DNA from: a virus
IMG/VR virus record: IMGVR_UViG_3300020443_000003
Span: 1-35,998 of that record
Reading direction: 5' to 3' (one strand)
Length of the DNA: 35,998 nucleotides
Part shown: positions 1 to 35,998 of the stretch, one piece after another
Layout of the letters: each line of letters opens with the position of its first letter
Numbering within the stretch: position 1 is the stretch's first letter
Made by a program: the position numbers and the translations under genes
Notes under the pieces: generated by a model
The model's database searches: none
Seen by the model: the letters and a program-made list of their open reading frames with translations, nothing else
What the model was told of the DNA's origin: nothing

Positions 1-75
1 GGTTGAATGCACCGGTCTTGAAAACCGGCAAGGGTTCATAGCCCTTCGAGAGTTCGAATCTCTCCGTCTCCGCCA
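1..75 (+). tRNA. serT: tRNA-Ser(UGA), 5' end outside the window
   Basis: This is the 3' part of a serine tRNA. An anticodon stem CCGGT/ACCGG closes the loop CTTGAAA (anticodon TGA). A long variable arm follows, then the T arm GAGAG-TTCGAATC-TCTC and the acceptor end CTCCG-CCA at 75. About 15-17 bases of the 5' end lie before the window. The gene is the integration site of the prophage, and its last bases are supplied by the phage-borne identical core. The specific gene symbol is an inference from the anticodon. Confidence 0.95.
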
Positions 76-77
76 AA
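53..77. other. attL: attL core (25 bp, tRNA 3' end)
   Basis: The 25 bp from the T loop of tRNA-Ser to two bases past CCA are identical to 35832-35856. The sequences diverge at once on both sides (g52 against t35831, c78 against t35857). This direct repeat bounds the prophage and is where the tyrosine recombinase exchanged strands. The full tRNA stays on the left side. Confidence 0.93.
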
Positions 78-113
78 CATCGGGTGATAGCTGAAAACGC
101 TGAAACCTTTAAA

Positions 114-138
114 GAGCCTGCCTTGTGCAGGCTTTTTT
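114..138 (+). terminator. Phage-borne terminator downstream of tRNA-Ser
   Basis: A stem GCCTGC/GCAGGC (116-121 and 127-132) with a 5-nt loop is followed by six T. It lies 40 bp past attL, so it is phage DNA. It would end the tRNA-Ser transcript in the lysogen, replacing the host terminator now at 35864. Confidence 0.75.
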
Positions 139-168
139 AATGCCTAAAATTTGAAGTTAATTAATGAC

Positions 169-190
169 CGTGGGTCGGGTCGTGGGCTGA
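169..190. promoter_or_regulatory. Candidate integrase arm-type sites, left arm pair 1
   Basis: Two copies of a CGTGGG-based motif lie 12 bp apart: CGTGGGTC at 169 and CGTGGGCTGA at 181. The pair begins 92 bp inside attL. The same motif recurs at 281-300 and, on the other prophage end, at 35715-35735. Paired direct repeats on both sides of an att core are the usual layout of arm sites bound by the N-terminal domain of lambda-type integrases. The assignment is an inference. Confidence 0.5.
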
Positions 191-237
191 GTATTTGAGT
201 AAGATTGTCACCGATACCTTACGAAGTCCCATAAATA

Positions 238-277
238 AAGGCTTTCTAGCATTTTTGTGCTGGAAAGCCTTTTTTTT
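238..277. terminator. Terminator after int (works on both strands)
   Basis: Arms AAGGCTTTCTAGCA and TGCTGGAAAGCCTT form a long stem with one mismatch and a T-rich loop. On the plus strand it ends in eight T. On the minus strand the tail TTTATTTA is weaker but adequate. It sits just beyond the int stop codon and separates int from transcription coming out of the tRNA gene. Confidence 0.75.
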
Positions 278-280
278 GTG

Positions 281-300
281 CGTGGGCTGGAGTGGGCTAT
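281..300. promoter_or_regulatory. Candidate integrase arm-type sites, left arm pair 2
   Basis: CGTGGGCTGG (281) and AGTGGGCTAT (291) lie 10 bp apart and overlap the int stop codon. They match the pair at 35715-35735 closely and the pair at 169-190 in part. They begin 204 bp from the attL core. Confidence 0.45.
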
Positions 301-1466
301 ATCTGTAATGCGTGGCTTAGTATCTTGATGATATGTCCAGAGTCTTGCGGAATGAATTTGCCGTAATGCTTATGGATCATATCTGTATTGCTGTGGCCAA
401 GTTGTTTGGCTAGCCATTCTGCAGTAACAACGCCAGTTGATAGTACCTGACTGGCATAAGTGTGCCGGCCATTATTGAGTGGTCGGTAGTCTACATCGAT
501 GCGTTCTAAATAATCTGCCCATTGGTGGCGCAGCTGCTCGTAAGTATGATGTGTACCAGTGTTCGGGTTATGCCACAGAAATTGCAGCGTGTGTGGCCGT
601 TCTGTGCGATGATCTCGCTCGGTTATCATGACTGTCTGCAGGGCAGTGTCTTTTATTAATTCAATCTGATTGCGTAGTGCTTCCACAACGATGGGCAGCA
701 GCTCAACTTGGCGTTTGCGACGACGATTTTTCGTTACCCGGTAAACGCCTTTGACCACACCACGCCTAATATAAGCGTGGCCATTATCCAAATCTAAGTC
801 TGACACGGCTAATGCAAGCAGCTCGTGTGATGACAAACCTGACCATATCATGACAGTCCATAAGTTTTTACGCGCCTGGTCCGGCTCATTTTTTATAATT
901 AAACTTATTTCATCCCGGTTGAAAGGGTAGATGTCGTCTGGGTCGTTGAAGTTAAGTTTGATGTACTGTGATGGATCATTGGCTGTACTCTGATGCCGTG
1001 ACCAGTAGCTGTAAATCTTTCGCCATAATCCTAAAACCTCTTTTATCGTGTTCGAGCTTAACTGTTTTTGTTTGATTAAATCTTTGTATACCCAGTTCTC
1101 AACGTCTTCGACTTTGATTTTGGCAATCTGTTTGTGTGACCAGTAGTCACTGATATGGTTGTTCACTTTGCTTAGATATGTTGTCCATGACGTATCCGAT
1201 ACTAAAGACTCCTCCGTTATTTTCCATTGATTAAGATAATGGCCAAAGTATGATGCTTTGCGCTTGGGCGAGTTTGGGAATGTTTGGTCACGATCAAACG
1301 TCCCCATTTCTATTTGGGTCTCTATTGATTGTGCGATTGCATTGGCTTTTTTTAGATTGGCGTCAGTGGGTGGTGTGTCGTAAAGCGTTTCGCGGTCACG
1401 CTCTCCGCTTGCATCGCGCCACCAAATTCGGATGCTGGTTTTTAAAGGTTCTATACCTGCAGACAT
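297..1466 (-). CDS. int: Phage tyrosine integrase (Arg I position is Ser)
   Basis: Site-specific tyrosine recombinase of 389 residues that inserts and excises the phage at tRNA-Ser. Residues 1-65 look like an arm-DNA-binding domain, 70-160 the core-binding (SAM-like) domain, and 180-385 the catalytic domain. Catalytic residues visible are Lys246 (TKN), Arg334 (GRHTYAS), His358 (LGH) and nucleophile Tyr368 (HKHYGKF). Two positions depart from the family. The first catalytic arginine, normally in S/T-G-L-R-x-x-E-L, is Ser212 (WSGLSSHELLAL), and the box II His/Lys is Asn331. The gene points towards attL and ends at a terminator. It may be the last gene of the early leftward operon or use its own promoter in 1467-1661. 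The reading frame is intact, so the enzyme may be altered rather than decayed. Confidence 0.93.
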   Translation of the reverse strand: MSAGIEPLKTSIRIWWRDASGERDRETLYDTPPTDANLKKANAIAQSIETQIEMGTFDRDQTFPNSPKRKASYFGHYLNQWKITEESLVSDTSWTTYLSKVNNHISDYWSHKQIAKIKVEDVENWVYKDLIKQKQLSSNTIKEVLGLWRKIYSYWSRHQSTANDPSQYIKLNFNDPDDIYPFNRDEISLIIKNEPDQARKNLWTVMIWSGLSSHELLALAVSDLDLDNGHAYIRRGVVKGVYRVTKNRRRKRQVELLPIVVEALRNQIELIKDTALQTVMITERDHRTERPHTLQFLWHNPNTGTHHTYEQLRHQWADYLERIDVDYRPLNNGRHTYASQVLSTGVVTAEWLAKQLGHSNTDMIHKHYGKFIPQDSGHIIKILSHALQI

Positions 1467-1540
1467 TCTGTATCCTTTGATTTCAGGTCAAAAGTAGGGT
1501 TATATCGTGGGTAGGCTCTTTATGTGAGCAGTAGATAAGC

Positions 1541-1676
1541 GGTAATACTACGGTAGTAAAAAAGAGGTAATAAAGGTAAGACCTTCATTATCTCTTTTTA
1601 TGTTTCTGATTTTATTTGAATTAATTATTACCTTTAGAAGGTAATTAGAAGGTTAGATCTATTACCTTTTTCTTTC
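1541..1676. repeat. GGTAATA iteron cluster, left
   Basis: The gap between int and the next gene carries GGTAATA-type heptamers in both orientations: 1541, 1566, 1575 (GGTAAGA), 1626 (inverted), 1640 (GGTAATT) and 1670 (inverted). One pair forms the palindrome ATTACCTT-TAG-AAGGTAAT at 1627-1645. The same heptamer is far denser at 35361-35632. The promoter of int probably lies here too. The role as an origin or control region is inferred from the P4-like primase. Confidence 0.55.
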
Positions 1677-1859
1677 TTGAACCGTTTGGCAATCGATACA
1701 ATGAGTGACACCACCCAAGCGCCTTCGTTGCTCTGGTATCAGTGCGTCACATTCAATACAGTCTGTCCGTGATGGTGCATTGAAGCGTTTGGCTTTAGCC
1801 AGTGATCTTTCTAAGCTTTCTTGAGCAATGTCGTTTGCTCTGTCTATGTCGTCTGCCAT
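1662..1859 (-). CDS. TraR/DksA-type C4 zinc-finger protein
   Basis: A 65-residue protein with a helical N-terminus and one zinc finger, Cys34-x2-Cys37 and Cys54-x2-Cys57, as in the short TraR-like proteins common in P2-like phages. TraR and DksA bind in the secondary channel of RNA polymerase and change promoter choice. The short phage forms lack most of the coiled coil, and their job is poorly known. The start ATG at 1859 is preceded by AGGATC. It is the promoter-distal gene of the early leftward operon, 5 bp after its upstream neighbour. Confidence 0.8.
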   Translation of the reverse strand: MADDIDRANDIAQESLERSLAKAKRFNAPSRTDCIECDALIPEQRRRLGGVTHCIDCQTVQERKR

Positions 1860-1863
1860 AATT

Positions 1864-2103
1864 CTATGATCCTATTTTAATTTTGGTTAGCGTTTCAAAT
1901 TTGCGCTCTTGATAGACTTCTACCTCGCAGCGCATTTCAATTTTGTCTTTGTTGATGCTGTAGTGCTTGTTTTGATAAAGCTCTCGCTGTTTGTGCGTTG
2001 GATGCATTGAGCAATCAATCATTTGCCCTGACTCAGTGTCGAAGGTTAACCAATGTAGAGGGCTGTCTCGGTTGTATGGGAATAGCGCGCGTACTAACTC
2101 CAT
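1864..2103 (-). CDS. Hypothetical early protein (79 aa)
   Basis: I do not recognise this protein. It is soluble, with no signal peptide or membrane segment and a charged C-terminal half (residues 40-75). Its ATG lies inside the last codons of the upstream gene (10-bp overlap, frame GAT GGA TGG AGT TAG), which argues for translational coupling and that it is real. It lies between two small zinc-finger genes downstream of the primase. Confidence 0.7.
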   Translation of the reverse strand: MELVRALFPYNRDSPLHWLTFDTESGQMIDCSMHPTHKQRELYQNKHYSINKDKIEMRCEVEVYQERKFETLTKIKIGS

Positions 2104-2288
2104 CCGTCGGCATCCTTATACATTGGGTGATCTTTTGGTATCGAGCATTCACCGTTGATTATTTCCATGTCGTAGCAGTCGTCGCAGAGATCTGCGTGAG
2201 GTGCTTCGCTTTGTCCAAACCAAAGCTCACAGCCACACTCATCGCAAAAACCGTCCATACTGCTAAAGCTGTATTCATTCATATTCAT
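2094..2288 (-). CDS. Small zinc-ribbon-like protein (64 aa)
   Basis: A 64-residue acidic protein with Cys-x2-Cys (FCDECGC) and a second Cys-x2-Cys (LCDDCYD) 18-20 residues later, a likely zinc ribbon. The start overlaps the primase stop as TAATG, and AAGGAG lies just upstream, so it is translationally coupled to the primase. The function is unknown. A role in replication or early transcription is suggested only by position. Confidence 0.7.
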   Translation of the reverse strand: MNMNEYSFSSMDGFCDECGCELWFGQSEAPHADLCDDCYDMEIINGECSIPKDHPMYKDADGWS

Positions 2289-4954
2289 TAGTCAGCTCCT
2301 TGTTCAAATACCCAGCACTTTACTGTCTTTGATTTATAAACAGCGCTTGATACTGCTACGTTTGAGTCAACAAATTTATGTTTACGACTTGATTTAAGCA
2401 GGCGCTTCATCTCGGTCTGCTCTGGTAGGCGCTGACCTTCAGACTGGGCAATCTTGTAAAAGGCTGGTAGGTTGATTGCTATTTGCTTTTTATCCGCTGC
2501 ATAGTGGTTCATGTTGCAATCTGCCAACGAGTCTAGGTATTCGTAGATCTCCCAGAATTGCTCGACGAGTGGATGGTCGTTGGACAGTCTGGCCACGCGC
2601 TGTTCTGACATTTTGATGAGCGTGTTTTTGGCTGTCTTGGCTTGTTCTTCTGTCATGATGCCGTCTAATACATGCAAATGAAGACAATCAACCATCGCCG
2701 CTACTTGAGCATGATTTAGCGCGATACGAGTATGAGTGATGCCGGCTGCATGATAAAAAGCTTCATACTCGCGCACTTTGCTTTTATATGTGTTTAGTAT
2801 GGCTTCCTCAGCACGAATGGCTTTGACCATGAATTGACTGGTGACTTCGAGCGGTATGCGGTCGAGCTCGTCGACAATGTATTTGCCTTCGAGCGTTTGA
2901 CCTTCACGAGTTAGTCGGATATGCAATAAGCGTGTGAGCATGGCCTCAGACGCTTGGATAGGTTCGTTCTGACTAATCATGATGGCTGCACGAAATGGCG
3001 GTGAGTACGTGTCGTTACCGTTGTTTTTGACACCGCGACTACGGATTGAGCGACCATTAAAAGCGTCTTTTAACTGATCCCATTCAAACTTTGAGTAAGA
3101 CTTTTTGCCGTCTTCGTCGTTACGGTCACCTTCAATCAAGGCGATAGGCATATTGGACACTTGAGCGAACTCACGATAGATAGCGACCGATGTGGCCTTG
3201 GAGGGATCAAAGCCTTCGTAATCTTCACGACCAGATAAGCGCCATAGAAATTCTAGTAAGCGTGACTTACCAGCCCCGGCTTGACCAACCAATTCGAAAA
3301 ATGGAAAGCTGCGGTCGATGCCACGTATCTGCTCGGCAAAGTAAGTGCCCAGCCACCACGCCATGACCACCGTGCCATAGTCGCCACGTACTTTATTGAA
3401 TTTTGGCCACCAGTCGAAGTTTGGTTTGTCTTTGGTATTAAGTTGTACTGCTGGTGAGTTTGCTAATGATTTAACCTCTAAGCGACCAAGCTTGAAATAA
3501 TCCTGCTCATTGATCTCAACTGATTTGCCCTTGTGCACAGCAATGTCATTAAAGATATATGCACCAAACTCTTTACTGTAGCCAATGAAGTCGGTGGTTT
3601 TGACCTCTTTTAAGGCTTCGGTCTGATGACGCATGATGATGTCTAGCTGACCGGCTGCGCCTGTCCAAAATACGCCAGCATAAACGGATAACAAACGAGG
3701 CTTAAATTTAGAGGGACTAGATAATTGGTCACCAGTGATCGTCGTGGTTACAGCACCTTTAGCTGTGGCCACACGCATGAAGTACCAGGACTCATCTGTG
3801 ATCTCGTTGCGCTGGAAATAAAGAGCTTCGAGCTTGGCATTACATAGCTCGGTGACAGTACTGCAGGACTTTACGAACTCTGGCATCTGCTCATCGACGT
3901 CTGTTAAGTCGCTGACTGACTCAAGATAAGAGCCTACTTGGTGCTTTTCGACACCGATGCAGGTCGATAGGGCTTTGGTATCTAACTCGAACCACCAAGT
4001 ACGGTAGTTGTATTCAAAATAGAAGCTGGTGCGCTTGGTGTGCATGTACATAATGACAGCAGCTTCTGATGCTGATGTCGCTGTCAGTAAATTGCCTAAG
4101 TAACGATAGTGCTCGATATGCTCAGATGTGAGACGACCCATTTCATGTAGGTCGTTCCAGTCTAGTTTGCGATGCTTCTCATACGGTGGCTGCGCGGCCA
4201 CACATTTAAAGCCCATGTATTCAGCTAGCTTTACAAACTTTTTGGTGTAGTCTTTGCCGGCTTTATCATTGTCATACGCCCACACCAGTGTAGGTAGGGC
4301 GCGCTTTTCTTTATTGTATTTGCTCTTGAGCTCATACAGACTGTGCTCGGGAAAGTTTGAGCAGCTAATGGAGCTTGCGGTATCAAGGCCATGCTCGTTC
4401 AATGCTATCGCATCAAAGATACCTTCGGTGATCCAAATCTCCGTTGGCAGCTGTGTGTTTGCTGGATGCCACCACCAGTATCCCTTTAGATCATAGCCAT
4501 ATTTAAGATTGGCTTTGCGAGGGAAACGGTCGGCTTTGTCAATGATGCGCTCCCACCAGCCACCATTGGGTAGCTGGAAACGGACGGTCGCAGATGATAT
4601 ACCAAGCTCACGATTTGTATATTGCTCTTGGCTGTAACTGCCTTTGATTGATTTGATGCTAAGCCCACGTCCTTCAGCTAGATAAGCATCGGCTGCTGCA
4701 TTGGGGCTAACGTCTGTCTGTCTATATGTGGCTGACCAGTCGGTAAATAGGTCAGAGAATAGATCTCTGACGTGGACTTCCATACCGCATTTATTAAGCC
4801 TGCCGCATTTGACGACTCGGGGCGTAGTGGAGTGGGTGAATAGCGATTTTTTGCTGCAATCTGGGCAGCGACCTTCACGTAGCCAGTCGCCGCTTACTTT
4901 GAATCCGTAGTCCGATATCAGGCGGTCTACGACTTTGTCATTAATTCGTGTCAT
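2288..4954 (-). CDS. Phage primase-helicase (Zn finger, TOPRIM, P-loop ATPase)
   Basis: An 888-residue replication protein joining primase and helicase, with the domain order of P4 alpha. The N-terminal zinc-binding motif has Cys30-x2-Cys33 and Cys50...Cys56. The TOPRIM domain has Glu177-Gly178 (TEGIFDA) and Asp228-Asn-Asp230 (YDND). The C-terminal helicase has Walker A GQAGAGKS (557-564) and a Walker B-like PIALIEGD (603-610). It would unwind the phage origin and lay primers there. P2 itself uses the rolling-circle nickase gpA, which I do not see here, so this phage has P2 structural genes on a different replicon. The ribosome site is TAGGTAATACC before ATG. The likely binding sites are the GGTAATA clusters at 1541-1676 and 35361-35632. 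Confidence 0.9.
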   Translation of the reverse strand: MTRINDKVVDRLISDYGFKVSGDWLREGRCPDCSKKSLFTHSTTPRVVKCGRLNKCGMEVHVRDLFSDLFTDWSATYRQTDVSPNAAADAYLAEGRGLSIKSIKGSYSQEQYTNRELGISSATVRFQLPNGGWWERIIDKADRFPRKANLKYGYDLKGYWWWHPANTQLPTEIWITEGIFDAIALNEHGLDTASSISCSNFPEHSLYELKSKYNKEKRALPTLVWAYDNDKAGKDYTKKFVKLAEYMGFKCVAAQPPYEKHRKLDWNDLHEMGRLTSEHIEHYRYLGNLLTATSASEAAVIMYMHTKRTSFYFEYNYRTWWFELDTKALSTCIGVEKHQVGSYLESVSDLTDVDEQMPEFVKSCSTVTELCNAKLEALYFQRNEITDESWYFMRVATAKGAVTTTITGDQLSSPSKFKPRLLSVYAGVFWTGAAGQLDIIMRHQTEALKEVKTTDFIGYSKEFGAYIFNDIAVHKGKSVEINEQDYFKLGRLEVKSLANSPAVQLNTKDKPNFDWWPKFNKVRGDYGTVVMAWWLGTYFAEQIRGIDRSFPFFELVGQAGAGKSRLLEFLWRLSGREDYEGFDPSKATSVAIYREFAQVSNMPIALIEGDRNDEDGKKSYSKFEWDQLKDAFNGRSIRSRGVKNNGNDTYSPPFRAAIMISQNEPIQASEAMLTRLLHIRLTREGQTLEGKYIVDELDRIPLEVTSQFMVKAIRAEEAILNTYKSKVREYEAFYHAAGITHTRIALNHAQVAAMVDCLHLHVLDGIMTEEQAKTAKNTLIKMSEQRVARLSNDHPLVEQFWEIYEYLDSLADCNMNHYAADKKQIAINLPAFYKIAQSEGQRLPEQTEMKRLLKSSRKHKFVDSNVAVSSAVYKSKTVKCWVFEQGAD

Positions 4955-4980
4955 GGTATTACCTAATTTTTTGAAGAGTA

Positions 4981-5322
4981 TTAAACGGTTTCTGCTTCCT
5001 GAATGATTTTTGTGACTTCTTCAATCCAAAAGTCGCTACCCATTATTGCCTTGTAGGTCTGAGCTTCACTCTTTAGGAGCCGCTCAGAGAAGTCGCATAG
5101 CGAAATCAGCACCTCGGTATGCTTTTTATCATGATCTTCTTTGGCTAAATGCTCGGCTAGCCAATGCTTGCGTGTTAGGTAGTCGCTTTTGTGAGAGTGA
5201 ATAGCCGCGCAAAACACTTCGCTCAATGAGTCTCTTATATCGGTCGTGAGATTAAAGGGGTTGTGCTTGTTGCTTGGAATGGTTGTATCACTAACAGGCG
5301 ATTGAGGAGTTGGATTGGTCAT
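4981..5322 (-). CDS. Hypothetical early protein (113 aa)
   Basis: I do not recognise this protein. It has a Pro/Thr/Ser-rich, probably disordered N-terminus (residues 1-25) and then a helical body rich in His, Lys and Glu. There is no membrane segment. AAGGA lies 9 nt before the ATG. It sits between the Ogr-like gene and the primase in the early operon, 26 bp upstream of the primase, and could be a primase partner or loader by position alone. Confidence 0.7.
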   Translation of the reverse strand: MTNPTPQSPVSDTTIPSNKHNPFNLTTDIRDSLSEVFCAAIHSHKSDYLTRKHWLAEHLAKEDHDKKHTEVLISLCDFSERLLKSEAQTYKAIMGSDFWIEEVTKIIQEAETV

Positions 5323-5333
5323 CGTGATTATCC

Positions 5334-5552
5334 TTATCTAGTCAGTGCAGCCGCAATTTCAGGTTTTGGCTGCAGACTGGGTTGTATTTGCTGTGATATT
5401 TCAATACTGACCTTGGCAGAAAATAAACAATTTGGATTATGGCAAGCTGCTGTCAGCTGCTTGGTTAAAGGGCTATATACGACGTGCCCGTGTGTTCTCA
5501 TTCTTGAACCGCAGTGAGGGCAGCGGATATATGCTGTCGTTGAGCTTGCCAT
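5334..5552 (-). CDS. ogr: Ogr/Delta-like zinc-finger late activator
   Basis: A 72-residue protein with the Ogr/Delta pattern: Cys11-x2-Cys14, a 22-residue loop with a polar strand, then Cys37-x4-Cys42 (CHNPNC). Ogr (P2) and Delta (P4) bind upstream of the late promoters and contact the RNA polymerase alpha subunit. In P2 the gene lies after D; here it has moved into the early operon ahead of the primase, so it would be made early and then switch on the late genes. The 23-bp dyads at 25465-25487 and 32236-32258 are its likely targets. ATG follows GGAG at 9 nt. Confidence 0.8.
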   Translation of the reverse strand: MASSTTAYIRCPHCGSRMRTHGHVVYSPLTKQLTAACHNPNCLFSAKVSIEISQQIQPSLQPKPEIAAALTR

Positions 5553-5571
5553 AGTGTCTCCAGTTTGGTCG

Positions 5572-5826
5572 TTAGTTCACGGTGAATTTTCCACCAGGGA
5601 ATTGATATTTCACAGTTGGTATGACTACCTGCTGTTGCTTAAACTGCTTTTGACGATGTTCGATAATGATTTGTTTTGAGTGCTCTACGACGAAAGTACG
5701 TACAGCAGTGGCCTGCTGATCCATATCACGTAGACGCATCGCTTCTAGAAAGTCATCTATCTCATGCTGGTTTAGATAGCCATAGATACGATTGTCGCGG
5801 ACGTTGTCCCAGTTTTTATGCGTCAT
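5572..5826 (-). CDS. Hypothetical early protein (84 aa)
   Basis: I do not recognise this protein. The N-terminal half is acidic and helical (YLNQHEIDDFLEAMRLRD); the C-terminal part is Gln/Lys-rich with a beta-like end. I prefer the ATG at 5826 over the one at 5856 because AAGGAGAG precedes it by about 5 nt. It then overlaps the upstream ribbon-helix-helix gene by 11 bp, which suggests coupling. It could be a Cox-like or replication helper, but nothing in the sequence proves it. Confidence 0.65.
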   Translation of the reverse strand: MTHKNWDNVRDNRIYGYLNQHEIDDFLEAMRLRDMDQQATAVRTFVVEHSKQIIIEHRQKQFKQQQVVIPTVKYQFPGGKFTVN

Positions 5827-6019
5827 GATGGCTCTCCTTGGTCTTGGCTGAGTCAATCAAAGGCTTCAACGTGGGTTCATAATCTTTGTCTTGCTGCTGA
5901 TATAGTTCGATAGAATCCGAAACGATATCTTGTATATCTATATTTCTATAGTTTGATTTTAGGCGTAGGTATTTGTGCTGATCTTCAGGAATCCGCACGT
6001 TCAAAGATGATTTAGACAT
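5816..6019 (-). CDS. Ribbon-helix-helix DNA-binding protein, first early gene
   Basis: A 67-residue protein beginning MSKSSLNVRIPEDQHKYLRL, the basic strand plus amphipathic helices of an Arc/MetJ-type fold, with an acidic tail. The ATG at 6019 is preceded by GGAG at 8 nt and is preferred to 6049. It is the first gene of the leftward early operon, opposite repressor 1, where P2 has cox. A Cox-like role (early repressor and excision factor) is plausible by position, but Cox is a winged helix-turn-helix protein, so this would be an analogue rather than a homologue. Confidence 0.7.
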   Translation of the reverse strand: MSKSSLNVRIPEDQHKYLRLKSNYRNIDIQDIVSDSIELYQQQDKDYEPTLKPLIDSAKTKESHHDA

Positions 6020-6066
6020 CGTGGTGTCTCCGATAGTTATTAAAGTCACTGCATGTTTGTGTTAAA

Positions 6067-6145
6067 TTGCTAGCTATCTAGCAACAATATTATTATGACT
6101 TACCCAAATGGATAAGTCAATGTGAAAGGTAATCCAAATGGATAA
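6067..6145. promoter_or_regulatory. Operator/promoter region of switch 1
   Basis: Three signals lie between the divergent early operon and repressor 1. (a) A perfect inverted repeat TTGCTAG-CTAT-CTAGCAA at 6067-6084. (b) An inverted repeat TGACTTA (6096-6102) and TAAGTCA (6113-6119). (c) A direct repeat CCAAATGGATAA at 6104-6115 and 6134-6145, the second copy containing the repressor start codon. Signal (a) shares its GCTAGCTA core with the operator of switch 2, so both repressors may read related sites. Confidence 0.6.
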
Positions 6146-6479
6146 TTTAACTAATGAGTTAATGGTTCAAATCGGTACACGTATGACGACGGAACGTCAG
6201 CGTCTCAACTTCACACAAAAAGATGTTTATACGGCATTGGGTCTTGGTGCTACGTCATTGTCGCGTTATGAGCAGGGCAAGCGAACGCTTGATCTGATAC
6301 AAGCACATGAGTTTGCCGCGCTTGGTTATGACATGCACTATGTACTGACTGGCAATAGAATGGGTGAGTCTGTGAGCGATCTGACTGAAAGTGAGCATAC
6401 GTGGCTTGAGCTATATCGACAGGCTAATGATCCAGAACAACTTATGAAAATGGCAAGGGCGTATATCGCTGCTGAATAG
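6138..6479 (+). CDS. XRE-family repressor 1 (C repressor candidate)
   Basis: A 113-residue repressor with an XRE helix-turn-helix at about residues 12-68 (ERQRLNFTQKDVYTALGLG then TSLSRYEQGKR) and a short helical C-terminal part, probably for dimerisation. There is no LexA-like protease domain, so induction need not go through RecA. It faces the leftward early operon from 6019 and probably keeps it off. The start codon lies within a repeated CCAAATGGATAA, which could let the protein control its own translation or promoter. An upstream 5-codon frame MDKSM starts in the other repeat copy. It ends at a strong terminator. Confidence 0.85.
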   Translation: MDNLTNELMVQIGTRMTTERQRLNFTQKDVYTALGLGATSLSRYEQGKRTLDLIQAHEFAALGYDMHYVLTGNRMGESVSDLTESEHTWLELYRQANDPEQLMKMARAYIAAE

Positions 6480-6483
6480 GCAT

Positions 6484-6517
6484 AAAAAAAGACCGCCATT
6501 GCTGACGGTCTTTTTTT
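6484..6517. terminator. Bidirectional terminator
   Basis: Seven A, GACCG...CGGTC with extra CA/TG pairing, then seven T. It separates repressor 1 (plus) from the convergent small operon ending at 6529 (minus). Confidence 0.85.
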
Positions 6518-6528
6518 ACACTGTTGAA

Positions 6529-6768
6529 TTACCACTCTTCGTTTTCTAAGGTGTTATTTAGTGCTGATGCTCCTGCATCCGTTACATCTGCGATGTCTTT
6601 AAATATCTGCTCTAACTGCTCTGGTTCAATGGCTTTGTCTACGCCACCAATGCTACAAAGCTTTGCTAAAGTATCGGTGTAGCAGTGGATACGGTATAGC
6701 TCATCTGCGATGGTTTTACTGTCGTTGATATTTGTGGTCAATTCTTCTACTTGTGTTTGTAAACTCAT
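6529..6768 (-). CDS. Hypothetical protein (79 aa)
   Basis: I do not recognise this protein. It is an acidic, all-helical 79-residue protein (pattern QTQVEELTTNINDSKTIADEL) that looks like a short coiled coil. It is the last gene of the leftward operon opposed to repressor 2 and overlaps its upstream neighbour by 4 bp (ATGA), so it is co-translated. Confidence 0.65.
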   Translation of the reverse strand: MSLQTQVEELTTNINDSKTIADELYRIHCYTDTLAKLCSIGGVDKAIEPEQLEQIFKDIADVTDAGASALNNTLENEEW

Positions 6769-7091
6769 TTTTTAAATCCTTGCTGTATAAAGTCACTTAT
6801 TCGATGGTGAATGTCCCAAGATTTGTCCGTATCTGCCATAACCATGATGGCCTGTGCAGATGAAAGGCTCAATACGAAATCACTTTTGTCGGGATTAAAC
6901 GCCCAATCCTGCCCCTTTCTTAGTTGTGACTTTTTATGCAAGGTGTTAATAGTTGACTCAGATAAATTACTAATGTTGGCTAAATCTTTATTGTATATAG
7001 CCATTCTACGACGACCTGCTATTACATAGCGTTTGATCGGTAACTTTTCGGTGTCACTACATTTGTCGTTGGCTGTGCTATACTTAGTCAT
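6765..7091 (-). CDS. Hypothetical protein, possible DNA-binding regulator (108 aa)
   Basis: A basic 108-residue protein. The middle (DLANISNLSESTINTLHKK) resembles a helix-turn-helix, and the C-terminal part (SSAQAIMVMADTD...ISDFIQQG) is helical. I chose the ATG at 7091 because GGAGCC lies 9 nt upstream and it overlaps the previous stop as TATGACTAA. A role as antirepressor or Cox-like regulator in switch 2 is possible from its place opposite repressor 2, but is not shown. Confidence 0.6.
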   Translation of the reverse strand: MTKYSTANDKCSDTEKLPIKRYVIAGRRRMAIYNKDLANISNLSESTINTLHKKSQLRKGQDWAFNPDKSDFVLSLSSAQAIMVMADTDKSWDIHHRISDFIQQGFKK

Positions 7092-7290
7092 ACTGATTGG
7101 CTCCATGAGTTAGTTGGTTTAGGTAATCAACTTTGTTTAGTTTGATTGCTTGAGTTCTAAAGGCAGATGCTTCTTGGTCGGGGTTATCTGCCTTTTTTAT
7201 TGTCTGAAATAACTGTAAGTGTCGATGTAGTAGCTGCTGGCTACGGATATAAGTATTAATTTGCTGAGTGGTGTTAGGTCTATTTTGCAT
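7084..7290 (-). CDS. Hypothetical protein (68 aa), first gene of the switch-2 operon
   Basis: I do not recognise this protein. It is a polar, Gln-rich helical 68-residue protein (NTTQQINTYIRSQQLLHRHLQLFQ at the N-terminus). It is the first gene of the three-gene leftward operon divergent from repressor 2, overlapping the next gene by 8 bp. There is no membrane segment. Confidence 0.55.
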   Translation of the reverse strand: MQNRPNTTQQINTYIRSQQLLHRHLQLFQTIKKADNPDQEASAFRTQAIKLNKVDYLNQLTHGANQYD

Positions 7291-7406
7291 CTAGGCTCTC
7301 CTGATCGTCATCGGTTATCCCTACTATGCTGTCGGTAGACGGCGATAGGGTCGTAAGTAGTACTAATGGCATCGTAAATACTCCGTAATTATGTTTTGTG
7401 ATAAAG

Positions 7407-7451
7407 TGCTAGCTAACTAGCTAGCAATTACATTGTTCCATAGCCTTATGG
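7407..7451. promoter_or_regulatory. Operator of switch 2
   Basis: A near-perfect 20-bp palindrome TGCTAGCTA-AC-TAGCTAGCA lies at 7407-7426, followed by a smaller one, CCATA-GCCT-TATGG, at 7438-7451. Both lie in the 186-bp gap between repressor 2 and its divergent operon. The GCTAGCTA core also occurs in the switch-1 operator at 6067-6084. Confidence 0.6.
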
Positions 7452-7476
7452 ATATGTAAAGGATTTTTGTATCTAT

Positions 7477-7821
7477 ATGAAAACATTTACTGATGAACAA
7501 ATTATCAAAGACCTATCTGAGCGTCTTGTTCTAGAACGTGAAAGACTGGGACTACCACAAGAAACAGTACGAGATACTTTAGGTGTTGCTCATGCAACAT
7601 TTTCTAGATATGAGAATGCCAAGAGGTTACCTGATCTAGGGTTAGCCAAGAAATTATCTGATATTGGGTATGATATTTCTTATGTAGTCACTGGTAAGCG
7701 TCTGGATGAATCGACCGGTGATCTGACTGATGATGAGATGCAGTTGTTAGAGCTGTATCGTCGTAGCAAGCGACGTGCTGAGCTGATGAGATTAATCAAA
7801 ACTTACGAGGCGATGGAGTAG
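7477..7821 (+). CDS. XRE-family repressor 2, paralogue of repressor 1
   Basis: A 114-residue protein aligning end to end with repressor 1, offset by one residue near the start. Shared landmarks are ER.RL, SRYE..KR, GYD..YV.TG.R, ES..DLT and LELYR. The helix-turn-helix is at about residues 15-70, and there is no protease domain. AAAGGA lies 14 nt before the ATG. It faces its own three-gene leftward operon. The pair looks like a duplicated immunity switch, or a second immunity picked up by recombination. The recognition helices differ (KDVYTALGLG against ETVRDTLGVA), so target sites may have diverged. Confidence 0.85.
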   Translation: MKTFTDEQIIKDLSERLVLERERLGLPQETVRDTLGVAHATFSRYENAKRLPDLGLAKKLSDIGYDISYVVTGKRLDESTGDLTDDEMQLLELYRRSKRRAELMRLIKTYEAME

Positions 7822-7906
7822 GTGATCGGCAGAATTAATTAACCTTTGTTATTTCAATTGCTATTAGTGATTGATAGACTAATGTTTTTTATTTGAGAAC
7901 TGAGCC

Positions 7907-8536
7907 ATGTTGAAGAAATTTGCCGTATTGATGACTGTCTGCGCTATCGCTGGGTGTAGTGAACCTGAACCTATAGAAATTGATGTTGATGAAGCTGCTG
8001 CCAGCGTAGGTCTTGCGCCAGAAGACTATGAGGTAGATGAGCATGGAAATGTTAAGGTTTACTCTAAGGTAGAAACAGCTGAAGAAAAGGTTTTGTGGTA
8101 TCAAGATAATCTAAGTGAGCCTGTTGAAACGGTTGGTATGTCAGATGGTGATGCGATCATCACCAGTGCAGGATTAGATCCAGCTACAGTGGAAGAGTCA
8201 GCTGATCATGAAGGCGAACCAAAAAAGCTGTATACCATGCATGACGACAGCGCTGTATCCGCTTGGATGTCACACAGTCCTAATGTTATTTCCCTTAACT
8301 GGTTTCAATTCTCCGATGAGCCAGAGGCTATAGAACGTAGCCAACAAAGCTTAAAAGAAGCGTACAAACTTGCTAGAGCGATGGCGGGTAAAGAAGGCGC
8401 TGACGCAGTTATGTATATCTCAAACGGTGGCAAATACCGCAGTAAGCCTGTTGGTGGCTATCCTGCCACGGGGCAGTGTAATGATGGGGTTTGTTTTATT
8501 CATGTAGATTTGAGTAGCAAAACTGAATTTTCATAG
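7907..8536 (+). CDS. Predicted lipoprotein (moron)
   Basis: A 209-residue protein with a lipoprotein signal: basic start MLKKF, hydrophobic stretch, lipobox AIAG-Cys17. The mature chain begins with an acidic region and ends in a domain with YISNGGKYRSKP and a Cys pair (QCNDGVC) near the C-terminus. I know no family for it. It would be anchored in the envelope and exported from the lysogen, so a role in surface change or superinfection exclusion is possible. It is followed 21 bp later by a membrane-protein gene, and the ends of both genes occur again in decayed form at 9352-9555. Confidence 0.75.
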   Translation: MLKKFAVLMTVCAIAGCSEPEPIEIDVDEAAASVGLAPEDYEVDEHGNVKVYSKVETAEEKVLWYQDNLSEPVETVGMSDGDAIITSAGLDPATVEESADHEGEPKKLYTMHDDSAVSAWMSHSPNVISLNWFQFSDEPEAIERSQQSLKEAYKLARAMAGKEGADAVMYISNGGKYRSKPVGGYPATGQCNDGVCFIHVDLSSKTEFS

Positions 8537-8557
8537 AGACTAAGGCTAGTTTTATTG

Positions 8558-9274
8558 ATGGACACATTTTTCGTAAAAACCTTGATAGATGAATTTGGTT
8601 TATATTCAATAATAATTCCTCTGCTTATAACTCTGGCTATTTTTAATTTTCCTAAATTTGTAGATTCTACAACTTACTTTAAAGCACGAAAAATAAAATA
8701 TATGAATGAAGCACTTGAGTCCAACTGGATTGATAGCGATTCAAAGAAAATATTGAGTGAAAGTATTTCTATGATGTATTTTTCTAGCGCTTTAAATATT
8801 AAAGTCGATAAAAGAAAAGTTAAAGAAATATTGAAAATATATGATGCTTTAGACCAGAGTTTTAATACTATAGAGATATATCATGCATTAAGGTATCTAC
8901 CTATATTTTTCTATGACCTTCCTTTGAATGAGCTTAAAAAAGGAAGAGATAAAGTTAAACGTAACTTAAAATCAGAAAATTTAATGATTATCCTTAATAC
9001 GATTACTTTTTCTATTTGCTCGATGTATTTTATATATAGCATCTCAATTAACTATCAAAAAGATCTTTCTTTTATTGTTAGCTACCTATTAGACGACTTT
9101 GTTTTTATCATTTGCTTTATTGTTAGCGGGTATGGAATCGCATACTATTATCCTAGGTTGGAAAAGATAAGAAATGCTGTATATATATTAGATCTCTTGC
9201 ATAAGTCATTGCTAGCCTTTGATACTCCGTTAACGAAGGTCAATAAAACGGTACTTTTGCAAGAGGTCTATTAA
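8558..9274 (+). CDS. Membrane protein of unknown function (moron)
   Basis: A 238-residue protein with one N-terminal membrane helix (about 15-35), a charged cytoplasmic-type domain (about 40-145) and two further helices (about 147-167 and 175-197), then a short tail. It is AT-rich and rich in Ile, Lys and Tyr compared with the phage structural genes, a sign of separate origin. ATG at 8558 is chosen; a TTG at 8555 has better spacing to AAGG and cannot be excluded. It pairs with the upstream lipoprotein gene and may act with it at the envelope. Confidence 0.65.
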   Translation: MDTFFVKTLIDEFGLYSIIIPLLITLAIFNFPKFVDSTTYFKARKIKYMNEALESNWIDSDSKKILSESISMMYFSSALNIKVDKRKVKEILKIYDALDQSFNTIEIYHALRYLPIFFYDLPLNELKKGRDKVKRNLKSENLMIILNTITFSICSMYFIYSISINYQKDLSFIVSYLLDDFVFIICFIVSGYGIAYYYPRLEKIRNAVYILDLLHKSLLAFDTPLTKVNKTVLLQEVY

Positions 9275-9309
9275 ATTATTACATTGCTATCTCAGAATGA
9301 GTTATGAGA

Positions 9310-9345
9310 AAAAAACCTACTGAGTAGCAAGGCTTTTTTATTTTG
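9310..9345 (+). terminator. Weak terminator-like hairpin
   Basis: A run of A, CCTACT...AGTAG/AAGG with imperfect pairing, then six T and an AT-rich tail. It is a probable, partly decayed terminator after the membrane-protein gene. Confidence 0.45.
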
Positions 9346-9351
9346 TATCAT

Positions 9352-9423
9352 GCCTGTTAGTGGCTATCTTGCCACAGGTCAGTGTAATGATGGGTTTTGT
9401 TTTATTCATATAGATTTGAGTAG
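9352..9423 (+). pseudogene. Remnant of a second lipoprotein gene (3' end)
   Basis: It aligns without gaps to 8446-8517, the end of the lipoprotein gene. The frame is still open and reads PVSGYLATGQCNDGFCFIH and then IDLSS before a TAG stop, with a few substitutions. No start or upstream part is present. It is the trace of a former duplicate of the lipoprotein/membrane-protein cassette. Confidence 0.85.
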
Positions 9424-9467
9424 TTAGTATTAGTTGGTTTTTACAACGCACAAATATTAAATTTAAA

Positions 9468-9555
9468 ATATTAGATCTCTTGCATAAGTCATCGCTAACC
9501 CTTGTGACTCTGTCACTGGAAGTCAATAAATTGGTACTTTTGCAAGAGGTCTATT
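9468..9555 (+). pseudogene. Remnant of a second membrane-protein gene (3' end)
   Basis: Gapless match over 88 bp to 9185-9272, the end of the membrane-protein gene, including the final GTACTTTTGCAAGAGGTCTA. It lies 44 bp after the lipoprotein remnant, where the intact copies are separated by 667 bp, so about 620 bp were deleted inside the second copy. Confidence 0.85.
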
Positions 9556-9574
9556 CCAAAAGGTATTCTTTTGG
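9556..9574. promoter_or_regulatory. Palindrome upstream of the TIR-like gene
   Basis: Perfect inverted repeat CCAAAAG-GTATT-CTTTTGG, 28 bp before the start codon of the next gene and directly after the cassette remnant. It could be an operator or a hairpin in the leader. Confidence 0.4.
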
Positions 9575-9601
9575 TAAAACAGGACGTATTGGAGAGTGAA
9601 G

Positions 9602-10552
9602 ATGACTGGTAAAACTGAAGATAAGAATAAAACTGAAGATAAGAATAAAACTGAAGGTAAGCCTGACGAAAACATAGCAAGTGATATCGCTAAAAAATGC
9701 GGAATTATAATGCCGATAGCGTCAATGGATGGTTATCCAGAATCCCATTGGAAAGATGTTAGGAGAATATTAGCCTCCGCTATTGAAGATGCTGGCTTTG
9801 AAGCTAAAATAGTGAGTGAATCTGATGATATTGGTGTTATACATAAACGGATTGTGCAGAACCTTTATGATAATCCAATGATAGTATGTGATATTAGTGG
9901 TAGGAATGCTAATGTCATGTTTGAACTTGGCTTACGTTTAGCTTTTGATAAACCTACTATTATTGTGAAAGATGATGCTACGCCATATTCTTTTGATACC
10001 TCTGTTATTGAACATTTAGCATATCCAAAAGACTTACGATATCAAAGAATAGAGGATTTTAAAGCTGAGTTAAAACAGAGAATACAAAAAACATATGCAA
10101 CTTATTTGAAAGACACTAGCACATATTCGACATTTCTTAAAAACTTTGGAAGCTTTACAGTACCAAAAATAGATGAAAAAATTGTGTCTGTTGATAAATA
10201 TATTGTACAAGAGTTGAAAAGTATCAAAGAAGATATAAGTCAGATTAAAACAAGAGGTGTTGCATCAACAGAGTATGGATCCACAGATATTATGAGAAAA
10301 AAATATAAAGGAGATCTTTATATTAGAAAAGCTCATTTTCAGTTTTATGATTTGCAAGAAGCAGATAATGCAGAAGAAACACTTAATCTCTTAGTGTATT
10401 CTGTTCTCCGCAAAGGAACTGAAGTAGAGGTTGTATTTCCTACTCCAAAACCCTTCGATGATGTAATTAAAATGGTTGAAAATCTCGGTATTAATATAGG
10501 GTTTAAAAAGGTTGCTAATAGCGTAGCATATTTTGATGATGTACCATTCTAA
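9602..10552 (+). CDS. TIR/nucleoside-deoxyribosyltransferase-like protein, candidate defence effector
   Basis: A 316-residue protein. After a repetitive charged N-terminus (2-20), residues 30-140 form a Rossmann-like domain. A first strand KKCGIIMPI is followed by VCDISGRNANVMFELGLRL and DKPTIIVKDD. The N-x-M-F-E-L-G motif with its glutamate is typical of TIR-like and nucleoside 2-deoxyribosyltransferase-like domains, which cleave N-glycosidic bonds, for example of NAD. The C-terminal part (215-316) is not recognised and may sense a trigger. The ATG at 9602 is preferred to the GTG at 9596 because GGAGAG lies 6 nt before it. It sits alone between a palindrome and a terminator, as expected for a prophage-carried antiphage gene. 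Enzyme activity is inferred. Confidence 0.65.
   Translation: MTGKTEDKNKTEDKNKTEGKPDENIASDIAKKCGIIMPIASMDGYPESHWKDVRRILASAIEDAGFEAKIVSESDDIGVIHKRIVQNLYDNPMIVCDISGRNANVMFELGLRLAFDKPTIIVKDDATPYSFDTSVIEHLAYPKDLRYQRIEDFKAELKQRIQKTYATYLKDTSTYSTFLKNFGSFTVPKIDEKIVSVDKYIVQELKSIKEDISQIKTRGVASTEYGSTDIMRKKYKGDLYIRKAHFQFYDLQEADNAEETLNLLVYSVLRKGTEVEVVFPTPKPFDDVIKMVENLGINIGFKKVANSVAYFDDVPF
9611..9661 (+). repeat. 18-bp tandem repeat in the TIR-like gene
   Basis: The unit AAAACTGAAGATAAGAAT occurs at 9611-9628 and 9629-9646, with a partial third copy to 9661. It encodes KTEDKN repeats near the N-terminus. The unit length keeps the frame, so copy-number change would alter linker length only. Confidence 0.9.
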
Positions 10553-10560
10553 TAAGAATC

Positions 10561-10594
10561 AAAAAAAGCCCTGCTATTTAGCAGGGCTTTTTTT
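10561..10594. terminator. Bidirectional terminator, copy 1
   Basis: GCCCTGCT-ATTT-AGCAGGGC flanked by seven A and seven T. It serves the TIR-like gene (plus) and hicB (minus). A stretch of 33 bp is identical to the terminator at 11751-11783. Confidence 0.95.
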
Positions 10595-10602
10595 GTTGAG
10601 TA

Positions 10603-11016
10603 TTATGCAACTGTAAAATCTAGATTTTTTCCTAATGCCTTAAACGCCTGCTCTAATGTATCAATCTTAGTGGTATGTTCTAGGTTTACAATACGAGTAA
10701 CTTGCTGTGGACGTATCCCCATTCTCTTAGCTAATTCAGCTTGACTAATATGCTGCTCGAGTAGGGCGTTCAATAACATTACTTTAGCTGATGCGCTAAG
10801 TGGTAAGCCAATTAATACTTCACCATCTTGTGCTTGCGATGGCGCTGGCACAGGGCGGTTATCTTCAAAGTAAAAGTCCATCGCTGTTAATAAGGCATCT
10901 TCTGCCATCTCAACGGCTTCTTCATATGTATCGCCTTGGCTAATCGCTTCAGGTATATCCCTAAAAGCAACTGTATAGCCATCATCTTCCAGAATAAATG
11001 CGGCCGGATATTTCAT
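10603..11016 (-). CDS. hicB: HicB-type antitoxin
   Basis: A 137-residue antitoxin. Residues 1-50 are the HicB partial RNase H fold (MKYPAAFILEDDGYTVAFRDIPEAIS and DTYEEAVEMAEDAL). The C-terminal part (about 85-135) is an XRE-like helix-turn-helix (SQAELAKRMGIRPQQVTRIV). It should neutralise HicA and repress the operon by binding the paired palindromes at 11300-11338. It lies downstream of hicA, the usual order, with an 83-bp gap containing a strong hairpin. Confidence 0.93.
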   Translation of the reverse strand: MKYPAAFILEDDGYTVAFRDIPEAISQGDTYEEAVEMAEDALLTAMDFYFEDNRPVPAPSQAQDGEVLIGLPLSASAKVMLLNALLEQHISQAELAKRMGIRPQQVTRIVNLEHTTKIDTLEQAFKALGKNLDFTVA

Positions 11017-11075
11017 AGTATTTCTCTCTGTCTCTTGGTTTTTGATAACTTAAAAAATCTGACTTAGTTGGAATA

Positions 11076-11095
11076 GTTGGGGGCGAACCCCCAAC
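11076..11095 (-). promoter_or_regulatory. Hairpin between hicA and hicB
   Basis: Perfect 8-bp arms GTTGGGGG and CCCCCAAC close a 4-nt loop (TTCG on the coding strand). No T-tract follows, so it is not a terminator. It starts 4 nt after the hicA stop codon and may protect the mRNA end, slow ribosomes, or set the toxin to antitoxin ratio. Confidence 0.6.
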
Positions 11096-11099
11096 CATT

Positions 11100-11270
11100 T
11101 TAATCAACCTCTAATTGCTTCATGATCGCTTTTGCCGTATTTTCTTTGATTTCTCTGTGGCGTGGTATCGTACTTTGTTTACCGTTTAGATAAACCTTAG
11201 TATGTTTACCACCCTCTTTGAAAATAGCGCCAAGCTCTTCGAGTTGTGTAATCAAGTCATTTCTTTTCAA
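11100..11270 (-). CDS. hicA: HicA-type mRNA interferase toxin, TTG start
   Basis: A 56-residue protein reading MKRNDLITQLEELGAIFKEG, then GKHTKVYLNGKQ, and ending IPRHREIKENTAKAIMKQLE-VD. This is the dsRBD-like HicA fold with the catalytic His in GGKHT (His23) and the IPRH-x-E-I-x-x-x-T-A-x-x-I signature. The start is TTG at 11270, placed 4 nt after a perfect AGGAGG, so short and rare-start gene callers could miss it. The product cleaves mRNA when free of HicB. It is first in the operon. Confidence 0.9.
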   Translation of the reverse strand: MKRNDLITQLEELGAIFKEGGKHTKVYLNGKQSTIPRHREIKENTAKAIMKQLEVD

Positions 11271-11299
11271 GTCACCTCCTTATTTATGAGAAAGTAAAT

Positions 11300-11338
11300 T
11301 ATAAACAAAAATGTTTATATAGTAAACAAAAATGTTTA
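11300..11338. promoter_or_regulatory. hicAB operator: two palindromes
   Basis: TATAAACA-AAAA-TGTTTATA (11300-11319) and TAAACA-AAAA-TGTTTA (11323-11338) have centres 21 bp apart, two helical turns. They lie 30-68 bp upstream of the hicA start. This suits cooperative binding by the helix-turn-helix of HicB to repress the operon. Confidence 0.7.
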
Positions 11339-11350
11339 TAAATATTGCTA

Positions 11351-11467
11351 TATATGGTGTCGGAGTGGACACTATATATGCTGGATACGCTCTGACAATC
11401 AAGCGATACTAGACTCATCAAACAACGGCAGCCCCTGAAATGGCAGCCACTCAAGGAGAACGCCACG
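11351..11467 (+). promoter_or_regulatory. Repeated promoter-leader, copy A
   Basis: It holds a dyad GTGTC-N6-GACAC (11357-11372) followed at once by TATATAT, then conserved blocks AGCGATACTAGAC, ATCAAACAACGGCA and CCCCTGAAATGGCAGCCAC, and CCACG directly before the ATG. The layout suggests an operator overlapping a -10 box and a conserved 5' leader. It is nearly the same as 11787-11904 although the genes behind the two copies differ. GGCAGCC is repeated within the last block (spaced by CCTGAAAT). Confidence 0.6.
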
Positions 11468-11740
11468 ATGACAAACCTAACAATAGCAAAAGCCCAAAAC
11501 GAAGCACTTGTCGCAGACGACAGTTATGACAATATTATTGAAGTTGTCAAAGATGCTAAAAGTAAGCGGTTTTGGGAATTAGAAATGCTTACTGATTGTG
11601 AGTTCAATTGGCGAGCTGCAGCTCAAGAAGAATTAGATAGACGAGCCGCTGCTATTATCTTTAGCGAATTGGATAACGATGACTTAATGAGCATCGCCAT
11701 CGGTGAGATTGACATCAACGACCTATATCGCAAATCTTAA
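11468..11740 (+). CDS. Small hypothetical protein, leader cassette A (90 aa)
   Basis: I do not recognise this protein. It is an acidic, helical, soluble 90-residue protein (EVVKDAKSKRFWELEMLTD, AAAQEELDRRAAA, DNDDLMSIAIGEIDINDLY). The C-terminal IxINDLYR tail is striking but without known meaning. AAGGAG lies 9 nt before the ATG. It forms a one-gene cassette with its own operator-promoter-leader and terminator. Confidence 0.7.
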   Translation: MTNLTIAKAQNEALVADDSYDNIIEVVKDAKSKRFWELEMLTDCEFNWRAAAQEELDRRAAAIIFSELDNDDLMSIAIGEIDINDLYRKS

Positions 11741-11750
11741 GCCCAACGAC

Positions 11751-11783
11751 AAAAAAGCCCTGCTATTTAGCAGGGCTTTTTTT
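11751..11783 (+). terminator. Terminator of cassette A
   Basis: GCCCTGCT-ATTT-AGCAGGGC with flanking A6 and T7. It is identical over 33 bp to 10562-10594, giving a direct repeat around hicAB plus cassette A that could support recombination. Confidence 0.95.
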
Positions 11784-11786
11784 ATG

Positions 11787-11904
11787 AATATGGTGTCGTG
11801 GCCGACACTATATATAGTGGCTATGACTGTTTGCTAGAGCGATACTAGACACATCAAACAACGGCACGCCCCTGAAATGGCAGCCACAAACAAAGGACAC
11901 CACG
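11787..11904 (+). promoter_or_regulatory. Repeated promoter-leader, copy B
   Basis: It matches copy A block by block: the dyad GTGTCG-TGGC-CGACAC (11793-11808), TATATATA, AGCGATACTAGAC (11838), ATCAAACAACGGCA, CCCCTGAAATGGCAGCCAC and CCACG-ATG. It begins right after the terminator of cassette A. Confidence 0.6.
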
Positions 11905-12126
11905 ATGAAACAGTTAATTAAACGCTTGAGCGATCTTGGCTATAACCTAACCACATTAGAGCAGCACGGCAATAAAATACATTTCATGCATCGCCAGCAC
12001 CTTATCATTATTGAGCAACTAAAAAACGGATATCAGCTTGATATCAATCACCCTGAGAGCAGGTTTGGAAAGGTATGCTCAAGTGAGCATCGTTTGGTTG
12101 TTGGGATTTCTGATTATTTTTGTTGA
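11905..12126 (+). CDS. Small hypothetical protein, leader cassette B (73 aa)
   Basis: A basic 73-residue protein starting MKQLIKRLSDLGYNLTTLEQ, with a beta-rich middle (NKIHFMHRQHLIIIEQL). The N-terminus resembles short HicA-like or dsRBD-type folds only loosely, so I give no function. It is unrelated to the protein of cassette A despite the shared leader. AAAGGA lies 9 nt before the ATG. Confidence 0.65.
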   Translation: MKQLIKRLSDLGYNLTTLEQHGNKIHFMHRQHLIIIEQLKNGYQLDINHPESRFGKVCSSEHRLVVGISDYFC

Positions 12127-12143
12127 TATTGAAAGGTAGACGA

Positions 12144-12175
12144 TAAAAACCCCGCTGTTTAGCGGGGCTTTTTTC
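12144..12175. terminator. Bidirectional terminator of cassette B
   Basis: CCCCGCT-GTTT-AGCGGGG with flanking A5 and T6. It separates cassette B from the convergent gene ending at 12179. Confidence 0.95.
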
Positions 12176-12178
12176 TAT

Positions 12179-12826
12179 TTAATAGTTTTTGCATCTCTCT
12201 GCAAGCCATTCAATATGCTCATATAACTCTGGATTATCTTCTGCGTCTCTAATTTTATTTATTGCTGGTACTGTCTGTTGCCAAACTTTTAGGAATCTTG
12301 ATCTGTAAAGAGATTTAAATAGCTCCTCATCAATAATACCTTGTCGAATGCTTAGTGCTAGAAACTCATATATATTCATAGAATGAGTAAAATAATGCTT
12401 TAGGTTTATGATATTGTTGTAATCAGCATCTATACCTTCTACTGGATTCTCTAGAATTATATCTTCTAAGTTTAGTGCGTACATGATAGCTTTTTTACTT
12501 TTTGAAAAATCTAAATCTTTCTCTAGGGAAAAAAGTATATCCATAGAAGATTTACGTCTGGTTTCAATACTATTTACAAGCAATGAGAAAGAGGTTAGAA
12601 GAAGGCCTGCGAAAGCAATTGAGGAGGATAAAAGTATTATAAAGTCAAAATTATCTAGCGAATCCATAATTTCTAGGAAGACTATATAATATGAGCATAT
12701 TATTACTATGAGTATAGGTAAACTGATTAGAGCGTAAGCTAAATAACCATTTCTATTAACTACAAGATCCTCGTAATTAAAAGGATTGCTAAGAAATTTT
12801 TTCAGCCATGATTTCTTATGCGTCAT
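12179..12826 (-). CDS. Two-helix membrane protein (DUF4760-like)
   Basis: A 215-residue protein with a short basic N-terminus, two membrane helices (about 28-52 and 58-86) and a soluble helical C-terminal domain (about 95-215) containing RRKSSMDILFSLEKD and a Trp-rich end. The layout and length recall DUF4760-type membrane proteins often found on prophages, but I could not test this. I take the ATG at 12826. An in-frame TTG at 12928 would add 34 residues lacking membrane character and sits only 6 nt from a TATAAT box. It is AT-rich, like its moron neighbours. Confidence 0.6.
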   Translation of the reverse strand: MTHKKSWLKKFLSNPFNYEDLVVNRNGYLAYALISLPILIVIICSYYIVFLEIMDSLDNFDFIILLSSSIAFAGLLLTSFSLLVNSIETRRKSSMDILFSLEKDLDFSKSKKAIMYALNLEDIILENPVEGIDADYNNIINLKHYFTHSMNIYEFLALSIRQGIIDEELFKSLYRSRFLKVWQQTVPAINKIRDAEDNPELYEHIEWLAERCKNY

Positions 12827-12933
12827 CAAATTTATCTCAATTAAATTAGGATGCTTGGGGCTGAAATACACACCACGATATGTGTCCGCCTTATTCGTGC
12901 AAAGCCTTATATCGGCGCTCCCAAGCAAATGCT

Positions 12934-12939
12934 ATTATA
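12934..12939 (-). promoter_or_regulatory. -10 box of the 12826 gene
   Basis: A perfect TATAAT on the minus strand, about 108 nt upstream of the ATG at 12826, implies a leader of roughly 100 nt. The same short AT-rich stretch must also hold the promoter of the divergent gene at 12981. Confidence 0.45.
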
Positions 12940-12980
12940 ACTTATTTAGCAAAAATATGTTTAATTCATGGAGAGAAAAT

Positions 12981-13556
12981 ATGGACCCATTTGCGTTTGC
13001 AACCATAGTAGGCCTGCTTGCTACCTTCCAATCTGGTAGAGAGGGGAAAAGAGATATTGAAGAGTTCAAGCATTGGTTGGAGGAGAACAATCATAGCAAT
13101 ATGGTTTCTATTATCGAGAACAATCAGAACATACAGCAACAGCTCACTGCTTTTATGAACCAAAACCATGATCAGGTAATGGCTCAATTATCTACACTAA
13201 ATGATCTTATGGTGTCCATTGCCAGACATATGCAGGGTTTGGGAAATATTGCTTCAAGCTTTGCACCTAATAGTGGGTTATCCGATCAGGCTGTTGATGT
13301 GTTGAGGCAGTTTGTTAAATCGGGTAGTAGCAAGATGCATTATATGAAAAACACTAGTGGAAGAGGTAATGATTTTTATGTACTAGAAGGTGCGCCTAAT
13401 ATTGAATATAGCGAACAAATATTTATGAAAGGTGATATAACTAGTTTAGTAAATTCAGGTTTAATTACTTCGGTTAGTGGTTCAGGGGGAAAGGCTACAT
13501 ATGCAATTACTCGTCAAGCCTATCGTTTTATAGGTGCCATTGATAGTAATCAATGA
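12981..13556 (+). CDS. Hypothetical cytosolic protein (191 aa)
   Basis: I do not recognise this protein. The N-terminus (2-15) is mildly hydrophobic (PFAFATIVGLLATF). Residues 30-85 are a Gln/Asn-rich coiled-coil region (NNQNIQQQLTAFMNQNHDQV). Residues 110-191 look like a winged-helix-type domain (SDQAVDVLRQFVKSG ... ITSLVNSGLITSVSGSGG ... YAITRQAYRFI). The ATG at 12981 follows GGAGAG at 5 nt; longer in-frame starts have no ribosome site. It is divergent from a membrane-protein gene and could form a two-part system with it. It ends 2 bp before the convergent tail gene D. Confidence 0.65.
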   Translation: MDPFAFATIVGLLATFQSGREGKRDIEEFKHWLEENNHSNMVSIIENNQNIQQQLTAFMNQNHDQVMAQLSTLNDLMVSIARHMQGLGNIASSFAPNSGLSDQAVDVLRQFVKSGSSKMHYMKNTSGRGNDFYVLEGAPNIEYSEQIFMKGDITSLVNSGLITSVSGSGGKATYAITRQAYRFIGAIDSNQ

Positions 13557-13558
13557 AT

Positions 13559-14551
13559 TTATTTGTTTGAAGCCAATAAATCCAGCTGCGTTGTCAATCC
13601 GCCAGACTTGCTATAACTATGTACCGCCTTATCTACCGTCCATTTGAGACTATCAATCTCTGCCTTAAAGCCCTGAAGCGTAATAGGGCTTTCAGTTGTT
13701 ACGGCAGGGTAGGCGTAAGCTGGACTAATGCTAAATTTGGCTTGCTGGTCTTTTATGCGTTTCGACTCCGCATGCGCAGCAGCCGTCGCCGCTTCTTTAC
13801 TCTTATAAGTGCCTTTGAGTTTTTTTGTTTTAGCTTTCGTGCCGTTGGTATCGACCGTCTTGCGCGAGGCTGTTTTCTTGTCCTGGTAGCTTGTCGCAAC
13901 GTTATCATAGTCGCCTTGTCTGTCTTCGACACTATAGCGAAATTGGTCGCCTGTTTGCCGAGTGATAACGGTTATGTCCAATGGATGACCACTGGCACTG
14001 ACGTTAGCGTTTGCGGTAAATATCAGTAGCTTGCCATGTTTAATGTTTACCACTGCGCCATATTGATGGCATAGACGTGTTAGCAAGTGGATGTCAGATT
14101 CATCTGTTTGGTCAACGTGACCAACATTGATAGTGGCCAGAACTGGTTTGATCGATAGCTCTAATTGTTGACGCTTGGCAATGATATCCGCAATATCACC
14201 AAGCGTTTTATTATGATAAGACTCGCTATGGCCAGACTTTAATGACGATTTAAAATCTGCTGACTTGGCCTTGATATTTATGGTGTCTGGCGTACCTGAC
14301 CACTCACAGCTATCTACAATATACGTACCCATATCGTGTATACCAGCATCCTCATAACCCATCCAGCATTGCAATTTGACACCGCGCTTGGGTAACTCTA
14401 AGGCACCATCGTGATCGTCAAGCGTTATTGCCAGTTCGTCTGCTTCTAAGCTTTTATTGTCAGTGACAGATAGGGTCATCAGACGTGCCATCACTTGATC
14501 GTTTAATGGTTTATCGTCAGCGGTCAGCTTCAGTACAGGTGTTCGTAACAT
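13559..14551 (-). CDS. D: Tail protein gpD (late control D)
   Basis: A 330-residue homologue of P2 gpD, a gp27-like baseplate hub/tail tip protein that joins tube and spike. It begins MLRTPVLKLTADDKPL. The middle has SDIHLLTRLCHQYGA, the C-terminal part a Lys/Thr-rich stretch (KAKTKKLKGTYKSKEAA). The ATG at 14551 is chosen because it follows the gpU stop by one base with AAGGGG 8 nt upstream; the longer frame is inside U. It is the last gene of the leftward late operon. Confidence 0.92.
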   Translation of the reverse strand: MLRTPVLKLTADDKPLNDQVMARLMTLSVTDNKSLEADELAITLDDHDGALELPKRGVKLQCWMGYEDAGIHDMGTYIVDSCEWSGTPDTINIKAKSADFKSSLKSGHSESYHNKTLGDIADIIAKRQQLELSIKPVLATINVGHVDQTDESDIHLLTRLCHQYGAVVNIKHGKLLIFTANANVSASGHPLDITVITRQTGDQFRYSVEDRQGDYDNVATSYQDKKTASRKTVDTNGTKAKTKKLKGTYKSKEAATAAAHAESKRIKDQQAKFSISPAYAYPAVTTESPITLQGFKAEIDSLKWTVDKAVHSYSKSGGLTTQLDLLASNK

Positions 14552-14552
14552 C

Positions 14553-14978
14553 TTATACCCCTTGCTCTGCTGTGACCGCTTTATCAGTTTGGATGCGGTC
14601 GTCATCGACGCGCATTAGCTTCATGGTGCCATCAATCTTACGAGGCACACCTCTATTGGTAATATACGAGCGGGTCTCGTCAATCGCGGTGATAGCAAAT
14701 ACGCCGTACAGATAACCACTTCCATCAATGAGCACATAGCCGCTGCCACTGTCTGCCATCTCTGACAAGTCATCGATGGATTGACGATTACCAAAACCAT
14801 GTGATTGATAGATCAAAAATGGTATGGTCACCGTTTCTTCACCTGCGCCTGTGAATTGATGCTGATCGCGTCCCTGAGCGATAGCGTTACTAGCATAAGA
14901 CCACGACCGGCTGCGCTGCAGCTCATCATACGTCATGGTGTCGACGTTAAATACAAATTGCCCAAGTGCTAAAAGCAT
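14553..14978 (-). CDS. U: Tail protein gpU
   Basis: A 141-residue homologue of P2 gpU, a tail assembly protein, recognised by MLLALGQFVFNVDTMTYDEL and IPFLIYQSHGFGNRQSIDDL. The ATG at 14978 overlaps the T stop (TAATG) and has GGAGG 7 nt upstream, better than GTG at 14984. It lies between T and D in the usual P2 order. Confidence 0.92.
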   Translation of the reverse strand: MLLALGQFVFNVDTMTYDELQRSRSWSYASNAIAQGRDQHQFTGAGEETVTIPFLIYQSHGFGNRQSIDDLSEMADSGSGYVLIDGSGYLYGVFAITAIDETRSYITNRGVPRKIDGTMKLMRVDDDRIQTDKAVTAEQGV

Positions 14979-17713
14979 TACCACGCCTCCGCTAAGTCAT
15001 AAAGTGCTGTGTTATTGTTTGATTGGCTACGCTGTGCGTTTGCCAATTGCTGAGCCACTAGTTGAGCGATCTGCTGCTCTGATTGGTGTGGCTGCGCGTA
15101 GATATTGATATTGATGGGTGCAGGTGCTTGGCTTTGATTGCTGCTGCCACCCATCATTGCTGACGCGCTGATCGGTTTGCGACTGTCAAAACGGATCTCG
15201 CTAGTATCCATCGCATCGCGTAAGTTGTTGCTCGTCTTGAGCATGGCTTGGACTGGACTGTTATTACTTAGTATTCCGTCTGTGATGCCGTCTGGAATAT
15301 AGCTGCCGTACTTAGTGAATATTTTGCTAGGGCTATGGCTATCAATACCTTTTTTGCCTGTGAATGCATTTTTGACACGGTTGGCCACGCCCAAGATAGA
15401 ATTAACGATGGCATCAGCTTTGGCTATAATCCCGTTTTTAAGACCGTCCATAATCTGACCGCCCATCGTTGACATTTGAGCCGGTAGTCCTGTCAAAAAA
15501 GCCATCATACGTGCTGGTAGTCCTGCCACATAATTGATGGCTGCTCCGCCATGTACAACAATCATCGCGGCAAATGTGCCAATGGCAGTGCCGATGGTTT
15601 GTAGACCTAGTGCCAATGCACCGACGAGACTGGCAACTACCTGTGCAATAAGACTGACAATCGTACCCAATACATAGCCAAACTGACTGCCATAAGACGT
15701 TGCCGTTGCTAATTGAGAATCGGTGGCTTGGAATGGTGCGATTAGTGAAGCTAATGCTGTACCAAGCCAAGCAATACCTGTGATGATCATATCCAAAACA
15801 GGACGCAACGGCGCAAATATGCTTGATAGCATGAAGCCCAGACTATCTAACGTCGCTTGTAGTGGCGCTATACCATCCAAGAATCCTGTCCACATACCTG
15901 CAAAAAAGGCTTTGACTGGCTGCCAATATTTAATCAGTAATAGCCCAGCAACAGCAATGGCCATAATCGCCCAGCCGATAGGGGTGGTAAGTAGTGCAAC
16001 TGATAACTGGCCAAGCGTTGTAATTAACAAGGGGATAGCGTTACGCGCTAAGAACCAGAATGATTTGAAAAACAGTTTGCTAAACCACACCAGGGCTTTA
16101 CCCATTAGCTTGAACTTACCCCAAAAGGAGATGCCTAGTTTTGCTAGTATGGCGTTAAATATCATCATCGCTGCACCGAACTTGATGAAACTAGCAGCCA
16201 TACTAAAAAACGTACCAAACATCAGGGCAGCGCCGTATTTGACTGCCCATATCGCCGCATTAATCTTGATGAATTTTACTACTAGAGATGCTATGGTTTT
16301 GACCAGCTCAGGGTTTGCCTTTACCCATAGACTAACTCTATCCACCATATCAGTGATATTAGTAACGAGGCTTTTAATCTCAGGTGTAAAGACTTCAACG
16401 ACGTTTACCATTGCTGAGGTAAACGTGCCTTTTGCTGCATCCCATAGATTAGCAAGTGTGCCGAGCTGAGCGTTAATCCGCTGCTGAAGGCTTGCTTGGG
16501 CTTTCATCTGTGCAACAGTCTGATCGTATCCAGCTTTGCCTTTACCAATGATGATGTTAAGAGCCGTTAAGTTCTCTTTGTCCGTACCGTAAAGTGTCTC
16601 AATGACTTTGGTGCGATGCTGGGAGTTCAACGTCGATAGCTTGTCCATCTGTTTGAAAAAGTTATCAACACCACCAAACTCTCCTTTACCATCAGTAAAG
16701 TCCATTTTGATGTCTATGCCGTAGTCTTTTTTCAAGTCTTTTAACTTATCAGGTAGATCAAGATCTAACGAGCGCGATAATATCTTGCTCATCGCATTAC
16801 CTGCTGAGCCACCCTCAGTCATACCAGAGTTACCAAGCATCGTTAGGAATGGTGATAGGGCTTTGATCCCTTTCACACCTTCCATTCTAATTGCTTTCAT
16901 ACCGGGGGATAGTCCAACAAACGCTTGCTTAATCCATTCAGGATCTAGCCCTGTGTGATGAATACGCTGGACGATATCCATAAACTCCATCATGTCTTTG
17001 GATGCGACTTGGGTTGCATCAGATAGCTGTGCAACAAATTTTGCAGAGTCTGAAAACTCCATCTTCATGATGATGGCTGTCTGTCCTGCCGCTTCGCCAA
17101 TACCTCCTAATATTCTCTCTGCAGATATGTTTTCTTTAATCAGTACGTTGAACATCTTTTGAAAATCAGATATCGAACCCGGTAGTTTTTTACCCATTTT
17201 CCCAGCAAGATCTGTCAGCTCTTCAAAGCCATCACCAACCTTGCCTGTGCTATCCATCATGGATACTTTGAGATCTGTAGTTGCGGCCTCTGCATCCATA
17301 AAAGCTTTGATGGGTATAGATGCTAATGCAGCTATACCACCGACCATGAGCGCATTGTTTACAACCTGCTGTCGCATCTGCTTACGAGTATCTGCAAACG
17401 AACGAGCCAAGCTATCTGCTTTACGGTGCACAGCTCCCACGCCTTTAAGTACCAATGCAAAATCGGTGACTAACCCTTGAGCGTGGCGTCGACCAGTGGC
17501 CAATAAGCTGTTGGTGCGTTGAAGTGGCTGATTGACTTTGTCCAGCCCTGTACGATTAACCTGAGCAAGGCTATCGTTGAAAGAATCGACGGTGCGTGTG
17601 GCACGTTCGAAAGATTTTGATAGTTTGTCTGACCTATCGATGATACCGCGCAGAGGCGCGGAAATATCATCGATTAACTTGAGTGTTGCAGATAGATCTA
17701 AGTTATTCGCCAT
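14978..17713 (-). CDS. T: Tail tape measure protein gpT
   Basis: A 911-residue tape measure protein that sets tail length and sits in the tube lumen. The N-terminal part (1-110) is coiled coil. Residues 115-440 carry the TP901-type core (GIAALASIPIKAFMDAEAA, GSAGNAMSKIL, LYGTDKENL). A hydrophobic region at about 440-760 has several membrane-like helices. The C-terminus is Gln-rich. A Ser-rich linker (GKKGIDSHSPSKIFTKYG, about 785-805) is typical of the family. It lies downstream of E/E', its chaperones. Confidence 0.95.
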   Translation of the reverse strand: MANNLDLSATLKLIDDISAPLRGIIDRSDKLSKSFERATRTVDSFNDSLAQVNRTGLDKVNQPLQRTNSLLATGRRHAQGLVTDFALVLKGVGAVHRKADSLARSFADTRKQMRQQVVNNALMVGGIAALASIPIKAFMDAEAATTDLKVSMMDSTGKVGDGFEELTDLAGKMGKKLPGSISDFQKMFNVLIKENISAERILGGIGEAAGQTAIIMKMEFSDSAKFVAQLSDATQVASKDMMEFMDIVQRIHHTGLDPEWIKQAFVGLSPGMKAIRMEGVKGIKALSPFLTMLGNSGMTEGGSAGNAMSKILSRSLDLDLPDKLKDLKKDYGIDIKMDFTDGKGEFGGVDNFFKQMDKLSTLNSQHRTKVIETLYGTDKENLTALNIIIGKGKAGYDQTVAQMKAQASLQQRINAQLGTLANLWDAAKGTFTSAMVNVVEVFTPEIKSLVTNITDMVDRVSLWVKANPELVKTIASLVVKFIKINAAIWAVKYGAALMFGTFFSMAASFIKFGAAMMIFNAILAKLGISFWGKFKLMGKALVWFSKLFFKSFWFLARNAIPLLITTLGQLSVALLTTPIGWAIMAIAVAGLLLIKYWQPVKAFFAGMWTGFLDGIAPLQATLDSLGFMLSSIFAPLRPVLDMIITGIAWLGTALASLIAPFQATDSQLATATSYGSQFGYVLGTIVSLIAQVVASLVGALALGLQTIGTAIGTFAAMIVVHGGAAINYVAGLPARMMAFLTGLPAQMSTMGGQIMDGLKNGIIAKADAIVNSILGVANRVKNAFTGKKGIDSHSPSKIFTKYGSYIPDGITDGILSNNSPVQAMLKTSNNLRDAMDTSEIRFDSRKPISASAMMGGSSNQSQAPAPININIYAQPHQSEQQIAQLVAQQLANAQRSQSNNNTALYDLAEAW

Positions 17714-17732
17714 ATTACGCGCCTATTAAAGT

Positions 17733-17861
17733 TTATTTGATATCTATCATTTGCGTTAGTTCGTCGTGCAGACGTTTTTCTACATAGCCTTCATCGGTAA
17801 GTAAAAATAAGGTTAAGAAAATCAATGCTAAATCTTTCCAGCGTGTCTTTATTGATTGCAT
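17733..17861 (-). CDS. Small single-helix membrane peptide (42 aa) between E' and T
   Basis: An open frame of 42 codons with AGAGG 7 nt before its ATG. It starts MQSIKTRWKDL, followed by a clear membrane helix ALIFLTLFLLT (residues 12-22) and a charged tail EGYVEKRLHDELTQMIDIK. It fills the only gap between E' and T and is too short for most annotation. Expression is not proven. The positive-inside start and good ribosome site argue for it. Its role is unknown; it could be a lysis or tail-assembly accessory. Confidence 0.5.
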   Translation of the reverse strand: MQSIKTRWKDLALIFLTLFLLTDEGYVEKRLHDELTQMIDIK

Positions 17862-17875
17862 GATAATGCCTCTAG

Positions 17876-18076
17876 CTATTTATCTGATTCACTACGCTTA
17901 CGCGCTTTTTCGTGCCAATCCATCAGCTCATCTACATCCATGTCCTCACAGTCAGACGGTCGCCAATGAAAGACGACCGCTAGATCAGCAATCACATCGT
18001 CTACGCAGTAGGGGATGCCTCGGCTTTCGCGGTCTCTGCTTCCAAACGTGTTTTCTTCCGCTGATCCTTGCTGGCG
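17876..18076 (-). CDS. E': gpE' frameshift extension (GpE family)
   Basis: The -1 frame opens without stops from the slippery site through the stop codon of E and adds 66 residues: RQQGSAEENTFG, then CVDDVIADLAVVFHWRPSD and DVDELMDWHEKARKRSES. The AVVFHWxP...ELxxWxEKAxxR core is the P2 GpE' domain. The product is a 184-residue E-E' fusion (118 + 66), the long tail assembly chaperone that loads tape measure protein. No start codon is needed. Coordinates begin at the re-read base. Confidence 0.85.
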   Translation of the reverse strand, partial: RQQGSAEENTFGSRDRESRGIPYCVDDVIADLAVVFHWRPSDCEDMDVDELMDWHEKARKRSESDK

Positions 18077-18429
18077 AAAAAACCGACCACCGCCGTCGAT
18101 ACGCTTAGAAAGTCTGCTGGGTCTAATGCAGCGACTTCGTTTTCAGTAAGTGGTGGCGTGCTCACACGTGGCACTAGTTTGATGACTGTATCTACGTCTA
18201 CTTTTAGCAAGTCTGCTAGCGATAGACCGCGTAATGCACCAGTCTTGGGTTTATTGATATTGACTTCTGAAATAGTCAAATTACCGCGAATGATAGGAGT
18301 ATCAAACTCAACAGTTTCAATGTCTGGATTGACTGGTAGTGCTGGTGGCGTTGCAGTATCAGTTTGGCTGTTTTCTACTGGAGCTACTGAACTTGTAGCG
18401 ATTGCTTCTACTGCTTCTTTCTTACTCAT
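18001..18429 (-). CDS. E: Tail assembly chaperone gpE
   Basis: A 142-residue short chaperone (phage tail assembly, P2 gpE type). A disordered Thr/Pro-rich start is followed by the domain TVEFDTPIIRGNLTISEVNINKP and ALRGLSLADLLKVDVDTVIKLVPRVS (about 40-90), and a Lys/Ala-rich tail after Phe118. It coats the tape measure protein during tail assembly, together with the longer frameshift product. It lies between FII and T as in P2. Confidence 0.92.
   Translation of the reverse strand: MSKKEAVEAIATSSVAPVENSQTDTATPPALPVNPDIETVEFDTPIIRGNLTISEVNINKPKTGALRGLSLADLLKVDVDTVIKLVPRVSTPPLTENEVAALDPADFLSVSTAVVGFFASKDQRKKTRLEAETAKAEASPTA
18076..18082 (-). promoter_or_regulatory. Programmed -1 ribosomal frameshift site
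   Basis: The heptamer T-TTT-TTC is in phase with E (codons Gly116, Phe117, Phe118). P2 uses T-TTT-TTG at the same place. Slippage by -1 joins E to the E' frame. Confidence 0.85.
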
Positions 18430-18484
18430 AGTGTTGTCCTGGTATGTTTGATTATTGGTTTAATTAAATGATTAAAGTAGGAAA

Positions 18485-18601
18485 TTGGCCATGTTTGGAT
18501 GATAGTGACTTCAGTGTCACTATCTGGAGATCGTCGCCTTGGTGAGCCGTCACCTCACCAACTAGCTAATCGCCATTTATCCAAACGTGACGTTTGGCCA
18601 A
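18485..18601 (-). ncRNA. Structured intercistronic RNA between FII and E
   Basis: The 177-bp gap in the late operon holds three perfect hairpins: GATAGTGAC/GTCACTATC (18501-18524), TTGGTGAG/CTCACCAA (18539-18561) and CCAAACG/CGTTTGG (18581-18597). GTTTGGAT (18493) can also pair with ATCCAAAC (18579), enclosing the first two, and TTGGCC (18485) with GGCCAA (18596). The outer stem and third hairpin compete for the same bases, so two folds are possible. There is no T-tract for a terminator. It may set the ratio of abundant tube protein to rare chaperone by processing or attenuation. Confidence 0.55.
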
Positions 18602-18606
18602 AAGAG

Positions 18607-19122
18607 TTATAAGCCTAACTGTGCATTGATCTCGCTAGTCATGTCTTTACCTGCGACGATAAATATACCGTTCACAAAGTCGACCTCAAGGAAGGTAACA
18701 CCATCGTCAACAATTTTGAGATAAGTCACGCTATACGTCAGCTCATGCTCGTTGATGCTGCCAAGCTCAAGCTCACCTAACGGTAAGCTGGTAACAGATC
18801 CACGCATATAGACATCACGCACAACGTGGGTACAGGTGTCTTGACGCTCGTATGCACCAATGTAGCGAATCGGCAATGCTGAGACACCACAGTAAGCAAG
18901 CTGTGCAATGTGTCGGCTATCAACACCCGTGTAAGTAACAGTCGCCTCCATCGCTTCAAAGCCCATATCAAGCTTGATGTCACCGATCATACCGGCTGCG
19001 CGATAGTCTTCAGTTTTTTTGACAATCTCAGGTAGGTTGATGGTTTTGGCTGTGCCGGCGTAGCTGTCGCCATCGACACGGACGTTAAAGTTTTTGAGTA
19101 CTGCAGGCATCTGTTTTGCCAT
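18607..19122 (-). CDS. FII: Major tail tube protein gpFII
   Basis: A 171-residue homologue of P2 gpFII: MAKQMPAVLKNFNVRVDGDSYAG, TINLPEIVKKTEDYRAAGMIG and a beta-rich body. It polymerises into the inner tail tube around the tape measure protein. It follows the C-terminal half of the sheath by 25 bp and precedes a structured gap before E. Confidence 0.94.
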   Translation of the reverse strand: MAKQMPAVLKNFNVRVDGDSYAGTAKTINLPEIVKKTEDYRAAGMIGDIKLDMGFEAMEATVTYTGVDSRHIAQLAYCGVSALPIRYIGAYERQDTCTHVVRDVYMRGSVTSLPLGELELGSINEHELTYSVTYLKIVDDGVTFLEVDFVNGIFIVAGKDMTSEINAQLGL

Positions 19123-19147
19123 GTTGGTGTCCTTTTAGTCTGTTTGG

Positions 19148-19747
19148 TTACGCCGCTTGAGCAATGAGCTTGCCAAAGTCAACAAGGTAGCTATCAGTAA
19201 TACGCTGATTGAGTTTGAGGTTCTCAAGGGTCGGTACTGGAGTGTAGTCATAGTCAACCCATAGCATGCCTTGACTCAGATCCTGCGCATTGTTTAGGTC
19301 GTCGTTGTACCAGCATCTAGCACCAAGCAACCAACCTTGTGAGACAGTAGCGCGTAGCTTGGCATTGATTGAGTCGATAATATCTCGTACTAGGACTGGT
19401 GTAAGCGGTTGATCAACGAATGAAAAGCAGCCTTCAATAATTGTGTCTAGTAACCATTGAGCGGTAAGTACTCCCGTCTCAAAAGCAAAGCGAGGGTCTG
19501 ATGAGCACGTGCGATTGCCCCAAAAACGGAAACCCTGGTGCTGGATAACTGACGTAACTTCGTTAGCGTTTAGATAGCCGACTTCCGTGTTTGGATCTTC
19601 TAAATCCCATGTGCGAGGCTCTTTGATGCCAGCGACACCGGGCACAGGAATATTAGAGATCGATTTAGTAAAGCTTGCTGGATATGTGTCATCGATGAGC
19701 GCTCTCATAGCAAGAGCGGTGGCAATGATAGGGGTTGCGTTGGGCAT
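19148..19747 (-). CDS. FI-C: Tail sheath gpFI, C-terminal half (split gene)
   Basis: A 199-residue protein matching the second half of P2 gpFI: PNATPIIATALAMRALID, then GIKEPRTWDLED, GFRFWGNRTCSSDPRFAFE and DYDYTPVPTLENLKLNQRIT. This region holds the conserved C-terminal sheath domain that makes contacts between subunits and with the tube. It has its own ATG and ribosome site (GGGAG, 6 nt upstream). The first codons ATGCCCAAC correspond to TTGCCTAAC at the end of the N-half, so no sheath residues are missing between the halves. Confidence 0.9.
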   Translation of the reverse strand: MPNATPIIATALAMRALIDDTYPASFTKSISNIPVPGVAGIKEPRTWDLEDPNTEVGYLNANEVTSVIQHQGFRFWGNRTCSSDPRFAFETGVLTAQWLLDTIIEGCFSFVDQPLTPVLVRDIIDSINAKLRATVSQGWLLGARCWYNDDLNNAQDLSQGMLWVDYDYTPVPTLENLKLNQRITDSYLVDFGKLIAQAA

Positions 19748-19790
19748 CTTTTACTCCCTGATATTTAACTTTAAGTAGTGGTAGTTATGT

Positions 19791-19813
19791 CTCGCTTAAT
19801 AGTCTTTAACGAG
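19791..19813 (-). promoter_or_regulatory. Hairpin between the inserted gene and FI-C
   Basis: CTCGTTAA and TTAAGCGAG pair with one bulged base around the loop AGACTA on the coding strand. It starts 7 bp after the inserted gene's stop. There is no T-tract, so read-through to the sheath C-half is expected. Confidence 0.4.
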
Positions 19814-19819
19814 TCATTG

Positions 19820-20533
19820 TTAATCTAGTATTATCGGTGGCTCTAAATCAGGAATGACCACATTAAGCATTTGAATAGCACAATCAGCAGTAAATTCGAT
19901 ATAGTCACCATCCGCGTGATAAACAGCTGGCGCTAGTCCATTGCTATCAAGTACATCTACCTTATTGACCAAACTTGCCTTAACTAAATCAAAGGCATCC
20001 ATATACTCTGGAGCATCAGAATGGCGAGGCGGCAGTGTTAGAAAATCCGCAGGCGTACAGCGCATGATTTTAAGTGTTGTACGCTCTGTTATGACTATCA
20101 TTTCATTACCGACTTGAGCTTCACTCAAAAGAGAGTTGAGATTTTCAAAGCTTGTCGACTGTACCAGCGCACGCCACTCTTCGTCTGACATGATGTATGA
20201 GTCATTTACAAACGGTACTTGTTTTGACAGTTCATTTTTTAAGCTCTGCTGTGTAAAACATGCGAGACTTAAATTATCAGGATGTTTGATTAAGTTTTTC
20301 GAGTCTGCTGTGTTACCGATTAAAAGAAAATCTGGTGTGCCTGTTATTGACATCATCGGTGTAACATTAGTCCAATCTGAACTAAAGCCAAAAAAACTAT
20401 AAAGATGGCTAAAGACAATGAGATCGTCAAGATTACCCACTGAGTCAACAGCATATTCAAGGTTTGCGCCTGTAAAGCTTGTAATAAAAGAAGGGCTGTT
20501 GCCGACTTGTATTTTTAGACAGGATGAGATCAT
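19820..20533 (-). CDS. Unrecognised gene inserted inside the tail sheath gene (237 aa)
   Basis: I do not recognise this protein. It is 237 residues, acidic, soluble and mixed alpha/beta, with no signal peptide. I see no LAGLIDADG, GIY-YIG, HNH, transposase or reverse-transcriptase motif. Notable stretches are MSDEEWRALVQSTSFENLNSL (about 128-148), MRCTPADFLTLPPRHSDAPE, and a C-terminal beta-like part GLAPAVYHADGDYIEFTADC. AAGG lies 9 nt before the ATG. It starts 20 bp after the N-terminal sheath half and ends 72 bp before the C-terminal half. Late-operon position suggests a virion or assembly protein, a moron, or a former domain insertion in the sheath. No function is claimed. Confidence 0.75.
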   Translation of the reverse strand: MISSCLKIQVGNSPSFITSFTGANLEYAVDSVGNLDDLIVFSHLYSFFGFSSDWTNVTPMMSITGTPDFLLIGNTADSKNLIKHPDNLSLACFTQQSLKNELSKQVPFVNDSYIMSDEEWRALVQSTSFENLNSLLSEAQVGNEMIVITERTTLKIMRCTPADFLTLPPRHSDAPEYMDAFDLVKASLVNKVDVLDSNGLAPAVYHADGDYIEFTADCAIQMLNVVIPDLEPPIILD

Positions 20534-20553
20534 GATAAATACCTTATTATTTT

Positions 20554-21159
20554 TTAGAGGGGCAATTGATTGTTAGGCAATGGCAGGGCAAGATTGATGT
20601 AGCTGACACTTGAGACATCAGCGCTCGGCACACCCCATTCACCATCAATAATGCACAGCTCACGATCACCATACGTATCGCGGTATGCGACAATCGCTGC
20701 CTTATCTGTAATAAGTGTGCCATCTGGTTTGCGCGGAGATGCGTAGACAATGCCGCGTCGACGCTTTGCAATAGAGACGAGCTTCAATACCACATCGGGC
20801 GTATCAAGCTCTGGCGCTCCAAATCGTTTAGGCATAAGTCCAAAGCGAGCAGGGCAGGTCAGCAATACATCTAAGCTGTCAGCCTCAAAGGACTTAGGCA
20901 CACGTAAGACAACAACGGTAGGGTTGTGAATATCACGTATCGTCTGCAGACAATCGCGCAATGTGCCATCTGTACCGGCTTTATCAATATTGTCTTGTGT
21001 GATACCAGTGAGTAGCACTGGTGTGCTAACCGGGTACATAGTGTCATCAGCATCGGTACTGGTAACGATCAAACCTAATACACTAACGTTGGCATTACGC
21101 ATTGGCAGAATGCCCTGCGTAACCTCTTGTGCTGATATGCCGTGATGAAATGACGTCAT
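20554..21159 (-). CDS. FI-N: Tail sheath gpFI, N-terminal half (split gene)
   Basis: A 201-residue protein matching the first half of P2 gpFI: MTSFHHGISAQEVTQG, PVLLTGITQDNIDKAG, RFGAPELDTPDVV and AYRDTYGDRELCIIDGEWGV. The sheath homology runs up to ...SYINLALPLPN and is followed by the short alien tail NQLPL and a stop. AAGGAAA precedes the ATG. Together with FI-C it restores about 390 residues, close to P2 gpFI (396). The two halves may fold together as a split sheath, or the sheath may be dead and the prophage unable to contract. Confidence 0.9.
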   Translation of the reverse strand: MTSFHHGISAQEVTQGILPMRNANVSVLGLIVTSTDADDTMYPVSTPVLLTGITQDNIDKAGTDGTLRDCLQTIRDIHNPTVVVLRVPKSFEADSLDVLLTCPARFGLMPKRFGAPELDTPDVVLKLVSIAKRRRGIVYASPRKPDGTLITDKAAIVAYRDTYGDRELCIIDGEWGVPSADVSSVSYINLALPLPNNQLPL

Positions 21160-21184
21160 TTGAGTTTTCCTTTTAAATAATTAA

Positions 21185-21730
21185 TTAACTGATGCGTAAC
21201 CACTGGCCAGCGACTTTTGAAGGCTGTATGTTGTTATGAGGTTGACCGCCACCCACAGCGTTAGTCTCGATATTTGCCGCACTGGAACTGGTATTTTGAG
21301 TACCAGCGCGAGTACCGCCGTCAATACTACCGCTGTGCATATCAACAGTATGTTCATGACTTGGAAACTCTTCTAACGTCAACGTATGCTCATTTGCACC
21401 AAACTCATTACCCATCGTTTTGTATTCGATAGGATCATCAGTTATTGTGGAAAAACCGACAAGCGTTCTGCCTTCGGCGTATCGCTCCCAAGTGCCGTAT
21501 CCATGATGTGCGGCAACTGCTGCTGCGTCAGTGTGGCTAATAGTAGTAGTGTAGATATCACCTACTTTGTAGGCTTGCATATTTAGTTTTAACCAAAGTA
21601 TATTTTCAGCAAGCTGTCTAGTTGCAAGGTTGGCGTTACCATTAGCACCGCCAAGAATGCTTTCGTTAGTTTCAACTTGATTAATGTTTTCGTTCCACTT
21701 AGGTGTGGTTGGGAGAGTAAGGTTGCTCAT
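21185..21730 (-). CDS. Tail fibre tip / collar-type structural protein (G position)
   Basis: A 181-residue protein. The N-terminal part MSNLTLPTTPKWNENINQVETNE with a helical region to about 55 is like fibre linkers. Residues 58-181 match phage collar/Gp10-like C-terminal domains: GYGTWERYAEGRTLVGF, GANEHTLTLEEFPSHEHTVDMH and HNNIQPSKVAGQWLRIS. The His-x-His pattern (SHEHTV) often binds iron in fibre tips. It replaces the P2 gpG fibre-assembly gene at this position. A role in host recognition is likely. Confidence 0.75.
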   Translation of the reverse strand: MSNLTLPTTPKWNENINQVETNESILGGANGNANLATRQLAENILWLKLNMQAYKVGDIYTTTISHTDAAAVAAHHGYGTWERYAEGRTLVGFSTITDDPIEYKTMGNEFGANEHTLTLEEFPSHEHTVDMHSGSIDGGTRAGTQNTSSSAANIETNAVGGGQPHNNIQPSKVAGQWLRIS

Positions 21731-21748
21731 ATTTTTTACCTAATTACT

Positions 21749-22540
21749 TTATTGATAAGAAGCGGTACCGTCATATTTGCTCTGACCGTCATAACGTATT
21801 GATAAATTGTTAGGGTCGTAACGTTCCCATAGATAGCTGGTATATAGCTGATAATGATCAGGTGTGTTATCGTCAGGACTGACATTACCTGTATTGCTGG
21901 CATAAATAGCAGGTAATCCAATATTCTCATCACGGTCATCAACCCCTACTAATTGAACGCCTTTAAGCTGACGCCAAAAAGTCTCAACACCTAAGAGATC
22001 ATCAAATAAGGGTTTTGGGTTTTCGAGCGTGTGCGTCCAGTATTTATAACCGAATGGCACAAGCATGCGGCATACGGTATTTAAACGAGCATTAACCCAA
22101 GAATGAGTAGCCGTAACTACGTTGGCATCAATCACTAGATTGACATTGGGGTTATCAATATTGATAACGGCTTTGATACGGTAGTCAACAGCGGCAGTTG
22201 AGCTGGCTACTGGCTTTTGCACCTCTGGTACTTGACCGACCCAAATCAAGCTGCCCTCGCTATCAATCAAACCAATCTCGCGGATAGCCCAGCCACCTTG
22301 GTCTTGAGGTACGATGCAAGTAATCTCGTATTGTCCAGCAACTGCAGTACTTGTAACGCTTTCCACGTTACCCTGATAACGCTTACTAACCAGCACTTGC
22401 TGATCAAGGCGCTTGCTAAAATCAACGTCCACACCTTGACCGACAGCGAATTCAATAATTCGTACTGGCTGACCACCAGCAGATGCTGCAGAGGCAAGTT
22501 TTTGTTGTCCAAGCGTGGTTAGTAAGAGTTGGTAAGTCAT
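21749..22540 (-). CDS. H: Tail fibre protein, gpH-like N-terminal domain
   Basis: A 263-residue protein. Residues 1-145 are the baseplate-anchoring fibre domain (MTYQLLLTTLGQQKLASA, VPQDQGGWAIREIGLID, YRIKAVINIDNPNVNLVID). The rest has a Trp/Tyr-rich tip-like part, far shorter than P2 gpH (about 670). The fibre may be completed by the 181-residue collar-domain protein downstream. AAGG precedes the ATG at 6 nt. Fibre genes are the usual site of host-range change. Confidence 0.85.
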   Translation of the reverse strand: MTYQLLLTTLGQQKLASAASAGGQPVRIIEFAVGQGVDVDFSKRLDQQVLVSKRYQGNVESVTSTAVAGQYEITCIVPQDQGGWAIREIGLIDSEGSLIWVGQVPEVQKPVASSTAAVDYRIKAVINIDNPNVNLVIDANVVTATHSWVNARLNTVCRMLVPFGYKYWTHTLENPKPLFDDLLGVETFWRQLKGVQLVGVDDRDENIGLPAIYASNTGNVSPDDNTPDHYQLYTSYLWERYDPNNLSIRYDGQSKYDGTASYQ

Positions 22541-22568
22541 GATGAGCCTTAAATATCGATATTAAGTT

Positions 22569-23027
22569 TTATGAATTAGTGTTTTCGCTACCGGCACCAT
22601 TTTCGGGTGCGACTGGAATCAAAATACGGTCAATATCAGCGCCATCAAATACAATTACGTCACCCAGTTTTTTGATCGTAAACAGTTTGGAGGTGTCTTC
22701 AGCAACTGCTAAAGTGCGTTTAGGCGCCTTGGTGTAATCAGCTACATGCTCAGGAGTCAGCAATGTGTAAATGTTCAAATTCGTTGCAGTACTGGTTACG
22801 GCTTCAACATGTACTGAGTCAAAACGCGTGCGTAGTAAGGTTGGATTGAAAACCACGTCGATATTAGGAGGAGCAGTACTGTCATTGATCAGTAGAGCAA
22901 GGTGGCTTGCTGTCGCAATACCATCATTTTCAATCACGTCAAAATCTACGATGAACTTACCATCGGCATTGGCGATGGGATTAGTAACGGTCTTGGTTAA
23001 GCCTTGCGGCTGCTGGTCATTTGGCAT
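22569..23027 (-). CDS. Hypothetical late protein in the fibre module (152 aa)
   Basis: I do not recognise this protein. It is acidic and beta-rich (GKFIVDFDVIENDGIATASHLALLIND) with a short C-terminal linker. AAGG lies 6 nt before the ATG. It sits between I and the fibre gene H, where P2 has nothing, so it is probably a baseplate or fibre attachment component. Confidence 0.65.
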   Translation of the reverse strand: MPNDQQPQGLTKTVTNPIANADGKFIVDFDVIENDGIATASHLALLINDSTAPPNIDVVFNPTLLRTRFDSVHVEAVTSTATNLNIYTLLTPEHVADYTKAPKRTLAVAEDTSKLFTIKKLGDVIVFDGADIDRILIPVAPENGAGSENTNS

Positions 23028-23036
23028 AATAAATCC

Positions 23037-23564
23037 TTAGTTAGTGAGAGTAATTTCAACGCCGACAGCTGGGACAGCATAAGCAGCGAGTGTTGCATTG
23101 ACAGATGTACCAAAATAAATATCGTAATGAGCTGAAAGACGTTTGACTGCATCGACGACCGCACGGATTTGTCGTACTGAATCAGTGATAATGCCGTTCA
23201 TCGGATTTACTTCGATGCTAAACGTACCCGGTGTGCCTCTTGGACTTTTTTCAAACCACTCAATCACACTGGTCTCGTAGTTCATGACAGCAAGTGCACG
23301 CTTGACAGCGCCTAAAGTACCTTTACGCTGGTGTACCCAGATTGAGTTTTTGACAACATTGCGCTGTGTCTCAATACTCCACGCGTCATTCCATTCATCA
23401 ACGGACCAGGCGTAAGCCAAAAACGGCAAGTATTCATCAGGACAGTTTTCTGCATCCCATATCAAATCAAACGGCACATCGATCAATTCAAGCCTTGTCG
23501 TTAGAGTTGCAAGTTCGCGCTCGAGTGGCTTGCTATTAGCCGGTAGCAAAGACAAATCAGTCAT
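23037..23564 (-). CDS. I: Baseplate protein gpI
   Basis: A 175-residue homologue of P2 gpI: MTDLSLLPANSKPLERELAT, PEYLPFLAYAWSVDEWNDAWS-type motif (DEYLPFLAYAWSVDEW) and VHQRKGTLGAVKRALA. It is part of the baseplate wedge between gpJ and the fibres. Its start overlaps J by 8 bp. Confidence 0.93.
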   Translation of the reverse strand: MTDLSLLPANSKPLERELATLTTRLELIDVPFDLIWDAENCPDEYLPFLAYAWSVDEWNDAWSIETQRNVVKNSIWVHQRKGTLGAVKRALAVMNYETSVIEWFEKSPRGTPGTFSIEVNPMNGIITDSVRQIRAVVDAVKRLSAHYDIYFGTSVNATLAAYAVPAVGVEITLTN

Positions 23565-24501
23565 TGCTGCTTACCGCCGTAATGTCGTGACCGGTGCAAT
23601 GCGCCACTTGAGATACGTCAACTAATACATCAATAGCCGGACTGATCAATTCAATTCGACTGACACCGTTTACATCCAATGCGCCAATAATCCTGCTTGT
23701 TGCAATGCGTCGACCGGGCTTAAATTCCGAACGTAGATAAGCGCGTAATGCTGCCAAGCCTTGGCTTAGTATTAGCTGTGGACTGATACCTGCTTTGATA
23801 TAAATCACAGCATCAATCTGATATGATTTTGCAGTAGCACTATGCACGCGGACCAAGTCAGTGATAGGACGTACATCATCGGCGGTCAGCGCAGTAAAAA
23901 CATCGTTAACAGCATTTTGATCAACACCGACGGTCTTGTTTGCTTGCTCGAGTACGTCACCGTCAATCTGGCCAGATAAATATACGTCTACCTCGGTAGG
24001 CGCTGGGCTATCGACGGTAGCCTTAAACACTTGGGCACTAGCAGATAAGGCATGGAATAAATATGCCCCGGCACTACCGGCCTTTGTTTTTGCTTCGACT
24101 GACAACGCTAAGCGGTCACGATAAGAAGCATCGTCTTCTAAGATCTCTGGTGTGACTGGATTGGTCGTCAAGTCTTCTACTTGTAAAATCTTGCGCTGGA
24201 CACGGTAGTAAGTGACACCTACATGATCTAAGTCAGCACCATTAGCATAGGCAAGCATTAAGCTACGCGCTGTACGATTGACTTCAGCTACTTTCAAGCT
24301 ATAGCGATAAGCCAGTACTTCTAATATTTTATTAACCGGCTCTGACTCTAATGCCAATGCAGCATGGATTGGATGATTGGCTGGGAACTTGGCAGCAAAT
24401 TCAGCGCGGATCTCAAGCAACTCAGCTTCAGGCGAAATGGGCTTGATTAAGTTCGGTGGCGGTAAGCCTTGCAAATTAATTGCTGTAAATACGTTGCTCA
24501 T
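23557..24501 (-). CDS. J: Baseplate wedge protein gpJ
   Basis: A 314-residue homologue of P2 gpJ (gp6-like wedge): LEIRAEFAAKFPANHP, NKILEVLAYRYSLKVAEVNRTARSLMLAYANGADLDH split over 55-95, and LRSEFKPGRRIATSRIIGAL. It starts with ATG overlapping the end of W by 4 bp, so V, W, J and I are translated as a coupled set. Confidence 0.94.
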   Translation of the reverse strand: MSNVFTAINLQGLPPPNLIKPISPEAELLEIRAEFAAKFPANHPIHAALALESEPVNKILEVLAYRYSLKVAEVNRTARSLMLAYANGADLDHVGVTYYRVQRKILQVEDLTTNPVTPEILEDDASYRDRLALSVEAKTKAGSAGAYLFHALSASAQVFKATVDSPAPTEVDVYLSGQIDGDVLEQANKTVGVDQNAVNDVFTALTADDVRPITDLVRVHSATAKSYQIDAVIYIKAGISPQLILSQGLAALRAYLRSEFKPGRRIATSRIIGALDVNGVSRIELISPAIDVLVDVSQVAHCTGHDITAVSSND

Positions 24502-24863
24502 GTTGCCCCTCGTACTAAAGATAATGACGTGGTCAGCGTTGAGTTGTCAGCGCGTCTCATCTCGATCAATGTATTCCAACCGCTGTTTATGCCATCATTA
24601 ATTAAAGACAGACTAACTTTGCTGACTTTGATGCGTGGCTCCCAGCGAATAAGGGCTGTCGCTGTGGCTGCCATAAGCTTTAATCGAGTAGCATCATTAG
24701 CCGGGGAATCAATCAAAAACGGTAAAAGGCTGCCATACTCACGGCGCATCAATCTGGTACCGAGAGGTGTGGTCAAGATGTCATGGATCGACTGACGTAG
24801 ATGATCGTCTTGATTTAATAGTTCGCCATTGGTCCGGGACATACCGGTTGCATAATTATTCAT
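24498..24863 (-). CDS. W: Baseplate protein gpW (gp25-like)
   Basis: A 121-residue gp25-like wedge protein: HLRQSIHDILTTPLGTRLMRREYGSLLPFLID contains the family signature T-x-x-G-x-R-x-M-R-x-x-Y-G. It has lysozyme-like wedge topology and nucleates the baseplate with J and I. Overlaps both neighbours by 4 bp. Confidence 0.94.
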   Translation of the reverse strand: MNNYATGMSRTNGELLNQDDHLRQSIHDILTTPLGTRLMRREYGSLLPFLIDSPANDATRLKLMAATATALIRWEPRIKVSKVSLSLINDGINSGWNTLIEMRRADNSTLTTSLSLVRGAT

Positions 24864-25420
24864 ACAGGATCACCAGACGTACCAGATCCATTCTCAACGT
24901 TTTTATGACCGTGTTTACTTAGTTTGATATCTTTTGCATAAACCTCTTCGTCTGACTTAATGGCTTCTTTTGCGTGGATACCTTTATCAACTTGCAGACT
25001 GCCGGTCATACGCGTGTTTGGTGTATCCAGCACAATGCTGGTTTTTGACTTGATGAGAGTCTCACTGATATGCATCGTGAGTTGGCTCTTAACCACATCG
25101 ATGCTGCAAAAGTCAGTGTCGTTGTAACGGATGCGGATCTCGTTTGGGTCAGTGCTTGGGCTTGGGTTATTGTCGCTATATAAGCTAAGGACAGGAATAG
25201 CATTGGCTAAGTCACCGCTTGGTGAAACAAGCAGGTACTGTTCACCAACACTAGGACAGCGCCATACGCTAATAGATCCAGCGGCGATAGCAGGAATGCT
25301 TACCCAGTCAGTCTCATTGTCGCCGACGGCCAGACGCATTAAAGCACTGTCAGCATCAATATGCGTGACAGTGCCAATAGTGGCGAGATTGTGTAAGCGT
25401 CGTTGGGTTTCTGCGTTCAT
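24860..25420 (-). CDS. V: Baseplate spike gpV
   Basis: A 186-residue spike protein of the gp5/gpV type: an OB-fold start (residues 10-85, with WRCPSVGEQYLLVSPSGDL) and a C-terminal beta-helix with regular residues, ending in an iron-binding style tip (LSKHGHKNVENGSGTSGD, His-x-His). It pierces the outer membrane. It is the first gene of the V operon. The shared CTATAGCC element ends directly at its ATG, so the mRNA could be almost leaderless; I see no ribosome-binding site. Confidence 0.93.
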   Translation of the reverse strand: MNAETQRRLHNLATIGTVTHIDADSALMRLAVGDNETDWVSIPAIAAGSISVWRCPSVGEQYLLVSPSGDLANAIPVLSLYSDNNPSPSTDPNEIRIRYNDTDFCSIDVVKSQLTMHISETLIKSKTSIVLDTPNTRMTGSLQVDKGIHAKEAIKSDEEVYAKDIKLSKHGHKNVENGSGTSGDPV

Positions 25421-25490
25421 GGCTATAGTTTGCTTGGGAGCAACGCCAAGTGCATCTAATGCTTAACCGCAAATAGGACTTACGGTTAAG
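25421..25490 (-). promoter_or_regulatory. Late promoter of the V operon
   Basis: A dyad CTTAACCG (25462) and CGGTTAAG (25483) has a 23-bp core from AACCG to CGGTT (25465-25487). Exactly 36 bp on, in the direction of V, lies CTATAGCC (25428-25421). Dyad and element have the same spacing in front of P. The core matches the dyad at 32236-32258 in 17 of 23 positions. Likely bound by the Ogr-like protein. Confidence 0.7.
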
Positions 25491-26351
25491 TTATTCGAAA
25501 CGATAGATCATGTGATCTTCGTATGATGAGTTCTTATTCATACAAGCTTTGAGACTAATTTTTTCGTAATTGCCGACTCGTTGCCACGTGCGCTGGTCAC
25601 ATTCTTGTACAAAGTCCAGATAAGAAAGTATCTCGCTGCGTGTACTGCTAAAAAATATATAGGGAGGTCTAACATATTGCATCAACTTCAAAAATTGCAC
25701 CATTCCGAAATAGCCTGTTTGGGCGTAAGCACCTTGCTGGGTATTGACATAAGGCGGATCAAAAACCAGTAAGGTTTTTGATTGATCAGCGTACTGAGGG
25801 AGAAGCGTGTCGTATGATTCGCAAACAACTTCTACACCGGTCAAATAATCATCTACAGCAGGAAAGTCGGTACGACGTAAGGTGTTATATAGATGGCTTG
25901 CATACAGCTCATCTAAACTGGCCGCATGTTTGCCGGCAAATAATAACCACGTTGACAGCACTCGCATATCGATGTGACCTTCAAATTTTTTGATCACGTC
26001 TATAACTTTTGGCTTAATACTTTTATCTAAAAGCTTTTGGCGTGGATAATCAGATAGTACGTCCATCAGTTGCCGGCGTAATCTATTACTGTCATCAACG
26101 TGCTTTAGGCGCTCAGTGTAATTGTCAAAGTCATTAAAGATAACTTTAGCTGCTGGTTTTAAATGCTTGGCATTATTGCTAAGTAGACCACTACCACCAA
26201 ACACATCAATGATAGTCCAGCCTTCACCATCATCAGGAATATGCTCATCAAGTACTTTGCGAAAAGCTTTTAAAAAAAATCGTTTCTGGCCAACAAAAGG
26301 TAACGGCGCTTTATGTTGAAGACTTGGTTTTACTACATTGGAATCGCTCAT
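25491..26351 (-). CDS. dam: D12-class DNA adenine N6-methyltransferase
   Basis: A 286-residue Dam/D12-family methylase. Motif I region is APLPFVGQKRFFLKAF (about 14-29), followed by IIDVFGGSGLLSNNA; the catalytic motif IV is VFDPPYVN (about 185-192). It transfers methyl from S-adenosylmethionine to adenine N6, probably to shield phage DNA from restriction; the target site cannot be read. The ATG at 26351 lies 2 bp after a hairpin that covers its AGAGA ribosome site; a TTG at 26378 is unlikely. It overlaps the com gene by 41 bp. The pair is inserted between S and V. Confidence 0.88.
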   Translation of the reverse strand: MSDSNVVKPSLQHKAPLPFVGQKRFFLKAFRKVLDEHIPDDGEGWTIIDVFGGSGLLSNNAKHLKPAAKVIFNDFDNYTERLKHVDDSNRLRRQLMDVLSDYPRQKLLDKSIKPKVIDVIKKFEGHIDMRVLSTWLLFAGKHAASLDELYASHLYNTLRRTDFPAVDDYLTGVEVVCESYDTLLPQYADQSKTLLVFDPPYVNTQQGAYAQTGYFGMVQFLKLMQYVRPPYIFFSSTRSEILSYLDFVQECDQRTWQRVGNYEKISLKACMNKNSSYEDHMIYRFE

Positions 26352-26514
26352 GAGAGTCTCTTTTAGTTTGAGACTCAAGGTCTTCTAATGAGACGCTCTG
26401 GGCGTTCTGTGTAGTGTTTAATTTTTTACAACGTGGACATTTAACGGCGACCACTGCCTCACCTGAGATGCGAGCTAATAAGCGCCCACACTCAATACAA
26501 CGAAAATCATGCAT
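26311..26514 (-). CDS. com: Com-like zinc-finger translational activator
   Basis: A 67-residue protein with the Mu Com pattern: RCIECGRLLAR (Cys6, Cys9) and VKCPRCKKLNT (Cys26, Cys29). Mu Com binds the mom mRNA and opens a hairpin over its start so the DNA-modification gene can be translated. Here the next gene is an adenine methylase whose start lies inside com, with a hairpin just before it, so the same control is likely. It starts 6 bp after the S stop codon. Confidence 0.85.
   Translation of the reverse strand: MHDFRCIECGRLLARISGEAVVAVKCPRCKKLNTTQNAQSVSLEDLESQTKRDSHERFQCSKTKSST
26354..26376 (-). promoter_or_regulatory. Hairpin over the dam ribosome-binding site
   Basis: On the coding strand GAGTCTC, nine bases, GAGACTC form a perfect 7-bp stem that ends 2 nt before the ATG and includes the AGAGA ribosome site. 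A Com-responsive translational block is inferred by analogy with Mu com-mom. Confidence 0.65.
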
Positions 26515-26520
26515 GATTAG

Positions 26521-26961
26521 TTACTCATTTAATAAAAACTCTCTTATCTCATCAATAATTAACTCAATATCATCATCGGACCAACCGATGGTTTTTCGCA
26601 CTGGGTAGCGCGTGGGTTTTGAGTTTGGATTGGGCTTAATGGTTTTGCCAAATTGGTGGACGGCCATTACTTCAGCTGTGCGACCGGCAAAGCCAATCTC
26701 TGCATGCTTGCTGCTGTATGCAGTTTTTAGCATTTTTGGTAATCGTTGAAACATGGCGCCACGCCTGATACTGCCAACGCCATCGCGCTTACGAGGTGTA
26801 AACCGTTTACCATCAGGATCTTTTTGAGCTTTGATGCGTCGTTTCCAGACTGTACGCAATTTTGTAGACAGCCGACGATTAAGCCTGGTCTTTTGCTGTG
26901 CGTTGAGCTGCTTGCTTATACGTTCAAGCCAAGGCTCCAGTTCTTCAAAGTTATCGCTCAT
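26521..26961 (-). CDS. S: Tail completion protein gpS
   Basis: A 146-residue P2 gpS (virion morphogenesis) homologue: LNRRLSTKLRTVWKRRIKAQ, DGKRFTPRKRDGVG, and AVHQFGKTIKP. It acts at the head-tail end of the tail. Its start overlaps R by 4 bp. Confidence 0.92.
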   Translation of the reverse strand: MSDNFEELEPWLERISKQLNAQQKTRLNRRLSTKLRTVWKRRIKAQKDPDGKRFTPRKRDGVGSIRRGAMFQRLPKMLKTAYSSKHAEIGFAGRTAEVMAVHQFGKTIKPNPNSKPTRYPVRKTIGWSDDDIELIIDEIREFLLNE

Positions 26962-27365
26962 TGGTCGACCGCATCAGCTATGTCTTTTGTTACCCAGTCA
27001 CTAAGGGTCTCCGACCAAATCTTAGGTGGACAAAGATGATAATCACCTTCGTCATTAATAACCAACTTATCAACCAGACCAATATCAACCGTGAGATCAT
27101 AAGTTTCAGCATCTATGATCTCGCTATCAAAATTTAAATCCGGTACCGGATACTCTCTTGATTGGAACCACTTACGAATAAAGGTTAGTAAACTGAAAGG
27201 ATCATTGTCACGGCAATCAATGAATAAAAATCTTGCGATATAATTGATATCGCCAACGTTGGATGCCAGTTCACCGTTCACTAAAAAAAGGTGCACCTTA
27301 TCAGCGGTCAGTTGTGACTCAAACTTAGTTAGTAGATCATCCTTTAATTGCTGCAGGTATTTCAT
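26958..27365 (-). CDS. R: Tail completion protein gpR
   Basis: A 135-residue P2 gpR homologue: MKYLQQLKDDLLTKFESQLTA, IDCRDNDPFSLLTFIRKWFQ and DYHLCPPKIW. It is part of the tail terminator complex with gpS. It follows the endolysin without a gap. Confidence 0.9.
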   Translation of the reverse strand: MKYLQQLKDDLLTKFESQLTADKVHLFLVNGELASNVGDINYIARFLFIDCRDNDPFSLLTFIRKWFQSREYPVPDLNFDSEIIDAETYDLTVDIGLVDKLVINDEGDYHLCPPKIWSETLSDWVTKDIADAVDQ

Positions 27366-27890
27366 TTACTTAGTCCAATCTAGTTGAGCAGCGGCAGCTT
27401 CAAGCTGCTCAACAATACGCCGTGACCAGCCTTTACCAAAAGCGCTCCATGTGCCAAGGCGGGTAAAAAAATCTAGGCGTTTAGCCAGAAACTTAAAGAC
27501 AACGATGTCCGCAGGCATATTATTAACAGCGCCAATAGTTTGTGGTCCTACAATGCCATCAACTTGTCGACCAGTAATGCCGGCTGCTTGTTGTAAGAAT
27601 TTAATAGCGCGGTTAGGACCATGATTGTATGCAGCATCAAAGACTTGCGCGGCAACAGCAGGCGCAAATTCGTCACAGTGCGCCGCATCCCAATATGACT
27701 TTTTAGCCACTTCTTTGGCAAACGATTTGGGTAAGTCTCGCATAGATCCTTTATAACCGTGTTTAATGGCAACGCGTTTGGTCACGCCGTACATCGTCTC
27801 ACCGCCGGGGTCACGCGGATGATTGATATAGCCACCTTCATTTACCATTAGCTGGTCAAAAGCTTTATCAAAAAATGGATTATCAGTCAT
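27366..27890 (-). CDS. Endolysin, glycoside hydrolase family 108
   Basis: A 174-residue muramidase. The catalytic signature NEGGYINHPRDPGGETMYGV contains catalytic Glu18. Residues 85-174 hold the peptidoglycan-binding part (RQVDGIVGPQTIGAVN). There is no signal peptide, so it needs a holin. The ATG at 27890 has GGAG 6 nt upstream and overlaps the preceding small membrane gene by 8 bp. It takes the place of P2 gene K. Confidence 0.93.
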   Translation of the reverse strand: MTDNPFFDKAFDQLMVNEGGYINHPRDPGGETMYGVTKRVAIKHGYKGSMRDLPKSFAKEVAKKSYWDAAHCDEFAPAVAAQVFDAAYNHGPNRAIKFLQQAAGITGRQVDGIVGPQTIGAVNNMPADIVVFKFLAKRLDFFTRLGTWSAFGKGWSRRIVEQLEAAAAQLDWTK

Positions 27891-28221
27891 CAGAGACTCC
27901 TTTATTAAACACATCATTCAAGCGAGTATTAAAGTCTTGGGCGCTCTGTTTTTTACCGTGTTTGTTGATCAGATGCGATAACAAAAACATTGCAGCAACC
28001 AGTGCCAAGCAGCCACCACGTATAAACATATAGCGCACAGGCAGTCTGTCACCGAGGATACTAGTGTCATAAGCTAGGTAAACAAAACAAACCAGTGCAT
28101 AGCATGCCAATACTCGAAACAACCACCATCCGACGCTGTCATGACAGCGTGTACGCATTAGCATCAAAAATAAGATAAGTGCTGCTAAAACCATCGCAGA
28201 CACATTGATAATTACCATCAT
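27883..28221 (-). CDS. Small membrane protein of the lysis cassette
   Basis: A 112-residue protein with three membrane helices (about 3-22, 33-51, 68-86) and a charged cytosolic tail (KHGKKQSAQDFNTRLND). It lies between a putative holin and the endolysin and overlaps both, so it is probably a second holin or antiholin. It is not a typical spanin, and I find no i-spanin/o-spanin pair in the cassette. Confidence 0.7.
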   Translation of the reverse strand: MMVIINVSAMVLAALILFLMLMRTRCHDSVGWWLFRVLACYALVCFVYLAYDTSILGDRLPVRYMFIRGGCLALVAAMFLLSHLINKHGKKQSAQDFNTRLNDVFNKGVSDD

Positions 28222-28682
28222 TTGCTGACTCCAAATAACTTAGCAGCCCAGTCCGGTAGTATCTCCACCATTTTTTCCGACTTAACAACCGCAACGACCA
28301 GGCGTAAAAAGAAATAACCGATACCAGCCCATAGAAAGCTCACGAGTAGAACAACATCATCGCTGCTATCGATATAACCCATCAGCTCTAGACTGCCACG
28401 AGTAAAAAATAGTCCTGCACCAAAACCCAGTAAGATATGACCGATACTGGTGGCACTGGGTGGAAACTTTTTATCCTCACCGAATGCCAAAAAACTACCT
28501 ACAGCGCCAATGACAGTCGCGACCAACATAGATGGTGTAAGGAAGGGTAGAGAAGCAGAAATAGCCGTATCAGCCTTAGCATGTGATATCGTTAAAAACA
28601 TCCAGACGGCAATAGCAGCAAGCCATCCGAGCGCACAACCAATACGCATTAGCCAGACTTTTTTAGTAGTCGGTTTTTTCAT
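28218..28682 (-). CDS. Putative holin (154 aa)
   Basis: A 154-residue protein with a basic start and about four membrane helices (12-33, 50-68, 80-97, 108-132), with loop EDKKFPPSATSIGHIL between helices 2 and 3. Its place at the head of the lysis cassette after X and just upstream of the second membrane gene and endolysin points to holin. The family name is not certain from sequence alone. Confidence 0.7.
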   Translation of the reverse strand: MKKPTTKKVWLMRIGCALGWLAAIAVWMFLTISHAKADTAISASLPFLTPSMLVATVIGAVGSFLAFGEDKKFPPSATSIGHILLGFGAGLFFTRGSLELMGYIDSSDDVVLLVSFLWAGIGYFFLRLVVAVVKSEKMVEILPDWAAKLFGVSK

Positions 28683-28685
28683 TAA

Positions 28686-28910
28686 TTAATCCCATAATTT
28701 GATAGTTGGTGCAGCAGCTGCGGCGTTGTCATTGGGCAAAGTAATCAGAGCTTGAGCCGGTAGCACAGCAAAGGGCGAATAAGAGATATTGCTCTCGATA
28801 AGTTTTGGCAGCATCTCTACTGATCGGTTTGCGTAGACTCTGTAAGCGATAGCGTCAAGCGTATCGTTTTGTGTAGCGCGTATCGTGCGCTGATATTGAG
28901 CGCTGCTCAT
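28686..28910 (-). CDS. X: Tail protein gpX (LysM-like)
   Basis: A 74-residue P2 gpX homologue with a LysM-like domain: ATQNDTLDAIAYRVY and LPKLIESNISYSPFAVLPAQALITLP. It is a small tail/baseplate protein. It overlaps L by 4 bp. Confidence 0.9.
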   Translation of the reverse strand: MSSAQYQRTIRATQNDTLDAIAYRVYANRSVEMLPKLIESNISYSPFAVLPAQALITLPNDNAAAAAPTIKLWD

Positions 28911-29347
28911 AAGAGCTTCACACGATTGCGCCGACGGCCAGTCATGTCAGCGATGCTGTGACTGACAACACGGCGCAGACGATCAGACTTTGTTAGTTGG
29001 ACGTCACCACTTATGGCACCTTGGCTTGTCGTGTCATAGTCGACGTAATTATCGGCAGCAAGAGCAGCAGCTTCATGCATCACAGCACGTTTATAAGCGC
29101 GATCAAACGTATCTCTATCGATACGCTTTGTAGATAAGTGCTGCTCGAGCGTGAGCAGACTAAAAAAGGTGGCAGGTAAGTCGCCGTTGACCGTGTCGTA
29201 AGCATTGACGATATAACCAGCTATACGCTCAACACCAATCGTCTTATCGATACGCATTAGCTCTACCATATCGTCTGTACTGATTGACGGTAGGTGCGCG
29301 TAAGGATTAATGACGTTTTTAGATTGAACTTGCTGATTGATCAACAT
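28907..29347 (-). CDS. L: Head completion protein gpL
   Basis: A 146-residue P2 gpL homologue: YAHLPSISTDDMVELMRID, ATFFSLLTLEQHLSTKRID, and a basic C-terminus RLRRVVSHSIADMTGRRRNR. It binds below the portal. I choose ATG at 29347 (AGG 8 nt upstream). The 106-bp gap before it contains no visible gene; I see nothing there but a GC-rich stretch near 29440. Confidence 0.88.
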   Translation of the reverse strand: MLINQQVQSKNVINPYAHLPSISTDDMVELMRIDKTIGVERIAGYIVNAYDTVNGDLPATFFSLLTLEQHLSTKRIDRDTFDRAYKRAVMHEAAALAADNYVDYDTTSQGAISGDVQLTKSDRLRRVVSHSIADMTGRRRNRVKLL

Positions 29348-29453
29348 GACATTACCTGCAGCAATTAAAAGAAAAGCGGTAGTCACTTTGACGTTGGTAT
29401 GATGCGATCAGCAAATAACATTGTCTTAGTGAGCCGCTTCCCGGGTGGGGACG

Positions 29454-30197
29454 TTACTCTCCAGCTTTGGTGAGCTGGGCGAGGTCTTTTTTACAGCCAA
29501 CTTTGTCATCAAGCTTAATTGCAATCTCATAAGCAGTAATGGCTTCGTCTGGCTTGGCATCTTTTAAGCTGTCACCAAATGCGCGATAAAGCTTAGCGCG
29601 GACTTGGTCTGGCATATCTTGGGAGGTAGTACTGTCGATGGCGCGCTGAATTAAATCAGCGTAAATAGCGGTATCAGTATCTTTTCTAAGGCTTAGCAAT
29701 TCATCTGACAGCTGCTCGACAAAGACGGTGGCCACATCACGAGTAAACGGCTCAGGCATAACGAAATCGTTAAGCAAAGCGTACTCAGCAATATCAGTGG
29801 CTGTTTTAAAGTCATGAGTGTCTAAACACCAAACCATCAGCTTGACGAGCATGTCATCTTGACCGCCAACGCCTTCAGCAATAGTGCCTTCAATCCAAGG
29901 TAAATAGCTTGGGAGCAGCTCAGCCTTAAGATCTTTTTTATGACTAATAGATTGAATACCTGATAAATTTTGGTCATCGTTCCAAAACTTGAGAGCAATG
30001 CCACCAACGTTTTCAGGAGCTGTACCACTATCAGTTTCGGACGGCGCATCAGAAACTGGTGTTGATTGGCTGACCATAGTTGTACCTGCACGACGACCTA
30101 AGACCTGCGCTGATAAGCGCGGGTCATTATTGGCAGCTTTGGCTTTTTTAGCAGCATTAGTACGAGTGAAGTGATCGCGTAAAGAGTTACTTTTCAT
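29454..30197 (-). CDS. M: Terminase small subunit gpM
   Basis: A 247-residue P2 gpM homologue. A basic, Ala-rich start is followed by KKDLKAELLPSYLPWIEG, DDMLVKLMVWCLDTHDF and a TPR-like end DAKPDEAITAYEIAIKLDDKVGCKK. It recognises cos and delivers DNA to gpP; its likely target is the phased ATGC repeat region at 35212-35317. It lies 2 bp after N. Confidence 0.92.
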   Translation of the reverse strand: MKSNSLRDHFTRTNAAKKAKAANNDPRLSAQVLGRRAGTTMVSQSTPVSDAPSETDSGTAPENVGGIALKFWNDDQNLSGIQSISHKKDLKAELLPSYLPWIEGTIAEGVGGQDDMLVKLMVWCLDTHDFKTATDIAEYALLNDFVMPEPFTRDVATVFVEQLSDELLSLRKDTDTAIYADLIQRAIDSTTSQDMPDQVRAKLYRAFGDSLKDAKPDEAITAYEIAIKLDDKVGCKKDLAQLTKAGE

Positions 30198-30199
30198 GA

Positions 30200-31201
30200 T
30201 TAACCCTCCAACACAATATTTTCAATCAGTACTGTTTTGCTATAGTCTTCAACGACATAGCACTCATTAACTGATTGATAATCAGTAGTACGATCCCAGT
30301 TAGGCTCATCAATAATATGACGGCGCTGCGATCCACGTAACTTGTAAATAGACAGGTTGTCATGGGTGGTGATAAGCAGACCGTTAGGCACAAAAAAGGC
30401 TGGGGTATCTACTGGTAGCGAGCCAAGCTGTTTTTTCTGATATAACGCATTAGCAGCAATTTGCTCTGTCGGAGAATGGGTTTGGTTAAGCAGTCCGACG
30501 TATTTATCAGAAACCAAATTTCGGCTAGTGATCGCAGTTAAACCACTTGCTCCACGATGTTGCTCTGCTATCAATTCATTGATAGCCATCTCAACCAAAG
30601 CGTCCATATTTTTGAACTCTTGGCCAGCACCGATGGTGATGCCGTCGATATGACGCTCAGGATTATAGGCACGGATCTTTTCAAGCCAACCAATATTCAC
30701 GTCTTGCAATAATGGATATAAGTCTTTGTTTGATGTTTTAGCGCGATGAGTACCGTTAAATCCAATACGCTGCATGTCTTCAGCAACTATTTGGACGGCA
30801 ATATTGGCAAGTCTTTTTTGAAAATCAGGTAGATAACCCCAGTTGTCAATGACTTCGTACATATAAGCAATATCAGAATTGGTCTTTGTACATAGATAAT
30901 CGTCTACCGCTTCAAGATCAAAGATATCGGTAGGACGGCGTGGCTGAGAACGTGTGTCAGTAGTACTAGCCGCTGTTTTATTGCCACCAAGCCCCAGTTT
31001 TTGGCCATGGGCATTTTTAACACCTTGAATATTAATCTTGCCAAGAAAATCGGTAATTTGACGGTAGACTTCGATAAGTTTCTGTTCAATAGCAGGAGCA
31101 ACATTAAAAGCTGCATTGAAGTTTTGTGCGCCATTGACGCGTGCAACTTGTTGTTTGTACTGCTCAAGTTGCAAAGCCGTTTGCGGATCTAAAGTAAACA
31201 T
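30200..31201 (-). CDS. N: Major capsid protein gpN
   Basis: A 333-residue P2 gpN homologue (HK97 fold): FLGKINIQGVKNAHGQKLGL, RRPTDIFDLEAVDDYLC, and GSLPVDTPAFFVPNGLLITT. It forms the shell after scaffold removal. The N-terminal part is probably cleaved by gpO as in P2. Confidence 0.95.
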   Translation of the reverse strand: MFTLDPQTALQLEQYKQQVARVNGAQNFNAAFNVAPAIEQKLIEVYRQITDFLGKINIQGVKNAHGQKLGLGGNKTAASTTDTRSQPRRPTDIFDLEAVDDYLCTKTNSDIAYMYEVIDNWGYLPDFQKRLANIAVQIVAEDMQRIGFNGTHRAKTSNKDLYPLLQDVNIGWLEKIRAYNPERHIDGITIGAGQEFKNMDALVEMAINELIAEQHRGASGLTAITSRNLVSDKYVGLLNQTHSPTEQIAANALYQKKQLGSLPVDTPAFFVPNGLLITTHDNLSIYKLRGSQRRHIIDEPNWDRTTDYQSVNECYVVEDYSKTVLIENIVLEG

Positions 31202-31263
31202 AAAAGTCCTTGGAGGTAAAGAGATCTAAATATCTAAGAGCACGTCATTCGATGCTGACTATA

Positions 31264-32151
31264 TTAATACTCTGTTAGTTGAGCACCGCCACCAGTAGTA
31301 GGAGGTGTATTCGTTAGATTGGTAGCTGGTTGAATGGAGAGTTGGGTTTTCAATTCTTCAAATTCAGTCTTCAACTCAGACAATTCTGTTTGCAGACCTT
31401 CGTTTTCTTTAGCAACGTCATCTGTTTTTTCATTAAGCGTTTTAAATGACTGCAGTACCAAATCTTGCTCTTGAGCGCTCATACCAGATTTTTTCGACGC
31501 AAACATAGTGGATAGCTTTTGTAAAAAACCATCGCCTTCAGCTTGGTTGCTAAGATCTTGAGTATTTTCAGGCTGCTGCTTTGGCTGATCTTCGGTAGTA
31601 GTGTTATCTGCTGCCGGGTTTGATTTATCTTTAGTCATAAGAATAAGCTCTTGGTCATTAGGGTCGGTGCAAAGTGCATCGGCATTACGGTTAAATTTAA
31701 GAGGTTCGATGCCACGAGAAGCAGGTTGATCTGTGACAGCCAGACCGACTAAATAAGCACGATCTGTATCTGCAAACTTCGGATAAAACTCAATAGATGT
31801 AAAAATCTTTTTGCCCTGCTTGTTTGCCTCAACCAAATCCGGTAGTACAGATAACGTCGCATACAGACACATTAGCTGCACATCAACGCCATTTTGTTTA
31901 AACGTTTCCATTTGATGATCAACTTTAATGATGTCACCCAATGCACCTACATCGTAATTGCTGTTGAGTCCAGACCATCGACCACTCATGTGTTCACAGT
32001 TAATACGCGCTGTGTATTCAACGGGGTCATAAGTCTCAGACATATCAATAATTTGCTGTTGAGATAAAGATCGACCATCAACAGTTTGACCTTCGCGTGC
32101 GACGCGGAAGCGTTTTACAACTCGTTTACCGGGCAATGCAGTGTCAGCCAT
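31264..32151 (-). CDS. O: Capsid scaffold/protease gpO
   Basis: A 295-residue P2 gpO homologue joining a serine protease and a scaffold. By comparison with P2 (Asp19, His48, Ser107) the triad is Asp25 (VDGR), His54 (CEHMSG) and Ser119 (FTSIEF). Residues about 230-275 form the coiled-coil scaffold (AKENEGLQTELSELKTEFEE). It matures the capsid and then degrades itself. It is the first gene of the leftward late operon from the divergent O/P promoter region. Confidence 0.94.
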   Translation of the reverse strand: MADTALPGKRVVKRFRVAREGQTVDGRSLSQQQIIDMSETYDPVEYTARINCEHMSGRWSGLNSNYDVGALGDIIKVDHQMETFKQNGVDVQLMCLYATLSVLPDLVEANKQGKKIFTSIEFYPKFADTDRAYLVGLAVTDQPASRGIEPLKFNRNADALCTDPNDQELILMTKDKSNPAADNTTTEDQPKQQPENTQDLSNQAEGDGFLQKLSTMFASKKSGMSAQEQDLVLQSFKTLNEKTDDVAKENEGLQTELSELKTEFEELKTQLSIQPATNLTNTPPTTGGGAQLTEY

Positions 32152-32190
32152 AATTCATCTCAGTTATTAATATTCAGTGATTTCTAAATA

Positions 32191-32302
32191 GGCTTTAGTG
32201 TGTCGGTTAAAGGGGTTTAGGGGCAACTGATTGATAACCGTAAAACGGCTTTGCGGTTACAAACAACGTGGTTGTAGGGGTTGTGCGCTATAAGCTATAG
32301 CC
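32191..32302. promoter_or_regulatory. Divergent late promoters of O and P
   Basis: One dyad serves both directions. Its arms are AACCGTAAA (32236) and TTTGCGGTT (32250), 23 bp in all. Rightwards, 36 bp beyond it, lies CTATAGCC (32295-32302), 2 bp before the ATG of P. Leftwards, 37 bp beyond it, lies CTAAAGCC (32198-32191), 39 bp before the ATG of O. The V promoter has the same parts. P2's TGT-N12-ACA Ogr box was not found here. Confidence 0.7.
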
Positions 32303-32304
32303 CT

Positions 32305-34107
32305 ATGACTAATGACAAATCAGACACCCTAAATGTGACGACAGAAGAAAACCGCGAGCGTGCGCGGTTGCTGTACGCGCAAGGCTTGAGCGTCACTCAA
32401 ATATCAAAAGAGCTAGATGAAAAGCGCCCGACTGTCGCCAGTTGGAAAAAGCGTGATAAGTGGGAGCGCGGGAGTGTTTTTGAAAATATCACGTCGGCGA
32501 TGCAAGCAAGGATGCTTGCACTGATTGGTATGAAAAATAAAAGTAATGCCGAATATAAAGAATTTGATTTTTACACCCAGCAACTAGAGCGCATGGCAAG
32601 AATCAAGCGCTACAACGAAGGTGGTAACGGCGCAACACTTAATCCAAAACTCTCTAAGCGATACAAAGAAGATCGCAAACCAGCTGTTAGAAACTTATTT
32701 ACAGAAGAGGACATTGATGCGCTAGAAGAAGCGTTTAACTTGATGCTTGAGCCGTATCCCTTCCAGCAACGCTGGGTCGAAATATTAAACGGCAATAAAA
32801 AGCATCGCGCTGCGCGTATCTTTATGATGCTAAAGTCGCGGCAGATTGGTGCTACATACGTCATTGCACTGTGGGCTTTGATTAACGCTCTGCGCACTAA
32901 AAAAAATAAGATCTTTTTATCAGCGAGTAAGGCGCAGGCTTATCAATTTATCGAGTACATCAAATCGTTTGTGTTTGAGGTGCTAGGCAGAAATATTGGT
33001 GGCGAGCCAATCGTATTATCGTTGGAAGACAATACGCAAGTTAGTCTGTACTACATGGGTACTAACGCATTGACGGCTCAAGGTCGTCATGGCGATGTGA
33101 TCATGGATGAGTTTTTTTGGATTCGCAAATTTAAAGAGTTTCGTGCTGTCGCATCAGGTATGGCATCGCAAAGTCATTTTCAACAAGTCTATTTGTCTAC
33201 GCCAAGCAGTGTACTACACGAGGCATATGCTTTCTGGACAGGTAACGATGGTATCAATAAAAAAGATATTGACACCTCACACAGCGCATTAAAGTCTGGC
33301 CGTTACTGTGACGATGGTAAATGGCGTTTAATCGTCACCATCAAAGACGCGATAAAAGGCGGGTTCGACAAACTTGATATAGCGCAACTGCTATTAGAGT
33401 ACACGCCTGAACGCTTTGCGAACTTGTTCATGTGTGTCTTTTTAGATGATAGCAATAGTTATTTTCCTTTGGCAGTGCTGCAGCCGAACATGGTCGATAG
33501 CTGGCAGATCTGGGATGACTTTACGCCAATGGGCAGCAAGAAATTTGCCAAACCTGTCTGGGTAGGATACGACCCGAGCTTTACCGGTGACAAACCTGCA
33601 TTAGCCGTCATCGCGCCACCAGAGAAGGAAGGGCAGCCATACCGGGTGCTTGAGCGTCTCCATCTAGATCACATGCCGCCGCACGTCCAAGCGCAGCACA
33701 TTAAAAAAGTTTGTGAACGCTACGACGTTGAATTCTTAGGTATAGATACCACAGGTGCAGGTATATCAGTTGCTGAACACGTCAAGAAATTCTTCCCAAA
33801 TTATACTGCTATTAACTATAGCGTCGAGAGCAAAACGCGTATGGCTCTGAGAGCTAAAGAACTATTTACTAGACGTAAACTACACTTCGATGCTGGCAGC
33901 ATTGATATTGCCAAAGCCTTTATTGCTATTAAGCAAGCACTGACTGGTAGCCAACGCCAGATGACGTTTGTCAGTAGTCGATCAAAAGAGACTGGTCACA
34001 GTGATGTGGCTTGGGCAATCATGAACGCGCTCGAAAAAGCTCCGCTTGCTAGTACCGACCAAATCAATGACGGCGTCACCAAATCACGAATAAGGGTACA
34101 TAGATGA
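32305..34107 (+). CDS. P: Terminase large subunit gpP
   Basis: A 600-residue P2 gpP homologue. A helix-turn-helix near the start (LYAQGLSVTQISKELDEKRP) is followed by an ATPase with a Walker A-like MMLKSRQIGATY and Walker B DVIMDEFFW, then a nuclease with acidic residues in VGYDPSFTGDKPAL, GIDTTGAG and HSDVAWAIM. It cuts at cos and pumps DNA into the head. ATG at 32305 is chosen; an in-frame TTG at 32281 would overlap the promoter element. There is no clear ribosome site. Confidence 0.94.
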   Translation: MTNDKSDTLNVTTEENRERARLLYAQGLSVTQISKELDEKRPTVASWKKRDKWERGSVFENITSAMQARMLALIGMKNKSNAEYKEFDFYTQQLERMARIKRYNEGGNGATLNPKLSKRYKEDRKPAVRNLFTEEDIDALEEAFNLMLEPYPFQQRWVEILNGNKKHRAARIFMMLKSRQIGATYVIALWALINALRTKKNKIFLSASKAQAYQFIEYIKSFVFEVLGRNIGGEPIVLSLEDNTQVSLYYMGTNALTAQGRHGDVIMDEFFWIRKFKEFRAVASGMASQSHFQQVYLSTPSSVLHEAYAFWTGNDGINKKDIDTSHSALKSGRYCDDGKWRLIVTIKDAIKGGFDKLDIAQLLLEYTPERFANLFMCVFLDDSNSYFPLAVLQPNMVDSWQIWDDFTPMGSKKFAKPVWVGYDPSFTGDKPALAVIAPPEKEGQPYRVLERLHLDHMPPHVQAQHIKKVCERYDVEFLGIDTTGAGISVAEHVKKFFPNYTAINYSVESKTRMALRAKELFTRRKLHFDAGSIDIAKAFIAIKQALTGSQRQMTFVSSRSKETGHSDVAWAIMNALEKAPLASTDQINDGVTKSRIRVHR

Positions 34108-35111
34108 CAGACACAGATGAAAAGGCCAGCTCTGGCAAAAAGATAATTATGCACAGCTTTGGTGATCCTGAACCAGTACTTGATGGTCGCAGCATGTTTG
34201 AGTACGAATTTTGCCCGATGTATCAAAATCACTATGAGTATCCTTATGATATTGATGCTGTGGCCAAGCTGTATCATGCCACCAGCCATCACACTAGTGC
34301 GTTGATCACTAAACGTAATGTGTTGGTCAGCTTATATAAACCGCATCCAAAGCTAAGCCGAAAAGCTTTCATTAGTCTAGTGATTAACTTATTGGTATTT
34401 GACAACGCTTATGTACAAGTAGTAAGAAACAGGCTCGGTGGCATACTAGAGTTACGACCAAAACTTGCACGTAATACACGCAAATCAATTAAAGGTGACG
34501 GCTATTACCATGTTGATTATCGACAGGGCGCGGCGATTGAATACAATGAGCAAATCATTCATCTATACAATCCAGATATTAATCAGGAAATTTACGGTGT
34601 ACCAGACTATCTGAGTAGCGTGAATGCTATCACACTCAATGAAGCAGCTACTTTATTCCGTCGGCGCTATTATAAGAACGGCGCTCATGCCGGTTACATC
34701 TTGCATGTATCAGATCCGCTATCGACACAAAAGGATGTCGACGACTTAGAAGATGCCGTACGAGAATCTAAAGGGGCTGGTAACTTTAAGAACTTATTCA
34801 TGTATACGCCAAATGGTAAACCTGATGGTGTGAAAGTAATTCCATTAGCAGAGGTCGCTGCAAAAGACGAGTTTGCTAACATTAAGATTGCATCTCGCGA
34901 TGATACTTTAGCCGGTCATCGAGTACCGCCTCAACTTATGGGAGTGGTACCGAACAATGCAGGTGGGTTTGGGGATACTAAGAAAGCTGCAGAAGTATTC
35001 TACTATCACGAGATCCTAACATTACAAAACATGTTGCTCGACATCAATGACCAAGTAGGCGAGGAAATTATTTCATTCAACGAATACGAGCTGACTAAAT
35101 CTCAAGAATAA
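34104..35111 (+). CDS. Q: Portal protein gpQ
   Basis: A 335-residue P2 gpQ homologue: MFEYEFCPMYQNHYEYPYD, HTSALITKRNVLVSLYKPH, FRRRYYKNGAHAGYILHV and HRVPPQLMGVVPNNAGGFGD. It forms the dodecameric head vertex through which DNA passes. It overlaps P as ATGA and ends at a strong terminator. Confidence 0.95.
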   Translation: MTDTDEKASSGKKIIMHSFGDPEPVLDGRSMFEYEFCPMYQNHYEYPYDIDAVAKLYHATSHHTSALITKRNVLVSLYKPHPKLSRKAFISLVINLLVFDNAYVQVVRNRLGGILELRPKLARNTRKSIKGDGYYHVDYRQGAAIEYNEQIIHLYNPDINQEIYGVPDYLSSVNAITLNEAATLFRRRYYKNGAHAGYILHVSDPLSTQKDVDDLEDAVRESKGAGNFKNLFMYTPNGKPDGVKVIPLAEVAAKDEFANIKIASRDDTLAGHRVPPQLMGVVPNNAGGFGDTKKAAEVFYYHEILTLQNMLLDINDQVGEEIISFNEYELTKSQE

Positions 35112-35130
35112 ATTTATTTTTTAAATTAGA

Positions 35131-35159
35131 AGGCCACTCAAAATGAGTGGCCTTTTTTT
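35131..35159 (+). terminator. Terminator of the P-Q operon
   Basis: A perfect 10-bp stem AGGCCACTCA/TGAGTGGCCT with loop AAA, followed by seven T. Confidence 0.95.
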
Positions 35160-35180
35160 GTCACTTGACCATGGCAAAAA

Positions 35181-35317
35181 TCGCTCCCTCCCGCCCGAGT
35201 TTCTTATACTAAATGCCTTTATTTTAATGCATCAAAATGCCCCCCGGAATGCCCGTAGCTGTACGGTATCGGTGTAAGCGTGTGATGCAATATAATGCAG
35301 TTTGATGCGCATTATGC
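35181..35317. other. cos: Candidate cos region with phased ATGC repeats
   Basis: In P2, cos lies just beyond Q. Here the same place holds a GC-rich run TCGCTCCCTCCCGCCCGAG (35181-35199) in AT-rich surroundings. It is followed by eight ATGC-centred repeats: AATGC at 35212 (within a longer A-rich run), 35226, 35236, 35248 and 35294, GATGC at 35284 and 35304, TATGC at 35313. They are mostly 9-14 bp apart, one helical turn. That layout suits a cut site next to a small-terminase binding site. The exact nicks cannot be placed. Confidence 0.4.
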
Positions 35318-35360
35318 AGCGATTTTAGAGCGCTTAAATATGAGGACGACAAAAAGAAAA

Positions 35361-35632
35361 GGTAATAAAGGTAATAGTCGGTAATAACGGATATAAGTAT
35401 TTGATTTATATGTTAAATATTATTACCTCTAAAAGGTAATAATAGGTAATTTAAAAGGTAATAAATTATAAATTATAATTAAATCAAGTGCTTATATAAT
35501 GGTGTATATTACTTTTAATAGAAGTAACTTTTTACTTGTAGATTACCTTTTTATTACCTTTTAAAAAATCCCTGTAAGCCTTACAGATAAAGGAATACAA
35601 AAGAATATATAATAATTATTACCTTTATTACC
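35361..35632. repeat. GGTAATA iteron cluster, right (origin candidate)
   Basis: Eleven GGTAAT-type heptamers lie in about 270 bp with no gene. Forward copies are at 35361, 35370, 35380, 35435, 35445 and 35457; inverted copies are at 35421, 35542 (GATTACC end), 35552, 35617 and 35626. Most are 9-12 bp apart. Very AT-rich DNA separates them (35463-35540). A palindrome TATTACCT-N5-AGGTAATA mirrors the one at 1627-1645. This looks like an iteron origin for the P4-alpha-like primase. Confidence 0.6.
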
Positions 35633-35714
35633 TTTTTATTTGACCATGTAAAATATCTGAGAATTAGACACAATCATTCTTTACCGTACATTCTTGGAAA
35701 ATTTTGGATAGACG

Positions 35715-35735
35715 CGTGGGCTGGGCATGGGCTGC
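35715..35735. promoter_or_regulatory. Candidate integrase arm-type sites, right arm
   Basis: CGTGGGCTGG (35715) and CATGGGCTGC (35726) lie 11 bp apart, ending 97 bp before attR. They match the left pairs at 169-190 and 281-300, so in the circular attP the core is flanked by similar pairs at about 95 bp on each side. Confidence 0.5.
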
Positions 35736-35831
35736 TATTTAACACACATGATAGGTAGAGTATTGCTTGTAACCGTTGATTTATAAGGGTTCAATATTTT
35801 AGTGACCGCAGTAGGTGAAACATACAGAGGT

Positions 35832-35856
35832 TTCGAATCTCTCCGTCTCCGCCAAA
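35832..35856. other. attR: attR core (25 bp)
   Basis: Exact repeat of 53-77. Only the last part of the tRNA is present, so this is not a second tRNA gene. The stretch 35640-35831 before it holds the arm sites and AT-rich DNA but no gene. Confidence 0.93.
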
Positions 35857-35863
35857 TGCTAAA

Positions 35864-35897
35864 AAGCCCCAATCAGTAATGATTGGGGCTTTTTTTT
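35864..35897 (+). terminator. Original host terminator of tRNA-Ser
   Basis: A 12-bp stem AAGCCCCAATCA/TGATTGGGGCTT with loop GTAA and eight T lies 7 bp past attR. Before integration it would have followed the tRNA 3' end by the same distance. Host DNA continues to 35998, where I see no gene that I can support. Confidence 0.9.
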
Positions 35898-35998
35898 ATG
35901 GTGTATTTTATGAATGCTGGCCGACAGGCTCTATAAATCTCATAAAAGATCAAATGATGCGCAGTCCCACTATTTAGCTAATGAATTGCCAAACTCAA

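Follow-up and report, generated by a model that had tools for sequence, protein, structure and literature searches.

The usual view of the contractile sheath is that of a single-chain machine. Variable "additional domains" have been described in phage sheaths, where they lie between the N- and C-terminal parts of the core, are averted from the tube and have been proposed as adhesion aids (PMC9230969, PMC3004832). Ig-like or carbohydrate-binding domains are also displayed by frameshifting on coat and tail-tube proteins, examples being TpeX of the lactococcal 936 phages, SPP1 and T3 (PMC6669499, PMC5009743). Both kinds of display, by outward domains on the sheath and by frameshifting on tail proteins, are already known (PMC9230969, PMC6669499, PMC5009743). 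In the open-access journal literature searched, no account was found of a sheath split around inserts, nor of such a split as an attachment point with a portable tag and partner or in a retroelement version.

The DNA analyzed here (the window) is the complete 35,998-nucleotide stretch of virus record IMGVR_UViG_3300020443_000003. A preliminary description, made from its letters alone, had reported a tail sheath gene split around a 237-residue open reading frame (ORF). The split is real and the three ORFs had been placed correctly, all on the minus strand: FI-N (20554-21159, 201 aa), the insert (19820-20533, 237 aa) and FI-C (19148-19747, 199 aa), the C-terminal sheath chain. In a PHROGs search, FI-N matches the N-terminal and FI-C the C-terminal part of PHROG 23, the P2 gpFI-type sheath (E 3.9e-61 for FI-C, which also matches PF17482 of Pfam with E 1.3e-9). 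The window thus encodes two sheath ORFs with a gene between them instead of a single continuous chain. A plausible ribosome site lies upstream of each of the three ORFs, namely GGGAG at 19754-19758 for FI-C and AAGG at 20542-20545 for the 237-aa gene, which has its own ATG start. As in P2, the tail tube gene directly follows FI-C (FII-like; 18607-19122, minus strand; PHROG 55, E 5.6e-47; context only); PHROG 55 is named head closure in PHROGs and the equivalent gene of record MF417929 is annotated as major tail tube. Upstream of the tail operon, a DNA methyltransferase gene (PHROG 56; 25491-26378, minus strand) lies beside the genes for the baseplate.

The junctions differ from the first account. 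The sheath homology of FI-N had been carried as far as ALPLPN and in fact ends near residue 178 (...DGEWGVP), so that the N-terminal sheath chain proper, residues 1-178, occupies 20626-21159. The last 23 residues of FI-N, SADVSSVSYINLALPLPNNQLPL (20557-20625, followed by the stop codon at 20554-20556), are part of the inserted cassette and comprise a tether and a putative docking tag. A 9-bp direct repeat, proposed as the footprint of the insertion, turned out to be a chance similarity away from the true junction: its copy TTGCCTAAC belongs to the tag and has no conserved counterpart in the sister cassette of locus L157, and the FI-C start MPNATP is replaced by MTQ, MTN or MLK in relatives. 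The statement that no sheath sequence was lost is nearly correct, since FI-N and FI-C contribute about 178 plus 199 residues and intact relatives have 388-389; the difference of a dozen residues corresponds to a loop.

A search for relatives removed the concern that the split might be an artefact of one strain. Viral and genome contigs yielded 47 distinct split loci, counted after removal of identical copies, and their hosts, where named, are Psychrobacter, Moraxella and Acinetobacter. Among annotated records the nearest is MF417929 (Bracchivirus U2F1, Peduoviridae), which contains FI-N, an unrelated 440-aa ORF and FI-C, in this order. Among matches to the window FI-C in Moraxellaceae genomes, those with at least 57% identity lie in open frames of about 200-229 codons and those with at most 54% in frames of about 390-400 or more codons; a single match at 51% departs from this in being split. 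A more distant split FI (L153, 4228-5871, Moraxellaceae genome G255; FI-C 51% identical) has a two-repeat slot ORF of 274 aa. In a tree of FI-C, which was read without a settled root, one branch parts all split from all intact sequences except the distant intact sequence serving as rooting outgroup.

Selection on the two halves is strongly purifying rather than relaxed, with dN/dS values of 0.02-0.11 compared to 0.03-0.11 in intact sheath controls; the window itself gave 0.06-0.07 for the sheath part of FI-N and 0.03-0.07 for FI-C. Such values are consistent with the assembly of a contractile sheath from FI-N and FI-C. Because sheaths are normally single chains, a broken sheath in a defective prophage or an assembly artefact could be envisaged, but a split that is common to 47 loci of independent source and selected like an intact sheath makes this hardly plausible. 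The Acinetobacter phage ABMM1, which forms plaques and contractile tails, has a two-gene sheath and indicates that a split sheath can work. A bare split without insert occurs in three of the 47 loci (L043, L050, L107), where the two ORFs overlap or sit 1 nt apart and, in L050 and L107, the FI-N stop and the FI-C start overlap as ATGA; the split therefore does not require an insert. Of the two origins offered in the preliminary description, the two-chain sheath is supported by the conservation of both halves in many loci and by these bare-split relatives. A very recent insertion is not, because the split is old while the contents of the cassette turn over quickly. It is rather likely that the sheath encoded in the window is functional, contractile and made of two chains, and that it offers a slot for a swappable surface module, filled here by a tag-recruited 237-aa protein.

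Mapped on the intact relative L136, the cut falls within a beta-hairpin, between strands 185-189 and 194-198 of a monomer model that has moderate confidence in this region. In sheaths of PHROG 1036 the cut is found at residue ~95, which by position and family appears equivalent to the insertion site of domain I (residues 98-188) of T4 gp18; this domain protrudes outward from the tail (PMC3004832). The free FI-N end is proposed to face outward as well. The proposed arrangement is that the gpFI chain is cut at an inner loop and that FI-N and FI-C co-fold into one sheath subunit, which would free the FI-N end to carry an extra part where other sheaths insert outward-facing domains.

How this end is used differs among the 47 loci, which were sorted by the analyst's own count. 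A -1 ORF overlaps the FI-N end in 23 loci, and 18 have FI-N extended in frame by a module, so that in 41 loci the module is joined to FI-N either in frame or by a predicted frameshift. Besides the three bare splits, an extra domain is fused ahead of FI-C in one locus (L037), and in two loci, the window and L102, FI-N ends in a short tail and the slot protein is encoded separately. All 23 loci of the first class carry a slip heptamer at the end of FI-N (GGGAAAG in 14, GGGGGAG in eight and AAAAAAG in one); GGGGGAG is not a textbook tandem-slip heptamer. Counted in slip phase, the three heptamers number 27 among 1,804 codons around the boundary and none among 22,980 other sheath codons, counts that are not independent because many of the loci are related, and same-phase occurrences in FI-C amount to one in 9,294 codons. 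GGGAAAG has been described as highly shift-prone in E. coli (PMC5009743). From the slip site and the overlapping shifted ORF, the module of these 23 relatives is predicted to be joined to FI-N via -1 ribosomal frameshifting.

Two further features of the slip sites were noted. GGGAAAG is retained at FI-N codons 178-199 in seven loci despite an in-frame extra domain (L005, L031, L053, L057, L108, L150, L152), and the -1 frame stops there within 1-6 codons, so that slipping would yield the bare half and the polarity would be reversed, as in dnaX. In six loci (L007, L008, L013, L014, L038, L058), a run of at least five C follows GGGGGAG within about 10 bases at the FI-N end, and the slip site could thus pair in a small hairpin.

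The slot contents are mostly unrelated to one another. Ig-like modules with Hoc-like and major-tail-protein relatives are found in L003 and, weakly, in L029, BspA-type leucine-rich repeats in L014 and L058, a weak beta-propeller signal in L002 and tail-fibre-like ORFs in L018. The slot proteins of L003, L027 and L099 end in a motif typical of variable repeats and were read by the analyst as C-type-lectin-like, for which Pfam gave no match. One locus only, L099, contains a complete diversity-generating retroelement between FI-N and FI-C (3964-7004), consisting of the lectin-like target, an ORF read as Avd-like, a template (5720-5848) and a reverse transcriptase (PF00078/RVT_1, E 1.9e-15). Mismatches between template and variable repeat are A-biased (14 of 32 A compared to five of 97 other bases), and a predicted -1 frameshift would join the target to FI-N. 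In six loci (L018, L025, L026, L028, L030, L032), the -1 extension consists of about five tandem DAYQPTVKPLDITLK repeats, perhaps a series of docking sites, and two tail-fibre-like ORFs come after it. The -1 module of L054 (2149-2985) matches PHROG 24956 as well as proteins from Xanthomonas, Stenotrophomonas and crAss-like phages; the N-terminal part of PHROG 24956 resembles the N piece of another sheath family.

This variety, which extends to the retroelement and to enzymes such as the epimerase encoded with a weak glycosyltransferase match between the sheath halves of L150 (4070-5577), could also be expected if the insert were a passenger, a moron or mobile element lodged in the sheath gene with no role in the tail. 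The L150 enzymes might modify the displayed domain. For the window a passenger is quite unlikely, as most inserts are, by sequence, physically joined to FI-N, and the window insert travels with a tag that is fused to sheath pieces of three families. The preliminary description had seen no nuclease or transposase motif in the insert, in agreement with the lack of any Pfam or PHROGs family match, and had raised a selfish element of a new kind. This suggestion found no footing: no nuclease, transposase or recombinase match was obtained for the insert, the claimed repeat fails as a target duplication and the accompanying tag is fused to sheath pieces.

Taken alone, the 237-aa protein has no match in Pfam, PHROGs, phage records or viral contigs. 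Its relatives were found only by a Psychrobacter-wide genome search and a profile, with identities of 78% (L157), 49% (L158), 28% (L148) and 26% (L149); comparison with the L157 gene gave dN 0.135 and dS 0.514. The AlphaFold model (pLDDT 64) had no PDB match with E below 0.08, and a search against sequences of solved structures returned only noise (E 0.55). Residues 1-93 were considered as the SC.GAT...CL domain of Acinetobacter inserts and rejected (HMM E 6.7), as was homology to the fused ~140-aa domains (hhalign probability 0.2%), a comparison in which the third HMM iteration was inflated by seeding. Any relationship to the 216-aa ORF of L022 is very weak at most (E 0.06).

The history of the cassette can be read from its DNA. 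The window FI-N is 93% identical to that of Psychrobacter glaciei L098, and the two sheath DNAs match up to 20627 and again from 19744. The window and L157 share a unit with 84% DNA identity from 20613 to 19869 (minus strand), covering the tag and most of the 237-aa gene. The mosaic boundaries are exact, the L098 match lying only outside the unit shared with L157, which identifies the FI-N tail plus the 237-aa gene as the transferred unit. In L157 the cassette stands between an 82-residue N piece of another sheath (PHROG 5292/165) and, after it, a C piece of 269 aa that matches positions 231-491 of PHROG 165. In L148 and L149, the homologue lies between a ~95-residue N piece and a 466-468-aa C piece of a third sheath (PHROG 1036). 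Both of these loci (L148, 4959-6615; L149, 7383-8637) have two sheath N pieces with different attachments before one C piece, which suggests mixed sheaths. In L147/L158, a tag-bearing protein of 75 aa is encoded before the homologue and an intact sheath after it, which means that tag and protein as a pair are not exclusive to split sheaths.

Throughout these settings a short peptide accompanies the protein. The window FI-N ends in a tether and the peptide SSVSYINLALPLPNNQLPL, and the other tails preceding homologues of the 237-aa protein read SSVSYINLDLPLPDDQLPS, GSGVSYINLALPLPDGRIGGLT, APSYINIIQ, DLSYVKITKV... and KPSYASIP; several are preceded by Gly/Ser-rich tethers. The last of them ends FI-N of Moraxella L102, where the following ORF has a short similar stretch (E 8e-5 in a small set). 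The tag is kept alongside the protein in L157 and L158/L147 and more loosely in L148, L149 and L102, the weakest of these cases being L102. As peptide and protein turn up together at the splits of two further sheath families and in two other settings, the FI-N peptide probably serves as a docking tag by which the separately made 237-aa protein is held on the sheath surface.

Two other roles for the protein were weighed against this. It could be a -1 frameshift extension covalently joined to FI-N, as predicted for the 23 relatives with a -1 ORF and slip heptamer, and its ORF does lie in the -1 frame, which is already open over the last 19 nt before the FI-N stop. This is unlikely in the window, since the 19-nt overlap contains no slip heptamer and the gene has its own ribosome site and ATG. 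Moreover, tag changes between the window and L157 are mostly synonymous in frame 0 (dN 0.12, dS 1.2; a small sample) and not in frame -1, and the frame of the homologue relative to the tag varies between homologous cassettes. The protein could also be an assembly factor or chaperone joining the sheath halves, a role raised in the preliminary description; it is encoded between them, has no recognizable binding fold, and the tag could be a chaperone site. Such a role is very unlikely because other split phages carry no insert or an unrelated one. Decoration of the sheath, also among the earlier suggestions, is the best reading of the insert.

In the decorated two-chain sheath envisaged here, the tether and peptide (SSVSYINLALPLP...) would recruit the separately translated 237-aa protein to the sheath exterior, as judged from their co-occurrence. 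The kinds of module in relatives point to extra, avidity-driven attachment to cells or surfaces as the likely benefit. The module is swapped as a cassette between phages, unrelated sheath families included, as the sequence mosaicism shows. In its broadest form, the proposal is that split sheaths serve Moraxellaceae phages as a general platform for display, with separate origins in three or more sheath families. The chain would be cut at a loop that faces outward, and the exchangeable proteins, some of them made hypervariable by a retroelement, would be attached by in-frame fusion, by ratio-setting frameshift or by a portable tag to which a separate protein docks; this wider claim we hold neither likely nor unlikely. 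A natural and evolutionarily stable two-chain sheath would show how far the sheath fold can be opened. The split would be a display site already in place on the surface of tails and perhaps of related injection machines, for which the window offers a natural pair of tag and partner, and suggests that phages of this clade may bind cells along the tail and not at the fibres alone. It also explains several families of "unknown function": PHROG 11242 and 13288 match sheath halves, and PHROG 14345 and 24956 match N pieces of another sheath family.

Compared to the P2 gpFI and R-pyocin sheath (PHROG 23; PDB 3J9Q), both window halves are homologous over nearly the whole length, but the known sheath is one chain and that of the window is two, cut at an inner hairpin loop with the cassette in between. 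Additional domains of the T4 gp18 type are inserted in a continuous chain, whereas here the chain is broken and the module sits on a free end or a tag. The frameshift display of 936 TpeX, SPP1 and T3 resembles that predicted in the relatives, in that a minor fraction of the copies of a structural protein carries a displayed, exchangeable domain added by frameshift. It differs in that a contractile sheath with an internal split is used here, and the window has a tag and a separate protein with no frameshift. Like other diversity-generating retroelements with C-type-lectin targets, the one in L099 has a target, an Avd-like ORF, a template and a reverse transcriptase; unlike them, it is predicted to have its target attached to one half of a sheath, and the window carries no retroelement. 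The Acinetobacter phage vB_AbaM_ABMM1, an infectious contractile phage, likewise has its sheath in two genes (92 and 431 aa), but these belong to another sheath family (PHROG 1036) and stand in reversed order. In its record (OQ471969, L160; 2858-5279) the 431-aa C part comes before the 92-aa N part, with a 255-aa ORF between the two.
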